NCBI GenBank assembly: GCA_027484105.1
Contig: JAIXUG010000004.1
Coordinates: forward strand, 124,001 to 188,000
Direction of reading: 5' to 3'
DNA length: 64,000 nucleotides
Origin: Comamonadaceae bacterium
GTDB taxonomy: Bacteria > Pseudomonadota > Gammaproteobacteria > Burkholderiales > Burkholderiaceae_C
Under the pieces are notes generated by a model. It made no database searches. It was not told the origin of the DNA and saw only the letters and a program-made list of their open reading frames with translations. Shown here piece after piece: positions 1 through 64,000 of this stretch (within the stretch, counting starts at the first letter, position 1; each line of letters opens with the position of its first letter). Made by a program: the position numbers and the translations under genes.

Positions 1-812
1 GCGCGCACAGCGGGACCCGCCACCTTTTCCAATGCGGACAGCATCTCGCTGACCTTCACATTCAAGCCCGGCAGGTTCAGTGCCATGCGGCCGCCAAAGG
101 CTTCGCGGCTGGCCTCGAACACGGTGATCAAGCCATGCACGGTGTTGCCGGGCGAAGAGATGGGGTGCGACACGCTGGCATCCACCGGGCAGGTGGTGGG
201 CGTGCCCGCCAAAGGCTCGCGGATGATGCCGCTGAAGAAAGAAGACGCTGCGCCATTGGGTTTGCCGGGGCGCACGGCCACCGTCATCAGGCGGGCAGCG
301 CGGCCGTCGATGTAGCCCTTGCGGGTGTAGTCGGCCACCATGTACTCGATCATCAGCTTGTGTGTGCCATACGAGGTTTGCGGCGTGGGCAGCGTGGTGT
401 CGGCCACCAGGGCAGGCATGGGGTTGGCAGCGTCCGGGCCGAACACGGCCACCGAGCTGGCGAACACCAGGCGTGACACTTTGCCCGAGGCGCGGATGCT
501 GTCGAGCAGCAAACGCGAGCTGTCCACGTTGGAGCGCAAGCCCAGGTCAAAGTCGAGTTCGCACTCGCCCGAGACGGCCGATGCCAAATGGAACACACCA
601 TCAAAGCCGCTCTTGAACAAGTCGCCTTGTTCCAGCATGGGGCCTGCATGGCCCTGGACTCGGGGGTCGGCCAGCAGGTCGGCAGGTGCTGGAAACAGGT
701 CGGCAATGACCAATTGCTTCACGGTCTGGCCGTTGAGCTGGCCACGTTTCAAAATTTCGCGGGCCAGACGTGCACCCAAAAAGCCGGCACCGCCGGTGAT
801 CAAAATACGCAT
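1..812 (-). CDS. denD: D-erythronate dehydrogenase-like NAD-dependent epimerase/dehydratase (3' end outside window)
   Basis: This extended-SDR protein probably oxidises a C2 hydroxyl of a four-carbon (or similar) sugar acid such as D-erythronate, using NAD in the cytoplasm. About 270 residues are visible from the ATG at 812; the C-terminus runs off the left edge. The Rossmann motif GGAGFLG lies at residues 7-13, a serine of the catalytic triad near 119-120, and the YxxxK pair at Y148 and K152. The segments SGECELDFDLGLR, LPTPQTSYGTHK and FFSGIIREPLAG resemble, from memory, the DenD branch more than UDP-sugar epimerases. It begins 12 bp after the dehydratase stop, so both should be one transcript. 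The exact substrate is inferred; another aldonate is possible. Confidence 0.8.
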   Translation of the reverse strand, partial: MRILITGGAGFLGARLAREILKRGQLNGQTVKQLVIADLFPAPADLLADPRVQGHAGPMLEQGDLFKSGFDGVFHLASAVSGECELDFDLGLRSNVDSSRLLLDSIRASGKVSRLVFASSVAVFGPDAANPMPALVADTTLPTPQTSYGTHKLMIEYMVADYTRKGYIDGRAARLMTVAVRPGKPNGAASSFFSGIIREPLAGTPTTCPVDASVSHPISSPGNTVHGLITVFEASREAFGGRMALNLPGLNVKVSEMLSALEKVAGPAVR

Positions 813-824
813 GGCTTTCCTTGT

Positions 825-2561
825 TCAGTGGTTGTCTTTGGGCACGGCGGAGCCCCGTTGGCCGACCAGGAAGTCCATGTCGGCGCCTTCGTCGGCTTGC
901 AGCACATGGTCGATGTAGAGTTTCCAGTAGCCTGAGTGCATGGCCGGTTCAGGTTTGGTCCATGCGGCCAGGCGCTGGGCCAGTTCTTCCTCGCTGATCA
1001 GCAGTTGCAAGGTGCGCTCAGGAACGTTGAGCGAGATCATGTCACCGTTTTTCACCACGGCCAGCGGCCCACCGGCGGCGGCTTCGGGGCTGGTGTGCAG
1101 CACCACGGTGCCGTAGGCCGTGCCGCTCATGCGGGCGTCCGAGATGCGGACCATGTCGGTGATGCCTTTGCGCAGCACCTTGGGGGGCAGCGGCATATTG
1201 CCCACCTCGGCCATGCCGGGGTAGCCCTTGGGACCGCAATTCTTCAAGACCAAAATGCAGGTTTCATCGACATCCAGGCTTTCGTCGTCGATGCGTTTGT
1301 GGAAGTCGTCGCTGTCTTCAAACACCACGGCGCGGCCCGTGTGCACCATCAGTGCGGGGGTGGCTGCGCTGGGCTTGATGACCGCACCGCGAGGCGCCAG
1401 GTTGCCGCGCAGAATGGCGATGCCGGCTTTTTCCTTGAAAGGCGCGTCCAGTGTCTTGATGACTTTGGGGTTGTAGTTCACGGCCGCTGCATTGTTCTCG
1501 CGCACGGTCTTGCCGCTGACGGTGATGATGTTGTTGTGCAGCAGGCTTTCGATTTCTTTCATCACAACCGGCAAACCGCCTGCGTAGCAAAAGTCTTCCA
1601 TCAGGTGTTCGCCTGAGGGCTGCATGTTCAGGATGCAGGACATCTCACTGCCCAGACGCTCAAAGTCGTCCAGGGTGAGCTTCAGGCCCAAACGACCGGC
1701 GATGGCGATCAGGTGAATGACGGCGTTGGTCGAGCCGCCAATGGCCGCCAAAGTGCGGATGGCGTTTTCAAAAGCCTCGCGGGTCAGCACTTTGCTGATG
1801 GTCTGGTCGGTGTGCACCATCTCCACGATGCGCCGGCCGGAGTCACGCGCCAGAACATTGCGGCGGCCATCGACGGCAGGGAAAGTGGCATTGCCCGGCA
1901 GACCAATGCCCAAGGCCTCGACCATGCAGGCCATGGTGCTGGCGGTGCCCATGGTCATGCAGTGGCCATGGCTGCGGTGCATGCAACTTTCGGCATCGAA
2001 GAAATCGGCCAGTTTGAGGGTGCCTGCGCGCACTTGCTCGCTCATGCTCCACACGCCTGTGCCGGAGCCCAACTCTTGACCGCGCCACTTGCCGTTGAGC
2101 ATGGGGCCACCGCTGATGCCGATGGTGGGCAGACCGACGCTGGACGCGCCCATCAGCAAGGACGGCGTGGTTTTGTCACAACCCATGAGCAGCACCACGC
2201 CATCGATCGGGTTGCCTCGGATGCTTTCTTCCACGTCCATCGAAGCCAAATTGCGGTACAGCATGGCGGTGGGGCGCAGCAGGGTTTCGCCCAGCGACAT
2301 CACGGGGAATTCCAGCGGAAAACCACCGGCCTCGTAAACCCCAATCTTGACCTGCTCGGCCAAGGCGCGGAAGTGCGAATTGCAGGGGGTCAGCTCGCTG
2401 AAGGTGTTGCAAATGCCAATGACGGGACGGCCATCGAACTGGTCGTGCGGGATGCCCTTGCCTTTGACCCAGCTGCGGTAGGCGAAGCCGTCGCGGTCTT
2501 GTCGGCCAAACCATTGTTGGCTGCGCAGTTCTTCGGGTTTTTTACGGGGGGTATCGCTCAT
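825..2561 (-). CDS. IlvD/Edd family sugar-acid dehydratase, L-arabonate dehydratase type
   Basis: This enzyme probably dehydrates a sugar acid (L-arabonate or a related aldonate) to the 2-keto-3-deoxy acid with an Fe-S cluster and Mg2+. At 578 residues it is almost the length of rhizobial L-arabinonate dehydratase. The three expected cluster cysteines are C60, C128 (in GCDKTTP) and C201 (in HGHCMTMGTAST). K130 corresponds to the carbamylated lysine, and the catalytic serine lies in DARMSGT near residue 479. Branched-chain dihydroxy-acid dehydratase (IlvD) is the alternative, but the sugar-acid neighbours and the MSDTPRKKPEELRSQQWF start favour an aldonate. It is transcribed away from the GntR regulator and leads into denD. 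Confidence 0.85.
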   Translation of the reverse strand: MSDTPRKKPEELRSQQWFGRQDRDGFAYRSWVKGKGIPHDQFDGRPVIGICNTFSELTPCNSHFRALAEQVKIGVYEAGGFPLEFPVMSLGETLLRPTAMLYRNLASMDVEESIRGNPIDGVVLLMGCDKTTPSLLMGASSVGLPTIGISGGPMLNGKWRGQELGSGTGVWSMSEQVRAGTLKLADFFDAESCMHRSHGHCMTMGTASTMACMVEALGIGLPGNATFPAVDGRRNVLARDSGRRIVEMVHTDQTISKVLTREAFENAIRTLAAIGGSTNAVIHLIAIAGRLGLKLTLDDFERLGSEMSCILNMQPSGEHLMEDFCYAGGLPVVMKEIESLLHNNIITVSGKTVRENNAAAVNYNPKVIKTLDAPFKEKAGIAILRGNLAPRGAVIKPSAATPALMVHTGRAVVFEDSDDFHKRIDDESLDVDETCILVLKNCGPKGYPGMAEVGNMPLPPKVLRKGITDMVRISDARMSGTAYGTVVLHTSPEAAAGGPLAVVKNGDMISLNVPERTLQLLISEEELAQRLAAWTKPEPAMHSGYWKLYIDHVLQADEGADMDFLVGQRGSAVPKDNH

Positions 2562-2603
2562 GGGGTGCTTCCGTTGCTAAGGCGGTTGAAGGTGCGAAAA
2601 ATC

Positions 2604-2620
2604 CTATCGTATGACGATAG
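2604..2620. promoter_or_regulatory. Palindromic operator, probable GntR/FadR site 1
   Basis: CTATCGT-ATG-ACGATAG is a perfect inverted repeat with 7-bp arms and a 3-bp centre. It lies 43 bp upstream of the dehydratase start in the divergent region beside the GntR-family gene. Its left half and core (ATCRTATGA) recur at 2723-2732, which supports a shared regulator. Binding by the adjacent regulator is inferred. Confidence 0.7.
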
Positions 2621-2659
2621 AAAAACAAGGGGTGTTTGTAAAGCCAGAGACATCCGGGC

Positions 2660-2695
2660 AAACCCTAGACGGCAATATGACGGAGCCTAGGGTTT
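2660..2695. promoter_or_regulatory. Long inverted repeat in divergent promoter region
   Basis: AAACCCTAG at 2660-2668 is repeated inverted as CTAGGGTTT at 2687-2695, with an 18-bp spacer. With one mismatch the arms extend to 11 bp. It sits midway between the two other palindromes and has a different sequence, so it may be bound by a second regulator or form a hairpin in a leader RNA. No T-run follows, so a terminator is unlikely. Confidence 0.5.
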
Positions 2696-2722
2696 ACCAG
2701 AGTCTGTCTCGGGCCTTCAATC

Positions 2723-2732
2723 ATCATATGAT
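2723..2732. promoter_or_regulatory. Palindromic operator, probable GntR/FadR site 2, overlapping a -10-like box
   Basis: ATCATATGAT is a perfect 10-bp palindrome 21 bp before the regulator start codon. It contains TATGAT, a good -10 hexamer for the rightward gene, although no convincing -35 is seen. It shares the ATCRTATGA core with the site at 2604-2620. Binding here would block the promoter, consistent with autorepression and control of the transporter operon. Confidence 0.6.
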
Positions 2733-2753
2733 AGGTGCTCGAACGCAGCCCCC

Positions 2754-3533
2754 ATGACGAACAATTTCCACAAAAATTCTCTTGATTTATTGGGTCAGGC
2801 CATTTTGTCTGGCCGCTATGCGGTGGGCGCGAGCCTGCCACCCGAGCCATCTTTGTGTGAAGAATTGGGCGTGAGTCGCACCGTGGTGCGCGAGGCCATC
2901 AAGTCGTTGGTGGCCAAAGGCTTGCTGGTCACCGGGCCCAAGGTGGGCACAAGGGTCATGCCCGATGCGCACTGGAACTGGTTTGACCCCGATGTGGTGG
3001 CTTGGCAGTCGGCCTGCGGTTTGACGCCCGATTTTTTGAAAGACTTGCAAGAGCTGCGCCGCGTGGTCGAGCCTGCTGCTGTCCGTTTGGCTGCCGAGCG
3101 GGCCACGCCCGAAGACATTGCCTACATCGAAGCCGCTTACGCGGGCATGAAACAAGCGGTGGAGCAAGGCGGTGATTACGTCACGCACGACCTGCGTTTT
3201 CACCAAGGTTTGCTGCAGGCCTCGCACAACCGCATGCTGGTGCAAATGAGCAAGGCGCTCAATGCTTTGCTGCGCACCAGTTTCGAAATTTCCACCCGCA
3301 TTGAGGATGGCACCAAGACATCCTTGCCTTTGCATCGGGCCGTGCTCAACGCTGTGATTGCCCGCAACCCGGCCAAGGCCGAGCGGGCCGTCATGGTCCT
3401 GATCGAAGGGGCCCGGCAAGACATCGAACAGGTGTTGTCTTCGCGGAAAAAGTTACCGGTGGTCTTCGGTCAGGCCACACCCATCAAATCGCACACCCGG
3501 CCTCCAAGAAAAGCCGCCAAGGCGCTGACCTGA
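2754..3533 (+). CDS. GntR-family transcriptional regulator, FadR/FCD subgroup
   Basis: This is a DNA-binding repressor or activator that probably responds to a sugar acid. The 259-residue protein has an N-terminal winged helix (about residues 8-75, with the family-typical LPPEPSLCEELGVSRTVVREAIKSL-like region) and a C-terminal all-helical FCD ligand domain (about 95-230) with metal/ligand residues in DLRFHQ and LHRAVLNA. It is divergent from the dehydratase and 14 bp upstream of the TRAP dctQ gene, so it probably controls both transcripts and itself. Two matching palindromes lie in the intergenic region. The effector cannot be read from the sequence. Confidence 0.9.
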   Translation: MTNNFHKNSLDLLGQAILSGRYAVGASLPPEPSLCEELGVSRTVVREAIKSLVAKGLLVTGPKVGTRVMPDAHWNWFDPDVVAWQSACGLTPDFLKDLQELRRVVEPAAVRLAAERATPEDIAYIEAAYAGMKQAVEQGGDYVTHDLRFHQGLLQASHNRMLVQMSKALNALLRTSFEISTRIEDGTKTSLPLHRAVLNAVIARNPAKAERAVMVLIEGARQDIEQVLSSRKKLPVVFGQATPIKSHTRPPRKAAKALT

Positions 3534-3547
3534 AGCGGGAGACCCAC

Positions 3548-4099
3548 ATGCAAAAAACCATAGACGCTTTTTTCAAACTGCTGGAGTTCCTGGTGGTGGT
3601 CTGCTTGGTCGCCATGGTCATCATGGTGTTTGGCAATGTGGTGCTGCGCTATGGTTTCAATTCGGGCATCTCGGTGTCGGACGAGATGTCGCGCTACTGT
3701 TTCATCTGGTTGACCTACATTGGGGCCATGGTGGCCATGCGCGAGAAAGGCCACCTGGGCGTGGACACACTGGTGCGGCGCTTGCCCTTGGGGGGCAAGA
3801 AGATGTGCTTTTTTCTGAGCGAAATCATGATGCTCGGTTGCAATGCCCTGTTTTTCTGGGGCACCTGGAAAATGCACGACTTGCAGGTCACCAACGTCTC
3901 GGTGGTGGTGGGCATTTCCATGATCTGGATCTACGGCATTGGCTACATCACAGCCGCCGTCATGGGCGCCATGAATGTGCACAAACTGGCCCTCTTGTTG
4001 ACAGGCCGTCTGGCCGAGTCGGATCTGGTGATGGTGGTCGAGTCGGAGGATCAAGTGGCGCTGACAGAAACCACACCTGAAGTGCGGGGGCGCACATGA
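3548..4099 (+). CDS. dctQ: TRAP transporter small permease (DctQ)
   Basis: This is the small membrane subunit of a Na+-coupled TRAP uptake system, predicted to be in the inner membrane. At 183 residues with four hydrophobic segments (about 15-37, 50-70, 90-112 and 130-152) it matches the DctQ fold. The conserved DEMSRYCFIWLTYIGA stretch after the first helix is typical. Its stop overlaps the dctM start by 4 bp (ATGA), so the two permeases are translationally coupled. The C-terminal tail is acidic and variable. Sugar-acid substrate is inferred from the neighbours. Confidence 0.93.
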   Translation: MQKTIDAFFKLLEFLVVVCLVAMVIMVFGNVVLRYGFNSGISVSDEMSRYCFIWLTYIGAMVAMREKGHLGVDTLVRRLPLGGKKMCFFLSEIMMLGCNALFFWGTWKMHDLQVTNVSVVVGISMIWIYGIGYITAAVMGAMNVHKLALLLTGRLAESDLVMVVESEDQVALTETTPEVRGRT

Positions 4100-5394
4100 C
4101 CGTCGCAGTTTTTATTTTCAGCTTGCTGGGCGCCATGGCCCTGGGGATGCCCATTGCCTACGCCTTGTTGGTGTGTGGCTTGAGCTTGATGGCTTACATG
4201 GCCAGCAACGGCATGATCAATGCCTTCGACAGCCAGATCCTCGCGCAACGCTTTGTGGACGGGGCCGACAATTTCCCTTTGCTGGCGGTGCCCTTCTTCC
4301 TTTTGGCGGGCGAGTTCATGAACGCGGGTGGACTGAGCCGCCGCATTGTGAACTTGGCCATGGCCTGGGTGGGTCATTTCAGGGGCGGTCTGGGGTATGT
4401 GGCCGTGATGGCGGCGGTGATCATGGCGTCTTTGTCGGGCTCGGCGGTGGCCGACACGGCGGCGCTGGCGGCCTTGTTGATTCCGATGATGAAACGCGCC
4501 GGTTACAACGTCGGCCGCTCTGCCGGATTGATCGCCTCGGGCGGCATCATTGCGCCGGTGATTCCCCCTTCCATTGGGTTCATCATCTTTGGCGTGGCGG
4601 CCAACGTGTCCATCACCAAACTTTTTTTGGCCGGCATTGTCCCGGGCCTGCTGATGGGTGTGGCCATAGGTCTGACGTGGTGGTGGGTGGCCAAGCGCGA
4701 AAACGTCCAACCCGCACCGCGCATGCCCATGGGCGAAAGAATCAAAGCGACCCGCGAAGGCATTTTGGCCCTTGGTTTGCCGATCTTCATCATCGGTGGC
4801 ATGAAGTTTGGGGTGTTCACCCCGACCGAGGCAGCGGTGGTGGCGGCGGTCTACAGCTTTGTGGTGGGCGCGTTCATTTACCGTGAACTGCAATGGTCCA
4901 AGCTCTACAGCCTGATACTGACGGCGGGCAAGACCACCTCGGTCATCATGTTTTTGGTGGCAGCGGCCATGGTCAGCGCCTGGCTCATCACCGTGGCCAA
5001 CATCCCCGCAGAGGTGGCCAAGATGATGGAGCCCCTCATGGACAACAAGATGTTGTTGATGGTGGTGTTGATGCTCTTGGTCATTGTGGTCGGCACGGCG
5101 CTGGACTTCACCCCCACGGTGCTGATCCTCACGCCTGTGCTGATGCCCTTGGTCAAGCAAGCGGGCATCGACCCAGTTTACTTTGGCGTCTTGTTCATCA
5201 TGAACAATGCCATTGGCTTGATCACGCCGCCCGTGGGCACCGTGCTCAATGTGGTCTGTGGTGTGGCCAAAATCAACATGGACACGGCGTTCAGGGGCGT
5301 GCTGCCTTTCCTGTTGGCGCAATTGGGCGTCTTGGCCTTGTTGATTGCTTTTCCGGCCATCGTCATCGAACCGATGAAGTGGATGTTGCGTTGA
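4096..5394 (+). CDS. dctM: TRAP transporter large permease (DctM)
   Basis: This is the ion-coupled translocation subunit of the TRAP system. Its 432 residues are almost all hydrophobic with about 12 membrane segments. It has the family hallmarks LPLLAVPFFLLAGEFM-like and IPPSIGFIIFG near the substrate/Na+ site and GLITPPVGTVLNV in the second half. It is coupled to dctQ by overlap and followed 36 bp later by the dctP gene. Together with the regulator and the dehydratases this suggests uptake of a sugar acid. Confidence 0.95.
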   Translation: MTVAVFIFSLLGAMALGMPIAYALLVCGLSLMAYMASNGMINAFDSQILAQRFVDGADNFPLLAVPFFLLAGEFMNAGGLSRRIVNLAMAWVGHFRGGLGYVAVMAAVIMASLSGSAVADTAALAALLIPMMKRAGYNVGRSAGLIASGGIIAPVIPPSIGFIIFGVAANVSITKLFLAGIVPGLLMGVAIGLTWWWVAKRENVQPAPRMPMGERIKATREGILALGLPIFIIGGMKFGVFTPTEAAVVAAVYSFVVGAFIYRELQWSKLYSLILTAGKTTSVIMFLVAAAMVSAWLITVANIPAEVAKMMEPLMDNKMLLMVVLMLLVIVVGTALDFTPTVLILTPVLMPLVKQAGIDPVYFGVLFIMNNAIGLITPPVGTVLNVVCGVAKINMDTAFRGVLPFLLAQLGVLALLIAFPAIVIEPMKWMLR

Positions 5395-5430
5395 TTTTTT
5401 AACCCTGTGTTTTTTATAAAGGAGACAACC

Positions 5431-6438
5431 ATGTTGAAACGCAGAAATTTGGTCACCCTGATTGCGGGTACCTTCCTGGTGGCATCGAGCGCCATGGCGC
5501 AGTTTGCCGAGCGCAACATCAAGTTCACCAACGGTGTGAACGAAGACCACCCGGTGGGCGTGGGCGTGAAGAAGATGCAGGAAGTGCTGGCGGCCAAAAC
5601 CGGCGGCAAGATGAAGATCACGGCATTTTGGGGGGGCTCAGCAGGCGGTGACTTGCCCGCCACCCAGGCCTTGCGTGCGGGCACCCAAGAGATGGTGTGC
5701 ACCTCCAGCTCGCCCTTGGTGGGCATTGTCAAAGAGTTGGGCGTGTTTGACCTGCCATTCCTGTTTGCCAACGAAAAAGAAGCCGATGCGGTGCTCGATG
5801 GTCCTGCAGGCCGGTATTTCAATGCTCGCCTGGAAGCGGCTGGCCTGGTGAACCTGGCGTATTGGGAAAATGGTTTCCGCAACCTCACCAACAGCAAGCG
5901 CCCTGTCACCAAGCTGGAAGATTTTGAGGGTGTCAAAGTTCGCGTGATGCAGAACAACATCTTCCTGGACACCTTCCGGACACTGGGCACCAATGCCGTG
6001 CCCATGGCTTTTGGCGAGGTGTTCACCGCACTGGAAACCAAGACCATTGACGGTCAGGAAAACCCCTTCGTGACGATCGAGACCTCCAAGTTCAACGAAG
6101 TGCAGCGGTTCTTGAGCGTCACGCGCCATGCCTACACGCCTTTCCTGATCCTCTACAGCAAGAAGCTGTGGGATCAATTGAACCCACAAGAGCAAGCCGT
6201 GTTGCGTGAAGCCGCCCTGGAGGGTCAAAAGGTTCAGCGCGCTGCCAACCGTGCTCTGAACGAAAGATCCCTGGCTTCGCTCAAAACCAAGGGCATGCAG
6301 GTCAACGAAGTCAGCGCTGCCGAGCAAAACCGCATCCGCGCACGCGTGGCTTCGGTGTATGACAAGCACAAGGACTCGATTGGGCCTGATGCCATCAAGG
6401 TGGTGCAAGACGAGCTGCGCAAGGCGCGCGGCGGTTGA
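5431..6438 (+). CDS. dctP: TRAP transporter substrate-binding protein (DctP)
   Basis: This periplasmic binding protein delivers substrate to the DctQM permease. The ATG at 5431 is chosen because AAAGGAGA precedes it at 5418-5425 and it is followed directly by a classical Sec signal peptide (KRR, hydrophobic core, cleavage after SSAMA, residues 1-21). The mature part is about 314 residues. KVRVMQNN contains the conserved arginine that in DctP proteins binds the ligand carboxylate, and AFGEVFTALETKTIDGQENP is the typical hinge/second-site stretch. The DctP subgroup seen with uronates and aldonates looks similar, but the ligand is not determined. A terminator lies 48 bp after its stop. Confidence 0.94.
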   Translation: MLKRRNLVTLIAGTFLVASSAMAQFAERNIKFTNGVNEDHPVGVGVKKMQEVLAAKTGGKMKITAFWGGSAGGDLPATQALRAGTQEMVCTSSSPLVGIVKELGVFDLPFLFANEKEADAVLDGPAGRYFNARLEAAGLVNLAYWENGFRNLTNSKRPVTKLEDFEGVKVRVMQNNIFLDTFRTLGTNAVPMAFGEVFTALETKTIDGQENPFVTIETSKFNEVQRFLSVTRHAYTPFLILYSKKLWDQLNPQEQAVLREAALEGQKVQRAANRALNERSLASLKTKGMQVNEVSAAEQNRIRARVASVYDKHKDSIGPDAIKVVQDELRKARGG

Positions 6439-6485
6439 TCTTCAACCGCTTGTCCAAGGCGCTGTTGCAATGCGCTGACCCCAAG

Positions 6486-6517
6486 AGCTCCACAGCCAGA
6501 AGCTGTGGGGCTTTTTT
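6486..6517 (+). terminator. Rho-independent terminator after dctP
   Basis: An 11-bp stem (6486-6496 with 6502-6512, one T-G wobble), a CAGAA loop and a run of six T follow the TRAP genes. It lies before the enolase-superfamily gene, so that gene is either read through or has its own promoter. Confidence 0.9.
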
Positions 6518-6538
6518 AACGTCTCGATGGGTGTTCTC

Positions 6539-7732
6539 ATGAAAATCACGCAACTCGAAACCATCCGCTTGGGCGAGTTCCCCAACATCATCTGGGTGCG
6601 CCTGCACACCGATGAGGGCTTGGTGGGGCTGGGCGAAACCTTCATGGGCGCGCAAGCCGTCGAAGCGTATTTGCACGAATGGGTGGCCCCCAAACTGGTG
6701 GGCCAAGACCCTTTGGCCATCGAGTCGCGCCAGCGGGACATCACCGGTTATTTGGGCTGGCGTGGGTCTGGTGTGGAGACGCGTGGCAATTCGGCGGTGG
6801 ACATCGCGTTGTGGGACATCTTTGGCAAAGCCGCGGGCATGCCGGTGTGCACGGCCCTTGGCGGCAAGAGCCGTGACGAGATCCGCGTGTACAACACCTG
6901 TGCGGGTTACCAGTACATCCGCAGCAACGTGAACCAGACCAGCAGCAATTGGGGCTTGGGGCAGGGCGCAGGGCCTTATGAAGACCTGCAAGGCTTTTTG
7001 CACCGTGCCGATGAGGTGGCCGAGTCGCTTTTGAGCGAAGGCATCACCGGCATGAAGATCTGGCCCTTCGATGTGGCCGCCGAAAAATCGCACGGCCAGT
7101 ACATCAGTCCGCAAGACCTGAACATGGCGCTGGAGCCCTTTCGCAAGATCCGCAAGGCGGTGGGCGACAAGATGGACATCATGGTGGAGTTCCACAGCCT
7201 GTGGCGCTTGCCCATGGCGCAAAAGATTTCACGCGCCTTGCAAGAGTTCGACACCTTCTGGCACGAGGACGCGATCCGCATGGACAGCCTGGACCTGCTC
7301 AAGCAGTACGCGGTGGACTGCAAGGCGTTGATCTGTGCCAGCGAGACGCTCAGCTACAAATGGGGCTTCAAGGATTATTTGCAAACCGGGGTGGCGGGTG
7401 TGGCCATGCTCGACTTGAGCTGGTGCGGCGGCCTCACCGAAGCCCGCAAGATCGCTGCCATGGCCGATGCCTGGCAATTACCGGTGGCACCCCATGACTG
7501 CACCGGTCCGGTGGTGTGGGCCGCGTCCACCCACCTGTCACTGCACGCGCCCAATGCGCTCATCCAGGAGAGCGTCCGGGCTTTTTACAGTGGTTGGTAC
7601 AAGGAGCTGGTGACCGAGTTGCCGCAGGTGAAAAACGGCATGATCAGCCTGAACGACAAGCCGGGTTTGGGGCTGGAGTTGCTGCCTGATCTGCACAAGC
7701 GGGCCGATGCGGTGGTCCGCATCAGCCGATAA
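6539..7732 (+). CDS. Mandelate racemase/muconate lactonizing (enolase superfamily) enzyme, probable sugar-acid dehydratase
   Basis: This enzyme probably abstracts the alpha proton of a sugar-acid carboxylate, giving dehydration to a 2-keto-3-deoxy acid. Of 397 residues, about 1-120 form the capping domain and the rest the TIM barrel. The expected metal acidic residues are in VEFHSLW, FWHEDAI and CASETLS, the second-strand base in MKIWPFD, and a catalytic-type histidine in APHDCTGP. ATG 6539 is preferred over 6527 because MKITQLETIRLG is the usual start; neither has a strong ribosome site. I do not recognise the exact substrate subgroup. It follows the TRAP operon beyond a terminator and shares its probable substrate. 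Confidence 0.82.
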   Translation: MKITQLETIRLGEFPNIIWVRLHTDEGLVGLGETFMGAQAVEAYLHEWVAPKLVGQDPLAIESRQRDITGYLGWRGSGVETRGNSAVDIALWDIFGKAAGMPVCTALGGKSRDEIRVYNTCAGYQYIRSNVNQTSSNWGLGQGAGPYEDLQGFLHRADEVAESLLSEGITGMKIWPFDVAAEKSHGQYISPQDLNMALEPFRKIRKAVGDKMDIMVEFHSLWRLPMAQKISRALQEFDTFWHEDAIRMDSLDLLKQYAVDCKALICASETLSYKWGFKDYLQTGVAGVAMLDLSWCGGLTEARKIAAMADAWQLPVAPHDCTGPVVWAASTHLSLHAPNALIQESVRAFYSGWYKELVTELPQVKNGMISLNDKPGLGLELLPDLHKRADAVVRISR

Positions 7733-7753
7733 AAAAGGGGCCGACAAGGCCCC
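7731..7753 (-). terminator. Rho-independent terminator of the leftward idonate-type operon
   Basis: GGGGCC at 7737-7742 pairs with GGCCCC at 7748-7753 around a 5-nt loop. Read on the minus strand the hairpin is followed by six T, so it ends the leftward SDR gene. It sits directly against the stop codon of the rightward enolase-superfamily gene. Confidence 0.85.
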
Positions 7754-7776
7754 TGTGGGCGGGAAGAGGCTTTCGA

Positions 7777-8526
7777 TCAGCCCCGACCCACATACGGCAT
7801 GTTGGTGGCCATGACGGTGGTGAACAGGATGTTGGCCGACAAGGGCAGACGCGCCATGGTCAGGAAGGTTTCAACCACAGCCGACATGTCCATGCGCGGC
7901 TCGGCCTTGATGGTCAGGTCGGCCTGGTGCACGCCCGAGGCCATTTTGATGGTCATGTCCGAGGCCACGTTGCCGATGTCGATCTGGCCCACCGCGATGC
8001 TGTAGGGGCGGCCATCGAGCGAGGCGGCGCGGGTCAGGCCCGAGATGGCGTGCTTGGTGGCGGTGTAGGCAATCGATCCGGGGCGCGGCACATGGGCCGA
8101 AATGGAGCCGTTGTTGATGATGCGGCCGCCTTGCGGGCTTTGCTCTTGCATCAGCTTGAAGGCATGCGACAAGGTGTAGAACGCGCCGTTCAGGTTGATG
8201 TCCACAGCGCGGCGCCACTCGTCGCCCGACAGGTCGCCGGGCAAGGTGTAGGGCAGGGAGATACCGGCGTTGTTGAACACCAGATCGAGGCGGCCAAAGC
8301 GGGCGCGAATCTGGTCGAACAAGACTTTGACTTCGGGCTCTTTGGACAAGTCGGTCGGGATGGCGTGGGCATGGCCAGCGTTGGGGCCGGCTTCGGCCAC
8401 GGCAGCGGCCAGTGCGTCGGCACGGCGCCCGACCAGGACCACTTGCCAGCCTTCTTTGAGCAGGGCCAGAGCGCAAGCTTTGCCGATGCCGGAACTGGCA
8501 CCGGTGACGAGGGCGATTTGAGACAT
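7777..8526 (-). CDS. Short-chain dehydrogenase/reductase (SDR)
   Basis: This is an NAD(P)-dependent oxidoreductase of 249 residues. The cofactor motif TGASSGIG is at about 8-15, NNAG at about 90, and the catalytic Ser (NNGSISAHVP) and YTATK give the triad. It is the last gene of a leftward operon with L-idonate 5-dehydrogenase and gluconokinase, which suggests the role of a ketogluconate reductase (IdnO-like). However, the substrate loop and the unusual sequence around GQIDIGNVASDMT are not clearly those of IdnO, so the assignment rests mainly on context. Confidence 0.75.
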   Translation of the reverse strand: MSQIALVTGASSGIGKACALALLKEGWQVVLVGRRADALAAAVAEAGPNAGHAHAIPTDLSKEPEVKVLFDQIRARFGRLDLVFNNAGISLPYTLPGDLSGDEWRRAVDINLNGAFYTLSHAFKLMQEQSPQGGRIINNGSISAHVPRPGSIAYTATKHAISGLTRAASLDGRPYSIAVGQIDIGNVASDMTIKMASGVHQADLTIKAEPRMDMSAVVETFLTMARLPLSANILFTTVMATNMPYVGRG

Positions 8527-8567
8527 GGTGAGAACTTTCTAGAGAGGGCTGGAAAAACCTGTGATTG

Positions 8568-9608
8568 TCAGGCGTTTTGAAAAGAAATCTGTACCTTGAG
8601 CGACTGGCTCTTGTCGGCGGCCAGTTCAAAGGCTTCGATGGCGCGGTCCAGGGGCAAGACGCTGGTGATCACGGGTTTGCCATTGACCAGGCCTTCGTTC
8701 AAAAAGCGCACGGCGGTGGCAAATTCGGCATGGAATCGGAAGGTGCCACGCAGGTCGACTTCTTTGGCCACGATCTGCGTCATGGGCAGACTCATGTCCG
8801 CCCCCATGCCCACGGCGATCAGCACGCCGCGTGGCACGATGGTGTCCAGGCCCAAGCGCAGCGCGGCTTCGCTGCCTGAGGCTTCAAACACCACCTCAAA
8901 TTGACCCTTGTCGACCTTGTAGGCATCGAGCGCTTGGGCTTGGGTTTTGAGGTTGATGGTTTCGTCCGCGCCCATCTCTTTGGCGCATTTCAGGGGCAAG
9001 TCGGCGATGTCGGCGGCCACGATGCGGGCGGCACCCGCACGGCGCAAAGCACCGATGAGCAGCGAGCCGATAGGGCCGCAACCCGTGACCAAGACTTGCT
9101 TGCCCAGCACGCTGCCTGCGCGTTGGATGGCGTGCAGGCCCACCGACAAAGGCTCGGCCAAAGCGGCTTCAGACAGACTCAGGTGGTCGGCGATCGGGTG
9201 GGCTTGGTAGCCCTCGATGATGAGTTGCTCACTGAAGCCGCCCTGGATATGGGGGAAGGGCATGGCACTGCCGTAAAAACGCATGTTCAGGCAGTGGTTG
9301 TGCTGGCCCGCCTGGCAAAAGCGGCAATGGCCGCAGGGGCGCGAAGGCGAGATGGCGATGCGTTGGCCTTGGGGCACACCGCTCACACCTGCGCCGACAC
9401 CCTCAACCACGCCGGAGATCTCGTGACCCAGCGCAATGGGTTGCTGGATGCGCACCGTGCCAAAACCGCCGTGCTGGTAGTAGTGCAGGTCCGAACCGCA
9501 AATGCCGCCATAGGCCACATTCACGCGCAGCTGGTGCTCGCCCAGGGCAGGGAGTTCGGTGTGTTCGATGCACAGGTCTTGGGCCGAGTGGCAAACAACG
9601 GTTTTCAT
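8568..9608 (-). CDS. idnD: L-idonate 5-dehydrogenase (zinc-dependent MDR family)
   Basis: This enzyme probably oxidises L-idonate (or a related polyol/aldonate) to 5-keto-D-gluconate with NAD(P) and Zn2+. The 346-residue MDR protein has the catalytic zinc ligands C37 and H62 with E63, the structural zinc cysteines C92, C95, C98 and C106, and a Rossmann motif GCGPIG near 175. The sequence GGICGSDLHYYQHGGFGTVR is, from memory, typical of L-idonate dehydrogenases. Its start overlaps the stop of gluconokinase by 4 bp, so the two are co-translated. A sorbitol/galactitol dehydrogenase is the main alternative. Confidence 0.85.
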   Translation of the reverse strand: MKTVVCHSAQDLCIEHTELPALGEHQLRVNVAYGGICGSDLHYYQHGGFGTVRIQQPIALGHEISGVVEGVGAGVSGVPQGQRIAISPSRPCGHCRFCQAGQHNHCLNMRFYGSAMPFPHIQGGFSEQLIIEGYQAHPIADHLSLSEAALAEPLSVGLHAIQRAGSVLGKQVLVTGCGPIGSLLIGALRRAGAARIVAADIADLPLKCAKEMGADETINLKTQAQALDAYKVDKGQFEVVFEASGSEAALRLGLDTIVPRGVLIAVGMGADMSLPMTQIVAKEVDLRGTFRFHAEFATAVRFLNEGLVNGKPVITSVLPLDRAIEAFELAADKSQSLKVQISFQNA

Positions 9609-10153
9609 GGCTCAGTTTGGGTGGTTGAAGGGGTCGGTTGTTGGTGGTGTGATTGCGCCGCCGTCCATGCCCAGAGCACCAAGTCGTCAATCGTCTCGGT
9701 GATCGGCAGCTCGATCACATCGCATTCATCGGCCTGCGGTCGCTCCAGGGTGCGAAATTGACTCTCGAGCAAGTCCAAGGGCATGTAGTGGCCCTCACGC
9801 TGGCGCATGCGTTGGGCAATCAGCTCAAAGTCGCCGTTCAGGAAGATGAAAAACACCTCACCCGCTTGCGCCCGAATGCGGTCACGGTAGACGCGCTTGA
9901 GGGCCGAACAAGCGACCACGCGGCCTTGGGGGTGGGCTTGGGCCAAATGGGCCCCGATGCGGTCCAGCCAGGGCCAGCGGTCGCTGTCTTGTAAAGCGAT
10001 GCCGGCGCGCATTTTTTCGACACTCTGGGGCAGGTGCAGGTCGTCGCCATCGACCATCTCCAGGCCCACACGTTTCGCCAAAGCTTGGGCCAAGGTGGTC
10101 TTGCCGCAACCCGCGACGCCCATCACGATCAAGCGCAAAGACGGGGTGTTCAT
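9605..10153 (-). CDS. gntK: Gluconokinase
   Basis: This kinase phosphorylates D-gluconate at C6 with ATP to give 6-phosphogluconate for the Entner-Doudoroff or pentose phosphate route. The 182 residues are the normal length of GntK/IdnK. The P-loop GVAGCGKTT is at residues 12-20, followed by EMVDGDDLHLP and the CSALKRVYRDRIR stretch characteristic of the family. It overlaps idnD by 4 bp and starts 13 bp after the hydroxyacid dehydrogenase gene, so it is in the middle of the operon. Confidence 0.93.
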   Translation of the reverse strand: MNTPSLRLIVMGVAGCGKTTLAQALAKRVGLEMVDGDDLHLPQSVEKMRAGIALQDSDRWPWLDRIGAHLAQAHPQGRVVACSALKRVYRDRIRAQAGEVFFIFLNGDFELIAQRMRQREGHYMPLDLLESQFRTLERPQADECDVIELPITETIDDLVLWAWTAAQSHHQQPTPSTTQTEP

Positions 10154-10166
10154 GCCGACTTGTCGA

Positions 10167-11132
10167 TCACATTTTCAGGAGGGGCATGCATTCGGGCACG
10201 GGCGTGCGCAAGGGCTGACCGGAAATGCCTGCCTGCATATTGGCAAAGGCCAGATCGGCCATGGCCTGTCGTGTTTCGGTGGTGGCACTGGCCATGTGCG
10301 GCGTGAGCACCACATTGCTCAGGCGCCACAGGGCTTCGGGCACCTGGGGCTCATGGGCAAACACGTCCAATCCTGCGCCGGCGATGGTGCCTTGTTGCAA
10401 GGCTTCGATCAGTGCAGATTCATCGACCACGCTGCCGCGCGCCACGTTGATCAAAAACCCTCGGGGCCCCAGTGCTTTGAGAACTTGGGCGTTGATCAAA
10501 TGCCGGGTGCCGGTGCCTCCGGGGGTGATGGCCACCAAAAAATCCACATGGGCGGCCAGCTCCAGGGTGCTGGGGAAAAAGGTGAAACCCGAGTCGGGCT
10601 TTTCGCTGCGGGCGGTGTAGGCGATCGACATGCCAAAAGCCTTGGCGCGCTGTGCAATGGCCTTGCCGATGCGACCCAGCCCCACGATGCCCATGCGCGC
10701 GCCCGAGACTTTGCGCGCCAGTGGGATGGGCCCGGCGGGCCAGCGACCTGCGCGCACAAACTGGTCGGCCTGCGGAATGGCCCGCCCCACCGACAGCACC
10801 AGGCCCATGGCCAGATCGGCGACATCGTCGGTCAGCACGTCGGGGGTGTGGGTCACTGGAATGCCGAACTCGATGGCGGCACCCACGTCGACACCGTCGT
10901 AACCCACGCCGAACACCGACACCACTTTGGCTTGAGGTAACTGCGCCAGCAAGCTGCGTGGCACGCTGGCTTCGCCCGTGCCCGCCACGCCCACGATGCG
11001 GGGCGCCAAAGCGGCAAAGGCGGCAGGGTCCTCGGTGTGTGTGCGGTCATGCACGGTGTACAGCGTTTGCAGGGCTTGCAGATAAAAAGGGTGCAGTTTG
11101 GCGACTGCCAACACATCGGGTTTGGTGCTCAT
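10167..11132 (-). CDS. D-2-hydroxyacid dehydrogenase (2-ketogluconate/hydroxypyruvate reductase type)
   Basis: This NAD(P)H-dependent enzyme probably reduces a 2-keto acid such as 2-ketogluconate, glyoxylate or hydroxypyruvate. The 321-residue reading starts at ATG 11132; an upstream in-frame ATG at 11195 would add a non-conserved leader. The dinucleotide motif GLGRIG is in the middle, and the catalytic Arg, Glu and His are in INVARGS, DVFAHEP and LTPHMAS. As first gene of the leftward operon with gluconokinase and idonate dehydrogenase, 2-ketogluconate to gluconate is the most coherent role. This is inference from context. Confidence 0.87.
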   Translation of the reverse strand: MSTKPDVLAVAKLHPFYLQALQTLYTVHDRTHTEDPAAFAALAPRIVGVAGTGEASVPRSLLAQLPQAKVVSVFGVGYDGVDVGAAIEFGIPVTHTPDVLTDDVADLAMGLVLSVGRAIPQADQFVRAGRWPAGPIPLARKVSGARMGIVGLGRIGKAIAQRAKAFGMSIAYTARSEKPDSGFTFFPSTLELAAHVDFLVAITPGGTGTRHLINAQVLKALGPRGFLINVARGSVVDESALIEALQQGTIAGAGLDVFAHEPQVPEALWRLSNVVLTPHMASATTETRQAMADLAFANMQAGISGQPLRTPVPECMPLLKM

Positions 11133-11294
11133 CGATGGGCCTGATGGGTGAGTGACTGAGGCAGGGCCAACGCAGGCCCCGGGTGTGATCATCACACCAT
11201 TGTGGCCCCATTTTTCCTCTGATTAACCCTTGCGCGGTGTTGGCTCGGCGACAATGCCCAACTCTTTATTCCAATGCCATTGGCCCAAGACCCC

Positions 11295-11678
11295 ATGACC
11301 CAGCTGAAAAAAGTCATTTTGTTCACCGACACCGATGGCCGCGCCCGTTTTCGCGAGGAATGGGTGCCCTTGACGGAAGGGACACCCCAAAGCCAGTTGT
11401 CGGCCCCGATGGCGGCCAGCGCCTGCCAGTTGCGCCAAAGCCCGGTGGGTTTTCGCAGCAGCTTTCATTGCACGGGCCATCCCCAATGGCTGTTTGTGCT
11501 GGGCGGTCAGATGGAGATTTTTTTGCAGGACGGCAGCTCGCGCGTTTTTGGACCTGGTGAGTTTTTCTACTCGGCCGACACCTTGCCCGAAGGGGCCACG
11601 TTTGACCCTGCCGTGCATGGTCACTGGAGCCGCCAACTGGGGCCTGACCCCCTGGTGACCTTGTTTGTGCGCGATTGA
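11295..11678 (+). CDS. Small cupin-fold protein
   Basis: This is a 127-residue single-domain cupin of unknown function. The motif around FHCTGHPQWLFVLGGQMEIF and the following FGPGEFFYSADTLPEG match cupin motifs 1 and 2, with possible metal ligands in HxxxHP and Glu/Gln positions. The start at 11295 is chosen over 11274; no strong ribosome site marks either. It stands alone between two leftward genes and ends at a bidirectional terminator. A dioxygenase-like or ligand-binding role cannot be decided. Confidence 0.75.
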   Translation: MTQLKKVILFTDTDGRARFREEWVPLTEGTPQSQLSAPMAASACQLRQSPVGFRSSFHCTGHPQWLFVLGGQMEIFLQDGSSRVFGPGEFFYSADTLPEGATFDPAVHGHWSRQLGPDPLVTLFVRD

Positions 11679-11694
11679 GAGGGCCTCAGCCCCC

Positions 11695-11727
11695 AAAAAA
11701 GAGCCCGCTTCTGCGGGCTCTTGTCTT
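11695..11727. terminator. Bidirectional intrinsic terminator
   Basis: GAGCCCGC at 11701-11708 and GCGGGCTC at 11713-11720 form a perfect 8-bp stem with a TTCT loop. Six A precede it and a T-rich tract follows. It serves both the rightward cupin gene and the leftward helicase gene. Confidence 0.9.
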
Positions 11728-11745
11728 TCAGGGGGTCACGGTGCG

Positions 11746-13542
11746 TCAGCGACCGAAGCCACGGCCACCGCCGCCATTGCCGCCCCGTTTCCCGCCGCCG
11801 TAGCCACCGCCACCGCCACCGCCACCGCCTCCACCACCATGGCGGCGGCCTCCGCTGGCCAGGCTGTCGATGCTGGTGCGCGTCGGGTCAGGTTGGCCGC
11901 TGGTGCGCACGGGCTTGCGGTTGGGTAAATCCAGACGCGCAAACTGCGTGGTCTTCAAGGGGTCAATGTGGCGTGGCAGTTCGTCGCCATCGTGACGGTG
12001 ACGGTCTGGACCCCCCTGGCCGCCTTGGGCGCCGCGAGCAGGGCCCCGGCCTTCCGGACGTGGGCCGTTGCGGGGGCCGCGACCCTGACCATCTCCACGG
12101 TTGTCAAAACGACGTCCCTGGCCTTCGCCCTGACCCTCAAAGCGGCCTTCACCCTGAGGACCGTTGCGGCGCGAGGGGGGTGGGCTGTTGCGGGGTGGAC
12201 GGGCTTGGCCCTGACCCTCGGCACGCGGCTGGCGTTGACCCTGGCCGCCGCCCGAGGCCTTGTTGTCACGGATGCGTTGCATCATGTCCTGGCGCGCGGC
12301 CTTGGCGGCTGCGGCCATCACATCGCGGCTGGGGGGCTTGCCTGCGCCGCCCCACAGGGTCTGGCGACCCATGGCGATGGGCTCGGCCACTTCGCCGGGC
12401 TCGGGGCCAAAGCCTTCGAGCATCTGCACCGGAATCTCTTGCTTGGTGAAGCGCTCGATGTCCATCATGAAGCCTTCTTCGTCCAGACACACCAGGCTCA
12501 CCGCCTCGCCGCTGGCGCCCGCACGGCCTGTGCGGCCAATGCGGTGCACATAGTCTTCCGACACGTTCGGGATCTCGTAGTTCACGACGTGTGGCAAGTC
12601 TTCGATGTCGATGCCGCGTGCGGCAATGTCGGTGGCGACCAAGGCGCGGATTTCACCGCTCTTGAAGCCCGCCAGCGCCTGTGTGCGGGCGGTCTGGCTT
12701 TTGTTGCCGTGCAGGGCCATGGCCTTCACGCCATTTTTGGTCAGGAAATCGGCCACATTGTTCGCGCCAAACTTGGTGCGGGTGAACACCAGCACCTGGC
12801 TCCAGTCGTGCTTTTGGATGATGTGCAGCAGCACGTCTTTTTTCTTGCTGCGGCCCACGGGGTGGATCACTTGCGTGATGCGTTGCACCGTGGTGTTGCT
12901 GGGCGTGACCTGAATGCTCTGGGGGTTCTTGAGCAGGTTGCCCGCCAGTTCGCGGATCTCGTCGCTGAAAGTGGCCGAGAACAACAAGCTCTGTTTTTCA
13001 GAGGGCACCAGGGCCAGCACCTTTTTCACGTCGTGGATGAAGCCCATGTCCAGCATGCGGTCAGCTTCGTCCAGCACCAGCATTTCGATGGTGGACAGGT
13101 CCAGAAAGCCCTGGCCTTGCAGGTCGAGCAAGCGACCGGGTGTGGCCACCAAAATGTCCACGCCGCGCTTGACCTTGTTGATTTGCGGGTTCATGCCCAC
13201 ACCGCCGAAGATGACTGTGGAGTCGAGCTTCAGGTATTTGCCGTAGTCGCGCACCGACTCTTCCACCTGGGCAGCCAGTTCGCGGGTGGGGGTAAGCACC
13301 AAGGCTCGGATCGCTTTGCCACCAAAGCGGTTTTTGCCGGGCTCACTCAAGCTCAGCTTGTGCAGCATGGGCAGGGTGAAGGCGGCGGTTTTGCCGGTGC
13401 CGGTTTGTGCGCCAGCCAACAGGTCCTGGCCTGCCAGGACGGCGGGAATGGCTTGCGCCTGGATGGGGGTGGGGGTTTCGTAGCCGAGCTCGCGCACAGC
13501 TTGCATGAGGGCCGGGGCCAGATTCAATTCATCAAAGTTCAT
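11746..13542 (-). CDS. rhlE: DEAD-box ATP-dependent RNA helicase, RhlE-like
   Basis: This cytoplasmic ATP-dependent RNA helicase probably remodels rRNA or mRNA. Its 598 residues contain the Q motif (TPIQAQAIP), motif I AQTGTGKT (about 43-50), motif II DEAD in [14 protein letters not shown], motif III SAT and motif [12 protein letters not shown]; the helicase core ends near residue 380. The C-terminal 200 residues are Arg/Gly/Pro/Gln rich and end in a poly-glycine tract with RGG-like boxes. Such basic tails bind RNA in RhlE-type enzymes. No neighbour shares its strand closely, so it is probably monocistronic. Confidence 0.93.
11803..11840. repeat. CCACCG simple repeat encoding poly-glycine
   Basis: About five tandem copies of a CCACCG-like hexamer lie in the 3' part of the helicase gene and encode an uninterrupted glycine tract on the minus strand. 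Copy number of such a repeat can vary without a frameshift. Confidence 0.8.
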
Positions 13543-13887
13543 TTTTCAGAGCGCCATGTCCGGCGCAGGTACCGGCTCAATCAACTGCTGTTGGCAGTGT
13601 CCAGTGAGGGCCGATAAGTCTTAAGGTGGGCATGGAAACCGCAGGCGCTTGTTTTGAGCGTTGCCTGGGACAGGCCCCAGCAGAAGTGCTGATGTTGCGG
13701 CAACTGGAGGCTGCAACGGGGCTGATTGTCGCACGAAATGCTGGGCAGGACCTTGACCCCGTTGTCATGGGCTGGCGGGGGCGGCTGTCACCTGTGGCTC
13801 ATGGGTTCAAACCCCAATGCACAGCAACGGGTCTGCAATTTAGACTGGCAGGCCAGCTTTTCACAACAACACCTTCAGGAGATCGCC
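13543..13887. other. 345-bp intergenic region without a recognisable gene
   Basis: The divergent region between the helicase and the TctC-like gene. Short open frames cross it, but none has a ribosome site or a recognisable protein. It must hold promoters for both genes. The ribosome site CAGGAGAT for the rightward gene lies at 13877-13884. I see no tRNA despite a T-arm-like GGTTCAAACCC at 13806. Confidence 0.6.
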
Positions 13888-14898
13888 ATGACTCAGCCCC
13901 AAGAACCGCAGCGCCGCATGCTCGTCAAAGCCAGTGCCGTGCTGACCGCAGGCGCACTCTTGGGCTCGGTGCTGGCCAGCCCGGCTTTGGCGCAAGCGAG
14001 CAAATGGCCCGCCAAGCCCATCAAAATTGTGGTGGCTTTCCCGCCCGGTGGTCTGACCGATGCCTATGCCCGCAACTACGGTGAATTTCTCAGCAGCCGC
14101 TTGGGCGTGCCGGTGGTCATTGAGAACAAGCCCGGTGCAGGGGCCATCATCGGCATTGACGCGGTGGCCAAGTCGCCAGCCGACGGGTACACCTTCGTCA
14201 TGAGCACTTCGGGCACCTTTTGGCAAAACCGCGTTTTGTATTCGAAGTTGCCCTACAACCTCGACAAAGACCTGACCCCCGTGACCGTCTTTCCTTCGGG
14301 TCCTTTGGTGGTGGGCATCAACGACAAGATCCCCGCCAAAAACATGGCCGAGTTTGTGGCCTGGGCCAAAAAGAACCCCACCTCCATGGGCACCTATGCG
14401 CCCGGCTCTTATCCCCACATGCTGGCCGACCAGACCAACCGGCAGCAAGGCACCAGCATCCAGTCGGTGCACTACCGGGGTGAAGCGCCCATGTGGCTCG
14501 ATTTGGCCTCGGGCCAATTGCAGGTGGCTGTGGGCAGCTACCAGGCCTTCAATGCGGTGGCCTCCCGGGGTGTGCGTGCGATTGGCGTCACGGGCAGCTA
14601 CCGCTCGCCCAAGTTGCCCGATGTGCCGACCCTGACCGAGCAGGGCAACACCGAGAAATTGGTGACACTCGAAGGTGGTTTGCCCTTGGTGGCCCCGGCT
14701 GGCACGCCCGAAGCCGTGCTCAAGCGCATGGCCGATGAAGCTGTGGCCTGGTCCAACACCGACAAGGCGGCCAAGCTGCGCGAAACCTTCGCCATTCCCA
14801 ACAAGCCCAAAAACCTGGCCGAGACGCGCAAAGACTGGGAAACCGAAGTGCCCGTCTGGATCAAGTTGGCGGTGGACTTGGGCATCAAGCTCGACTGA
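13888..14898 (+). CDS. Tripartite tricarboxylate transporter substrate-binding protein (Bug/TctC family)
   Basis: This periplasmic solute-binding protein is of the family greatly expanded in betaproteobacteria. The ATG at 13888 follows a CAGGAGA ribosome site and begins a leader with RR, a hydrophobic segment and an SPALAQA cleavage site (residues 1-37). The mature part starts with KWPAKPIKIVVAFPPGGLTDAYAR, the family signature, followed by VVIENKPGAGAIIG. It has 336 residues. No TctA/TctB permease is near, so it is an orphan; ligands of such proteins are carboxylates and cannot be read here. DEDDh exonuclease follows 65 bp downstream. Confidence 0.9.
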   Translation: MTQPQEPQRRMLVKASAVLTAGALLGSVLASPALAQASKWPAKPIKIVVAFPPGGLTDAYARNYGEFLSSRLGVPVVIENKPGAGAIIGIDAVAKSPADGYTFVMSTSGTFWQNRVLYSKLPYNLDKDLTPVTVFPSGPLVVGINDKIPAKNMAEFVAWAKKNPTSMGTYAPGSYPHMLADQTNRQQGTSIQSVHYRGEAPMWLDLASGQLQVAVGSYQAFNAVASRGVRAIGVTGSYRSPKLPDVPTLTEQGNTEKLVTLEGGLPLVAPAGTPEAVLKRMADEAVAWSNTDKAAKLRETFAIPNKPKNLAETRKDWETEVPVWIKLAVDLGIKLD

Positions 14899-14963
14899 AG
14901 CATGGCTTCGGGGTAGCCCATTGCTTGTCCGGTGGTCTTGAAGACGCGGTTTAATCACGCTTT

Positions 14964-15914
14964 ATGAACAAGACCCATCAAATGAGTTTTTTCGACGCGC
15001 CTGTCGATTCGCCCACCCACCCCGAAGCCATGGCCCAAGCGCTGGCGCAGCACCCCGACTTTCGCGTCTTGCGCCGCTTGGTGCCGCACAGCGATTACGG
15101 ACCTGTGAGCGGGCAGCCCACCCGGCGCGTGATCGTGCTGGACACCGAGACCACCGGGCTGGACAGCAAGAGCGAAAGCATCATCGAGCTGGCCATGTTG
15201 TCGGTGTTGGTGGACACCACGACTGGTTTGCCAGTGGGTCCGGTCACCCTTTACGAATCGTTTGAAGACCCGGGTAAACCGATCCCGCCGCAGATCACCG
15301 AGATCACCGGCATTGACGACAGCATGGTGCAGGGTTTGCGCATCGACGATAACGCTGTGACGGCGCTGGTGCAGCAGGCCGATTTGATCGTGGCGCACAA
15401 CGCCGGGTTTGACCGCCCCTTTGTGGAGGCCCGCTTGCCGGTGTTTGCGGGCAAGGCCTGGGGCTGCTCCTTCATGGGCATTGACTGGAAAAAAGAGGGC
15501 AGTGGTTCGGCCAAGTTGGAGTTTCTGGCGTCTGAGCGCGGCTGGTTTTACGACGCGCACCGGGCGCAGGTGGACTGCCATGCCTTGTTGCAGGTGCTGG
15601 CTTCTCCTTTGGCCGATGGTCAGACGGGTTTGGCACGCCTGTTGGCGGGGGCCGACCAGACGCGCTACAAGCTGCGTGCCACAGGGGCACCGTTTGAATC
15701 GAAAGACAAACTCAAAGCCCGCGGTTACCGCTGGGATGGCGAAGGCCGGGTGTGGTGGTGCAGCTTGGGGTCTGACGCCTTGCTGGATGCCGAATGCGCC
15801 TGGTTGCGGGCCGAGGTCTATGGCCAGCGCAGCGCCCGGGTGCAGCTCGAGGCTCTGGACAGCAGGGTGCAGTTTTCCAGCCGCTTGGGGCCAATGAGCG
15901 AGCGTTCGGTTTGA
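14964..15914 (+). CDS. DEDDh 3'-5' exonuclease (DNA polymerase III epsilon-like)
   Basis: This is probably a nuclease trimming DNA or RNA 3' ends with two metal ions. The exonuclease domain spans about residues 50-215 of 316, with DxE in VLDTETTGLD, the second Asp in HNAGFDRPFVE and the final HxxxxD in HRAQVDCHALL. The C-terminal about 90 residues (KLRATGAPFESKDKLKARGY onward) form a small tryptophan-rich extension seen in a family of stand-alone epsilon-like proteins. It lacks the polymerase-binding tail of DnaQ, so replication proofreading is unlikely. Confidence 0.87.
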   Translation: MNKTHQMSFFDAPVDSPTHPEAMAQALAQHPDFRVLRRLVPHSDYGPVSGQPTRRVIVLDTETTGLDSKSESIIELAMLSVLVDTTTGLPVGPVTLYESFEDPGKPIPPQITEITGIDDSMVQGLRIDDNAVTALVQQADLIVAHNAGFDRPFVEARLPVFAGKAWGCSFMGIDWKKEGSGSAKLEFLASERGWFYDAHRAQVDCHALLQVLASPLADGQTGLARLLAGADQTRYKLRATGAPFESKDKLKARGYRWDGEGRVWWCSLGSDALLDAECAWLRAEVYGQRSARVQLEALDSRVQFSSRLGPMSERSV

Positions 15915-16051
15915 TTTTTGTCGGGCCAGCACGACAAGCTGGGATAATGCCGGGCTGCACACGCCGCGCCTGACCCCATTGGCAGGCCAGCGGCGCAGAG
16001 CAGGCGTCTTTGGGGTGCCCAGTCTCTGCCCTTTTTTATTCAGGTTTACAC

Positions 16052-17713
16052 ATGGCTCAATACGTATTTTCGATGAACCGGGTTGGCAAGATCGTGCCGC
16101 CCAAGCGTCACATCCTCAAAGACATTTCGCTGTCTTTCTTCCCTGGCGCCAAGATCGGCGTGCTGGGCACCAACGGCTCGGGCAAGTCCACTTTGCTCAA
16201 GATCATGGCGGGCATCGACAAAGAGATCGAAGGCGAAGCCATCCCGATGGCGGGCTTGAAGATCGGTTACCTGCCGCAAGAGCCGGTGATGGACCCCGAG
16301 CAAACCGTGCGCGAGGCGGTGGAAAGCGGCATGGGCGAAGTCAAGGCCGCGCAAGCCCGCCTGGAAGAGGTGTACGCCGCTTACGCCGAAGAAGACGCCG
16401 ACTTTGACGCGCTCGCGGCGGAGCAGGCCAAGCTCGAAGCCATCATCGCCACGGCAGGGGATGCGTCAGACCACCAGCTGGAAATCGCTGCCGATGCGCT
16501 GCGTTTGCCAGCTTGGGACGCCGTCATCGGCAAACTGTCGGGCGGTGAAAAGCGCCGTGTGGCCCTGTGCCGCCTGCTGCTGTCGCGCCCTGACATGTTG
16601 TTGCTGGACGAGCCGACCAACCACTTGGACGCTGAAAGCGTGGACTGGCTGGAGCAGTTCTTGTCGCGTTTTTCGGGCACCGTGGTGGCCATCACCCACG
16701 ACCGATACTTCCTGGACAACGCGGCCGAGTGGATTTTGGAACTCGACCGCGGCTCCGGCATCCCCTACAAAGGCAACTATTCCAGCTGGCTGGAGCAAAA
16801 AGAAGCTCGACTGGAGCAGGAGCAGCGCACCGAAGACGCCCGCACCAAGGCCATGAAAAAAGAACTGGAGTGGGCGCGTGCCAACCCCAAGGGCCGTCAA
16901 GCCAAGAGCAAGGCCCGTCTGGCCCGCTTTGAAGAGTTGAGTGACCACGAATACCAAAAGCGCAACGAGACCCAGGAGATCTTCATCCCTGTGGCCGAGC
17001 GTCTGGGCAATGAAGTGTTCGAGTTCAAGAACGTGAGCAAGTCCTTTGGCGACCGTGTGTTGATCGACAACCTGAGCTTTCAGGTGCCTGCAGGCGCCAT
17101 CGTCGGCATCATCGGCCCCAACGGTGCCGGTAAATCAACCCTCTTCAAGCTGATCGCGGGCAAAGAGCAGCCGGACAGCGGTGAAGTCAAGATCGGTCAG
17201 ACCGTGCGCATGGCCTTTGTCGACCAAAACCGTGATGACCTGAACAACGACAAGACCGTCTGGGAAGATGTGTCGGGTGGTCTGGACATCCTGAACGTGG
17301 GCAAGTTCCAGATGGCCAGCCGCGCATACTGCGGCCGCTTCAACTTCAACGGGGGTGACCAGCAAAAGAAGGTCGGCATGTTGTCAGGCGGTGAGCGTGG
17401 TCGATTGCATCTGGCCAAGACCTTGATCGCAGGCGGCAACGTGCTGCTGCTGGACGAGCCCTCGAACGACTTGGACGTGGAAACCTTGCGTGCGTTGGAA
17501 GACGCGCTGCTGGAGTTTGCAGGTTCGGTGATGGTGATCAGCCACGACCGCTGGTTCCTGGACCGCATCGCCACCCACATCCTGGCTGCCGAAGGGGATA
17601 GCCAGTGGGTGTTCTTTGACGGCAACTACCAGGAATACGAAGCCGACAAGAAAAAGCGCCTGGGCGAAGAGGGTGCCAAGCCCAAACGCGTGCGTTTCAA
17701 GGCTTTGAAGTGA
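16052..17713 (+). CDS. ettA: Energy-dependent translational throttle protein EttA (ABC-F)
   Basis: This cytoplasmic ABC-F ATPase binds the ribosomal E site and gates the first peptide bond according to ATP/ADP ratio. Its 553 residues match E. coli EttA. Two Walker A motifs (GTNGSGKST about 42-50 and GPNGAGKST about 353-361), two signatures (LSGGEKRR, LSGGERGR) and Walker B followed by EPTNHLD and EPSNDLD are present. The charged linker and arm between domains are intact. The ATG at 16052 is preferred over 16010 because MAQYVFSMNRVGKIVPPKR is the conserved start. A strong bidirectional terminator follows. Confidence 0.96.
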   Translation: MAQYVFSMNRVGKIVPPKRHILKDISLSFFPGAKIGVLGTNGSGKSTLLKIMAGIDKEIEGEAIPMAGLKIGYLPQEPVMDPEQTVREAVESGMGEVKAAQARLEEVYAAYAEEDADFDALAAEQAKLEAIIATAGDASDHQLEIAADALRLPAWDAVIGKLSGGEKRRVALCRLLLSRPDMLLLDEPTNHLDAESVDWLEQFLSRFSGTVVAITHDRYFLDNAAEWILELDRGSGIPYKGNYSSWLEQKEARLEQEQRTEDARTKAMKKELEWARANPKGRQAKSKARLARFEELSDHEYQKRNETQEIFIPVAERLGNEVFEFKNVSKSFGDRVLIDNLSFQVPAGAIVGIIGPNGAGKSTLFKLIAGKEQPDSGEVKIGQTVRMAFVDQNRDDLNNDKTVWEDVSGGLDILNVGKFQMASRAYCGRFNFNGGDQQKKVGMLSGGERGRLHLAKTLIAGGNVLLLDEPSNDLDVETLRALEDALLEFAGSVMVISHDRWFLDRIATHILAAEGDSQWVFFDGNYQEYEADKKKRLGEEGAKPKRVRFKALK

Positions 17714-17731
17714 GGGGCCTCGGGCCTGCTT

Positions 17732-17764
17732 AAAAAAAACGGGCCTCAAAGGCCCGTTTTTTTT
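17732..17764. terminator. Bidirectional intrinsic terminator
   Basis: CGGGCCT at 17740-17746 pairs with AGGCCCG at 17750-17756 around a 3-nt loop, flanked by eight A and eight T. It ends both ettA and the converging response-regulator gene. Confidence 0.95.
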
Positions 17765-17778
17765 GATGCCTGTTGAAC

Positions 17779-18405
17779 TCAGGCTGCTGCGACCCCGTGC
17801 TCCATTTTTCGTCCCGCAATGAGGGCGGTGAAGAAACCGTTGAACCACTGCATGTTCACCGGTTTGGCCATGAAAATGGTGCCTTCGGGCAAGCCCCCTT
17901 TGGCCGCAATTTCATCTGGCGACAAGGCAGAAATCACCAAGCATGTCATGCGCTGAAATTGTGCGGATTGTTTGAGCGTTTTGAGCAGTTCAAACCCATC
18001 CACACCCGGCATGTTCAAGTCGGCGATCAACACATCGGGCTGAATGCTGGCCATGTCGATCAAGGCTTCCAGGCCGGAGGACATGGCCGTGCAATCGACG
18101 GGCATGTCGCAGCGGTTGCAAAAGTCGCGAATCATGTCGCGGGTCACTGGATCGTCCTCGACCAACAAAACTCGCAGCCGGTTTTCCTTGCTTTCCAGCG
18201 GACTGAGCAGCATGTTGTGCTTTTTTTGGTAATCGCGGATGGAGGGCATGGAGATGCGTCGGTGCCCACCTTGCGTCTTCCAGGCCTGCAGTTCATTCTT
18301 TTCCACCAAAGTCTGAATCGTGCCTACGGACAAACCAAGCAACTTGGCTGCGTAGGTGGTACCACAGTAGTCTTCGGGCGTGTCGGGGGTGTGAGGTGTT
18401 TGCAT
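17779..18405 (-). CDS. Response regulator with N-terminal MerR/excisionase-type HTH and C-terminal receiver domain
   Basis: This is a putative phosphorylation-controlled DNA-binding protein of 208 residues. Residues 14-62 form a MerR/excisionase-like winged helix (TYAAKLLGLSVGTIQ, then GGHRRIS). Residues 77-195 form a receiver domain with the acidic pocket E83-D84-D85, phospho-acceptor D129 in IADLNMPG and conserved K181. The order is the reverse of ordinary response regulators, where the receiver comes first. No histidine kinase is adjacent. It diverges from the acyl-CoA synthetase gene. Its targets are unknown. Confidence 0.88.
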   Translation of the reverse strand: MQTPHTPDTPEDYCGTTYAAKLLGLSVGTIQTLVEKNELQAWKTQGGHRRISMPSIRDYQKKHNMLLSPLESKENRLRVLLVEDDPVTRDMIRDFCNRCDMPVDCTAMSSGLEALIDMASIQPDVLIADLNMPGVDGFELLKTLKQSAQFQRMTCLVISALSPDEIAAKGGLPEGTIFMAKPVNMQWFNGFFTALIAGRKMEHGVAAA

Positions 18406-18594
18406 GTGTGTATTTTAGTGACAAAAATGCTAAAAATTCATTTTTGTAGCACTTTATGACGATAAAAACAACATCTTGAAACACTTTGGCGACCTGCGAA
18501 TGGGTTTCGTGCGGGGGTCTCGCTTGCGACAAACAGACCGGGCTTTGACGTGCATCACACGATTAACATGGTGAAAAAACACAGGAGACCCTTG

Positions 18595-20310
18595 ATGCCC
18601 GTTCATGCTGCTGTTTGGCCTGCCCGTTTGCCCGAACGGATCACCGCGCCTGCCACTTCTTTGTGGATGAACTTGGCCATCAGTGCCATGCGATACCCCG
18701 ACAAGGCCGCACTCGTTTTCATGGGCCGTGTCTGGACCTACCAAGAGTTGATGGCCAGTGCCGAGCGCCTCGCGGGCCAGCTGCGCGGCCTGGGTGTGCA
18801 AACTGGGGACCGGGTGGTTTTGGACATGCAAAACTGCCCGCAGCTGGTCATCGCCCACTTTGCCATCTTGCGCATCGACGCGGTGGTGGTGCCCGTCAAC
18901 CCCATGAACCGGGCCGAAGAGCTCAAGCACTACATCACCGACCCCGACACGAAAGTGGCGGTGACCACAGCCGATTTGGCGCCCGAGCTGGCGCAGGCCA
19001 GCGCGGCTTTGCCGTCCGAGCAGCGCCTGAAACACCTGGTGGTCACCCAGTTCACCGATGTGTTCGACCCAGAGGCCCTGGCCCCCGAAGACATGCCCGA
19101 GGCCTGGCGTCCCTGGTTGCTGCCGGTGCGGGCTTTGCCCGAGTTGGTCGATGGCAAGGTGCATGCCTGGGCCGATCTGATGGCGGCCACCGCGGTGGAC
19201 CTGCCGCCGCCGCAGGCCAAGACGGATGACTTGGCCGTCTTGCCTTACACCAGCGGCACCACCGGCTTGCCCAAGGGCTGCATGCACACGCACGGCACCA
19301 TCATGCATAACGCCATGTCCAGCGGCTTGTGGGGCAATGGCACGCCGGCCAATGTGACCTTGTGCGTGGTGCCCATGTTCCACATCACCGGCATGGTCAG
19401 CGTCATGCACACCAGCATCTTGTTGGGGGCCAGCCTGGTGCTGATGCCGCGCTGGGACCGCGATGTGGCGGGGCATTTGATCTCCAAGTGGCGCGTCACG
19501 CACTGGACCAACATCCCGACCATGGTGATCGACTTGTTGGGCAGTCCGCACATGGACCGTTATGACCTGAGCAGCCTGGTTTACATCGGCGGTGGCGGCG
19601 CGGCCATGCCCGAGGCCGTGGCCCAGCGCTTGCTGGACCAGTTCGGCCTGCGTTATGTGGAGGGCTATGGCCTGACCGAAACGGCAGCGCCTTCGCACAC
19701 CAACCCGCCCGATGCGCCCAAGAAACAGTGTTTGGGTATCCCGTTCATGAACGTAGAGTCGCGCATCGTCGATCCAGACACCCTGCGCGAGTTGCCGCCA
19801 GGCGAGTCGGGCGAGATCGTGATCAGCGGCCCGCAGGTGTTCAAGGGTTACTGGAAGCGGCCTGAGGCCACCGCTGCAGCGTTTTTTGAGCGCGATGGCT
19901 TCCTGTTTTTCCGTTCAGGTGACATGGGGCGGGTGGATGAAGAGGGTTACTTCTTCATGACCGACCGCTTGAAGCGCATGATCAACGCCAGTGGCTTCAA
20001 GGTGTGGCCTGCCGAGGTCGAGGCCCTGATGTTTCGTCACCCGGCCATCCAGGAGGCTTGCATCATCGCCACCCGCGACGCCTACCGAGGCGAGTCGGTC
20101 AAGGCGGTGGTGGTCTTGCGGCAAGACCACAAAGGCCAAGTCAGCGAGCAGGACATCATCGACTGGTGCCGTGAAAACATGGCGGTTTACAAGATGCCCC
20201 GCGCGGTGACTTTTGTGGATGCCTTGCCCAAAAGCGGCAGCGGCAAAGTCATGTGGCGGGCCCTGCAAGAGGCCGAGATGGCCGCTTTGGGGGCCCCGGC
20301 CAAAGCCTGA
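18595..20310 (+). CDS. Acyl-CoA synthetase (AMP-binding, ANL superfamily)
   Basis: This enzyme activates a fatty or other carboxylic acid to its CoA thioester through an acyl-AMP intermediate. The 571 residues include the P-loop-like YTSGTTGLPKG, the GYGLTE adenylation motif, the hinge region (SGDMGRVDEEGYFF, TDRLKRMI) and the C-terminal catalytic lysine in SGSGKVMW. ATG 18595 follows an ACAGGAGA ribosome site. It is the first of three rightward genes at close spacing (18 and 30 bp), with an LLM oxidoreductase and a MetE-like protein. The chain length is not determinable; a medium/long-chain fatty acid is typical for this subgroup. Confidence 0.92.
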   Translation: MPVHAAVWPARLPERITAPATSLWMNLAISAMRYPDKAALVFMGRVWTYQELMASAERLAGQLRGLGVQTGDRVVLDMQNCPQLVIAHFAILRIDAVVVPVNPMNRAEELKHYITDPDTKVAVTTADLAPELAQASAALPSEQRLKHLVVTQFTDVFDPEALAPEDMPEAWRPWLLPVRALPELVDGKVHAWADLMAATAVDLPPPQAKTDDLAVLPYTSGTTGLPKGCMHTHGTIMHNAMSSGLWGNGTPANVTLCVVPMFHITGMVSVMHTSILLGASLVLMPRWDRDVAGHLISKWRVTHWTNIPTMVIDLLGSPHMDRYDLSSLVYIGGGGAAMPEAVAQRLLDQFGLRYVEGYGLTETAAPSHTNPPDAPKKQCLGIPFMNVESRIVDPDTLRELPPGESGEIVISGPQVFKGYWKRPEATAAAFFERDGFLFFRSGDMGRVDEEGYFFMTDRLKRMINASGFKVWPAEVEALMFRHPAIQEACIIATRDAYRGESVKAVVVLRQDHKGQVSEQDIIDWCRENMAVYKMPRAVTFVDALPKSGSGKVMWRALQEAEMAALGAPAKA

Positions 20311-20328
20311 AGCATCACACAAATCCGC

Positions 20329-21342
20329 ATGAGTTTGAAGCTTTCCATCCTGGACCAATCTGCCGCTGCCTCCGGGCGAGGGCAAGACGTCACCATCCGC
20401 CAGACGCTGGCTCTGGCCGAGCAGGCCGAGGCCTGGGGCTACCACCGTTTTTGGGTGAGCGAGCACCACAGCCACCCCAGCATCGTGGGCACTGCGCCCG
20501 AGGTCTTGATGGCGGCGATTGCCGCTCGCACGCAACGCATCCGATTGGGCAGCGCGGGTGTGATGTTGCCGCATTATTCGGCACTCAAAGTGGCCGAGCA
20601 GTTTCGGGTGCTGGACGCCTTGGCCTCCGGCCGCATCGACCTGGGCGTGGGCCGCGCACCGGGCAGCGATGGGCGCACGGCCCAACTGCTCAACCCGGAC
20701 CGCCACGCTTCCGAGCGCTTTCCCCATCAAGTCATGGAGCTGCAGGCCTGGGTCAAGGGCCAGAACCTGCCGCCCGGTCATCCGGGGCACAACGTGTATG
20801 CCTACCCACAGTCGGACACTTCGCCCGAGGTCTGGATGCTGGGCAGCTCGGACTATGGCGCGCAGCTGGCGGCGCATCTGGGCTTGCCTTATGCGTTTGC
20901 CTACTTCATCACCGACGGGCAGGGCGCCGACGAAGCCTTGCAGATTTACCGTGAGACCTTCAGGCCCAGCGCGGGTCTGGCCAAGCCCCATGCCGCCCTG
21001 TGCGTGTGGGCGCTGGCAGCTGACACCGACGAAGCAGCGCTGCACCTGTTTGAGAGCCGTGCCCGCTGGAAGATGGACCGCAACCTGGGCCGCATTGGGC
21101 CTCTGTTGCCGCCCGAAGAAGCGGCGCGCGATTACAGCCCAGCCGAGCAGTTGGCGCTGGAGCGTCTGCGCGAAGGGGCCTTGATCGGCTCAGCCGCCAC
21201 GGTGGGCCGCAAATTGCGCCAACTGGCCGCGCGGCTGGAGGTGCAAGAGTTGGTGGTCATCACCTGGACGCATGACCCTGCAGCGCAAATGCGCTCTTAC
21301 GAGTTGCTCGCCCAAGAATTTGGTTTGACGGCAAACTCATGA
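20329..21342 (+). CDS. Luciferase-like (LLM class) flavin-dependent oxidoreductase
   Basis: This is a probable FMNH2-dependent monooxygenase or related enzyme. Its 337 residues have the bacterial luciferase-like TIM-barrel signatures: LSILDQSAAASGRG at the start, WGYHRFWVSEHHSHPS, LGSAGVMLPHYSALKVAEQFRVLD and RIDLGVGRAPGSDGRT. This resembles the MsnO8-type LLM group. It lies 18 bp after the acyl-CoA synthetase and 30 bp before the core MetE gene. No flavin reductase gene is present nearby. The substrate is unknown. Confidence 0.9.
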   Translation: MSLKLSILDQSAAASGRGQDVTIRQTLALAEQAEAWGYHRFWVSEHHSHPSIVGTAPEVLMAAIAARTQRIRLGSAGVMLPHYSALKVAEQFRVLDALASGRIDLGVGRAPGSDGRTAQLLNPDRHASERFPHQVMELQAWVKGQNLPPGHPGHNVYAYPQSDTSPEVWMLGSSDYGAQLAAHLGLPYAFAYFITDGQGADEALQIYRETFRPSAGLAKPHAALCVWALAADTDEAALHLFESRARWKMDRNLGRIGPLLPPEEAARDYSPAEQLALERLREGALIGSAATVGRKLRQLAARLEVQELVVITWTHDPAAQMRSYELLAQEFGLTANS

Positions 21343-21372
21343 GCTTTGAATTTTCAATCCAAGGAATTTGAC

Positions 21373-22392
21373 ATGTTCACCACCGCAATCGCTGGCAGCC
21401 TGCCCAAACCGGCCTGGCTGGCCGAAACCGAAAAACTCTGGCCCCAGTGGACCACCCAGGGCCCCGAGTTGCAGCAAGCCAAGGCCGACGCCACGCTCTT
21501 GTGGATCAAGGCGCAAGAAGATGCGGGGCTGGACGTGATCGGCGACGGCGAGCAAGCCCGTCAGCACTTTGTGCACGGTTTTGTGGAGCAGGTCGAGGGC
21601 ATCGACTTTGTGAACAAAGTCACCATGGGCATCCGCAACAACCGCTACGACGCGCAGGTGCCGCAGGTCATCGCGCCGCTGCGCCTGAAGGGCCGTGTGC
21701 ACGCCTTTGAAGCCCAACTGGCCCGCGCCCACACGAAGAAAAAGTTGAAATTCACATTGCCTGGCCCGATGACGATTGTGGACACCGTGGCCGACCGCTT
21801 TTACGGCGACAAGGTCAAGATGGCCATGGCCTTTGCCGAGTTGCTCAACCAGGAAGCGCTGGCGCTGCAAGCCGATGGCGTGGACATCATCCAGTTCGAC
21901 GAGCCCGCGTTCAACGTCTACATGGAAGAAGCCGCCGACTGGGGCGTCAAGGCGCTGGAGGTGGCCGCACGCGGGCTGACCTGCACCACCGCCGTGCACA
22001 TTTGCTACGGCTACGGCATCGAAGCCAACAACAAGTGGAAAGAAACCCTGGGCCATGAGTGGCGTCAGTACGAAAAAGTCTTCCCAGCCTTGGCCAAGAG
22101 CAGCATCCAGCAAGTGAGCCTCGAGTGCATGCACTCGCACGTGCCGATGGAGATGATGCAATTGCTGGAAGGCAAAGACGTGATGGTGGGGGTGATCGAC
22201 GTGGCCAACCCCGCGATTGAGACCGCTGAAGAAATCGCCGACACCATTGGCCGCGCCCTGCAGTACGTGCCCAAAAACCGCTTGATTGCCTGCACCAACT
22301 GCGGCCTGGCGCCCATGAGCCGCGCCGTGGCAGAAGCCAAGCTCAAGGCCTTGGCCGAGGGCGCCAAGCTGGCCAGTCAGCGTTACGCCTGA
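21373..22392 (+). CDS. Core-MetE type (cobalamin-independent fold) methionine synthase
   Basis: This is a methyltransferase that probably transfers a methyl group to homocysteine to make methionine. It has 339 residues, only the C-terminal half of classical MetE (about 750), so it belongs to the short 'core' family. The zinc-thiolate set is present: H209 and C211 in AVHICYGYG, E251 in SLECMHSH and C310 in CTNCGLAP. The start at 21373 follows AAGGAATT. Without the N-terminal half it cannot use folate in the MetE manner; core enzymes use methylcobalamin, a corrinoid protein or unknown donors. No DUF1852 (MesX) partner is in the window. It is the last gene of the acs-LLM group. Confidence 0.87.
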   Translation: MFTTAIAGSLPKPAWLAETEKLWPQWTTQGPELQQAKADATLLWIKAQEDAGLDVIGDGEQARQHFVHGFVEQVEGIDFVNKVTMGIRNNRYDAQVPQVIAPLRLKGRVHAFEAQLARAHTKKKLKFTLPGPMTIVDTVADRFYGDKVKMAMAFAELLNQEALALQADGVDIIQFDEPAFNVYMEEAADWGVKALEVAARGLTCTTAVHICYGYGIEANNKWKETLGHEWRQYEKVFPALAKSSIQQVSLECMHSHVPMEMMQLLEGKDVMVGVIDVANPAIETAEEIADTIGRALQYVPKNRLIACTNCGLAPMSRAVAEAKLKALAEGAKLASQRYA

Positions 22393-22590
22393 GGTCCGGG
22401 GGCCACACCCCGCGGCACCCTGGCACCGCCTGTTGGTGCTGGGGGGCTGCATGCCCTCTTTCAGGTACTTCGGATCGGGGCCCCTCCATCGAGCTGGGCG
22501 AGTGGCGCATTTGAACACCGCTGTTCTGCCAGATCAGCAGGGTTTGGCGCGTTATGCTCTGCATCTTTGCCTGATTTTTCGGACATCCTC

Positions 22591-23343
22591 ATGCCTCAAC
22601 AAACACTGCAACCCCCTTTGACCGTGCCCGATCAGCTCGGGGTGACTTTGTCTCACCAGGGTTTTGCGGTGCTGAGTGCCTCCAGTGTTTGCGATTTGGC
22701 AGGTGTTTCTCTTGAGCAACTGAAGTCCTTGGAGCCAAGTTGGCATGATTTGCCGCCGGACCAATACCTCAAGGATGGTGGCCGTTACCGCCGTCGGCGT
22801 CATGCCAGTTTCGAGGTCAGCGCCGCAGCACTCAAGCCCATGCCGCACCGCGCGCATTGGCAACCCTTGTCATACAACGCTTTGCATGGCGGCATGCAGC
22901 GCTGGTTTGAGCCCATGGCCTCTGAGGTGGTGCAACAAGCGGCATGGTCCGCATTGCTGCGTTGGCTGGGCAGCGTGGCATCTGCGGCGCAAGGTGATCA
23001 GACCTGGTACACCGAGGCGCACCAGTTCCGCATCGACACCACAGACGGCATTGGTCGCCCCACACCCGAAGGCGCGCACCGCGATGGCGTGAACTGGGTC
23101 GCCGTGTTCCTGATCGGACGCCATGGCATCAAGGGTGGCGAAACCCGCGTGTTTGACATGGACAGCCCGCGTGGCCAGCGCTTCACGCTGAGCGAGCCTT
23201 GGTCGCTGCTGTTGCTGGACGACACCCGCGTGATCCACGAAACCACGCCCATTCAGCCGGAGCAAGCAGGTGGCTGGCGCGACACGCTGGTGGTCACTTT
23301 GCGCTCGGGTGGCTTTCTGGATGCGCCAGCTGCAAAAAACTGA
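22591..23343 (+). CDS. 2-oxoglutarate/Fe(II)-dependent dioxygenase (PF10014-like, amino-acid hydroxylase family)
   Basis: This oxygenase probably hydroxylates or sulfoxidises an amino acid. The 250-residue protein has the facial triad H163-x-D165 (HRDGVNW) and H216 (IHETTPI), with R230 for 2-oxoglutarate. The layout matches the family that includes Bacillus L-isoleucine dioxygenase. The ATG at 22591 is chosen over an upstream in-frame TTG at 22567. A 198-bp gap separates it from the MetE-like gene, so it may have its own promoter. The substrate is unknown; a methionine link is only suggested by position. Confidence 0.85.
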   Translation: MPQQTLQPPLTVPDQLGVTLSHQGFAVLSASSVCDLAGVSLEQLKSLEPSWHDLPPDQYLKDGGRYRRRRHASFEVSAAALKPMPHRAHWQPLSYNALHGGMQRWFEPMASEVVQQAAWSALLRWLGSVASAAQGDQTWYTEAHQFRIDTTDGIGRPTPEGAHRDGVNWVAVFLIGRHGIKGGETRVFDMDSPRGQRFTLSEPWSLLLLDDTRVIHETTPIQPEQAGGWRDTLVVTLRSGGFLDAPAAKN

Positions 23344-23388
23344 ACCTTGTTTGGGGTGATCCCGGCGCACCGGGATCCGCTTGGTTCA
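23341..23388. terminator. Nested inverted repeat spanning two converging stop codons
   Basis: GATCCCGG at 23358-23365 pairs with CCGGGATC at 23370-23377 around a CGCA loop. An outer pair TGAACC (23341-23346) and GGTTCA (23383-23388) includes the stop codons of both converging genes. No T-run follows, so it may work as a Rho-aided or transcript-protecting hairpin. Confidence 0.6.
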
Positions 23389-24570
23389 CATGCGCTCAAA
23401 AATCGCGGCAATGCCCTGACCACCGCCGATGCACATGGTCACCAGGGCATATCGGCCATTGATGCGCTGCAGTTCATACAGGGCTTTGACGGTGATGAGT
23501 GCCCCGGTGGCGCCGATGGGGTGACCCAGCGAGATGCCTGAGCCGTTGGGGTTGACCTTGGCCGGGTCCAGCCCCAGTTCGCGGGTCACGGCGCAGGCTT
23601 GGGCGGCAAAGGCTTCGTTGGCTTCGATCACGTCCAGATCATTCACACTCAGGCCGGTTTTCTTGAGCACGGCTTGCGTGGCCGAGATCGGGCCCACACC
23701 CATGATCTTGGGGTCCAGACCCGTGTGGGCATAGCCCACCAAGCGGGCCATGGGCTTGGCCCCACGGGCCTTGGCGGCGCCAGCTTCCATCAGCACCAGG
23801 GCGGCTGCGGCGTCGTTGATGCCCGAGGCGTTGCCCGCGGTCACCGTGCCGTTTTCTTTGACGAACACGGGCTTGAGTTTGGCCATGTCTTCGAGCTTGC
23901 AACCGGGGCGGAAGTGCTCGTCGGTGGTGTAAGCCACGTCGCCTTTCTTGCTCTTGAGCATGACCGGCATGATTTGGTCTTTGAAGTAGCCCGCAGCGGT
24001 GGCACGTTCGGCGCGGTTGTGGCTTTCCAGCGCCAAGGCGTCCTGCATCTCGCGGGTGATGCCGTACTTGGCGGCTACGTTCTCGGCGGTCACGCCCATG
24101 TGGATGTTGTGGAAGGGGTCGTGCAATGCGCCGATCATCATGTCGACCATCTTGGCATCGCCCATGCGGATGCCCCAGCGGCTGGCCAGGCTGGCATAGG
24201 GCGCGCGGCTCATGTTTTCTGCACCGCCGCCAATGGCGATGTCGCAGTCACCCAGCAAGATGGACTGGCTGGCGTTCACGATGGCCTGCAGGCCCGAGCC
24301 GCACAGGCGGTTCACGTTGTAGGCAGGGGTGGCTTCGGCGCAGCCGCCGTGGATGGCCGCCACGCGCGACAGGTACATGTCTTTGGGCTCGGTGTTGACC
24401 ACATGGCCGAACACCACATGGCCGACGTCCTTGCCTTCGACGCCGGCGCGTGCCATCGACTCGCGCACCACTTGCGCGGCCAACTCGGTGGGGGCGATGT
24501 CCTTGAGGCTGCCGCCAAAGGTACCAATGGCGGTGCGCACACCGCTGACAACAACAACTTCTCGGCTCAT
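23386..24570 (-). CDS. Acetyl-CoA C-acyltransferase (thiolase, beta-ketothiolase)
   Basis: This enzyme makes or cleaves 3-ketoacyl-CoA with CoA, in fatty-acid breakdown or polyhydroxyalkanoate precursor supply. The 394 residues carry the acyl-accepting C90 (NRLCGSGLQA), H350 (GHPIGATGA) and C380 (CIGGGQG). The ATG at 24570 has GGAGACC just upstream and MSREVVVVSGVRTAIGTFGG is the usual beginning. Similarity in this region is to the PhaA/BktB group. It converges with the dioxygenase gene; no PHA synthase lies near. Confidence 0.94.
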   Translation of the reverse strand: MSREVVVVSGVRTAIGTFGGSLKDIAPTELAAQVVRESMARAGVEGKDVGHVVFGHVVNTEPKDMYLSRVAAIHGGCAEATPAYNVNRLCGSGLQAIVNASQSILLGDCDIAIGGGAENMSRAPYASLASRWGIRMGDAKMVDMMIGALHDPFHNIHMGVTAENVAAKYGITREMQDALALESHNRAERATAAGYFKDQIMPVMLKSKKGDVAYTTDEHFRPGCKLEDMAKLKPVFVKENGTVTAGNASGINDAAAALVLMEAGAAKARGAKPMARLVGYAHTGLDPKIMGVGPISATQAVLKKTGLSVNDLDVIEANEAFAAQACAVTRELGLDPAKVNPNGSGISLGHPIGATGALITVKALYELQRINGRYALVTMCIGGGQGIAAIFERM

Positions 24571-24708
24571 AGAGGTCTCCAGTTTAAAAAATCGCGTTTC
24601 AGGCGGGTCGTTCGCCATGGGTTGACGGTGGCTGTCAGTGTCAGACTTGAAAGCTACAAGCGCCTGACATCTTTTTGCCGTCAAGGGGGGGTGTGCTGGC
24701 CAAGCTGA

Positions 24709-25464
24709 TCAGCCGCGCACATCGCCAACAGGCTGATGCCCGAAGTCGGGGCGATCCAGATAGGCCAAGACTTGCGCAGCGGCATGGGCAGGTGAGCTCA
24801 GCAAGCCTTGCGCTTTGAGACCCAGGAATTTGGCTTGGTCCGGAAAAGCCTCGCCTGCGGCACCGCGCAACTGTACCTGCATGTCGGTGTCAATCACACC
24901 TGGGGCCAAAGAACAGACCTTGGCCCCGTTGGGCCGCAGGGCTTCGTCCAGCGCCATGCAACGGGTGAAATGGTCCATGCCCGCTTTGGCTGCGCAGTAT
25001 CCGGACTGCGAGGCCATGGGCGAGCGCCCCAGGCCCGATGAAATGTTGAGCACTTTGCGCGGGATGGTCCAGTTGGCTGTGGCCCCCAAAAAGGCAGCGG
25101 ACAGCTGCAGGGGCGCCTCCAGACCCACGCGCAGGGCCTGGGCCAGATCGGCAGGGTTGGACTGGCTGAGCGGCACGATGGGCGGGATGACCCCGGCATT
25201 GTTGATCAGGCTCACGCTGGCCAATTCGGTCGGATTTTGGGTCTGCAGCCAGGCTTTGAGGCGTTCGCTGGCCGCCAGGCCGTCGGCCAAGTCTTGGGTC
25301 CACTGGGTCAATGGGGCCCCTGTGGCCGAGGCCAGACGGTTCAGGGCTGGGTTGGCGTGGCGGGAGATGCACAGCAGGCTGTGGCCCGCTTGCAGCAGTT
25401 GTTCGGCCATGGCCAGGCCCATGCCCCGTGAAGCCCCGGTGAGGATGTAAAGCTGTGTCTTCAT
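24709..25464 (-). CDS. SDR family oxidoreductase
   Basis: This is a 251-residue NADP-dependent reductase with TGASRGMG at the start, NNAG in the middle, and Ser (NISSGLGR) and YCAAK as the catalytic pair. It resembles the benzil reductase/sepiapterin-reductase-like SDRs. The start is chosen at 25464 (MKTQLYILTGA); in-frame ATG codons at 25473 and 25503 are possible. It begins 35 bp after the triheme cytochrome gene and may be the last gene of that operon. The substrate is unknown. Confidence 0.8.
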   Translation of the reverse strand: MKTQLYILTGASRGMGLAMAEQLLQAGHSLLCISRHANPALNRLASATGAPLTQWTQDLADGLAASERLKAWLQTQNPTELASVSLINNAGVIPPIVPLSQSNPADLAQALRVGLEAPLQLSAAFLGATANWTIPRKVLNISSGLGRSPMASQSGYCAAKAGMDHFTRCMALDEALRPNGAKVCSLAPGVIDTDMQVQLRGAAGEAFPDQAKFLGLKAQGLLSSPAHAAAQVLAYLDRPDFGHQPVGDVRG

Positions 25465-25499
25465 GGGTGTCATGTTAGCGGTGTTGGGGGGATGGCCCA

Positions 25500-26864
25500 T
25501 CAAGACCCCTGGGCCGCCCGGATGCGGTTGACTTGCAGTGGCGTGACTTCACCCGCGCGGTGGCCCCATTGGGTGCGCAGGTGGGTGAGCACAGCGGCGA
25601 TGTCGCGGTCGTCCAATTCCAGCACGGCGGGCGGCATGCCAAAGGGTCGAGGGTGGCCTGCGGTCGCGGGGCCATAGCCGCCGTACAGCACCAGTTGCAC
25701 CAGGTTGGTGGGGTCTTTCAAAAGCACCGCGCGGTTGCCAGCCAGAGAGGGGTAGGCCACTTCGCCCGATGCGGTTTTTTGGCCTTGGCCTTGTTCACCA
25801 TGGCATTGCACGCATTGGCGTTCGTAGACCTTGGCACCCTGGGTGGCCACAGACAGGCTGATGCGGGCAGCTTGGGGCGCAAGAACCTTCTGGGGCGCGG
25901 TTTGGGCACGCGACTGCAGATACACCGCCATGGCTTGCAGGTCTGCCGCACTCAAGTGCTGCAAGCTGTGCTGGACGACTTCGCCCATGGGGCCGTTGGT
26001 TTGCGCTGTCTCAGAGGCCCCGTCGCGCAGCAGTCGAACGATTTCGGGCAGTGGTGTGCTGGCCAAACCCGACTCTGCATCGCTGGTCAGGTTGGGGGCA
26101 TACCAATTGACCACCGGCATCAGGCCCCCCGATAAATCGTGCACGGGGCCACTGGCTCCGAGGGCATTGCGCGGGCTGTGGCAGGCGGCGCAGTGGCCCA
26201 GGCCTTGCACCAGGTAAGCGCCGCGGTTCCACTCGGCGCTTTGCGCTGGCTTGGCCTCGAAAGGGCTGGGCGCGAAGAACATGCTGCGCCAGACCGCCAA
26301 AGCGGGTTGCGTGCCCACAGGCCAGACCAGGCTGTGGTCGGCTTGGGCCTGCACCACCGGGGGCAGGGTGTTCAGCCAGGCAAAGATCGCATCGCTGTCG
26401 GGGCGGGTGATGATGCTGGTGTGGTTGTACGGGAAAGCCGGGGCCAACAAACGGCCGTCCTTGGAGCGGCCCCGGTGCAAGGCTTGCCAGAAGTCCTGAG
26501 CGCTCCAGCGCCCCAGGCCGGTGTCAGGGTCGGGTGTGAGGTTGCTGCTGTACACCCCGCCAAACGGCGTGTCGATGCGGCGCCCCCCTGCCCAAGGGGT
26601 GCCCCCGCGTGCGGTGTGGCAGGCCATGCAGTTGCCCGCCAGCGCCAGGTAGCGGCCTTGTTCGATTTGCGCAGGACCCACAGGCGCTGAAGCCAGGGGG
26701 GCTGTATCGGCGGCGGGTGCTTCGCGGCCCCACAGCAGATCACCCCAGTTGTCTGCAACGACCCCCATGGACAAGGCCAGACCCGTGGCCAAAAGCCATT
26801 TCAAAGCGCGTACCCCATGTGCTGTGGGCTGAGCGCTGTGGTCGGTGTCGGTGACGCGCTTCAT
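25500..26864 (-). CDS. Membrane-anchored triheme cytochrome c (alcohol-dehydrogenase subunit type)
   Basis: This periplasmic electron carrier has three c-type haem-binding sites: CMACH (about 80-84), CAACH (about 225-229) and CVQCH (about 355-359). An N-terminal hydrophobic segment (about 20-37) acts as signal or anchor. The 454-residue layout is that of the cytochrome subunit of membrane dehydrogenases (alcohol, aldehyde, gluconate), where it passes electrons to ubiquinone. No flavin or PQQ dehydrogenase is adjacent, so the partner is unknown. Its start overlaps the previous cytochrome stop by 4 bp. Confidence 0.9.
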   Translation of the reverse strand: MKRVTDTDHSAQPTAHGVRALKWLLATGLALSMGVVADNWGDLLWGREAPAADTAPLASAPVGPAQIEQGRYLALAGNCMACHTARGGTPWAGGRRIDTPFGGVYSSNLTPDPDTGLGRWSAQDFWQALHRGRSKDGRLLAPAFPYNHTSIITRPDSDAIFAWLNTLPPVVQAQADHSLVWPVGTQPALAVWRSMFFAPSPFEAKPAQSAEWNRGAYLVQGLGHCAACHSPRNALGASGPVHDLSGGLMPVVNWYAPNLTSDAESGLASTPLPEIVRLLRDGASETAQTNGPMGEVVQHSLQHLSAADLQAMAVYLQSRAQTAPQKVLAPQAARISLSVATQGAKVYERQCVQCHGEQGQGQKTASGEVAYPSLAGNRAVLLKDPTNLVQLVLYGGYGPATAGHPRPFGMPPAVLELDDRDIAAVLTHLRTQWGHRAGEVTPLQVNRIRAAQGS

Positions 26865-27649
26865 GGGCGGCCTCCGGCGGCGGTGGCCCGGCTTGCTGTG
26901 TTGGACAGCTCGGGTGCACTGCCGCAGCGCATCGCCTCGGGCAACGCAGGGCCTGCGGGCACCTGGGCCGCTGGCCGGGTGTCGGCGGGCAAGGGTTGGC
27001 GTGCCAGCCAGCTGGAGACGGCAATCAGGTCTGCGGCAGGCATGCGCCGGACAATTTCGGCCATGCAGTCGGGGCCATGGGCGCGTCGCTGTCCGGTTTG
27101 CCAGGCCCCCAGTTGGGCGTTCAGGTAGTCCAGCGGCAGGCCCAGCAGGCCCGGTACATTCGGCTGCACACCGGTCAGGCGCACACCGTGGCAGTGTGTG
27201 CAGGCAGGCAGGCCGCGTGCGGCGTCACCTTGCGTGACCAGTTGCTGGCCTTTGGCCAGACTTTCCGAGCTGATGGCGTTGCGGGCCGTGGGCGCGGGGT
27301 AGGGCAATTGCAGCTTGGCAAAGTACTGTGCCATCTCGCCCAGGTAGTCGTCGGTCAAGGGGTCCACCAAGCGCGTCATCAGCTCGTAATGGCGGCGGCC
27401 CTGTGCAAAATTACGCAGCTGGTTGTGCAGGTAGCCTGCGGGTTTGCCGGCCAGGCGGGGGTAATAGCCGTCAGGTCCGGCGCGACCCTGCTCGCCGTGG
27501 CAGGCGCTGCAAGCGCGGGTGCGTTCGGCCATGTCATCGGCCCAGCGGGAGGAGGTTTGGGCTTGGGCCCCGCCGAGGCTGAACCCTAAAAAAATCGCCA
27601 GCCCCATGCGGTGCACAGCCCTCAAAACATTCCGTAAAACAACTTGCAT
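26861..27649 (-). CDS. Diheme cytochrome c (c4-like), exported
   Basis: This is a 262-residue soluble periplasmic electron carrier with two haem sites, CSACHGEQGR and CTHCHGVRLTG, the arrangement of cytochrome c4. The N-terminus has a signal peptide (hydrophobic AIFLGFSLGGAQA). The start at 27649 is chosen; ATG 27607 would give a shorter leader. It is the first gene of a leftward operon and its stop overlaps the start of the triheme cytochrome gene, so the two probably form one electron-transfer unit. Confidence 0.88.
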   Translation of the reverse strand: MQVVLRNVLRAVHRMGLAIFLGFSLGGAQAQTSSRWADDMAERTRACSACHGEQGRAGPDGYYPRLAGKPAGYLHNQLRNFAQGRRHYELMTRLVDPLTDDYLGEMAQYFAKLQLPYPAPTARNAISSESLAKGQQLVTQGDAARGLPACTHCHGVRLTGVQPNVPGLLGLPLDYLNAQLGAWQTGQRRAHGPDCMAEIVRRMPAADLIAVSSWLARQPLPADTRPAAQVPAGPALPEAMRCGSAPELSNTASRATAAGGRP

Positions 27650-27742
27650 GCGGTGAAGATAACCGAAGCGGCGACAATGTCGGGTTTGGCACCGAATGCC
27701 CGGGTTCTGCGGTGCGCTGTTTTTTCTTTTCATTTTTCAACC

Positions 27743-28261
27743 ATGTCCGATATCCAAGTCCGATTTGCCACCCTCCAAGACGCTCCCGCCGTGGCCGCCT
27801 TGCACCTGAACGCCTGCCGCATGGCCTACGCCGGTCAGGTGCCCGACGTCCATTGGGACGCCACGCCCATGCCCAAGCGTGTGTCCTTCTGGAAAGAGGC
27901 CATCGAGTTCGGTGAGCCCCAGGTCGTGGTGGCCACTTCGGGCCGGGAGATCGTGGGCTTTGTTGGCTTTGACCGCTCGCGCGACCCCAAATCCAAAAAC
28001 ACCACGGGCGAGATTTGGGCCATTTATGCGGCACCCGAACGCATCGGCCAAGGGGTGGGCCTGGCCCTGTGGGATGCAGCCCGTGAAGGTTTGGAAGATG
28101 AAGGCTGCACCGAGGTGACGGTGTGGCTGCCTTTGCTGCACGAGCACACCTTGCGTTTTCATGAGCTGGCAGGCTTCAAGCGCGAGATGAACACCGCCCG
28201 CACCGTGCCCCTGGGCGGCGTGAAGGTGGAAGAGGTTCGCCTCAAGCGCAAGTTGGGCTGA
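27743..28261 (+). CDS. GNAT family N-acetyltransferase
   Basis: This is a 172-residue acyltransferase transferring an acetyl group from acetyl-CoA to an amine. The fold is recognised from IQVRFATLQDAPAVAALH at the start and motif A, IYAAPERIGQGVGLALWDAARE, which binds CoA. The start at 27743 is used because upstream ATG (27644) has no homologous sequence. It is divergent from the diheme cytochrome and 12 bp upstream of dusC. The acceptor is unknown. Confidence 0.88.
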   Translation: MSDIQVRFATLQDAPAVAALHLNACRMAYAGQVPDVHWDATPMPKRVSFWKEAIEFGEPQVVVATSGREIVGFVGFDRSRDPKSKNTTGEIWAIYAAPERIGQGVGLALWDAAREGLEDEGCTEVTVWLPLLHEHTLRFHELAGFKREMNTARTVPLGGVKVEEVRLKRKLG

Positions 28262-28273
28262 GGGGCGCAGCGC

Positions 28274-29284
28274 TTGTCTCAAGCCACCACCTGGCCGACA
28301 CTCAAGCCGCAAATCTTGTTGGCCCCAATGGAGGGCTTGCTGGACCACACCTTGCGCGATGTCTTGACGCGGGTGGGCGGGGTGGATGTTTGCGTGTCTG
28401 AATTCATCCGGGTCACCAACACGGTGTTGCCGCGACGGGCCTTTGTGCGTGTGGTGCCTGAATTGCTGAACCAGAGCCGAACGCCTGCCGGAGTGCCGGT
28501 GAAAGTGCAGCTGCTGGGCTCTGACCCGGTTTGCTTGGCGGAGAACGCTGCGGCTCTGGCCGAATTGGCGCCGTATGGCATTGACTTGAATTTTGGCTGC
28601 CCTGCCAAAACCGTCAACCAGCACAGGGGCGGTGCGGTCTTGCTCGACGAGCCTGAGTTGGTGGGCCAGATCGTGGCGGCTGTGCGGCGGGCGGTGCCTG
28701 CGCACATCCCGGTGTCGGCCAAGATGCGCCTGGGCTACAACGATGACGCCCGCGCAGAAGACTGCGCCTTGGCCATCGAAGCGGCAGGCGCCAGTGAATT
28801 GGTGGTGCATGCCCGCACCAAAGCCCACGGTTACCGGCCACCGGCTTACTGGGACCGCATTGCCGATTTGCGCCAGCATGTGCGCTTGCCCATGGTGGCC
28901 AATGGTGAAATCTGGACCGTGGCCGATGCCCTGCGCTGCCAGGAAGTGACCGGTTGTGAGCGGCTCATGGTTGGGCGGGGCATGGTCACCGACCCTGGCT
29001 TGGCTTTGGCGATTGCCCGTCATCGCGCAACCGGTGAGGCTTTGCTGCCCGGTCAAGGCGTCGCGTGGTCCAGGTTGCAAGCCCTGATGCTCGTCTTTTG
29101 GCAGGGTGTGAGCGCACGGGTGGCCACCCGACACCGTGCAGGGCGCCTGAAGCAATGGCTCAATTACATGCGACGGGTCTATCCGCAGGCGCAGCAGGCT
29201 TTTGACACCTTGAGGTTGGTGCATGACGCACACCAAATCGACCAATGGTTGGCTCAACAGCAGCGCCTGCCCACCCCTGTGTAG
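28274..29284 (+). CDS. dusC: tRNA-dihydrouridine(16) synthase DusC
   Basis: This FMN enzyme reduces uridine 16 in tRNA D-loops. The 336-residue reading uses a TTG start; ATG codons further inside would remove the conserved ILLAPMEG. The catalytic C109 is in DLNFGCPAKTVNQHRGG, and phosphate/FMN residues are in the later NGEIWT and GRGMVTDP segments. The sequence fits the DusC branch. It follows the GNAT gene by 12 bp and converges with an Hpt gene. Confidence 0.9.
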   Translation: MSQATTWPTLKPQILLAPMEGLLDHTLRDVLTRVGGVDVCVSEFIRVTNTVLPRRAFVRVVPELLNQSRTPAGVPVKVQLLGSDPVCLAENAAALAELAPYGIDLNFGCPAKTVNQHRGGAVLLDEPELVGQIVAAVRRAVPAHIPVSAKMRLGYNDDARAEDCALAIEAAGASELVVHARTKAHGYRPPAYWDRIADLRQHVRLPMVANGEIWTVADALRCQEVTGCERLMVGRGMVTDPGLALAIARHRATGEALLPGQGVAWSRLQALMLVFWQGVSARVATRHRAGRLKQWLNYMRRVYPQAQQAFDTLRLVHDAHQIDQWLAQQQRLPTPV

Positions 29285-29330
29285 AACTTGGAAATCGGCT
29301 GACCTTGGGTGCTGAGGCCCAGCCGGGTCG

Positions 29331-29696
29331 TCAAGCGGGGTTTTGTTGGGCCAGGTGCTCCAGCACTTCCTGGCGAAGGGCTTCGAGCTGGGGGGCCAAG
29401 AGGCCGTAGGCGACGCTCAACTCGGCCGCTTCGGCGTGTTTGCTCATCTCTTCCACACGCACCACATGCTCGACCAGACTGTCCACGCAAAACACCGGGG
29501 TGAAGCCCTTGAGTTGATGCAGGATGCGGTTGGCGCCGTAAACATCGCCCTTTTCGAGCAGCGCTTGCAGGCGGGGCAAATCATTGCTGAGCGTTTGCTG
29601 AAGGGTTTTGAGCAAAGACAAGACGCCTTGGGTGTCCCCGATGAATTCCATGGCCCTTTCGATGGACAGGTAAACAGGCTTTGGCGTTTGGCTCAT
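29331..29696 (-). CDS. Hpt domain histidine phosphotransfer protein
   Basis: This is a 121-residue all-helical protein with a single phosphotransfer motif, HQLKGFTPVFC, with H60 as the likely phosphorylated residue. It is stand-alone: no kinase or response regulator is adjacent. It could shuttle phosphate between a hybrid kinase and a response regulator elsewhere. The HTH-REC protein at 17779-18405 is the only receiver protein in the window, but this is only a possibility. Confidence 0.8.
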   Translation of the reverse strand: MSQTPKPVYLSIERAMEFIGDTQGVLSLLKTLQQTLSNDLPRLQALLEKGDVYGANRILHQLKGFTPVFCVDSLVEHVVRVEEMSKHAEAAELSVAYGLLAPQLEALRQEVLEHLAQQNPA

Positions 29697-29757
29697 GGGC
29701 GTGGTGGGCAAGGGTTGTAGGAATCATGCGGGCAAAAGCCCAAAAACACGCCACATT

Positions 29758-30636
29758 TTAGTCAAGCAGGGCTGCCAGACCCGATTCGGGCTCGAAGCGT
29801 TTGTTTTTGAACATCAACCGACTGGGTCCAGGAAAAGCCGCCTGCTTGACCGAATGACGCGGATCGCCCGGGTAGCAAATGGTGCGGATGCCGTCCTGGT
29901 CGAATGGCTCGGGTTCGATCACCGGAGGGCAACGGTTTTGGGCCTCGGCGATCACGCTGTGGGCATGGGGGTGCCGACTCAGGTGCACCAGGCTCATGAT
30001 TTGCGGCGGGGCCAGCTCAATCTCGCGGTCCCAATAGCGCTGCAGCGCATGGCGTGGTTGGATCCACAGCGCTTCGGTGGCCTCGTGGTTGTCGTGCTCA
30101 GCCAGTTGATCGTTGGGCACTTGGGTGACAAAAAAACGGGTGTCAAAACGTTTGTTGGTCACCGATGCCTGGCGCGGCGTGATCCATCGGCACCAGGGCA
30201 CCAGCGGCTCAGTCAACAAACGCAGGGCGTGCGACTGGAAGGCTTGATGCCAATTTTGGCCATCGCGCAGGGCCTGCAACACTTGTCCGGTTGCTGCCGT
30301 CTGGTGGGGATCACAGCCCAGCAACACTCGGCACTCCTCATAAGCTTCTCGCATGGCCGCCACAAACAGCCCAGCAGCACACTCCTTGGCCAGCTCGGGT
30401 TCGTTCAGGCGTTGATGCAAGGTGGCGCTGTCCTGGCTCAGACGTTGTTGCCAGACGGGTAGCTGGTCTTCCGGGTCGAGTTTGCCGCCGGGGAAGACAT
30501 AGACACCCCCCAGCACGTTCGAGGCCTGGTGCCTGCGCATCAGCAGCACCTGCAACCCGCCTGGCCCGTCGCGCAACATGACCACGGTGGCTGCGTCCAA
30601 GGGCGGTGTGGTCAACAGTTCGGTGTTCAGTTCCAT
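29758..30636 (-). CDS. Nudix hydrolase (NUDT19-like)
   Basis: This hydrolase probably cleaves a CoA or nucleoside diphosphate derivative. The 292-residue protein has a Nudix box split by an insertion: GGVYVFPGGKLDPED followed about 40 residues later by AAMREAYEECRVLLG, as in NUDT19-type CoA pyrophosphatases. The REAYEE metal-binding helix is intact. The start at 30636 (MELNTELL) is chosen; upstream ATGs exist. The gene is monocistronic. Confidence 0.82.
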   Translation of the reverse strand: MELNTELLTTPPLDAATVVMLRDGPGGLQVLLMRRHQASNVLGGVYVFPGGKLDPEDQLPVWQQRLSQDSATLHQRLNEPELAKECAAGLFVAAMREAYEECRVLLGCDPHQTAATGQVLQALRDGQNWHQAFQSHALRLLTEPLVPWCRWITPRQASVTNKRFDTRFFVTQVPNDQLAEHDNHEATEALWIQPRHALQRYWDREIELAPPQIMSLVHLSRHPHAHSVIAEAQNRCPPVIEPEPFDQDGIRTICYPGDPRHSVKQAAFPGPSRLMFKNKRFEPESGLAALLD

Positions 30637-30792
30637 GAGGGTGTCAATCGGGTAACAGCCAACGCGAAAGCGCTGGATTAAAGTGCGGCAATCAAGCATT
30701 GCAGGTGCATTCTGACCCAGATTAGCAGATGTACGGGTGAGCACATGTCGCCAGTTGTTGTCACTGGTTTGTCAATTTCAAAAGGAAAACTC

Positions 30793-31707
30793 ATGAGCAT
30801 CGATTTCAAGGGCCGCGTGGCCATCGTGACCGGCGCAGGCGGCGGTCTGGGCAAACAACACGCGCTGGCGCTGGCCGCCCGTGGGACCAAGGTGCTGGTC
30901 AATGACCTGGGCGGCGATGTGCATGGCGTGGGCGGATCGGTGTCGGCCGCGCAAGCGGTGGTCAATGAAATCCGCGCGGCGGGCGGCGAAGCCTTGGCCA
31001 ATGGTGCATCGGTGACGGATTTTGAGGCCGTGAAAGCCATGGTTCAGCAGGCGGTGGACGCCTGGGGCCGGGTGGATATCCTGGTGAACAACGCCGGCAT
31101 CTTGCGTGACAAAAGCTTTGCCAAAATGGACTTGGCCGACTTCAAGTTGGTGATGGATGTGCACGTCATGGGCGCGGTGCACTGCACCAAAGCCGTGTGG
31201 CCCATCATGCAGGCCCAAAACCACGGCCGCATCGTCATGACCACTTCGTCCAGCGGCCTGTATGGCAATTTTGGCCAAGCCAATTACGGCTCAGCCAAGA
31301 TGGCGCTGGCGGGCCTGATGCAAACCCTGTCCATCGAAGGGGAAAAGCACAACATCCGGGTCAATTGCCTGGCCCCCACAGCCGCCACCCGCATGACTGA
31401 AGGCCTGATGCCCGAAGCGGTGCTGCAAGCCCTGGACCCCAGCGCCGTGGTGCCCGCCATGCTGGTCATGGCCAGCGACGATGCCCCCAACCGCACCATC
31501 ATTTGCGCCGGCGCAGGCAGCTTTGAAGTGGCGCACATCACCCTGACCCAGGGCGTGCACTTGGGCACTGGCCCCGATACCGCCGAGCGTCTGGCCGCCG
31601 TCATGGCGCAAGTCACTGACCGTCAAGGTGAGACAGTGCCTCGCGCGGGTTCAGAGCAAGGGGCGCTCGAAGTGGGCAAGGCGATGAAAGCGCACGGCCA
31701 GCCATGA
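30793..31707 (+). CDS. SDR family 3-hydroxyacyl-CoA dehydrogenase-like (MFE-2 type)
   Basis: This NAD-dependent oxidoreductase acts on a 3-hydroxyacyl-CoA or related thioester. The 304-residue protein has TGAGGGLG, NNAGILRDKSF, the catalytic Ser in SSSGLYGNFGQANYGSAK, and Tyr-Lys in YGSAK. The NNAGILRDKSFAKM stretch is typical of the dehydrogenase unit of the multifunctional peroxisomal enzyme. Ribosome site AAAGGA precedes ATG 30793. It overlaps the ATC-hydrolase gene by 4 bp, so the two act together. Confidence 0.87.
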   Translation: MSIDFKGRVAIVTGAGGGLGKQHALALAARGTKVLVNDLGGDVHGVGGSVSAAQAVVNEIRAAGGEALANGASVTDFEAVKAMVQQAVDAWGRVDILVNNAGILRDKSFAKMDLADFKLVMDVHVMGAVHCTKAVWPIMQAQNHGRIVMTTSSSGLYGNFGQANYGSAKMALAGLMQTLSIEGEKHNIRVNCLAPTAATRMTEGLMPEAVLQALDPSAVVPAMLVMASDDAPNRTIICAGAGSFEVAHITLTQGVHLGTGPDTAERLAAVMAQVTDRQGETVPRAGSEQGALEVGKAMKAHGQP

Positions 31708-32183
31708 CCCCAGAAATCCCCACCCTCACCAAACGCAAGCTCCAGGCCCAGGTGATTGGCCCCATCTTTGCGGAGATGGTGGCGCAGATCGGAGAGGAGC
31801 GCGCGGCGTCGATTCTGGATGCGGCCATCCGCAAGGCCGCAGTGGCCGAAGGCCAGTATTTTGCGCAGAAGGTCGGAGGGCAAACCTCCATGGCCGACTT
31901 CATCCAGCTCTACGAACATTGGACGAGTGACGGCGCGCTGGAGATGAAGGTGATCGAAGCCAGCGACACCGTGTTCGACTTCGACATCACGCGCTGCCAG
32001 TATGCAGAGACCTACCAGGAAATGGGTTTGGGCAAGATCGGGCATTTGCTCTTTTGCAACCGAGACGGCACGTTTTGCCAGGGTTATGACCCGAACATCT
32101 CATTGGAGCGCAAGCAAACCATCATGGAGGGGGCGTCCTGCTGCACTTTCCGTTACCGCTACAAGGCGAAACCGGCTGAGTAG
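31704..32183 (+). CDS. L-2-amino-thiazoline-4-carboxylic acid hydrolase family protein
   Basis: This is a 159-residue protein of the ATC-hydrolase family. FDFDITRCQYAETYQEMGL, GHLLFCNRDGTFC and QTIMEGASCCTFRY match the family sequence as I remember it. A biochemical ATC hydrolysis role is known for some members only; most occur in unrelated contexts. It is translationally coupled to a 3-hydroxyacyl-CoA dehydrogenase-like gene, which hints at an acyl-CoA function here. Confidence 0.8.
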   Translation: MTPEIPTLTKRKLQAQVIGPIFAEMVAQIGEERAASILDAAIRKAAVAEGQYFAQKVGGQTSMADFIQLYEHWTSDGALEMKVIEASDTVFDFDITRCQYAETYQEMGLGKIGHLLFCNRDGTFCQGYDPNISLERKQTIMEGASCCTFRYRYKAKPAE

Positions 32184-32260
32184 CCACCTTGCATCAGGCG
32201 GTGAGTCGGTCTGTGTGCGTAACGTGACCAGGATTTGAGCCGCGCACAAAACCTGAGCAG

Positions 32261-32308
32261 CCGCCAGACTGCATCGTTTTGCCAATCGCGCTGAGACAAG
32301 TCTGGCGG
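32261..32308. promoter_or_regulatory. Inverted repeat upstream of ndh
   Basis: CCGCCAGACT at 32261-32270 and AGTCTGGCGG at 32299-32308 form perfect 10-bp arms with a 28-bp loop, between the ATC-hydrolase and NDH-2 genes. No T-run follows. It may be an operator or a long-loop terminator. Confidence 0.45.
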
Positions 32309-32428
32309 TCGGATGGCGGATTCTCTTAAACTCCTACAGACCATCCCGGCCAGGATGTTCCTGCGGTGCGGCGTTTAAGTCGCTTGATGTCCCGCCATGA
32401 ATTTGTCGACCAGATCGCGAGCGTATCA

Positions 32429-33754
32429 ATGAGCACACAACACAAAATTGTCATCGTGGGTGGCGGCGCAGGCGGTCTTGAACTTGCCACCCGATTGGGA
32501 CGAAGCTATGGCCGACGCAAGCGGGCGCTCATCACGCTGGTGGATAAAAACCGCACCCATATTTGGAAACCCAAGTTGCATGAAATCGCTTCGGGCAGCA
32601 TGGACTTGGGTGACCATGAAGTGGATTACATGGCGCAGGCCCATTGGAACCACTTCACCTTTCGAATTGGAGAACTCAAGGGACTTGACCGCGCCAACAA
32701 AACCATCGAGCTCGCTCCCTATGTTGACGAAGATGGCCGTGCTGTGACGTCCACTCAGTACATCCACTACGACACGCTGGTGGTTTGCATCGGGAGTTTG
32801 AGCAATGATTTCGGTACCCAAGGCGTCAAAGAGCATGCGTTGAAGTTGGAAACGCAGCATGACGCGAAGTCGTTTCACTCCAGGATGGTCAATGCCTGTA
32901 TCCGTGCGCACAACCAGGCCGAGGTCATTCACAAACGACAACTGCATGTGGCCATCATCGGCGCAGGCGCCACGGGGGTGGAGCTGGCTGCGGAGTTGCA
33001 CCGAACCACGCGCGAGGTGGTGGCTTTCGGTTTGGACCGCATTGATGTTGAAAAGGACATCAAAGTCAGCTTGATTGAGGCGGCCGACCGCATTTTGCCG
33101 GCCTTGCAACCCCGCTTGTCCCAAGCCACGGAACAGCTGCTGTCCCGCCTGGGCGTTCAAGTGCTCACCAACTCCAAGGTGATGGAAGTCTCGTCCACGG
33201 GCATTCGCCTGGCGGATGGCCGCGAGATTGAATCCGAACTGGTGGTGTGGGCCGCAGGCGTGAAAGCACCCGATTTCTTGAAAGACTTCAGCGGCCTGGA
33301 GACCAACCGCATCAACCAGTTGGTGGTGCATGACACGCTTCAAACCACGCGCGATCCGGATATTTTTGCTTTGGGTGATTGCGCAGCGTGCCCTTGTTCG
33401 GATGCCGACGGCGGCCGCGCGGGCATCGTGCCGCCGCGCGCGCAGGCTGCGCACCAGCAGGCCACGCACATGTGGCTTCAAATCCAACGACGCTTGGCTC
33501 AACAGCCGCTCAAGCCTTACCGCTACCGAGATTTTGGTTCACTGGTGTCCTTGGGGAAATTCAGCACAGTGGGCAACATGATGGGGGGCTTGATCGGCAA
33601 GAGTCTGATGATCGAGGGGTATTTTGCCAAGCTCATGTACCTGTCTTTGTACAAACTGCACGAACTCGCCATTCACGGCATCCTCAAAACCACGCTCTTC
33701 ACGCTGTCGCGAATGATCACCAAACAGACCAACCCAACCGTGAAGCTGCATTGA
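32429..33754 (+). CDS. ndh: Type II NADH dehydrogenase (NDH-2)
   Basis: This flavoprotein oxidises NADH and reduces quinone without pumping protons, on the cytoplasmic face of the membrane. The 441 residues have the FAD motif IVGGGAGGLELA at the start and the NADH motif IIGAGATGVELA near residue 175, with the conserved FALGDCAAC. A C-terminal amphipathic/hydrophobic stretch would attach it to the membrane. ATG 32429 is preferred; earlier ATGs at 32366 and 32387 add non-conserved residues. Confidence 0.93.
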   Translation: MSTQHKIVIVGGGAGGLELATRLGRSYGRRKRALITLVDKNRTHIWKPKLHEIASGSMDLGDHEVDYMAQAHWNHFTFRIGELKGLDRANKTIELAPYVDEDGRAVTSTQYIHYDTLVVCIGSLSNDFGTQGVKEHALKLETQHDAKSFHSRMVNACIRAHNQAEVIHKRQLHVAIIGAGATGVELAAELHRTTREVVAFGLDRIDVEKDIKVSLIEAADRILPALQPRLSQATEQLLSRLGVQVLTNSKVMEVSSTGIRLADGREIESELVVWAAGVKAPDFLKDFSGLETNRINQLVVHDTLQTTRDPDIFALGDCAACPCSDADGGRAGIVPPRAQAAHQQATHMWLQIQRRLAQQPLKPYRYRDFGSLVSLGKFSTVGNMMGGLIGKSLMIEGYFAKLMYLSLYKLHELAIHGILKTTLFTLSRMITKQTNPTVKLH

Positions 33755-33990
33755 GCCTGCTGATGGCTCAATACCTGCAGACGCCGTCGTCCTGCATTTC
33801 TTACCAACACATGATCGGTGTGGACTTGAGCAAAGTCGCTTTGACCCATGTCGAACACCTTGTGCCGTAGGTTTCTGCTCTTGACCAGTTCGATCGGGCA
33901 AATCAGCTGTTGGGAGGGGATGATCATCAGGTGTTTGGTCTACGCTGTGCGATAGACTCAGCCGAGTTTGATTCTTGAAATAAAGCGCTC

Positions 33991-34563
33991 ATGAAATCCA
34001 TTGAAAATTTATTAGAAGGCTTGATTTTCAACAGCCGGTGGCTGCTGGCGCCTTTTTACCTTGGGCTGGTGATCGGCATCGTGATGTTGTTGGTGAAGTT
34101 CACGCAAGAACTGTTTCATGTGTTGCCCCACGTTTTCTCTTCCAGTGAAAGCGAAGTGGTGCTGGCGGTTCTGGCCTTGGTTGACCTCTCCCTGGTGGCC
34201 AACTTGCTCCTGATAGTCATATTCAGTGGCTATGAAAATTTTGTCTCCAAAATCAATACCAAGGGGCATGAGGACCGGCCTGAATGGATGGGTCAGGTTG
34301 ATTTTGCGAGCTTGAAGATCAAAGTGATTGCCTCCATCGTGGCCATCTCTGCAATAGAGTTACTCAAGAGCTTTGTGAATCTCAGCATCCTTCTGAAAAG
34401 TGGTGGTGACACTCCAGCGATCTGGTCTGAGGCAGATCAGGCCATTGCATGGAAAGTCGGAATTCACTTTGCGCTGGTGGTGACTGGCTTGCTCTTTGCC
34501 TACATGGACCATATTTCGGAACGAACCCATGCGCTCAAGCACAAAGGCCATGCCGAGCATTGA
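33991..34563 (+). CDS. UPF0114/TIGR00645 family integral membrane protein (YqhA-like)
   Basis: This is a 190-residue inner-membrane protein of unknown function with about four hydrophobic segments (about 15-40, 50-78, 105-125 and 145-170). The sequence FNSRWLLAPFYLGLVIG and ALVDLSLVANLLLIVIFSGYENFVS are the family hallmarks. The 236 bp before it contain no gene. It converges with the Trp-rich protein gene. Confidence 0.9.
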   Translation: MKSIENLLEGLIFNSRWLLAPFYLGLVIGIVMLLVKFTQELFHVLPHVFSSSESEVVLAVLALVDLSLVANLLLIVIFSGYENFVSKINTKGHEDRPEWMGQVDFASLKIKVIASIVAISAIELLKSFVNLSILLKSGGDTPAIWSEADQAIAWKVGIHFALVVTGLLFAYMDHISERTHALKHKGHAEH

Positions 34564-34602
34564 GCCGCGCTTGCTGATCCAGAAAGGTCGGCACAGAGCA
34601 GG

Positions 34603-34824
34603 TCAAACCCAGCCTTGACGCCAAACGCCATCGTTTTGCAGCTCACGCCAGTGAATGACTTGGGTGGCTTTTGAGAAGACCGATTCGATTTCCACCAATT
34701 CAATCGGGTCGGTCGGCAGCTCAGGTTGGATCACCCGACTGACCAAAAAGTGCTTTTGTTTGGCCACGGGTTTCACCGCCGTCCATTTGCTGAGCAGCAG
34801 TTTTTTGGGATTCAGGGGGTTCAT
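34603..34824 (-). CDS. TIGR02450 family small Trp-rich protein
   Basis: This is a 73-residue basic protein of unknown function, recognised by NPKKLLLSKWTAVKP, KHFLVSRV and the paired tryptophans near the end (VIHWRELQNDGVWRQGW). It begins 12 bp after the MltB stop and may be translated from the same transcript. The family's role is not known to me. Confidence 0.8.
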   Translation of the reverse strand: MNPLNPKKLLLSKWTAVKPVAKQKHFLVSRVIQPELPTDPIELVEIESVFSKATQVIHWRELQNDGVWRQGWV

Positions 34825-34836
34825 GCGTGGGGGCCC

Positions 34837-36102
34837 TCAGCGGCTTTTTGACATTTCACGCGCCACCGCTTCAGCCAGGTCAATCACCGCCATGGCGTAG
34901 TAGCTGGACCAGTTGTAGCGGGTGATGGCGTAGAAGTTTTCTGTACCGGCCACGTAGCTGGGTGCATCGGTGCCATTGCGCAATTCGATCAAGGCCAAGG
35001 GGCCTGTGTGTTGCAGGGCAGCACCAGACAAGCTGGCGCCTTTGCTGACAAAGTTGGACACGCTGAAGGTGGGCAAGATGTCGGGGGCCAGCAGCGCATC
35101 CATGTCGGTTTGGCCCGGGGTGAGAGTGACCGGGTAATGCGTGGGCATGCCAGGGCGCCAGTCAAAGGCCTTGAAGTAATTGGCTACTGACCCGATCGCA
35201 TCCGTGGGGCTGCCAAACAGGTCGATCCGGCCATCACCGTCGAAGTCGACAGCGAATTTGGCCCAGCTCGAGGGCATGAATTGCGGCAGGCCCATGGCGC
35301 CGGCATAGCTGCCACGGATGGTCAGGGGGTCTGCACCGCTGCGTGAGGTGAGCACCAAAAATTGTTCCAATTCGCCTTTGAAAAAGGTTTCCCTGGCGGC
35401 GGCACGCGGGTGAGCGGTCGGGAAGTGAAAGGCCAAAGTGGTCAGGGCGTCCATCACCCTGAAGTTGCCTGTGTACTGGCCGTAAAAGGTTTCCACACCG
35501 ATGATGGCCACCACCACGGACGCAGGCACACCGAACTCTCGCTCTGCGCGTTCCAAGGCATTTTTGTGGGTTTGCCAAAAACGCAGGCCGGTCTGGATGC
35601 GTTGGGGTTCAATAAAGCGGGCACGGTAAGCCGCCCAATTTTTGGCCGCCGGGCTGCTGGGCGGCAAGACCAGTTTTTCGACGGAGGGCAGCCGCCGAGC
35701 CAGGCCGAGCTGTGTCTGCACCCATTGGGGATTGAGGTTCAAGCGTTCAGCCGCCTCTAAGGACCATGCCATGGCCACCGGCGAATCGCTGAAAAAAGGA
35801 CCGGGTGCAGTTTTGGCCGATGGGCCAGTGCGGGTCGCGTGGCTTTTGGGTGTTGGGGTCTTTTTTTGCCTGGCCGACTGGGACGCTGGAGAGGTTTTTT
35901 TGCCAGTTGCAGTGGTTGATTTTTTTGGGGGGGTGCCTTGGCTTTTGGGCTGGGCTTGGGGGCGGTTTCCGGGAGATGCGCTGGATGGAGTTTGAGCCAC
36001 TGTGCTCATGGGGCTGGCTGCAGCCAAAAGCAGGGCCAAGGTCAAGGCGCCCCAGGGGTTGGAAAAACGACCTGATTTACGGGTGGTGGGAAGTTGTTGC
36101 AT
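34837..36102 (-). CDS. mltB: Lytic murein transglycosylase B (MltB family)
   Basis: This periplasmic enzyme cleaves peptidoglycan between MurNAc and GlcNAc, forming 1,6-anhydro ends. Of 421 residues, 1-36 form a signal peptide (cleavage after STVA). Residues 37-100 are a Lys/Pro/Ser/Thr-rich linker, and the catalytic domain follows with E204 in IIGVETFYGQY, then GSYAGAMGLPQFMPSSW. No lipobox is seen, so it may be soluble, unlike E. coli MltB. It diverges from the deacetylase gene. Confidence 0.93.
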   Translation of the reverse strand: MQQLPTTRKSGRFSNPWGALTLALLLAAASPMSTVAQTPSSASPGNRPQAQPKSQGTPPKKSTTATGKKTSPASQSARQKKTPTPKSHATRTGPSAKTAPGPFFSDSPVAMAWSLEAAERLNLNPQWVQTQLGLARRLPSVEKLVLPPSSPAAKNWAAYRARFIEPQRIQTGLRFWQTHKNALERAEREFGVPASVVVAIIGVETFYGQYTGNFRVMDALTTLAFHFPTAHPRAAARETFFKGELEQFLVLTSRSGADPLTIRGSYAGAMGLPQFMPSSWAKFAVDFDGDGRIDLFGSPTDAIGSVANYFKAFDWRPGMPTHYPVTLTPGQTDMDALLAPDILPTFSVSNFVSKGASLSGAALQHTGPLALIELRNGTDAPSYVAGTENFYAITRYNWSSYYAMAVIDLAEAVAREMSKSR

Positions 36103-36288
36103 GGGGTCACCAGTTTAATCGCCACACGCGGCGCCAAGGGGTGTGTCACCCAACGCACAGCGAGTCATGCGGTGGACGGTAGGGGTGTTCGGTGGCCATG
36201 CGTGCCGTGATAAGCTGGAACCCACAAAAACAAAGCCATTCATCCAAACCATCAGCCTGGGGCTGAGGTCAATCGGGAAGACAACACC

Positions 36289-37242
36289 ATGGGCTCGACA
36301 GGTTATTTCACCCATCCAGTTTGCTGGAAGCATGAGATGGGCGCTGGGCACCCGGAGTGTCCTGAGCGCTTGAGCGCCATCGAAGACCGATTGCTGATCA
36401 GTGGTGTGGACATGGCTTTGCAAAGGCGCGAGGCCAGTCCCGCTTCCCTGGCCGACATCGAGTTGGCCCACGGACGCATGCATGTGGCGGCTTTGCGCGG
36501 CTTGGGCGACATGCTGCGCGAAGACATGGCCGCTGGAGGCCCCACGCACACCAGCTTGGACCCGGACACGATGATCAACATCCATACTTGGGATGCTGCC
36601 CTGGTCTCCGCAGGCGCCGCCATCGACGCCACCGATGCCGTGCTGGCCGGCGAGTTGGAGAATGCTTTTTGTGCGGTGCGTCCGCCTGGCCACCACGCTT
36701 GCCGTGACAAAGCCATGGGTTTTTGCTTCTTCAACAACGTGGCCATCGCCGCCAAATATGCCCTGGAGCGCCATGGCCTCCAACGCGTGGCGATCGTTGA
36801 CTTCGATGTGCACCACGGCAATGGCACCGAAGACATTGTGGCTGGGGACGAGCGAATTTTGATGGTGAGTTTTTTCCAGCATCCTTTTTACCCGGAAGGG
36901 GGCTCGACATCGAAGGCGGCCAATCTGGTGAATCTGCCGGTGCCCGCTTACACACGGGGCATGGACATCAGAGAGTTGGTGGACATGATGTGGTTACCAC
37001 GGCTGGAAGCGCACCGGCCCGAGTTGATTTTCATCAGCGCCGGTTTTGATGCCCACCGCGAAGACGATATGGCTCAGATGGGCTTGGTGGAACAGGATTA
37101 CGCCTGGATCACCCAGCGCATCAAGGACGTGGCGCGGCGCCATGCCCAAGGGCGCATTGTCAGTTGCCTGGAGGGCGGCTACAACCTGAGCGCGCTGGGG
37201 CGCAGCGTGGAAGCGCATTTGCGCGTGCTGGCCGACGTCTGA
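36289..37242 (+). CDS. Histone deacetylase family protein (AcuC/HDAC-like amidohydrolase)
   Basis: This zinc amidohydrolase removes acyl groups, in bacteria from acetylpolyamines, acetoin-pathway enzymes or small amides. The 317 residues have HH135-136 in RPPGHHACRD, zinc ligands D173 and H175 in DFDVHHGNGT, and the second Asp in SAGFDAH, with the final GGYNLSALG. The full active site is present. It lies 53 bp upstream of a crotonase gene on the same strand. The substrate is unknown. Confidence 0.9.
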   Translation: MGSTGYFTHPVCWKHEMGAGHPECPERLSAIEDRLLISGVDMALQRREASPASLADIELAHGRMHVAALRGLGDMLREDMAAGGPTHTSLDPDTMINIHTWDAALVSAGAAIDATDAVLAGELENAFCAVRPPGHHACRDKAMGFCFFNNVAIAAKYALERHGLQRVAIVDFDVHHGNGTEDIVAGDERILMVSFFQHPFYPEGGSTSKAANLVNLPVPAYTRGMDIRELVDMMWLPRLEAHRPELIFISAGFDAHREDDMAQMGLVEQDYAWITQRIKDVARRHAQGRIVSCLEGGYNLSALGRSVEAHLRVLADV

Positions 37243-37295
37243 AAAGCCAGGGGCGGGTCAGTCCCAAGGCGTTCAAGCCCCTGAGTTTGGGCACA

Positions 37296-38105
37296 ATGGC
37301 AGCCATGACCCATGCCAACCGACCCCAGTCCGACGATTTGCTGTTGCACGAGCGCGATGCGCGGGGTGTGCACCGGCTGACCCTGAACAACCCTGCCAGT
37401 TTCAACACCTTGAGCGAGGCGATGCTCGATGCCCTGCAACAGGCACTCGCGGCCATTGCACAAGACGATCAGGCCCGTGTGGTGGTGTTGGGGGCGGCGG
37501 GCAAAGCCTTTTGCGCCGGCCACAACCTCAAGGAAATGCGCGCTCAGCCGGACTTGGCCTATTACCAAAAGCTGTTTGCCCAGTGCAGCCACATGATGCT
37601 GGCGATCCAAAACCTCCCCGTGCCGGTGATTGCCCGCGTGCAGGGTCTGGCCACGGCGGCGGGCTGCCAACTGGTGGCACAGTGTGATCTGGCGGTGACA
37701 GCCGACAGCGCCACCTTCGGCGTCAATGGCATCGATGTGGGTCTGTTTTGTGCCACGCCCAGCGTGCCGCTGGTGCGCAATATGCAGGCCAAGCAGGCCA
37801 TGGAAATGTTGCTGACGGGCGGCTTCATTTCGGCCCAAGAGGCGCAAAGCCGGGGGCTGGTCAACCGGGTTTGTGCATGGGACGCGCTGGACGCGCAAGT
37901 GGAGGAACTCGTCAGCGCCATTGTGGCCAAGCCCCGCGAAGCGGTGCGCTTGGGCAAAGCCTTGTTTTACAAGCAGCGTGAGATGGGCATAGCCGCCGCT
38001 TACCAATTGGCGGGCCAGACCATGGCCTGCAACATGGTGCACGACGTCGCGCAAGAGGGTGTGCAGGCCTTCATTGAGAAAAGGACACCGTCATGGCGGG
38101 CATGA
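37296..38105 (+). CDS. Enoyl-CoA hydratase/isomerase family protein (ECHDC3-like), catalytic glutamates missing
   Basis: This is a crotonase-fold protein of 269 residues (ATG 37305 would give 266). The oxyanion-hole segments AFCAGHNLKEM and AAGCQLVAQCD are present. The two catalytic glutamates of hydratases align with Q125 and G145, so ordinary enoyl-CoA hydration is not expected. FGVNGIDVGLFCATPSV resembles ECHDC3-type proteins. The stop overlaps the mscS start by 13 bp. A CoA-binding, thioesterase-like or isomerase-like role is possible. Confidence 0.85.
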   Translation: MAAMTHANRPQSDDLLLHERDARGVHRLTLNNPASFNTLSEAMLDALQQALAAIAQDDQARVVVLGAAGKAFCAGHNLKEMRAQPDLAYYQKLFAQCSHMMLAIQNLPVPVIARVQGLATAAGCQLVAQCDLAVTADSATFGVNGIDVGLFCATPSVPLVRNMQAKQAMEMLLTGGFISAQEAQSRGLVNRVCAWDALDAQVEELVSAIVAKPREAVRLGKALFYKQREMGIAAAYQLAGQTMACNMVHDVAQEGVQAFIEKRTPSWRA

Positions 38106-39385
38106 ATGCGCAGGCCGTGGTGGACCCGTTGCTCTTGATGGGTTCATTGGCGCGGCCAGAGTCGATGCTCGCCTTGGCCGCTTTTGTGGCCTGTCTGGCC
38201 TTGGCCTGGGGCACGGCCTGGGGGGTGCGCCGTTTGTCGGGCGGGAGTGATCTGGCCATTTTGTTGGGCCGCAAACTGTTTGACGGTGTCCTATTCCCAG
38301 CGGTATTGCTGGGCTTGGTGTTTGTGGCCCGCACGGTCTTGACGCAAAACCAGCCGCTCGTGCTGTTTGAGATTTTGTTGCCCGTTTGTATCTCGCTGTT
38401 GGTCATTCGGCTGGGGGTCAAGGTTTTGCAAGTGGCCTTTGCACAAGCGCCTTTTGTGCGGGTGCTGGAGCGCACGATTTCTTGGCTGGCCTGGGGCACG
38501 GTGGTGCTGTGGGTCACGGGCGTATTGCCTTTGCTGCTGCACGAGCTGGACCAAATTCGCTGGAAAGTGGGCGGTTCCATGCTTTCGGTGCGCACCTTGA
38601 TCGAAGGCGCATTGACGGCAGGGGCGGTACTGATTGTGGCGCTGTGGGTGTCGGCTGCCATCGAGTCGCGCTTGCTCAAATCGGCCACGGGCGGCGACTT
38701 ATCGTTGCGCAAGGTGATCAGCAACACGGTGCGCGCCTTGCTGATGTTTGTCGGCCTGTTGCTGGCGCTGTCGTCGGTGGGCATTGATCTGACGGCTTTG
38801 TCGGTGCTGGGCGGCGCAGTGGGGGTGGGCATTGGCTTTGGCTTGCAAAAACTGGCCTCCAATTACGTCAGTGGTTTTGTGATCCTGGCCGAACGCAGTT
38901 TGCGCATCGGCGACATGGTGTTGGTGGATGGTTTTGAAGGGCGCATTGTGGACATCAAGGCCCGATACACCGTGATCCGTGCGCTCAATGGCCGTGAATC
39001 CATCGTACCCAACGAATTTTTGATCATCAACCGGGTCGAGAACTTCACCTTGCTGGACACCAAAATGGCCCAAACCACCCTGGTTTCGGTGGCCTATGAC
39101 AGCGATGTGGCGCTGGTGCAGCGTTTGCTGATCGAGGCTTGCACTAGCCAAGAGCGGGTGTTGAAGGACCCCGCGCCGAACGCATTCTTGAGTAAATTCG
39201 GAGCCGACGGGCTGGAGTTCACAGTGAGCTATTGGATTGGCGACCCGGAAAACGGCCAATTGGCTTTGCGCTCGACCATCAACATGCTGATCTTGGCAGC
39301 GCTGCGAGAGCACAAGATTGAGATCCCCCACTCGCAGCGCGTGATGCAGATGCTCAGTCCATCATCGAAGGCAACCACAGGCTGA
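38093..39385 (+). CDS. Mechanosensitive ion channel, MscS family
   Basis: This inner-membrane tension-gated channel of 430 residues has four to five hydrophobic N-terminal segments, a pore-lining helix rich in Gly and Ala (LGGAVGVGIGFGLQKLASNYVSG, about 240-262) and the MscS beta domain with LAERSLRIGDMVLVDGFEGRI. It overlaps the crotonase gene at the start and the 3' end of the convergent dctM gene by 32 bp. Confidence 0.92.
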   Translation: MAGMNAQAVVDPLLLMGSLARPESMLALAAFVACLALAWGTAWGVRRLSGGSDLAILLGRKLFDGVLFPAVLLGLVFVARTVLTQNQPLVLFEILLPVCISLLVIRLGVKVLQVAFAQAPFVRVLERTISWLAWGTVVLWVTGVLPLLLHELDQIRWKVGGSMLSVRTLIEGALTAGAVLIVALWVSAAIESRLLKSATGGDLSLRKVISNTVRALLMFVGLLLALSSVGIDLTALSVLGGAVGVGIGFGLQKLASNYVSGFVILAERSLRIGDMVLVDGFEGRIVDIKARYTVIRALNGRESIVPNEFLIINRVENFTLLDTKMAQTTLVSVAYDSDVALVQRLLIEACTSQERVLKDPAPNAFLSKFGADGLEFTVSYWIGDPENGQLALRSTINMLILAALREHKIEIPHSQRVMQMLSPSSKATTG

Positions 39386-40646
39386 TCTCCGGGAAGGCCA
39401 GCAAAATGCCCAAGGTCACGACCGAGACCAGCACCATGGGCCAGACGCCTTTGAAGATGTTGGCCAAGCCCACCTGCGGCAACAAGGTGTTGATCACAAA
39501 CAGGTTCATGCCGACGGGGGGCGAGATCAGGCCGATCTGAATCACCATGACAATGAGCACCCCAAACCAGACGGGGTCAAAGCCCAACTGCACCACGATG
39601 GGAAAAAACAAGGGGATGGTGAGCAAGACCATGGTCAGCTCTTCCATCACGGTGCCCAGCAGCACGTAAATGAACATCATGGACGCCACGATCATGATGG
39701 GCGACATGCCCAATCCCGTGATCCAGTCCTTGAGTTCAAAAGGCAGGCTGGTGTAGTTGACGAAGTTGGCAAAAATTGTGGCCGCGATCAGCAAAGTGAA
39801 CAGCATCGCGGTGGTGCGCGCCGACTCGATCAAGACTTGTAAGAGCACTTTCCAGCTCAGGGCCTTGCGAGCCAAGGCAAACAAGAAAGCCCCCATGGCC
39901 CCCATGCCCGCGCCTTCGGTGGCGGTGAAGAAACCGCCATAAATGCCACCCAACACCAGAACCACCAGGAGCAACACGCCCCAGATGCCGCGCACGGCGC
40001 GCAGGCGTTCAGACCAGCTGAATTTTTCGCCAGCCGGGGCATGCTCAGGGTTTTGCCATGTCATCAGCACCACGGCCAGCATCAGCAAAGCAGCGGTCAA
40101 GATGCCGGGCAAGACGCCTGCAGCAAAGAGTTTGCCAATGTGGGTTTCGGTGATGATGCCGTAGATGACCAAAATGGTGGAAGGCGGAATCATGATGCCC
40201 AAGGTGCCGCCAGCAGCGATCACACCGGTCGACATGGCATCGCTGTAGCCCATTTTTTTCATGGACGGGTAAGCCACCTTGCTCATGGTGGCGGCCGTGG
40301 CAATCGACGAGCCGCAAATGGCACCAAACCCGGCGCAAGCGGCGATGGTGGCGTGGGCCAGTCCACCCTTGCGGTGTCCGATGAAGGTGTAGGCCGCATG
40401 AAAAAGTTCGTGCGCCAGACCAGCACGGGCCACAAAATTGCCCATCAAAATGAACAAGGGGATGACCGAGAGGGTGTAGGCGAAACCGGTCTCGTGCACC
40501 ACCTGGGCGGCACTGGCCATGGCGGGCATCCAGCCACGCGACAAACCAATGCCCACGAAACCCACCAAGCCCATGGAAAAGGCCAAAGGCATGCGCAACA
40601 AGGCCAACACAAAAATGGCCAGAAATCCAAGCAGGGCTTCGGTCAC
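39354..40646 (-). CDS. dctM: TRAP transporter large permease (DctM), second system
   Basis: This is a 430-residue inner-membrane subunit with about 12 helices. The start is GTG at 40646, supported by a perfect AGGAGG ribosome site just upstream and a 4-bp overlap (GTGA) with dctQ; an upstream ATG at 40724 is not needed. Signatures GGTLGIMIPPSTILVIYG and GLISPPVGMNLFVI are present. It is the last gene of the operon and its 3' end overlaps mscS antisense. Confidence 0.93.
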   Translation of the reverse strand: MTEALLGFLAIFVLALLRMPLAFSMGLVGFVGIGLSRGWMPAMASAAQVVHETGFAYTLSVIPLFILMGNFVARAGLAHELFHAAYTFIGHRKGGLAHATIAACAGFGAICGSSIATAATMSKVAYPSMKKMGYSDAMSTGVIAAGGTLGIMIPPSTILVIYGIITETHIGKLFAAGVLPGILTAALLMLAVVLMTWQNPEHAPAGEKFSWSERLRAVRGIWGVLLLVVLVLGGIYGGFFTATEGAGMGAMGAFLFALARKALSWKVLLQVLIESARTTAMLFTLLIAATIFANFVNYTSLPFELKDWITGLGMSPIMIVASMMFIYVLLGTVMEELTMVLLTIPLFFPIVVQLGFDPVWFGVLIVMVIQIGLISPPVGMNLFVINTLLPQVGLANIFKGVWPMVLVSVVTLGILLAFPEISLWLPSMMD

Positions 40647-41137
40647 AGGGTGCCTCCTTCGGATGCGGGGTTTTCTTTGGCGCTGAAGGCTTTGACCATG
40701 TGCACCAGACCCGTCAGGCCGCACAGGACCCCCATGCCCTGGATGAATGGGGCTTTGGGGATTTTCAATTGGGCGGTGGTCTCACCCGTGGTGGCAATAT
40801 CTGCGCCTGTTATCCACATCAAGTAAGCCAGACCAAACAACATGCCAGCACAAGCCAGGTGAACCAGGACATGCTGAAACTTTTGCATCCAGCCAGGGAG
40901 GATCGCATCCAAAGAGTCGAACACCACATGCTCTCCCTTGAGAGAGACCAGCGGCAGAGCACCAAAAATGACAATGACCATGAGCAATTCGGTCAGTTCC
41001 AGTGAGCCGGGAATCGAGTTCGACCAGATTTTGCGACCACTCACATCCAAAAAGGTGAGCACCATGATGCCCAGCAAAGCCAGCCCCGAGAGGGTGCCGC
41101 ATACGATTTCAAATTTTTTTTTCACAGTCATTTCCAT
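40643..41137 (-). CDS. dctQ: TRAP transporter small permease (DctQ), second system
   Basis: This is a 164-residue inner-membrane subunit with four hydrophobic segments and the DctQ-type ELTELLMVIVIFGALPL and KGEHVVFDSL stretches. It follows a hairpin terminator that separates it from dctP, and overlaps dctM by 4 bp. It is expected to be made at lower amount than the binding protein. Confidence 0.9.
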   Translation of the reverse strand: MEMTVKKKFEIVCGTLSGLALLGIMVLTFLDVSGRKIWSNSIPGSLELTELLMVIVIFGALPLVSLKGEHVVFDSLDAILPGWMQKFQHVLVHLACAGMLFGLAYLMWITGADIATTGETTAQLKIPKAPFIQGMGVLCGLTGLVHMVKAFSAKENPASEGGTL

Positions 41138-41140
41138 GCA

Positions 41141-41172
41141 AAAAACGGTACCTGCAGCAAGGCAGGTACCGT
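41141..41172 (-). terminator. Intercistronic terminator/attenuator between dctP and dctQ
   Basis: ACGGTACCTGC at 41145-41155 and GCAGGTACCGT at 41162-41172 form a perfect 11-bp stem with a 6-nt loop. On the minus strand it is followed by five T, immediately before the dctQ start codon. An additional 8-bp hairpin (41185-41192 with 41198-41205) lies between it and the dctP stop. Confidence 0.85.
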
Positions 41173-41214
41173 TGTGGAGACACGCCTTCAGCGCCAGGCT
41201 GAAGGATCAGCATC

Positions 41215-42237
41215 TTAGTTTTGTTTTTGCAGTTTGGTGACTTCGGCCCGGAATTCGGACAGGATGCGTCCAGGATCTTTCACGCCTTTGGCTTTGGCCG
41301 CTTGCACCCAGTCACGCTCGAGTTTGCTGATTCGGATGGTCACACCGCTGATGAAGGCCGCATCTGCTTTGACGATTTTCACGCCATTTTTCTGCATATT
41401 GCCCAGAGCGATGTCGTCCACCCTATCCCAGGATTTGCCGAAGCGGCTGGCCACCGCATCACCCGACAACTCGTCCACGGCTTTTTTGTCTTCGGCCGAC
41501 AGGCTGTTGTACTTGGCCGGGTTCATCATGAACACGAAACTGGTGTTGTACAGACCACCAGGGAATGTGGTGGCGTGCTTGATGACTTTGTCGATCTTGA
41601 AAGAGTCAGTGGATTCGGCCGGGAAAAGGGTGCCGTCCATCACCCCAGTGGACAAGAGTTCATAAGACTCGGGTGCCGGTTTGAGGGTGACGTTCATGTC
41701 GAGGTTTTTAGCGATTTCGTTGACCATGCCGCCACCCACGCGGAATTTCATGCCCGCCAGGTCTTCCACGCGGGTGATGGGTCTTTTGGTGTTGAACACA
41801 ATGCCTGGGCCGTGTGTGAAATAGCCCAACACTTTCACGCCCTGGTGTTCAGCGGCAAATTCAGGGTACTTGCTGGCGATGCGGTTGAAGGCCACGGACA
41901 ATGGCTCAGCGCGGTCACCCATGAAAGGAAACTCCGCCATTTGGGTCAGCACAAAGCGGCCAGGCGTGTAGCCGTGGACGGTGAAGGAGACATCGGCCAG
42001 ACCATTGCGGATGGCGTCATAGGTGCCCACAGGCGGCGTCACTGCACGGGGCAGGATGTTGCAGCGCACCCGGTTCGATGTTCGGGCGGTCAGCGCGTCA
42101 CACCATTCTTTTTGGGCCACAGACAGGCCGTGCGTTGGAGGAACCCAGCTCGAGACGGTCAAAACCGTTTGTGCCTGGGCCACACCGCTCAGGCTTGTCA
42201 GGGCGATTGCTGCAAGGGAAATCAGGGTTTTCTTCAT
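41215..42237 (-). CDS. dctP: TRAP transporter substrate-binding protein (DctP), second system
   Basis: This periplasmic binding protein of 340 residues has a Sec signal peptide (residues 1-22, cleavage after GVAQA). GMKFRVGGG carries the conserved carboxylate-binding arginine. Its sequence is unlike the first DctP of this window, so the ligand differs. The gene is first in the leftward dctP-dctQ-dctM operon and diverges from etfB. No catabolic gene flanks the operon, so the substrate cannot be inferred. Confidence 0.93.
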   Translation of the reverse strand: MKKTLISLAAIALTSLSGVAQAQTVLTVSSWVPPTHGLSVAQKEWCDALTARTSNRVRCNILPRAVTPPVGTYDAIRNGLADVSFTVHGYTPGRFVLTQMAEFPFMGDRAEPLSVAFNRIASKYPEFAAEHQGVKVLGYFTHGPGIVFNTKRPITRVEDLAGMKFRVGGGMVNEIAKNLDMNVTLKPAPESYELLSTGVMDGTLFPAESTDSFKIDKVIKHATTFPGGLYNTSFVFMMNPAKYNSLSAEDKKAVDELSGDAVASRFGKSWDRVDDIALGNMQKNGVKIVKADAAFISGVTIRISKLERDWVQAAKAKGVKDPGRILSEFRAEVTKLQKQN

Positions 42238-42318
42238 CGGAGTTCTCCATTGAATTGGTTACAAAACATAATTTAATCCTGAACGGATCAGAACTGAACC
42301 CATGTTAACCCTGAGAAG

Positions 42319-42334
42319 CCGACCGTTTGGTCGG
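42319..42334. promoter_or_regulatory. TetR-like palindromic operator
   Basis: CCGACC-GTTT-GGTCGG is a perfect 6-bp-armed palindrome in the divergent dctP/etfB region, 82 bp upstream of dctP and 196 bp upstream of etfB. The ACCGACC/GGTCGGT form is characteristic of TetR-family operators. Which gene it controls is not known. Confidence 0.6.
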
Positions 42335-42445
42335 TGAATTCCCGGGGGTACCATGAAACTAAATTGTTTTTTGTAGACTTAAAATGCGAACGACCGTGCT
42401 TTTTTTCGGATAATGGGCGACTGTTCAACGCGTTTTGATGCACAA

Positions 42446-42461
42446 TTGACGTTTACGTCAA
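42446..42461. promoter_or_regulatory. MerR/LiuR-like palindromic operator upstream of etfBA
   Basis: TTGACG-TTTA-CGTCAA is a perfect palindrome 69 bp before the etfB start. From memory it resembles the LiuR (MerR family) sites that control branched-chain amino acid and fatty-acid breakdown genes, including etf genes, in related bacteria. No such regulator is in the window. Confidence 0.65.
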
Positions 42462-42529
42462 CGTTAATCGTTTTCCTGAGGCCTCATCTCAGATGTCTGT
42501 GGTTTTGATATTTCAATGGAGTTGATTTC

Positions 42530-43285
42530 ATGAAAATTTTGGTTCCAGTCAAGCGGGTGGTGGACTACAACGTGAAGGTGCGCGTCAAGTCCGACGGCTC
42601 CGGTGTGGACATTGCCAATGTGAAGATGAGCATGAATCCCTTTGACGAGATCGCCGTCGAAGAGGCTGTTCGACTGAAAGAAAAAGGTCTGGCCACCGAG
42701 GTCGTTGCCGTGTCTTGTGGCGTGGCCCAGTGCCAGGAAACCCTGCGTACCGCCATGGCCATTGGTGCCGACCGCGGCATTTTGGTCGAGACCCAGGCTG
42801 ATCTGGACCTGCAGCCCTTGGCCGTGGCCAAGCTGCTCAAGGCCCTGGTTGACAAAGAACAACCCGGCCTGATCATCCTGGGCAAGCAAGCGATTGACGA
42901 CGACTGCAACCAAACCGGTCAGATGTTGGCCGCATTGGCCGACTTGCCCCAAGCCACCTTCGCCTCCAAGGTCGAGATCGTGGACGGCAAAGCGCAAGTG
43001 ACCCGCGAGATCGATGGCGGCCTGGAAGTGCTGTCCATCAGCCTGCCGGCCGTGGTGACCACCGATTTGCGCCTGAACGAGCCGCGTTATGTGACGCTGC
43101 CCAACATCATGAAGGCCAAGAAAAAGCAGCTCGACACCTTCAAGCCCGAAGACTTGGGCGTCGATGTGGCTCCCCGCATCAAGACCCTGAAGGTGGCCGA
43201 GCCCGCCAAGCGCAGCGCCGGCATCAAGGTGCCCGATGTCGCCACGCTGGTGGACAAGCTGAAAAATGTGGCCAAGGTCATTTGA
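42530..43285 (+). CDS. etfB: Electron transfer flavoprotein beta subunit
   Basis: This cytoplasmic AMP-binding subunit of ETF collects electrons from acyl-CoA and other dehydrogenases. The 251-residue protein has [20 protein letters not shown] at the start and the AMP-binding stretch with [25 protein letters not shown], with a C-terminal recognition-loop region. It has a GGAG ribosome site and lies 17 bp upstream of etfA. It is downstream of a LiuR-like and a TetR-like operator. Confidence 0.97.
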
Positions 43286-43302
43286 TTGAACAAGGAACAA
43301 AC

Positions 43303-44235
43303 ATGACTTCTCTTGTGATTGCAGAACACGACAACGCTTCCATCAAGGGCGCGACCCTCAACACCGTGACCGCTGCCGCTGCATGCGGTGGTGATGTGCA
43401 TGTGCTGGTGGCTGGCCACAACGCCGCCGCCGCCGCGCAAGCGGCTGCGCAGATCGCCGGTGTGTCCAAAGTGATCCACGCCGACAGCGATGCGCTGGCC
43501 CACGGATTGGCCGAAAACGTCGCCGCCCAGGTGCTGGCCATCGCTGCCAACTACAGCCACATCCTGTTTCCAGCCACCGCGGCTGGCAAAAACGTGGCGC
43601 CTCGCGTGGCGGCCAAACTGGACGTGGCACAGATCAGCGATGTGACGCAAGTCATCTCGGCCGACACCTTCGAGCGTCCCATCTACGCCGGTAACGCGAT
43701 GGCCACGGTGCAAAGCACCGATGCGACCAAAGTCATCACCGTGCGCACCACAGGCTTTGACGCTGCGGCCGCCACCGGTGGCAGCGCTGCCGTTGAAAGC
43801 GCCGCAGCCCAGGCCGACAGTGGCCAGAGCGCCTTCAAGGGCAGCGAGATCGCCAAGAACGACCGTCCGGAGCTGACTGCGGCCAAGATCATCGTCTCCG
43901 GCGGACGCGCCTTGGGCAGCTCGGAAAAGTTCAACGAAGTGATGACGCCGCTGGCCGACAAGTTGGGCGCCGCCATCGGTGCCAGCCGTGCAGCTGTGGA
44001 CGCCGGTTATGCCGCCAACGACCTGCAAGTGGGCCAGACCGGCAAGATCGTCGCACCACAGCTGTATGTCGCTTGCGGCATCTCGGGCGCGATCCAGCAC
44101 TTGGCAGGCATGAAGGACTCCAAGGTGATCGTGGCGATCAACAAGGACCCGGAGGCTCCGATCTTCAGCGTGGCCGATTTTGGCCTCGAAGCCGATTTGT
44201 TCGCGGCTGTGCCTGAGCTGACTCAGTCGCTGTGA
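43303..44235 (+). CDS. etfA: Electron transfer flavoprotein alpha subunit
   Basis: This FAD-binding subunit passes electrons to ETF:ubiquinone oxidoreductase. The 310 residues include the FAD domain [16 protein letters not shown] ([13 protein letters not shown]), [41 protein letters not shown] and [18 protein letters not shown] 43303 has AAGGAA just upstream. A terminator follows. Confidence 0.97.
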
Positions 44236-44250
44236 TGATTTGATGATAGC

Positions 44251-44279
44251 AAAAAAGGCCTCCGTGAGAGGTCTTTTTT
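44251..44279 (+). terminator. Rho-independent terminator after etfA
   Basis: AAAAAAGGCCTC at 44251-44262 pairs with GAGGTCTTTTTT at 44268-44279 (one wobble) around a CGTGA loop and ends in a T-run. Acyl-CoA dehydrogenase begins 43 bp later, so some read-through or a separate promoter is likely. Confidence 0.88.
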
Positions 44280-44322
44280 GTACCCAACCCCAATTTCCAC
44301 GGATCTCTATCGGAGACAAGAC

Positions 44323-46113
44323 ATGAGTTACATCGCCCCCTTGAAAGACATGCTTTTCAACATCGAGCATCTGGCCCGCATCGACCAGATTGCGCAGATC
44401 CCCGGTTTTGAAGATGCCGGTTTGGAAACGGCGCAAGCGGTGCTTGAAGAATGCGCCAAGCTCAACCAAGACGTGATCTCGCCCCTGAACTGGGAAGGCG
44501 ACAAGAACCCATCCTTTCACAATGGCAGTGGCGTCACCACCACGCCCGGCTTCAAAGAGGCTTACCAGCAATATGCCGAAGGCGGCTGGCAAGGTCTGCA
44601 GCACCCGGCCGACTTTGGCGGCCAGGGCTTGCCCAAAACCATTGGCGCGGCTTGTGGCGAAATGCTCAACTCGGCCAACATGGCCTTTGCCCTGTGCCCC
44701 TTGCTCACCGACGGCGCGATCGAAGCACTGCTCACCGCAGGTTCCGACGAACTCAAAGCCACTTACCTTGAAAAGTTGATCTCTGGCCAGTGGACCGGCA
44801 CCATGAACCTGACCGAGCCGCAAGCGGGCTCGGACCTGGCCGCCGTGCGCACCCGCGCCGAGCCCCAGCCCGATGGCACTTACAAAATCTTCGGCACCAA
44901 GATCTACATCACTTATGGTGAGCACGACATGGCCGAGAACATCGTGCACCTCGTGCTGGCCCGCGTGGTGGGCGCACCCGAAGGCGTCAAGGGCATCAGC
45001 TTGTTTGTGGTGCCGAAAATCATGGTCAATGGCGACGGCTCTTTGGGCGCGCGCAACGACGTGCACTGCGTGAGCATCGAGCACAAGATGGGCATCAAGG
45101 CCAGCCCCACAGCGGTGCTGCAGTTCGGCGACCACGGTGGTGGGGTGGGTTATCTGGTTGGTCAAGAAAACCGTGGCCTCGAATACATGTTCATCATGAT
45201 GAACGCTGCCCGCTATGCGGTGGGTGTGCAGGGCATCGCGATTGCCGAGCGCGCCTATCAAAAGGCCGTGCAATACGCCCGCGACCGCGTGCAAAGCCGC
45301 CCAGTGGACGGCAGCTTGCCCGCCGCTGGCCCCATCATTCACCACCCCGATGTGCGCCGCATGCTGATGACCATGCGCGCCTACACCGAAGGCTGTCGCG
45401 CCATGGCCACCACCGCAGCGGCTGCCTACGATGCCTCGCACCACCACCCTGACGCCGAAGTGCGCAAGCAAAACGCGGCGTTCTACGAATTCATGGTGCC
45501 CCTGGTCAAGGGCTACAGCACCGAGATGAGCCTGGAAGTCACCAGCTTGGGTGTGCAGGTGCACGGCGGCATGGGCTTCATCGAAGAAACCGGCGCTGCG
45601 CAGTACTACCGCGATGCCAAGATTTTGACCATTTACGAAGGCACCACCGCCATCCAGGCCAACGACCTGGTCGGGCGCAAGACGGCCCGCGATGGCGGCC
45701 AAACGGCCAAGGCTTTGGCGGCGCAAGTGGCCCAGACGGAGAGTGAATTGCTGGCTTCGGGCAACGCCGATGCACAGGCTGTCGCCAATCGCCTACAAGC
45801 CGCCCGCGAAGCCTTTGTGGACGTGGTCGATTTTGTGGCGGGCAACACCAAGGCCCACCCCAACGATGTGTTTGCAGGCAGCGTGCCCTACCTGATGCTG
45901 GCCGGTAACCTGATGGCGGGCTGGCAAATGGGCCGCGCCTTGCTGGTGGCGATCACACCCGATGCACAAGCAAAAGACGCTGCCTTCATGGCCTCCAAAG
46001 TCACCACCGCGCGTTTCTACGCCGACCACATCCTGTCCAAGGCGCCCGGCATCCGCGACAGCATTGTGGAAGGCGCGGGCAGCGTGACGGCGATGGCGCT
46101 CGACGCTTTCTGA
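44323..46113 (+). CDS. Acyl-CoA dehydrogenase, DmdC-like (with C-terminal extension)
   Basis: This FAD enzyme introduces the alpha-beta double bond into an acyl-CoA and passes electrons to ETF. Its 596 residues exceed standard acyl-CoA dehydrogenases (about 385) because of a C-terminal domain found in DmdC and similar enzymes. The FAD/substrate regions (MNLTEPQAGSDLAAVRTRA), and IYEGTTAIQANDLVGRK near the catalytic glutamate are present. It lies directly after etfBA and 33 bp before the nitronate monooxygenase. The chain length is not determined. Confidence 0.93.
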   Translation: MSYIAPLKDMLFNIEHLARIDQIAQIPGFEDAGLETAQAVLEECAKLNQDVISPLNWEGDKNPSFHNGSGVTTTPGFKEAYQQYAEGGWQGLQHPADFGGQGLPKTIGAACGEMLNSANMAFALCPLLTDGAIEALLTAGSDELKATYLEKLISGQWTGTMNLTEPQAGSDLAAVRTRAEPQPDGTYKIFGTKIYITYGEHDMAENIVHLVLARVVGAPEGVKGISLFVVPKIMVNGDGSLGARNDVHCVSIEHKMGIKASPTAVLQFGDHGGGVGYLVGQENRGLEYMFIMMNAARYAVGVQGIAIAERAYQKAVQYARDRVQSRPVDGSLPAAGPIIHHPDVRRMLMTMRAYTEGCRAMATTAAAAYDASHHHPDAEVRKQNAAFYEFMVPLVKGYSTEMSLEVTSLGVQVHGGMGFIEETGAAQYYRDAKILTIYEGTTAIQANDLVGRKTARDGGQTAKALAAQVAQTESELLASGNADAQAVANRLQAAREAFVDVVDFVAGNTKAHPNDVFAGSVPYLMLAGNLMAGWQMGRALLVAITPDAQAKDAAFMASKVTTARFYADHILSKAPGIRDSIVEGAGSVTAMALDAF

Positions 46114-46146
46114 GATTGATTTCAACAATAATTTTGAGGAGACCCC

Positions 46147-47100
46147 ATGTCCAAGCTGCCCCCCGTTCTCGCGAATCTGCCATTTCCAGTCATTGCATCG
46201 CCTTTGTTCATCATCAGCAACCCCAAGTTGGTCATTGAGCAATGCAAAGCAGGTGTGGTGGGTTCCATGCCGGCGCTCAATGCCCGCCCGGCGGCACAAC
46301 TCGAAGATTGGCTGGCCGAGATCACCGAAACCCTGGCCGCTTACAACGCGGCCAACCCCGACAAGCCTGCAGCACCTTTTGCCATCAACCAAATCGTTCA
46401 CAAGAGCAATGATCGGCTGGAGCACGACATGGCCATGTGCGTGAAGTACAAGGTGCCAATCATCATCACCTCGCTCGGTGCACGTGAAGAAATCAACCAA
46501 GCCGCGCACAGCTACGGTGGTGTGGTCTTGCACGACATCATCAACAACAAGTTCGCCCACAAAGCCATTGAAAAAGGCGCTGACGGTCTGGTGGCTGTGG
46601 CTGCAGGCGCTGGCGGGCACGCAGGCGTCAAAAGCCCTTTTGCCTTGATCCAGGAAATCCGCCAATGGTTCGATGGTCCGCTGGCCTTGTCAGGCTCCAT
46701 CGCTTCGGGCGATGCGATTTTGGCGGCGCAAGCCATGGGCGCAGACTTTGCCTACATCGGCTCGGCCTTCATCGCCACACATGAAGCACGTGCCGCCCAA
46801 GAGTACAAACAAGCCATTGTGGACAGCAACTCCGACGACATCGTCTACAGCAACCTGTTCACCGGCGTGCATGGCAATTACTTGGCCCCGTCCATCCGTG
46901 CAGCGGGTCTGGACCCCGAGAACCTGCCCGAGTCCGACCCCAGCAAGATGAACTTTGGTGGTGACGCCAAAAAAGCCTGGAAAGACATCTGGGGCTGCGG
47001 CCAGGGTATTGGCGCCATTCAGGCCGTGCAGAGCACGGCAGAGTTGGTGGCCCAGTTCAAGGCCCAATACCAGGCTGCTCGCGCACGTTTGGCGCTCTGA
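46147..47100 (+). CDS. Nitronate monooxygenase (2-nitropropane dioxygenase family)
   Basis: This FMN enzyme oxidises alkyl nitronates, or acts as an enoyl reductase-like enzyme. The 317-residue TIM-barrel protein has AGAGGHAGVKSPF with the conserved His, and SGSIASGDAILAAQAMGADFAYIGSAF that binds FMN phosphate. Ribosome site TGAGGAGA precedes ATG 46147. It follows the acyl-CoA dehydrogenase closely. Confidence 0.92.
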   Translation: MSKLPPVLANLPFPVIASPLFIISNPKLVIEQCKAGVVGSMPALNARPAAQLEDWLAEITETLAAYNAANPDKPAAPFAINQIVHKSNDRLEHDMAMCVKYKVPIIITSLGAREEINQAAHSYGGVVLHDIINNKFAHKAIEKGADGLVAVAAGAGGHAGVKSPFALIQEIRQWFDGPLALSGSIASGDAILAAQAMGADFAYIGSAFIATHEARAAQEYKQAIVDSNSDDIVYSNLFTGVHGNYLAPSIRAAGLDPENLPESDPSKMNFGGDAKKAWKDIWGCGQGIGAIQAVQSTAELVAQFKAQYQAARARLAL

Positions 47101-47117
47101 CGCCTCGGACTGCTGCT

Positions 47118-48263
47118 TTGTCAGAGCCGCAGGCGGCCCCCACGGCCGATCGCTCTTGGTTGCTGGAGGCCTTCAAGGGCTTGGGCTGTTTGCTGATTGT
47201 GGTGCACCACCTGGCCTTTTATGGCCCGATGGCCGATGTGGTGGCGCAATCATGGCCCTGCTTGATCGCCTGGTTGGACGCACATGGGCGCCTGGCGGTG
47301 CAGGTTTTTCTCGTCTGCGGCGGCTACCTCACGGCCAACAGCCTGGCCAAGCTGGGCACTTTGTCCCCGCTGCAATGCTGTCGCCTGGGGCTCAAACGCT
47401 ACCTGCGGCTGGCCGTGCCATTGCTGGCGGCCTTGAGTCTGACGGTGGTGGTGACAGAGCTGCTTCGCCCCATTTTTGACCACGATTCTTTGTCGCCTCC
47501 ACCTGAGTTGGGCCAAGCGCTGGCGCATGTTTTTTTGCTGCAGCATGTGTGGGGGATGGACGGGCTGTCAGCGGGCGTTTGGTATGTGGCCGTCGATGTG
47601 CAATTGTTCATGTCGGCCGTGCTGTTGACCTGGCTGGCACAACAGGTGAACACGCGTTGGCCTGCTTTGTCGCAGCGCCGATGGCTTGAATGGTGGTGGT
47701 ACGTCCTGGTCGCTGTCTCCTGGTGGTGGTGGAACCGTCACCCCGAGTTGGACGACTGGAACCTGTATTTCTTGGGGGCTTACGGCTTGGGTTGCTTGGC
47801 GCATGCCTCCCGTCAGGGCCATCACCGTGCGCTGCACATGGGTGCCCTGTTGCTCTTGTGTGCCGTGGCTTGGCACCTGGAGCCCCGCTGGCAAGTGGTG
47901 ACAGCTTGTTCGGTCGCCATCTGCCTGGCCGCGGCCCCGGCAAGTTGCTTGTCTGGTCAAGCCCTGACCGTCGGCCCTTTGCGGGCCCTGGTGAGCTGGT
48001 TATCGCAGATTTCGTACAGTGTTTTCGTGGTGCATTTTGTGGTCAGTCTGGTGGTCAATGCACTCGTGAGCCACTGGTGGCCAGCCGATTTGACGGCCAA
48101 TGCTTGGGGCATGATGGCGTCGGTCGGCCTGTCCATCCTGGCGGGGTCCACACTCCACGCACAAGTGGAAAGACCCATGGCGACGGGCCGCCGCTGGGTC
48201 TTTTGGGCAGCGTGTTTCATGGCCAGCGCCGTGCTGGCCATGCAGCTCAAACAGATGCTTTGA
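47118..48263 (+). CDS. Membrane acyltransferase family 3 protein
   Basis: This is a 381-residue inner-membrane protein with about ten hydrophobic segments. LLEAFKGLGCLLIVVHHLAFYG contains the conserved HH pair near the start, as in family 3 acyltransferases that modify surface sugars. The reading begins with TTG at 47118, 17 bp after the nitronate monooxygenase stop, and there is no strong ribosome site. The C-terminus overlaps the 3' end of cphA by 17 bp on the opposite strand. Confidence 0.82.
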   Translation: MSEPQAAPTADRSWLLEAFKGLGCLLIVVHHLAFYGPMADVVAQSWPCLIAWLDAHGRLAVQVFLVCGGYLTANSLAKLGTLSPLQCCRLGLKRYLRLAVPLLAALSLTVVVTELLRPIFDHDSLSPPPELGQALAHVFLLQHVWGMDGLSAGVWYVAVDVQLFMSAVLLTWLAQQVNTRWPALSQRRWLEWWWYVLVAVSWWWWNRHPELDDWNLYFLGAYGLGCLAHASRQGHHRALHMGALLLLCAVAWHLEPRWQVVTACSVAICLAAAPASCLSGQALTVGPLRALVSWLSQISYSVFVVHFVVSLVVNALVSHWWPADLTANAWGMMASVGLSILAGSTLHAQVERPMATGRRWVFWAACFMASAVLAMQLKQML

Positions 48264-50817
48264 TCTGGGCGGTGATGTAGGCCAGTGCCTCTTCGACCTG
48301 GTCGATCAGGATCAGGCACAGATCACCAGGCGACAAGCGTGACAAAGCCACATCGATGGCATTGAACTCACCTTGGATGTCCTGCACATGGGTGGTGCGA
48401 GGCGCATCCTGCAAGCCTTGTCGCAACAAACCAATGACCTCGCCATCGGCACGACCGCGCTGACAAGCATCTTGGTACAGCAGCACCTCATCGAAGGCTT
48501 TGCCCAGAATATGGGTTTGGTCCCGGATGTCCTGATCGCGTCGGTCTCCTGCGCCACTGATCACCACAATGCGTTTGTGGGCAGGCATGTTGTCGACCGC
48601 CTGCACCAAGGCTTGTATGGCGTCCGGGTTGTGCCCGTAGTCGGCAATCAGGGTGGCGCCCCGGTAGTCGAACACGTTGAAGCGGCCAGGCACACCCTGA
48701 ATGTCGCTGACAAAGGTGGACAGGCCATTGGCGATGACCGCCCAGGGCACATCCACGGCCCAGGCGGCCCCAACCGCAGCCAGCACGTTTTCTGTTTGAA
48801 AGCCGATCTGGCCGTTTCGTGTCAAGGGGACTTGGCTCAAGGGGATGCGGTGCATCTGCTGCCCTTTTTGAGCCACCAAATCTCCGTTGTCCAAATAGAC
48901 CACGCGCTTGCCTTGGGCGCGGTGAGTGGCCAGCACGGGTTGGTTCACATCCAGGGCAAAGAAGGTCACATCGCCAGGACAGTGGCGGCCCATGGCGGCA
49001 ACAGCCGGGTCGTTGGCGTTGAGCACGGCCATGCCGCTGGGTTCCACGTTGAGCACGATGACCCGCTTGACGACGGTCAGGTCTTCGAGGGTGGTGATGT
49101 AGTTCAAGCCCAAATGGTCACCCGTGCCCAGGTTGGTCACCACCGCCACTTGGCATCGGTCAAAGGCCAGACCTTCGCGCAGCAGGCCGCCACGCGCGGT
49201 CTCAAAAACAGCCGCATCCGTTTCGGGGTGCATCAGCACGTTGCGGGCGCTGCGGGGGCCGCTGCAATCGCCCGAGTCGGTTTGATGTCCGTTGACATAC
49301 ACACCGTCGGTGTTGGTCATGCCCACACGCAGGCCTTGGGCGCGCATGAGGTGCGCAATCAAACGGACGGTGGTGGTTTTGCCATTGGTGCCGGTCACGG
49401 CAATGATGGGGACTCGTCCATGGTCACCTGAGGCATACATGTGCTCAATGACCGCTTTGCCCACGTCCCGCCCTTTGCCATACGATGGGCTGATGTGCAT
49501 GCGCAGACCGGGTGCCGCATTGACTTCCACAATGCCGCCGTTTTGCTCTTCGAGGGGGCGAAGGATGGATTCGCACACCACGTCAACGCCACAAATGTCG
49601 AGGCCCACCATTTGGGCGGCTTCGATGGCACGGCGGGCCACTTCCGGATGAACGTCATCGGTCACATCGGTGGCCGTGCCACCGGTGGACAGGTTGGCGT
49701 TGTTGCGCAGCAAAACCCGGCGACCCTTGACCGGGATGGACTCGGGTTGCAGGTCTTGCTCGTGCAAGCGGGCGATGGCAATGTCATCGAAGCGGATCTT
49801 GGTCAGCGAGGTGGCATGGCCGTCGCCGCGGCGCGGGTCGGCGTTGACCAGGTCCACCAACTGGCGCACCGTGTGTTTGCCGTCGCCCACCACCAGAGGG
49901 GGCTCTCGACGAGAAGCAGCCACCAGTTTGTCGCCCACCACCAACAGTCGGTAGTCATGGCCTGGGAGAAATTTTTCGACCATCACCACCCCGTAGCGCA
50001 GGGCCGCGGCATAGGCTTTGTCAAAAGCGGAGCGTTCGGAAATGTTGACCGAGACCCCTTTGCCTTGGTTGCCGTCCTGGGGTTTGACCACCACGGGCAA
50101 ACCAATTTCATGGGCAATTTTCCAGGCGTGCTCCAGACTGGTGGCCGGTTTCCCCATCGGCACCGGCACGCCCACTGCGTGCAGCAGACTTTTGGTCAAA
50201 GCTTTGTCTTGGGCAATGGACTCGGCAATCGCACTGGTGGTGTCGGTTTCAGCCGCCTGGATGCGGCGTTGCTTGGAACCCCAGCCAAACTGCACCATGC
50301 TGCCATCGGTCAAGCGTCGGACCGGAATGCCACGGGCCATGGCCGCGTCCACGATGGCGGCTGTAGATGGGCCCAAACGCACGTCTTCGTCCAATTCGTG
50401 CAGGTGAGCGATGGATGCTTCGAGATCAAAACCCATGCCCGAGATGGCGGCATGGCACAGCTTTTCGGCCAGCTCCAGGGCTTTTCGGCCCACGGTTTCT
50501 TCCGAGTATTCGACCACGACCTGGTAGACGCCAGGCTCTTCAGTGGGGGTGGTCCTGCTGAATGAGACGGGGCAGCCCGCCTGGATTTGAAGACCCAAGG
50601 TGACTTTTTCCAAGGCGTGCGCCAAGGTCACAGAAAGTCCGGGGCGCAGGGCATCGAACGGCCCGACCTCGGGAAAGATGCGACGAAGGTGTTGCTCTGT
50701 GGGGTGCTGGGGGCTGAGGCCTTGTTCATCTGCGCTGCAGGTGACGATGGCTTCTATGGCTGTATGGCGGCTCCAGAGGTTGGGGCCACGCAAAGCGCGG
50801 ATTCGTGACACTTCCAT
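48247..50817 (-). CDS. cphA: Cyanophycin synthetase CphA
   Basis: This cytoplasmic enzyme makes cyanophycin (multi-L-arginyl-poly-L-aspartate) by alternately adding Asp and Arg with ATP. The 856 residues have an N-terminal domain (1-160), an ATP-grasp domain (about 215-470; VVVKPQDGNQGKGVSV, EVNAAPGLRMH) and a Mur-ligase-like C-terminal domain with an intact P-loop (VTGTNGKTTT, about 474-483) and HETDA-type later motifs. It lies 33 bp downstream of cphA'. No cyanophycinase gene is in the window. Confidence 0.95.
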   Translation of the reverse strand: MEVSRIRALRGPNLWSRHTAIEAIVTCSADEQGLSPQHPTEQHLRRIFPEVGPFDALRPGLSVTLAHALEKVTLGLQIQAGCPVSFSRTTPTEEPGVYQVVVEYSEETVGRKALELAEKLCHAAISGMGFDLEASIAHLHELDEDVRLGPSTAAIVDAAMARGIPVRRLTDGSMVQFGWGSKQRRIQAAETDTTSAIAESIAQDKALTKSLLHAVGVPVPMGKPATSLEHAWKIAHEIGLPVVVKPQDGNQGKGVSVNISERSAFDKAYAAALRYGVVMVEKFLPGHDYRLLVVGDKLVAASRREPPLVVGDGKHTVRQLVDLVNADPRRGDGHATSLTKIRFDDIAIARLHEQDLQPESIPVKGRRVLLRNNANLSTGGTATDVTDDVHPEVARRAIEAAQMVGLDICGVDVVCESILRPLEEQNGGIVEVNAAPGLRMHISPSYGKGRDVGKAVIEHMYASGDHGRVPIIAVTGTNGKTTTVRLIAHLMRAQGLRVGMTNTDGVYVNGHQTDSGDCSGPRSARNVLMHPETDAAVFETARGGLLREGLAFDRCQVAVVTNLGTGDHLGLNYITTLEDLTVVKRVIVLNVEPSGMAVLNANDPAVAAMGRHCPGDVTFFALDVNQPVLATHRAQGKRVVYLDNGDLVAQKGQQMHRIPLSQVPLTRNGQIGFQTENVLAAVGAAWAVDVPWAVIANGLSTFVSDIQGVPGRFNVFDYRGATLIADYGHNPDAIQALVQAVDNMPAHKRIVVISGAGDRRDQDIRDQTHILGKAFDEVLLYQDACQRGRADGEVIGLLRQGLQDAPRTTHVQDIQGEFNAIDVALSRLSPGDLCLILIDQVEEALAYITAQIKASV

Positions 50818-50850
50818 GAAGGGATTTCCTGTTGTTCTTGTCGAGCGGCC

Positions 50851-53022
50851 TCAGGCTGCCGAAGTTTGACCGTAGCTTTTGATGCCAGCACGGATCAGTT
50901 CCGCATCCATGCCCAAAGCCCATGCGGCGCAAGCAGCGACGAGCATGTCTTCGGTGGTGAGCAAATGGTTCTTGATCAGCCGCGCCACACCAGGGCGTTG
51001 GAGGGACAGCACAGATTGCTCAGACTGGCCTTCGGTCAGCATCAATTGACCATCGCGCCAAAAACCCACGCGACCCCCTTCTGCCTTGTGAGCCTGTAAA
51101 AGGGGCTCCGCTTCAGCCTCAGCATACAGAATCACCCCGCCATCGCAGTACTGCGCGAGATCGGCGACGGCTTCATCTGCAGCATGGAGCACCGCAAATC
51201 CAGTGGGCAACACCAGATCGATCTGGGTGCGAATGTAGCTGGGGATTTTTTCATCGGGCCCCGGGTACAAATCTTCCAGCGGCGCTGCTTTGGGCATGCG
51301 GGTCACAATGCCAACTTGACAACGGTCGTAGGCCAAGCCTTGGGTGAGAAGGTGGCGTGCATCGCTTTCAAAAACGGCGGCTTCCACAGACCGGTTGACC
51401 AGCAAACGCTCGGCCTGGTCAAAATCCATCGCATTGCCTTTGAACAGGCAGCGCTGGTTCGCAAACAAGCCTTCAGCGCAAGCCAGGCCTGTGAAATGGC
51501 CTTGCAAATGCAAGAGCCAGGCCATCAGCTTGGCGATGCGGGTGGTGTCCCCATCGCCCATCAGGCCGACCACTGGGATGCGTCCTGTCTCTGTTTGCGG
51601 AATCAGGTGTTCGGCAATGGCTTGTCCGACCAGTCGGGGTTGCCCTTCAGCAGGGTTGAGGTGCATCAGCAAGCTCGGACCGGCATTGACTTCGACCACC
51701 ACGCCCTGCGTGCCCAAAGGTTGGCCAATGTCCTTGGCCACCACGTCAACGCCGGCAATGTCGAGGCCCACCACGCGTGCAGCCAAGACCGCTTGGGCCA
51801 CCACCTCCGGGTGCACCTCGTCGGTGATGTCGGTGGTCATGTTGCCGGTGCGTTTGACCAACACCGATTGCCCTACAGCAGGCACGCTGTCGACGGTCAT
51901 GCCTTGGCGAGCGAGTTCCAGCACTTCTGGGCTGTTGTCTGCCAAGACCACCAATTCCAGGGGCAAGTTGCCCACGCTGCCGCGACGGGGGTCTGAGTTG
52001 ATTTGGAGCTCTACCAGTTCGCGCACAGTGTGTTGGCCATCGCCTGTGACGCTCGCACCTTCCCCGCGGCATGCGGCAATCATGCGATCGCCCACCACCA
52101 GCAAACGGTGTTCAGAGCCACGAACAAATCGCTCAACGATGACATCACGGCCTTGGGCCAAGGCGATGTCGTAGGCGGTTTCGATCTCGTTTTGGGTGCT
52201 CAGGTCAAGTGACACCCCGCGTGCGCGGTTGCCATTGCTGGGCTTGACACAAACGGGCAGGCCGATTTCTTGTGCCGCCGCCCAGGCTGCGGCCGGGCTG
52301 TCCACCACCTGACCTTCTGGGACAGGCACACCACACATTGCCAAGAGTTTTTTGGTCAGGTCCTTGTCTCTGGAAATGCCTTCGGCGATGGCACTGGTGC
52401 GGTCGGTCTCGGCGGTCCAGATGCGGCGCTGCTTCACGCCGTGCCCCAGTTGCACCAGGTTGCCAACATTCAGACGGATGAATGGCACACGGCGCTCATA
52501 AGCTGCCTCCACGATGCTGGAGGTGCTGGGTCCTACATGCAAAGTGTCGACCATCAACGCCAGTTGGGCCACAGTGGCCTGCACATTGAAAGGGGTGTCG
52601 TGGATGGCGGCCAGGATCAATTCCCGGGCCATTTCAAGAGAGGCTCGGCCCACGGTTTCGTTGTCGGTCCGGATCACTACCTTGTAGACGCCACGGGGGC
52701 CCGCTTCGCGCGCCTTGCCAAAACCCATGGGCATGCCGGCCAAGGTTTGAAGTTCGAGACTGACATGCTCCAGGATGTGGCCCGCCCACGTGCCCGTGTC
52801 CAGGCGTTGGAAAAAGCCGCCCCGCACACCCGGTGTGCAGCGGTGTTCGATCATTTGAGGCAACCAGGCTTTGACGCGGTCATTGAAGCCAGGCAAAAGG
52901 TTGGAAGGGAAATCTTCCAGCTCCCCGATGTCGATCAGGGCCTCCATCACCGAACGGTAGGTCCAGATGTTGGGCCCGCGCAAATAGGTCATGCGCAGGA
53001 ATTCGATGTTTTTAGGACTCAT
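50851..53022 (-). CDS. Second cyanophycin synthetase-like protein (CphA') with degenerate Mur-ligase P-loop
   Basis: This is a 723-residue homologue of the downstream cphA. Its N-terminal domain and ATP-grasp domain (VCVKPSNGNRARGVSL, EVNAGPSLLMH) are intact. In the Mur-ligase domain the P-loop GTNGKTT is replaced by LMGDGDTT (about 487-494), so the catalytic lysine is lost, and the C-terminus is shortened. It should not perform arginine addition as CphA does. It may assist CphA, prime the polymer, or use dipeptides as cyanobacterial CphA2 does. Start 53022 is chosen; ATG 52992 is an alternative. Confidence 0.9.
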   Translation of the reverse strand: MSPKNIEFLRMTYLRGPNIWTYRSVMEALIDIGELEDFPSNLLPGFNDRVKAWLPQMIEHRCTPGVRGGFFQRLDTGTWAGHILEHVSLELQTLAGMPMGFGKAREAGPRGVYKVVIRTDNETVGRASLEMARELILAAIHDTPFNVQATVAQLALMVDTLHVGPSTSSIVEAAYERRVPFIRLNVGNLVQLGHGVKQRRIWTAETDRTSAIAEGISRDKDLTKKLLAMCGVPVPEGQVVDSPAAAWAAAQEIGLPVCVKPSNGNRARGVSLDLSTQNEIETAYDIALAQGRDVIVERFVRGSEHRLLVVGDRMIAACRGEGASVTGDGQHTVRELVELQINSDPRRGSVGNLPLELVVLADNSPEVLELARQGMTVDSVPAVGQSVLVKRTGNMTTDITDEVHPEVVAQAVLAARVVGLDIAGVDVVAKDIGQPLGTQGVVVEVNAGPSLLMHLNPAEGQPRLVGQAIAEHLIPQTETGRIPVVGLMGDGDTTRIAKLMAWLLHLQGHFTGLACAEGLFANQRCLFKGNAMDFDQAERLLVNRSVEAAVFESDARHLLTQGLAYDRCQVGIVTRMPKAAPLEDLYPGPDEKIPSYIRTQIDLVLPTGFAVLHAADEAVADLAQYCDGGVILYAEAEAEPLLQAHKAEGGRVGFWRDGQLMLTEGQSEQSVLSLQRPGVARLIKNHLLTTEDMLVAACAAWALGMDAELIRAGIKSYGQTSAA

Positions 53023-53194
53023 GAGGGCTTGGGGTGCGGCGATACAATGAACCGCCAATTGTGGCATTGGCTAGCCCGTGCTTGGAATGATCAGGATTCG
53101 AATGCAACATGGATTGTCTACTTCAAGCAGTTGGCCAAACAAACGGTTTACTTTCTCGTGAAGCGTCACCGGCGTTTCGGGCACATTTCAGTTC

Positions 53195-55495
53195 ATGGTC
53201 ATGATTTCAACAACTGCTTCGGTTTTGTCGCTTCCGGGAATTGCGGAGGTTTGGCAAGCGGAAGTTCAAGCCATTCTGCGACCCCAAGAAAACGTTTTGG
53301 CAGGGTTGGAGGTTGACCTTGACGGCAAATTGTTTTTTGCCAAAAGTCTGGTGATTTTGACCGATCAAAGGGTGGTCCATTGCGCAGGCCCGGAAAAAAG
53401 CGTTTTGAGCTGGCCTTTGCAGGCCGATATGGGCCTGAAACTCAGCGACCATGCGGGTGTCGGAACCTTGGCCCTGAGTTCGTCAACGGGTCAATTGGCG
53501 GTGTGGCGTTTCACCTTGGGCTTGCAGCCGTCAGCGGCTCGCTGGGCCAGTCAATTCGAATACCGCAAGGGCCTGCTTTCGGGTGATGGCGTCCCCCTGC
53601 AAAAAAATCCCACACTGGCCCTGTGCCCGGTTTGCCAAGCGGTCATGCGTGAAGACGATGACGAATGTCCAAGCTGTGGCCGTGAAGATCTGACTCCGCC
53701 TTCGACCTGGACCCTGTTGAAACTGTGGCGCTTTGCCAAACCCTACAAAAATTCATTGTTTGCAGGCTTTGTGTTGACTTTGGCCTCCACCGCAGCCACT
53801 TTGGTGCCCCCTTACCTGACCATGCCCCTGATGGACGAGGTGCTCATTCCTTACCAAAACGGCGTGGCCATCGATTCGGGCCTGGTTTCGCTGTATTTGT
53901 TGGGTTTGTTTGGCGCGGCCTTGCTGGCATGGGTCTTGGGTTGGGCCAAGACCTATATCCTGGCTTTGGTGTCAGAGCGCATTGGCGCTGATCTGCGCAC
54001 CACCACCTACGACCATTTGCTGAACTTGTCCCTGGAGTATTTTGGCGACCGTCGAACCGGTGACCTGATTGCGCGCATCGGCAACGAAACCGACCGGATC
54101 AATGTGTTTTTGTCGCTGCATCTGCTGGATTTTGCAACCGACGTGTTGATGATCCTGATGACCGCGATCATCCTTTTCACCATCAACCCGACCTTGGCGT
54201 TGGTGACCTTGCTGCCGCTGCCTTTCATCGCTTGGTTGATTCACCTGGTGCGCGAACGTCTGCGTACCGGGTTCGAAAAAATCGACCGCGTCTGGGCCGA
54301 GGTCACCAATGTGCTGGCCGACACCATCCCCGGCATCCGGGTGGTCAAGGCCTTTGCACAAGAAGACCGCGAGTCAAAACGGTTCCGGGATTCCAACCAG
54401 CACAACCTGATGGTCAATGACCGATTGAACCGGGTGTGGGCCTTGTTTTCACCCACGGTCACCCTGATGACCGAAGTGGGATTGCTGGTGGTGTGGGGCT
54501 TTGGCATTTGGCTGGTGTCGAAAGACCAGATCACGGTGGGGGTGTTGACGGCTTTTCTGGCCTACATCGGTCGTTTTTACGGTCGCCTGGACACCATGAG
54601 CCGCATCGTTTCGCACACCCAAAAAGCGGCTTCTGGCGCCAAGCGCATTTTTGACATCCTGGACCATGTCTCCAGCGTGCCCGAGCCGGTCAATCCCGTG
54701 GCCTTGCCCAGCCGTGTGCAAGGCCGCATCACGGTTCGCGAAGCCGGTTTCCGTTATGGCAATCGGGCGGTCATTCGTCAATTGAATCTGGACATCTTGC
54801 CGGGGCAGATGATTGGCCTGGTCGGGCACAGTGGCTCCGGCAAAAGCACCTTGGTCAACCTGATTTGTCGTTTCTATGATGTGACCGATGGATCGATCGA
54901 ATTGGATGGCACGGACATTCGGCAACTGAAAATCGCCGATTACCGCAGCCAGATTGGTTTGGTTTTGCAGGAGCCGTTCCTGTTCTTCGGCACCATCGCG
55001 GACAACATCGCCTATGGAAAACCCGGAGCCACCCGTGAAGAGATCGTTGCTGCCGCACGGGCCGCGCACGCCCACGAGTTCATCATGCGCATGCCGCAAG
55101 CCTATGACTCTTTGGTGGGCGAGCGTGGTCAAGGCCTCTCAGGCGGGGAGCGTCAGCGCATCTCCATTGCGCGTGCATTGCTGATCAATCCCCGGATTCT
55201 GATTCTGGATGAAGCCACGTCGGCCGTGGACACCGAGACCGAGAAGGAAATCCAACGCGCTTTGGACAACCTGGTTCGGGGACGAACCACGATCGCGATT
55301 GCGCACAGATTGTCCACTTTGCGCAAAGCCGATCGTTTGGTCGTGATGGACAAAGGTGAGGTGGTGGAAGAGGGCTCGCATGATGAATTGATTGCAGCGC
55401 AGGGCGCCTATTGGCGTCTGTATGAAGCGCAGCAACGACAGGCAGAGGCCGACACGGTCTTGGGTGGCGGGTTCGAACAGAAGGCACTGGCATGA
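53195..55495 (+). CDS. ABC exporter-type half transporter with N-terminal soluble domain and zinc ribbon (cyanophycin-associated)
   Basis: This is a 766-residue inner-membrane protein with three parts. Residues 1-135 form a soluble, mostly beta domain of unknown type. Residues 144-161 form a CxxC-x10-CxxC zinc ribbon (C144, C147, C158, C161). Residues about 180-470 are a six-helix ABC membrane domain, followed by a nucleotide-binding domain with HSGSGKST, LSGGERQR and ILDEATSAVD. It is divergent from cphA' (172 bp) and overlaps the DUF1854 gene by 4 bp. The family is known in annotation as cyanophycin-metabolism-associated; the substrate is not established to my knowledge. Confidence 0.9.
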   Translation: MVMISTTASVLSLPGIAEVWQAEVQAILRPQENVLAGLEVDLDGKLFFAKSLVILTDQRVVHCAGPEKSVLSWPLQADMGLKLSDHAGVGTLALSSSTGQLAVWRFTLGLQPSAARWASQFEYRKGLLSGDGVPLQKNPTLALCPVCQAVMREDDDECPSCGREDLTPPSTWTLLKLWRFAKPYKNSLFAGFVLTLASTAATLVPPYLTMPLMDEVLIPYQNGVAIDSGLVSLYLLGLFGAALLAWVLGWAKTYILALVSERIGADLRTTTYDHLLNLSLEYFGDRRTGDLIARIGNETDRINVFLSLHLLDFATDVLMILMTAIILFTINPTLALVTLLPLPFIAWLIHLVRERLRTGFEKIDRVWAEVTNVLADTIPGIRVVKAFAQEDRESKRFRDSNQHNLMVNDRLNRVWALFSPTVTLMTEVGLLVVWGFGIWLVSKDQITVGVLTAFLAYIGRFYGRLDTMSRIVSHTQKAASGAKRIFDILDHVSSVPEPVNPVALPSRVQGRITVREAGFRYGNRAVIRQLNLDILPGQMIGLVGHSGSGKSTLVNLICRFYDVTDGSIELDGTDIRQLKIADYRSQIGLVLQEPFLFFGTIADNIAYGKPGATREEIVAAARAAHAHEFIMRMPQAYDSLVGERGQGLSGGERQRISIARALLINPRILILDEATSAVDTETEKEIQRALDNLVRGRTTIAIAHRLSTLRKADRLVVMDKGEVVEEGSHDELIAAQGAYWRLYEAQQRQAEADTVLGGGFEQKALA

Positions 55496-55956
55496 ACACC
55501 TTTGATTTGCAGCGCGATGCTTTTGGCCATTGGGTTTTGACGATGCCCGACGGCACCCGCCACGCGCCCGTCACTGCCTTGCGCTCTTACCCCGTGACTG
55601 CGCCCGACGCAGGGGTGGCCTTGATGGATGCCGAAGGCCATGAGTTGTACTGGGTTGATGCCTTGTCCGATTTGCCCGATAACTTGCGACAGCGCGTGGT
55701 CCAAGCCTTGTCGGAGCGCGAATTTTTACCCGTCATTCATCGGCTGGAAAGTGTCAGCAGCTTTGCCACACCCAGCACCTGGACAGTGTTGACCGATCGC
55801 GGCACGGCCCATTTTTTACTCAAAGGCGAAGAGGACATTCGGCGCCTGACAGGCACAGTCTTGTTGATCAACGACGCCGATGGCGTGCAATACATGATCC
55901 GCGACTTGGCCACCATGGACAAACACTCGCGCAAATTGCTGGACCGGTTCCTCTGA
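55492..55956 (+). CDS. DUF1854 family protein (cyanophycin-associated)
   Basis: This is a 154-residue, apparently cytoplasmic protein of unknown function, lacking signal or membrane segments. LTDRGTAHFLLKGEEDIRRL and the closing LATMDKHSRKLLDRFL are features of the DUF1854 family. Its start overlaps the ABC transporter stop (ATGA), so the two are made together and may form a complex. Confidence 0.88.
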   Translation: MNTFDLQRDAFGHWVLTMPDGTRHAPVTALRSYPVTAPDAGVALMDAEGHELYWVDALSDLPDNLRQRVVQALSEREFLPVIHRLESVSSFATPSTWTVLTDRGTAHFLLKGEEDIRRLTGTVLLINDADGVQYMIRDLATMDKHSRKLLDRFL

Positions 55957-55962
55957 ATCCTT

Positions 55963-57327
55963 TCAAAGTGGCCAGACCGAGCCATGCTCGGGCACCAGGG
56001 CGCGCCATTTGATTTCATGCTCAATGCGCTGGCGCAGTATGTCAGACGCTTCGCGCTCGCCGTGCACCACATACACCTGACCCGGTGCACTGGGCATTTT
56101 GTGCAGCCAGCTGATCAGCTGGTTGCCGTCGGCATGGGCCGAGGCCGATTCAATTTGCACGACCTCGGCGCGAACCGCCACGTCCTGCGCATGGATGCGG
56201 ATGGTGCTGTGCCCATTGGCCAGTGAGGCGCCGCGTGTCCCGGGCGCCTGATAACCCGTCAGGATGATGAGGTTGCGATGGTCTCCAGCGTATTGCGCGA
56301 GGTGGTGCAACACCCGTCCACCCGTGGCCATGCCACTGGCTGCCAGGATGACCATGGGGCCGTGCCGTTTGGCCAAGGACTTCGATTGCTCGGGTGTTTC
56401 CAGCATGGTTGCCACATGGTCCATGTTGCGCACCTCTTGCACCCCCAGGCGATGCTCGCCCAGGTGTCGCTCATAGAGGGCGGTGGTGTGGATTGCCATG
56501 GGACTGTCCAGGAAAATCGGCAAGCTCTTGGGGATTTCTCCTGCCGCCTTGAGTTGCGCGATGGTGTGCAGCACAGCCTGGGCCCGTCCCACGGCAAACA
56601 CCGGCACCACAGCCACGCCGCCGCGAGCTGCCAATTTTTTCAGAAGCGGCCCAAGTTCCTCAAACAATTTTTCCTTGGGGTGTTGGCGGTCGCCATAAGT
56701 GGATTCGATCAAGACCGTGTCGGCCTGAGGCGGTGGCTCGGGTGGGTTCATCAGGGGGTCATCGGGGCGGCCCAAATCGCCAGAAAACAGCACCCGCCGA
56801 CCGCCCACATCCAACAACAAACTGGCGGCGCCCAAAATGTGCCCGGCGGGCTGAAATCGCGCTTTCCAGCCGCGGATGGGCTCGAACCACTGGCTTTGTT
56901 TTTCGGCATGCAAATGCCGCAGGCTCTGGATGGCCTCTTGCTTGGTGTACAGCGGCAGGGCCGGAGCGTGTTTAGAAAAGCCGTGCCGGTTGGCAAAAAA
57001 TGCGTCTTCTTCCTGGATGTGCCCGCTGTCGGGCAACAAGATGCTGGCCAGATCGCAAGTGGCGGAGGTGGCATGCACCCGACCCCGAAATCCGTTTTTC
57101 ACCAACAAGGGCAAGTAACCGCTGTGGTCCAGGTGCGCATGGGTCAGCACCACCGCATCGATTCGCGATGGGTTGGCGGGCAGGGGGCTCCAGTTGCGCA
57201 GACGCAGTTGTTTGTAGCCCTGAAACAAGCCGCAGTCGACCAGAAGCCGCCTCTGCTTGTGCTCGATCAGGTATTTGGAGCCGGTGACGGTGTCGGCCCC
57301 GCCGAGGAAAGTGATGGTGGCGCTCAT
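55963..57327 (-). CDS. MBL-fold beta-CASP RNA-processing-type hydrolase
   Basis: This is a probable zinc-dependent RNase or phosphodiesterase. The 454-residue protein has an intact metallo-beta-lactamase motif (THAHLDHSGYLPLL), a beta-CASP region and ASGMATGGRVLHHL plus a C-terminal HADGNQLISWL. It resembles the archaeal CPSF-like or YSH1-type branch rather than RNase J. The start at 57327 is chosen (MSATITFLGGADTVTGS). It lies downstream of dnaJ and converges with the DUF1854 gene. Confidence 0.87.
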   Translation of the reverse strand: MSATITFLGGADTVTGSKYLIEHKQRRLLVDCGLFQGYKQLRLRNWSPLPANPSRIDAVVLTHAHLDHSGYLPLLVKNGFRGRVHATSATCDLASILLPDSGHIQEEDAFFANRHGFSKHAPALPLYTKQEAIQSLRHLHAEKQSQWFEPIRGWKARFQPAGHILGAASLLLDVGGRRVLFSGDLGRPDDPLMNPPEPPPQADTVLIESTYGDRQHPKEKLFEELGPLLKKLAARGGVAVVPVFAVGRAQAVLHTIAQLKAAGEIPKSLPIFLDSPMAIHTTALYERHLGEHRLGVQEVRNMDHVATMLETPEQSKSLAKRHGPMVILAASGMATGGRVLHHLAQYAGDHRNLIILTGYQAPGTRGASLANGHSTIRIHAQDVAVRAEVVQIESASAHADGNQLISWLHKMPSAPGQVYVVHGEREASDILRQRIEHEIKWRALVPEHGSVWPL

Positions 57328-57394
57328 GCCGCCATGGTCACGCCAATGGGGGGCCTTGGGTTTGACGGGGGTCAAGGAAGCCGTCGGCCTGAGA

Positions 57395-57417
57395 ATTCAA
57401 CCCCAAGCGGGTTGAAT
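57395..57417. other. Hairpin between dnaJ and the beta-CASP gene
   Basis: ATTCAACCC at 57395-57403 pairs perfectly with GGGTTGAAT at 57409-57417 around a 5-nt loop. It lacks a T-run on the minus strand, so it may stabilise the dnaJ 3' end or pause transcription. Confidence 0.5.
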
Positions 57418-57422
57418 CAGAC

Positions 57423-58562
57423 TTAAGCCCCGAAGAAGCCTTTGAGCTTGTCGGTCCAGCTCTCGCCACTGGGCTGGTGCTTGCCACCGCCCTTGGAGAG
57501 CGACTCCTCAAACTCCTTGAGCAACTTTTTCTGGTGCTCGGTGAGTTTGACCGGGGTTTCCACCGTGATGTGGCAATACAAGTCGCCCGGGTAGCTGCCG
57601 CGCACGCCCTTGACGCCCTTGCCGCGCAAGCGGAACTGTTTGCCGGTTTGGGTGCCTTCCGGGATGTCGATGGCCGCTTTGCCGCCCAGCGTGGGCACTT
57701 CGATCTCGCCGCCCAAAGCCGCTTTGGAAAAGCTGATCGGCACAGCGCAGTGCAGGTCGTCGCCATCGCGCTCGAAGATGTCGTGCTTTTTCAGGCGGAT
57801 CTCGATGAACAAATCACCGGGTGGCCCGCCATTCGTGCCGGGTTCGCCGTTGCCCGCGCTGCGGATGCGCATGCCGTCGTCGATACCGGCCGGAATTTTG
57901 ACTTCCAGCGTTTTTTGCTTCTTGACCTTGCCTTGCCCGTGGCAGGTGCCGCAGGGGTCGGGGATGATCTTGCCAGTGCCTCGGCAGTGGGGGCAGGTTT
58001 GCTGCACGCTGAAAAAGCCCTGGCGCATTTGCACCTGGCCTTGACCATGGCAGGTTGAGCAGGTCTTGGCGCTGGTGCCGGGCTTGGCCCCCGTGCCGTG
58101 GCAGGTGTCGCACTCGTCCCAACTGGGGATGCGCAGCTGCGAGTCCTTGCCGTTGGCCGCTTCTTCCAGCGTGATCTCCATCGCATAGCTCAGATCGGCA
58201 CCACGGAACACCTGCCGACCGCCACCGCGTCCGCCGCGGGCCTGCCCGCCGAAGATGTCGCCAAAAATGTCACCAAAGGCGTCGCCAAAGCCGCCAAAGC
58301 CTTCGGCACCGCCGCGCATGTTGGGGTCAACCCCGGCGTGGCCGTGCTGGTCGTAGGCCGCACGCTTTTGCGGGTCCGACAACATTTCGTAGGCTTCTTT
58401 GACCTCCTTGAATTTGCCCTCGGCTTCTTTGGCCTTGGCGTCTTCGCCCTGATTGCGGTCAGGGTGGTATTTCATCGCCAGTTTGCGATAAGCCTTTTTG
58501 ATGTCATCGTCCGAGGCGTTCTTCGCAACGCCCAGCACTTCGTAAAAATCTCGTTTGGCCAT
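57423..58562 (-). CDS. dnaJ: Chaperone protein DnaJ
   Basis: This co-chaperone delivers unfolded proteins to DnaK and stimulates its ATPase. The 379 residues contain the J domain with HPD (residues about 32-34), a Gly/Phe-rich linker (about 75-110) and four CxxCxGxG zinc repeats ([32 protein letters not shown]). The start at 58562 ([12 protein letters not shown]) is used. It is the third gene of grpE-dnaK-dnaJ. Confidence 0.97.
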
Positions 58563-58635
58563 GAGGCAATCCAACCGTTAGAACAAGAACGCCGCGAAGG
58601 CGATTCAGGGGACTGAATCAGCTTGCGCGGCGGGA

Positions 58636-58652
58636 CTGCGGCCTAGCCGCAG
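58636..58652. other. Hairpin between dnaK and dnaJ
   Basis: CTGCGGC and GCCGCAG form a perfect 7-bp stem with a CTA loop in the 101-bp gap between dnaK and dnaJ. It may adjust the level of dnaJ relative to dnaK. Confidence 0.5.
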
Positions 58653-58663
58653 AGGCGAGAGGC

Positions 58664-60592
58664 TTAGCCCTTTTTGACTTCCTTGACTTCCGCGTCCACC
58701 ACATTGTCGTCTTGCGGCTTGGCATCGGCGGCACCCGCCGCACCGGCACCCGCAGCAGCCTGCTGCGCTTGCATTTCGGCGTAGACCTTCTCGCCCAACT
58801 TCTGGCTGGCGGTCATCAGGGCTTCGGTTTTGGCTTCGATGGCGTCTTTGTCTTCGCCCTTCAAAACTTCTTCCAGATCTTTCGTAGCAGCTTCAATGGC
58901 TTCTTTTTCGGCCGCCTCGATCTTGTCGCCATGCTCGGTCAGGCTCTTCTTGACGCTGTGCACGGCCGCTTCACCGGCGTTGCGGGCTTGCACGAGTTCG
59001 AGCTTTTTCTTGTCTTCGACGGCGTTGAGCTCAGCGTCTTTCACCATCTGCTGGATTTCGGCTTCGGACAAACCGGAGTTGGCCTTGATGGTGATCTTGT
59101 TTTCTTTGCCGGTGCCTTTGTCTTTGGCGCCCACGTGCAAGATGCCGTTGGCGTCGATGTCAAAAGACACTTCGATCTGGGGTGTGCCACGTGAGGCGGG
59201 TGGGATGCCCTCGAGGTTGAATTCGCCCAGCAACTTGTTGCCCGAGGCGATGTCGCGCTCGCCCTGGAACACCTTGATTGTCACCGCCGGTTGGTTGTCT
59301 TCGGCGGTCGAAAAAGTCTGAGCAAACTTGGTCGGGATGGTGGTGTTCTTGGTGATCATCTTGGTCATGACACCGCCCATGGTCTCAATGCCCAAAGACA
59401 AAGGCGTCACATCCAGCAGCAGTACGTCGGTGCGGTCGCCTGACAACACTTGGCCTTGAATCGCAGCGCCTACGGCCACGGCTTCGTCAGGGTTCACATC
59501 CTTGCGTGGATCCTTGCCGAAGAACTCCTTGACCTTTTCTTGCACCTTGGGCATGCGGGACATGCCGCCGACCAAAATGATGTCGTCGATCTCGCCGACC
59601 GACACGCCCGCGTCCTTGATGGCCATGCGGCAAGGGGCGATGGTGCGCTCGATCAGCTCTTCCACCAGCTGCTCCAGCTTGGCGCGGGTCAGCTTGATGT
59701 TCAGGTGTTTGGGGCCTGTGGCGTCGGCCGTGATGTAGGGCAAGTTCACGTCGGTGGCCGCGGAGCTGGACAGCTCGATCTTGGCTTTTTCAGCAGATTC
59801 TTTGAGGCGCTGCAGCGCCAACACGTCTTTGGCCAGATCGACACCGGATTCTTTCTTGAACTCGGCAATGATGAAGTCGATGATGCGCTGGTCAAAGTCT
59901 TCGCCGCCCAAGAAGGTGTCGCCGTTGGTGGACAGCACTTCGAACTGCTTTTCACCGTCGACGTCGGCGATCTCGATGATGGACACGTCAAACGTGCCGC
60001 CACCCAGGTCATACACGGCGATCTTGCGGTCGCCCTTTTCTTGCTTGTCCAAGCCAAAAGCCAAGGCCGCAGCAGTGGGCTCGTTGATGATGCGCTTGAC
60101 GTCCAGACCGGCGATGCGGCCCGCGTCTTTGGTGGCTTGACGCTGTGCGTCGTTGAAGTAAGCAGGCACCGTGATCACGGCCTCGGTGACTTCTTCGCCG
60201 AGGTAGTCTTCGGCGGTTTTCTTCATCTTGCGCAGGATTTCTGCGCTGATTTGTGGCGGGGCCAATTTGTTGCCGCGCACTTCCACCCAGGCGTCGCCGT
60301 TGTCGGCTTTGGCGATGGTGTAAGGCATCAGGTCGATGTCTTTTTGGACTTCTTTTTCGGCGAACTTGCGACCGATCAAACGCTTGACCGCGTACAGGGT
60401 GTTCTTGGGGTTGGTGACCGCCTGGCGCTTGGCCGAGGCACCGACCAGGATTTCGCCGTCTTCTTGGTAAGCAATGATCGACGGCGTGGTGCGAGCGCCT
60501 TCGGCGTTCTCGATCACTTTGGTCGTGTTGCCTTCCATGATCGCCACGCACGAGTTCGTGGTGCCCAGGTCAATACCGATGATTCTTCCCAT
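58664..60592 (-). CDS. dnaK: Molecular chaperone DnaK (Hsp70)
   Basis: This cytoplasmic ATP-dependent chaperone folds and rescues proteins. The 642-residue protein has [13 protein letters not shown] at the start, the nucleotide-binding motifs ([19 protein letters not shown]) and a substrate domain ending in an Ala/Gly-rich tail with acidic [11 protein letters not shown]. It is 94 bp downstream of grpE and 101 bp upstream of dnaJ. Confidence 0.98.
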
Positions 60593-60686
60593 TTTGATAC
60601 TCCGAAATTGATAAAAAATACAGATGTTTTGAAGGTGGGGCAGGTGGCAAAGTTTTCAAGCCCCCTGAAAATGCCCCGGGCCTGGC

Positions 60687-61238
60687 TTATTTGGGCGCCG
60701 TGACGGTCACCAAGGCCGGGCGCAACACGCGCTCGGCGATGGAATAGCCTTTTTGCAGGACCGTGACCACCGTGTTCGGCTCTTGGGCGGCGGGCACCAC
60801 GCTGATGGCCTGGTGGTGGTGCGGGTCAAATTTGGTGCCTGCGGCCGGGGCGATTTCGACCACTTTGTTGCGCTCCAGCGCGCTTTTGAGCTGGCGCAAG
60901 GTGGCTTCAGAGCCTTCGCGGATTTGCTCAATCGTCACATTGGGTATGGCCAGACCGGCTTCCAGACTGTCCAGCACGGGCAAAAGGCTTTCGGCAAAGG
61001 CCTCGACGGCAAATTTGCGGGCTTTGGCGATTTCGTCATCGGCGCGGCGGCGGGCGTTTTGCACATCGGCTTGGGCGCGCAGGTACTGGTCGGCCAGATC
61101 GGCGTTTTGCGCCTTCAGGTTGAGCAACTCGGCTTGGGCGTCGGCCAGTGGGTCGGTGGGGGGCATGGCGGCGGCTGCGGCCAATTCTTCTTCTTCGCTC
61201 TGGGGCGGGTGGTTGGGGTTGGAGGTGGCTTCTGACAT
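60687..61238 (-). CDS. grpE: Nucleotide exchange factor GrpE
   Basis: This factor releases ADP from DnaK. Its 183 residues have an acidic, Ala-rich N-terminus, a long coiled coil (about 40-90) and the conserved [13 protein letters not shown] and [14 protein letters not shown] segments. The start at 61238 (MSEATSNPN) is preferred to 61253. A sigma-32-type promoter lies 32-59 bp upstream. Confidence 0.95.
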
Positions 61239-61269
61239 GAACGATGTCCGCAAAAATGAATACCGGTCT

Positions 61270-61297
61270 AAATAGGGGCAAACCGGCGGTCTTCAAG
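61270..61297 (-). promoter_or_regulatory. Sigma-32 (heat-shock) promoter for grpE-dnaK-dnaJ
   Basis: On the minus strand, CTTGAA (61297-61292) is followed after 13 bp by CCCCTATTT (61278-61270). This closely fits the RpoH consensus CTTGAA-N13-17-CCCCATNT. It lies directly upstream of grpE. No CIRCE element is seen. Confidence 0.85.
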
Positions 61298-61373
61298 AGG
61301 TTGCTTGTCGCAGCACCTCAAAAAAGCCCTGTTTGATGGGGCAGCTGGGGGTCAAGGGTCTGTACGCGCCATG

Positions 61374-61396
61374 AAAAAGCCCGCTGGACAGCGGGC
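61374..61396 (-). terminator. Rho-independent terminator after the FKBP gene
   Basis: GCCCGCT at 61379-61385 pairs with AGCGGGC at 61390-61396 around a 4-nt loop. Five T follow on the minus strand. It separates the isomerase gene from the heat-shock operon. Confidence 0.85.
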
Positions 61397-61422
61397 CTGA
61401 TGGGCGCGCAGCGCTTTGGTGA

Positions 61423-61773
61423 TCAATCCAAGGACAACAATTCCACATCAAATTTGAGGGTGGCATTGGGCGGGATCACGCCACCTGCGCCACGGGCGCC
61501 ATAGCCCAACTCGGGCGGGATGATCAGGGTGCGCTGACCGCCCACCTTCATGCCGGCCACACCTTCGTCCCAGCCCTTGATCACCATGCCTGCACCCAAA
61601 CCGAAAACGAAGGGGTCGCGGCGGTCACGGCTCGAATCAAATTTGGCGCCTTGCTGACCGTCTTTGTAGATCCAGCCGGTGTAGTGCACCGTGACGTCCT
61701 GGCCGGGGGTGGCTTGTTCGCCTTCGCCGACAACGGTGTCTTCGTATTGCAGGCCGGAGGGGGTGGTGTTCAT
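61423..61773 (-). CDS. FKBP-type peptidyl-prolyl cis-trans isomerase
   Basis: This 116-residue single-domain isomerase catalyses proline isomerisation during folding. VHYTGWIYKDGQQGAKFDSSRDR, FVFGLGAGMVIKGWDEGVAGMKVGGQRTLIIPPELGYG and the final FDVELL are the FKBP core; no signal peptide, so cytoplasmic. It is upstream of grpE and ends at its own terminator. Confidence 0.96.
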   Translation of the reverse strand: MNTTPSGLQYEDTVVGEGEQATPGQDVTVHYTGWIYKDGQQGAKFDSSRDRRDPFVFGLGAGMVIKGWDEGVAGMKVGGQRTLIIPPELGYGARGAGGVIPPNATLKFDVELLSLD

Positions 61774-61919
61774 GGGAAATGCTTTCTTGTGAAGAACGTG
61801 CAGCGCGGGTCACATGCACGGGTTGACGGTGTCAAAAGTCAAAATTATGCCAGCCTGACCTTTGCACGGCCCCTGAGCCCCGGCCCTCCTTGCGAGCCAA
61901 CCTCAATGGAGGGCGGGCC

Positions 61920-63092
61920 TTATGGGGCTGAAGTGCGTTGGGCCAGATCGCGCATCAGCGCGCCCACACCATAGGACCAGGCGGGTGCCAGATCGGAGGT
62001 GGTGACCTGGTTGACCAGGGTGCCCAGCTGCGGGGTGGAGATGCTCACCACATCGCCCACCACATGGGTAAAGCCCTGCCCGGGGCCGTGGCGGTCTTGT
62101 GTGGGGGCGAACATGGTGCCCAAAAACAGCATCATCCCGTCCGGGTACTGGTGGTATTGGCCCATGGCCTGCGCGACCAGGTCCAGCGGGTCGCGGCTGA
62201 TCTGGCTCAGGGCGCTGCTGCCTTGCATCACAAAGCCTTCAGGGCCTTGCACCTTGAGGCTGAGCTCACACTGACGCACGTCGTCGATGCCGAAGTGTTC
62301 GTCAAACAGGCGGATGAAGGGGCCGATGGCGCAACTGGCATTGTTGTCCTTGGCTTTGCCCAGCAGCAAAGCGCTGCGGCCTTCAAAATCACGCAGGTTC
62401 ACGTCGTTGCCCAAAGTCGCGCCCACCACTTCGCCGCGCGAGTTGGCCGCCAGCACGATTTCGGGCTCGGGGTTGTTCCATTGACTCGCAGGGTGAATGC
62501 CCACCAGGGCACCGCTGCCTACAGCACTCATGGGCTGGGCTTTGGTGAAGATTTCGGCATCCGGCCCAATGCCCACTTCAAGGTATTGCGACCACATGCC
62601 TTGGGCCAGCAACACTTCCTTGAGTCTGGCCGATTCGGGCGAGCCGGGCACCACGCTGCGCAGGTTGTCACCGATCACGGCCACCACCGCCTGGCGCACG
62701 GCTTCGGCACGGCTGGCATCGCCGCGAGCTTGCTCTTCAATCACCCGCTCCAGCATGCTGGCCACAAAAGTCACGCCTGCGGCTTTGACGGCTTGCAGAT
62801 CGCAGGGGGCCATGAACCAAGGCAGGGCGGGATCACGTCGGGTTTCGTCGCTGTTGGCCCATACAGCAGTGGTGTCAGCAATTTCTTTGGCCTGGCCTGA
62901 GCGGATGCATTGCCTCACCCGGTGTGCCACTTGCGCCTGTTCGAGCAGCTCACTGCAGGTCAGGGCGAGGCTGGACAAGTCCATCACCTTGTGCGGCGTG
63001 ACCGCCACCAGGATCGGTCCTGTGCGGGGCTGCCACATGCGGCCGATCAGCAGGGCTTTCTCAGGAAAAAGGGGCAGGGCAGAAGTGTTCAT
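61920..63092 (-). CDS. Fumarylacetoacetate hydrolase family protein, possible 2-keto-3-deoxy sugar-acid dehydratase
   Basis: This is a 390-residue FAH-fold metal enzyme. Metal-binding acidic residues sit in NPEPEIVLAANSRGEV, and DVNLRDFEGRSALLLGKAKDN follows. The length and layout resemble the XylX-type 2-keto-3-deoxy-pentonate dehydratase family, which would complete a dehydratase pathway begun by the gene at 825-2561. The two loci are 60 kb apart, so the link is inference. It lies 21 bp downstream of a MarR gene. Confidence 0.8.
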   Translation of the reverse strand: MNTSALPLFPEKALLIGRMWQPRTGPILVAVTPHKVMDLSSLALTCSELLEQAQVAHRVRQCIRSGQAKEIADTTAVWANSDETRRDPALPWFMAPCDLQAVKAAGVTFVASMLERVIEEQARGDASRAEAVRQAVVAVIGDNLRSVVPGSPESARLKEVLLAQGMWSQYLEVGIGPDAEIFTKAQPMSAVGSGALVGIHPASQWNNPEPEIVLAANSRGEVVGATLGNDVNLRDFEGRSALLLGKAKDNNASCAIGPFIRLFDEHFGIDDVRQCELSLKVQGPEGFVMQGSSALSQISRDPLDLVAQAMGQYHQYPDGMMLFLGTMFAPTQDRHGPGQGFTHVVGDVVSISTPQLGTLVNQVTTSDLAPAWSYGVGALMRDLAQRTSAP

Positions 63093-63113
63093 GGCGGGTG
63101 TGCGAGGAAGCCC

Positions 63114-63638
63114 TCAAAGGTAAATTTTTTGCAACAGCGTCAACAAAGTTTTGCGCTGTGCGGGTGTCAGCCGGGCGGTTTTTTCCAGTTCGAGTTCGGT
63201 GGCCGTTTGCTCGGCCTGGCTCATCAACTCGTGTCCCTTGGCAGTGGCGTGGAGCCCCACCGCACGGCCATCGTGGGGGTGGGGTCTGCGTTCGATCAGG
63301 CCGCGCGATTCCAGTGACTGGATCAGGCCAACCAGGTTGGGGGGCAATAAATTGAGCGTATTGCACAGTTGGCGTGAGGTCACGCCAGGGTTGTGGCAAA
63401 TCGTGGACATGACCGAAAAATCCACAGGCTTGAGCCCAAAGGGGGCCAGCCGTTCAAGAAAGACCTCAATGATGCTGAGCGCTGCTCTGCGGGCGTTGTA
63501 GCCCATCAAGGTTTGCAAATAGCGGGTGTCTACCTCATCCACGGCACAAGGCTTTGTGCTGGGGGCAGACTCGGCACCGCTGGATCGCTGGGCGCTGCCT
63601 TCGGATGTGTTGGGTGCGGGACGGGTCTTGCGGGGCAT
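63114..63638 (-). CDS. MarR family transcriptional regulator
   Basis: This is a 174-residue winged-helix regulator with the DNA-binding part CNTLNLLPPNLVGLIQSLESRGLIERRPHPHDGRAVGLHATAKG. ATG 63638 is used, giving a short disordered N-terminus (MPRKTRPAPNTSEG). It follows the truncated acyl-CoA dehydrogenase by 11 bp and precedes the FAH gene, so it probably responds to a compound of that pathway, possibly an aromatic acid or acyl-CoA. Confidence 0.88.
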   Translation of the reverse strand: MPRKTRPAPNTSEGSAQRSSGAESAPSTKPCAVDEVDTRYLQTLMGYNARRAALSIIEVFLERLAPFGLKPVDFSVMSTICHNPGVTSRQLCNTLNLLPPNLVGLIQSLESRGLIERRPHPHDGRAVGLHATAKGHELMSQAEQTATELELEKTARLTPAQRKTLLTLLQKIYL

Positions 63639-63649
63639 GGTGCCCGAGA

Positions 63650-64000
63650 TTATGCCGCCGCTGTGCACTGCTGGACGATGATGAAGCTGCGCATCTGGAA
63701 TTCGGGCAACACCCAGCTGCGCAGGGCTTGGGCCGGGGCTTTCCAGCGCTTGTCGGCGTTGGGCGTGCTGTCCTCCACACCGGCTTCGATGCGCAACCAG
63801 GCCCAGTCCATCAGCACCAGGGCCACTGCGCGCAGGTAGTCGTCGGCGACGCGGCAAGCCAGGGCCGCGTCTTGCGGGGCGGCTTTGACAATTTGTGCGG
63901 TGATGGCGCGCAGGGTTTGAATTCTCGCGCCAGCCGGTGTGCTGGCTTTGGCGTTTTTGGGCAAGTCGGCTTGCAGGCTGTCGAGCAGGGTGTTCATGCC
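63650..64000 (-). CDS. Acyl-CoA dehydrogenase C-terminal part (5' end outside window)
   Basis: About 117 residues at the right edge show the C-terminal domain seen in DmdC-type acyl-CoA dehydrogenases: ADDYLRAVALVLMDWAWLRIEAG, RWKAPAQALRSWVLPEFQMRS and IIVQQC. The reading frame stays open to the right edge, so the gene continues outside. It is probably the first visible gene of the operon with the MarR and FAH genes. Confidence 0.75.
   Translation of the reverse strand, partial: GMNTLLDSLQADLPKNAKASTPAGARIQTLRAITAQIVKAAPQDAALACRVADDYLRAVALVLMDWAWLRIEAGVEDSTPNADKRWKAPAQALRSWVLPEFQMRSFIIVQQCTAAA

Follow-up and report, generated by a model that had tools for sequence, protein, structure and literature searches.

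In a Comamonadaceae bacterium, the two cyanophycin synthetase paralogues CphA and CphA' have each lost an active site that the other retains, and their genes adjoin those of a half-ABC exporter and a DUF1854 protein whose subfamily is strictly linked to the cphA pair. Co-occurrence, adjacency of the four genes, reciprocal motif loss and an ABCB-type protein with intact motifs lead us to propose, as a plausible though tentative reading of the sequence data, that the four genes are inherited together as a single module in which a split cyanophycin synthetase would feed a dedicated ABC exporter.

Arrangement of the locus

The window, the whole stretch of 64,000 nucleotides that was analysed, contains the following features:

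48247..50817, minus strand: cphA, cyanophycin synthetase paralogue (NF010623 1227 bits, TIGR02068 970 bits)
50851..53067, minus strand: cphA', cyanophycin synthetase paralogue (NF010623 901 bits, TIGR02068 631 bits)
53068..53194, no strand: divergent intergenic region of 127 bp between cphA' and the ABC gene
53195..55495, plus strand: half-ABC exporter, cyanophycin metabolism-associated, 766 aa (NF052233 1381.9 bits; TMD, NBD and NBD motifs)
53195..53581, plus strand: predicted N-terminal domain of the ABC protein, residues 1-129 (AlphaFold2)
53624..53677, plus strand: zinc-ribbon-like motif, four cysteines of the ABC protein (C144/C147/C158/C161)
55492..55956, plus strand: DUF1854 protein, 154 aa (PF08909 147.7 bits, NF052234 214 bits)

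The arrangement described in an earlier note, with cphA and cphA' divergent from the half-ABC exporter gene, was confirmed in coordinates and gene content, as was the 4-bp coupling of the ABC and DUF1854 genes: stop and start codon overlap, and the two frames share 55492-55495. The interval 50851-55956 spans three genes (cphA', ABC and DUF1854), with cphA (48247-50817) just outside it. For cphA', the start at 53067 is provisional. M16 is an alternative start, with which one homologue (L156) agrees, whereas close relatives already match from residue 9 onward. Some long open frames resembled natural ABC-DUF1854 fusions; these loci proved to consist of overlapping reading frames, and no true fusion was found.

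The cphA' gene adjoins the ABC/DUF1854 pair in 115 of 122 loci, and in the other seven the contig ends too early to tell. Two gene orders occur, divergent in 95 loci and co-directional (ABC-DUF1854-cphA'-cphA) in 20. Nitrogen control via sigma54 was considered and rejected, as no sigma54-like site was found in any of the 95 divergent intergenic regions or in the 127 bp of the window. The sequence ATTGTGCG recurs in divergent intergenic regions; that it is the minus-10 element of cphA' is a guess. In a coarse open reading frame survey of 91 loci, none of the 14 largest flanking families, besides the module and reading-frame shadows, occurred in more than 19 loci, and no insertion-sequence family and no recurring adaptor or outer-membrane partner was among them. 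A tblastn search of 72,556 plasmid records with two DUF1854 queries gave no match.

Complementary loss of active sites in CphA and CphA'

Both window paralogues align with CphA1 (PDB 7lg5, 7wac) across the N, G and M regions. CphA passes the cut-off of the CphA1 equivalog model TIGR02068 (970 vs 850 bits), whereas CphA' falls below it with 630.8 bits and passes NF010623 (901 vs 877 bits). CphA has an intact M site, with GTNGKTT, GDHLG, DYGHN and GDRRD all present, and a degenerate site in its N domain. CphA', conversely, carries the N-site motif Cx19HxxEH at residues 77-101, while its M-site P-loop, Asp-His and C-lobe motifs are all missing; it has no C-terminal M lobe, and its alignment to 7lg5 stops at residue 722 of 879.

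The same division of sites runs through the homologues. The full N site, which is the chain-cutting site, is present in 107/107 CphA' and 0/100 CphA proteins, and the motif Cx19HxxEH itself is absent from window CphA and from all 100 CphA homologues. The Lys, Asp and His of the Arg-adding M site are found in 100/100 CphA and in 1/107 CphA'. In SuCphA1, by contrast, the N, G and M sites lie in one protein, and Cx19HxxEH is described in the sections available of PMC9262961 as the endo-cyanophycinase motif of the N site, with activity. The G site is altered as well. The His of its GNHGRG loop, H267 in SuCphA1 according to the same sections, is replaced by Gln in 99 of 100 CphA and kept in 92 of 107 CphA' proteins, and it is Arg in window CphA'. 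With the G site altered in the two paralogues alike, even cyanophycin is a putative product.

Reciprocal losses could also reflect decay, with CphA working alone and no division of labour. CphA' is indeed less conserved than CphA, for example with 54% vs 70% in Cupriavidus gilardii (L170) and 49% vs 68% in Dechloromonas (L141), and it lacks the M lobe. However, its N-site residues are invariant in all 107 sequences, and two PF18921 genes are kept in each of the 90 module-bearing genomes described below, so that we regard decay as very improbable.

The ABC/DUF1854 pair is linked to the cphA pair

We counted cphA genes by PF18921 in a family set of 150 genomes and a phylum set of 349; presence of the ABC gene was established from the loci only. 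In the family set, the DUF1854 protein occurred in 90 genomes. These same 90 genomes have two PF18921 genes, and DUF1854 occurred alone in none. The canonical cphA-cphB type, which has the polymer synthetase gene in common with the module, is present in the same family in G274 and G311, each with one PF18921 gene, an adjoining cyanophycinase and no DUF1854. In the phylum set, all 18 genomes with DUF1854 also have PF18921 (17 with at least two genes, G550 with one), and the four other genomes with an over-cut-off cphA have one cphA and no DUF1854. The functional tie to cyanophycin synthesis claimed for the pair is thus supported by co-occurrence in 90/90 and 18/18 genomes.

The single cphA of G550 (locus L184) lies beside ABC-DUF1854, has intact M and N motifs, and its neighbour in the tree is CphA' (98/92). 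We rejected it as an ancestral single intact CphA, given that the gene continues past the contig end, where a second cphA may follow, and that the G550 assembly is 8% contaminated. DUF1854 was found in 1 of 48 genomes of the class to which G550 belongs.

Occurrence of the pair without cphA, which the earlier note had named as evidence against such a tie, was found in the wider family and not in the NF052233/NF052234 subfamily. G184 and G001 encode the head-ribbon-ABC-DUF1854 arrangement without any cphA. In G788, ABC-DUF1854 sits on a 3.6-kb contig, too short to judge cphA, and G043 has a DUF1854 remnant only. As a wider family without cphA exists, what the ABC/DUF1854 device moves or senses may be of a general kind. 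One could also take the ABC protein for a common exporter of lipids or drugs, its gene and that for DUF1854 merely co-travelling with cphA and cphA'. The G184 genes, which lie behind a winged-helix regulator gene, would suit such a role, and MsbA-type models are the next-best matches of the window protein after NF052233. Yet neither the invariable co-occurrence of DUF1854 with cphA nor the fact that cphA' always adjoins the pair, wherever this could be assessed and in two gene orders, agrees with chance company, and we think this explanation hardly likely.

The ABC protein has intact transporter motifs and a predicted PH-like head

The window ABC protein matches NF052233 over residues 15-755, well above the curated cut-off of 880 bits. 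Pfam places its TMD at 188-463 and its NBD at 528-676, and the NBD is complete, with Walker A and B, signature, D-loop and H-loop. Its best solved relatives are ABCB-type exporters. For this fold import is less likely than export, yet a few importers are known.

Like MsbA, Sav1866, TM287/288 and P-glycoprotein, the protein has the TMD-NBD half-transporter plan with its motifs; unlike them, it has a predicted PH-like/zinc-ribbon head and a separate DUF1854 partner. No convincing Pfam family matches the N-terminal part. Its structure was predicted with AlphaFold2 over residues 1-174 (mean pLDDT 86.8; 89-98 per block of ten over 21-130). Residues 1-129 were modelled as seven strands and a C-terminal helix, which we take to be a PH-like topology; the N-terminus is thus predicted to be PH-like. 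The bPH_3 profile matched 2 of 57 members (best E 0.012) and not the window member, and neither this domain nor the DUF1854 protein (AlphaFold2 mean pLDDT 90.0) has convincing sequence relatives in the PDB. Kinship between the N-terminal domain and DUF1854 was unsupported (hhalign probability 0.5). The four-cysteine zinc ribbon described before was found as C144/C147/C158/C161, a region that zinc-ribbon models match weakly (E 0.006-0.04); the motif is present in 64 of 70 homologues and missing in six. Median identity of the window protein to its homologues is 79.7% in the TMD and 81.2% in the NBD vs 39.4% in the N-domain.

The head also bears on a storage system with a membrane-docked synthetase, in which ABC/DUF1854 would be mainly a regulator or anchor that, for example, senses ATP, Arg or metal through the head and tethers the CphA/CphA' complex or granule, with the N site of CphA' mobilising the polymer. 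The predicted PH-like domain and zinc ribbon would be of kinds that typically serve in binding, CphA' retains the endo-cyanophycinase motif, and no adaptor or outer-membrane partner was prominent in the coarse survey of the flanks. A mere anchor, however, would need neither intact NBD motifs nor a TMD about as conserved as the NBD. In addition, the sections available of PMC11362209 report no cyanophycin for wild-type Ralstonia eutropha, which has two synthetase homologues, an argument that assumes the module to be present in that strain. On balance we consider such a storage role unlikely.

We give a similarly low probability to a small-molecule valve, by which the ABC protein would keep the nitrogen pool in balance through export (less likely import) of Arg, Asp, beta-Asp-Arg or a related small compound, while the polymer never crosses the membrane. 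Judged by the names of the matched structures, ABCB-type relatives transport small molecules, lipids and peptides. Conserved charged residues of the cphA-linked group, R460, R464, D466 and R470 among them, differ in the cphA-free relatives L014 and L015; they were selected out of 92 positions of this kind, of which 13 within residues 171-480 are charged. Nevertheless, there would be little reason for a simple amino-acid valve to vanish whenever the cphA pair is missing.

Cyanophycinase genes in module-bearing genomes

The claim that no cyanophycin-degrading gene is present stood in one respect: TIGR02069 found no cyanophycinase at E <= 1 in the whole genome from which the window derives. In another it is less certain, as degrading activity may be encoded by CphA', which retains the endo-cyanophycinase motif Cx19HxxEH. 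A strong cyanophycinase (>180 bits) was present in 8 of the 90 module-bearing genomes and never adjoined the locus (five on another contig, three at a distance of at least 53 kb). A cyanophycinase-family match over the cut-off was found in 25/90 genomes, and at E <= 1e-3 in 33/90; the cyanophycinases of L063 and L064 were found by TIGR02069 and missed by a crude motif search. With family matches in these genomes, storage and reuse may coexist.

Discussion

That the system is undescribed, as the earlier note had supposed, did not hold up. Both proteins of the ABC/DUF1854 pair exceed the curated cut-offs of NCBIfam models (for NF052234, 214 vs 150 bits); the names of NF052233 and NF052234 record an association with cyanophycin metabolism, and the model descriptions give neither substrate nor mechanism. 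The cluster type appears in a 2023 paper on activated sludge (PMC10687191), whose Group 1 cphA clusters, in the sections available, resemble the window in having two cphA and an unclassified ABC transporter while lacking cphB. The Group 1 account there proposes a composite transposon, to be set beside the plasmid search and the coarse survey of the flanks given above, and mentions neither DUF1854 nor site losses. New here is the reciprocal loss of active sites in CphA and CphA', with N and M split over two proteins. The term DUF1854 did not occur in the literature searched, and a search on the function of the module, at the level of titles and listings, yielded nothing beyond the papers cited.

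In the module that we favour, CphA and CphA' would act jointly, as a mixed oligomer or a relay. CphA would add Arg via its M site, and the N site of CphA' would cut the chain, leaving short pieces of (beta-Asp-Arg)n. The ABC protein, as a homodimer, would then carry this product across the inner membrane, as polymer or, with greater likelihood, as short oligomers, while the PH-like/zinc-ribbon head and DUF1854, on its cytosolic face, might either gate the pump or recruit the synthetase or its product. In this way the locus would make and export a cyanophycin-type product instead of serving storage alone, and the rarity of strong cyanophycinases and the report of cyanophycin-free wild-type R. 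eutropha would be in keeping with it. Since fold and gene linkage fix neither, both the substrate and the direction of transport are candidates.

A bolder version, which we hold to be rather improbable, is a machine that secretes a cyanophycin-type peptide by an obligate split synthetase. One partner would grow and decorate the chain and the other cut it to defined lengths, and the exporter with its PH-like head and a DUF1854 coupling protein would release the pieces into the periplasm or out of the cell, for instance as a biofilm or shared-nitrogen compound. In these bacteria cyanophycin would then be exported and would not form a granule.

Two cyanophycin synthetase genes without a cyanophycinase have been found in betaproteobacteria (PMC5178258, PMC5670224) and in activated-sludge taxa (PMC10687191), and the sections available of these papers offer no tested explanation. 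The module provides a testable answer: each of the paired genes would supply the half that the other lacks, and the step that is missing may be one of transport, not breakdown. If this is true, it might account for the polymer-free wild-type R. eutropha and would open a route towards secreted cyanophycin in biotechnology. Many freshwater and soil bacteria carry this fixed four-gene set, and its product may leave the cell rather than only be stored; nitrogen storage in activated sludge, lakes and soil would then have to be read differently.

Locus architecture and annotation

In the 3.1 Mb genome that carries the window, two genes for cyanophycin synthetase paralogues are linked to genes for a half-ABC exporter and a DUF1854 protein:

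48247–50817, minus strand: cphA
50851–53067, minus strand: cphA′, start codon unsettled (53067 may be too far upstream, M16 being the alternative)
53195–55495, plus strand: half-ABC exporter, 766 amino acids
55492–55956, plus strand: DUF1854 gene

This layout bears out the earlier note with respect to coordinates, divergent orientation and the 4-bp overlap of the ABC and DUF1854 genes. The exporter-type ABC protein has all motifs of the NBD intact (Walker A, Q-loop, signature, Walker B with the catalytic Glu, D-loop and H-loop), and its N-terminal head ends in C144-x2-C147-x10-C158-x2-C161. Among the matches listed, the nearest named relatives of the DUF1854 protein belong to Limnohabitans and other Comamonadaceae.

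An acyltransferase_3 gene (47118–48263, plus strand) is convergent with cphA and overlaps its 3′ end by 17 bp; its family appears to be the one found flanking 19 of 91 loci. A beta-CASP metallo-beta-lactamase RNA-nuclease-like gene (55963–57375, minus strand) adjoins the DUF1854 gene here as well as in some relatives. Beyond it lie dnaJ, dnaK and a grpE-like gene, named from reading the sequence without a profile scan.

Both proteins match NCBIfam equivalogs, the ABC protein NF052233 ('cyanophycin metabolism-associated ABC transporter'; 1381.9 bits, cut-off 880) and the DUF1854 protein NF052234 ('cyanophycin metabolism-associated DUF1854 family protein'; 214 bits, cut-off 150). The accessible text of PMC10687191 describes activated-sludge 'Group 1' clusters with two cphA genes, one unclassified ABC transporter and no cphB, and raises a composite transposon as a question. 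To call the system undescribed, as had been done before, was thus too strong. Two synthetase genes with no cyanophycinase are remarked on for betaproteobacteria in the accessible parts of PMC5178258 and PMC5670224, the former proposing, as a suggestion only, a different route of release and a part in balancing pH. The 5.39 million open-licence papers searched yielded neither the word DUF1854 nor phrases on cyanophycin export or 'CphA-associated' proteins. As far as these searches see, the locus is already catalogued (NCBIfam, PMC10687191), but its function is not explained.

Co-inheritance of the ABC/DUF1854 pair with cphA

One draw of 150 genomes from the window's family was used alike for DUF1854, PF18921 (synthetase N domain) and TIGR02069 (cyanophycinase). 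The DUF1854 equivalog was found in 90 genomes and PF18921 in 92, with two PF18921 genes in each of 90 and a single gene in G274 and G311. The 90 DUF1854-positive genomes are identical to those with two PF18921 genes (Fisher value 9e-40, which is no true probability since the genomes are related). DUF1854 and PF18921 share a contig in 88/90, with match starts 2.8–3.4 kb apart, and are on separate contigs in two, both draft genomes. DUF1854-positive genomes occur in 82 of 141 genera, which suggests that the genes were gained or lost together. The ABC gene, counted at loci only, adjoins DUF1854 in 121/122, the remaining locus being cut by a contig end.

In the phylum set, DUF1854 was present in 18 of 349 genomes, and PF18921 exceeded the cut-off in 22, which include all 18 (a match in G605 below the cut-off was left out). 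At least two PF18921 genes were found in 17 of the 18 and one in G550; G453, G627, G450 and G652 have a single PF18921 gene and no DUF1854. G653 carries the module and, some 1.9 Mb from it, two more synthetase genes, so one genome can hold both kinds. Co-occurrence with cphA in 90/90 family and 18/18 phylum genomes supports the functional tie of the pair to cyanophycin synthesis that the earlier note had suggested, and we consider this tie well supported.

Three module-free genomes have a second gene encoding 586–613 amino acids beside a single cphA (L063 3957–5738, L188 4294–6135, L189 4065–5825). These second genes match only part of CphA, with 34–36% identity, and are not counted by PF18921.

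Gene order was compared at 122 loci, 42 from family and class genomes and 80 named loci, between which genomes may overlap; the named loci are the best 80 of 574 confirmed matches, picked by likeness to the window. With this selection, 95/122 show the divergent order of the window and 20/122 the co-directional order ABC-DUF1854-cphA′-cphA (Dechloromonas, Azonexus, Propionivibrio, Pusillimonas, Nitrosospira and others). At seven loci the contig begins within the ABC gene or just ahead of DUF1854, leaving cphA′ out of reach. In a coarse ORF survey of the flanks of 91 loci, none of the 14 largest families, apart from the module and reading-frame shadows, was listed at more than 19 loci, and no linked adaptor or outer-membrane channel was seen. 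One complete locus, with 88–93% protein identity to the window, lies on a metagenome-assembled contig titled Akkermansia muciniphila, which is probably mislabelled or a contaminant.

A wider ABC/DUF1854 family

PF08909 (Pfam DUF1854) was detected in 10 of 369 genomes of the class set: six have cphA, G184, G001 and G043 lack PF18921, and G788 was not assessable. G184 and G001 encode the complete head-ribbon-ABC-DUF1854 architecture. Against NF052233, the ABC proteins of these two genomes reach 588 and 561 bits, both below the cut-off, and their TMDs are 30% and 27% identical to the window compared with a median of 79.7% within the cphA-linked group. Sulfolobus acidocaldarius, one of 14 control genomes, has a PF08909 match and no PF18921 match. 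These cphA-free cases indicate that the reach of the ABC/DUF1854 device extends past cyanophycin, with the cphA-linked branch as a specialised subfamily. Occurrence of the pair without cphA, which the earlier note had named, if frequent, as speaking against its proposal, is seen in the wider family (G184 and G001) and not in the cphA-linked subfamily (90/90).

Within residues 171–760 of the ABC protein, 92 positions, among them R460, R464, D466 and R470, are conserved in the cphA-linked branch and differ in both cphA-free relatives, a pattern that divergence alone would also give.

Ahead of the G184 pair (L014 5612–9715) stand a gene for a winged-helix HTH_34 regulator and one that matches no Pfam family, and an NnrS gene lies nearby. 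G043 has a 110-amino-acid DUF1854 fragment (L016 9444–9776) with the ABC partner missing, apparently a decayed copy.

Complementary site loss in CphA and CphA′

According to the accessible text of PMC9262961, the N site of the reference synthetase SuCphA1 (Cx19HxxEH) is an endo-cyanophycinase generating primers, the G site adds Asp (H267) and the M site adds Arg (D585/H586). We compared 107 CphA′ and 100 CphA sequences, all 207 distinct, from 124 loci; sequences with less than 85% coverage, or with identity to the window below 55% (CphA) or 46% (CphA′), were dropped, so that more deviant copies would escape.

Conservation of catalytic motifs in the two paralogues
N-site Cys, His, Glu, His: complete in 107/107 CphA′ and 0/100 CphA (first His in 87 and Glu in 89 CphA)
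M-site Lys, Asp, His: 1/107 CphA′ and 100/100 CphA
C-lobe GDRRD: 0/107 CphA′ and 100/100 CphA
G-site His: kept in 92/107 CphA′, Arg in 14 and in the window CphA′; Gln in 99/100 CphA
Arg of the ..GFRMH motif: Leu in 99% of CphA′

Whereas SuCphA1 unites the N and M sites in one protein, the module has an intact N site in CphA′ and an intact M site in CphA. In a tree of 42 sequences with uncertain root, CphA, CphA′ and eight other synthetases each form one group. The G550 synthetase, located beside ABC-DUF1854 with N and M motifs intact, branches next to CphA′ (98/92, with the same uncertainty of the root). The simplest reading of these sequences is that an ABC/DUF1854-linked synthetase was duplicated and that the copies then divided the labour. 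Among the publications that our searches listed, we found no description of such a split synthetase or complementary site loss.

Cyanophycinase

TIGR02069 gave no match at E ≤ 1 in the window's own genome. The family set contained matches in 44/150 genomes at E ≤ 1e-3 and in 30/150 over the cut-off; for module genomes the numbers are 33/90 and 25/90, leaving 65/90 without a cyanophycinase over the cut-off. Strong matches (>180 bits; the weaker ones are candidate cyanophycinases) occur in 8/90 module genomes and are missing from 82/90. Five of the eight are on another contig than cphA, and three lie 53 kb, 120 kb and 2.7 Mb away. Both single-cphA family genomes have a strong match, 0.6 and 4.2 kb from cphA.

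Predicted structures of the ABC head and the DUF1854 protein

AlphaFold2, run with 57 window-and-locus sequences, models residues 34–129 of the head as seven strands followed by a helix (pLDDT 89–98 per block of ten, residues 21–130), which we take to be PH domain topology. Two of the 57 members touched bPH_3 (best E 0.012), and the head had no convincing match among PDB sequences; 'PH-like' is therefore a lead. The four-Cys ribbon motif is found in 64 of 70 homologues. For the DUF1854 protein, the prediction (pLDDT 90.0, pTM 0.66) is a beta-rich domain that includes two helices. Residues E51, F78, P80, W97, T101 and G104 of this protein are invariant, the two cphA-free relatives included, and a C-terminal DRFL is conserved in cphA-linked members.

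Possible function of the module

We tentatively propose, at somewhat short of an even chance, that the module couples synthesis to export: CphA and CphA′ would act together, the ABC protein would move their product, and the head and DUF1854 protein may link the synthetase pair to it. The accessible text of PMC11362209 reports two homologues in R. eutropha and no observed cyanophycin in the wild type, and that of PMC7494200 a 27.4-fold increase of a cyanophycin synthetase gene in Variovorax paradoxus EPS, among the top 25 genes raised only in biofilm. Both reports would be compatible with this mechanism, should the synthetases concerned belong to the module. Cupriavidus gilardii carries the module.

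Against synthesis plus export stand the coarsely surveyed flanks, in which no export channel was seen, and the wider family without cphA. The module may instead be a storage system that is docked or regulated, which we think unlikely, or a small-molecule valve, to which we give the same low probability. The function of the module is now testable.
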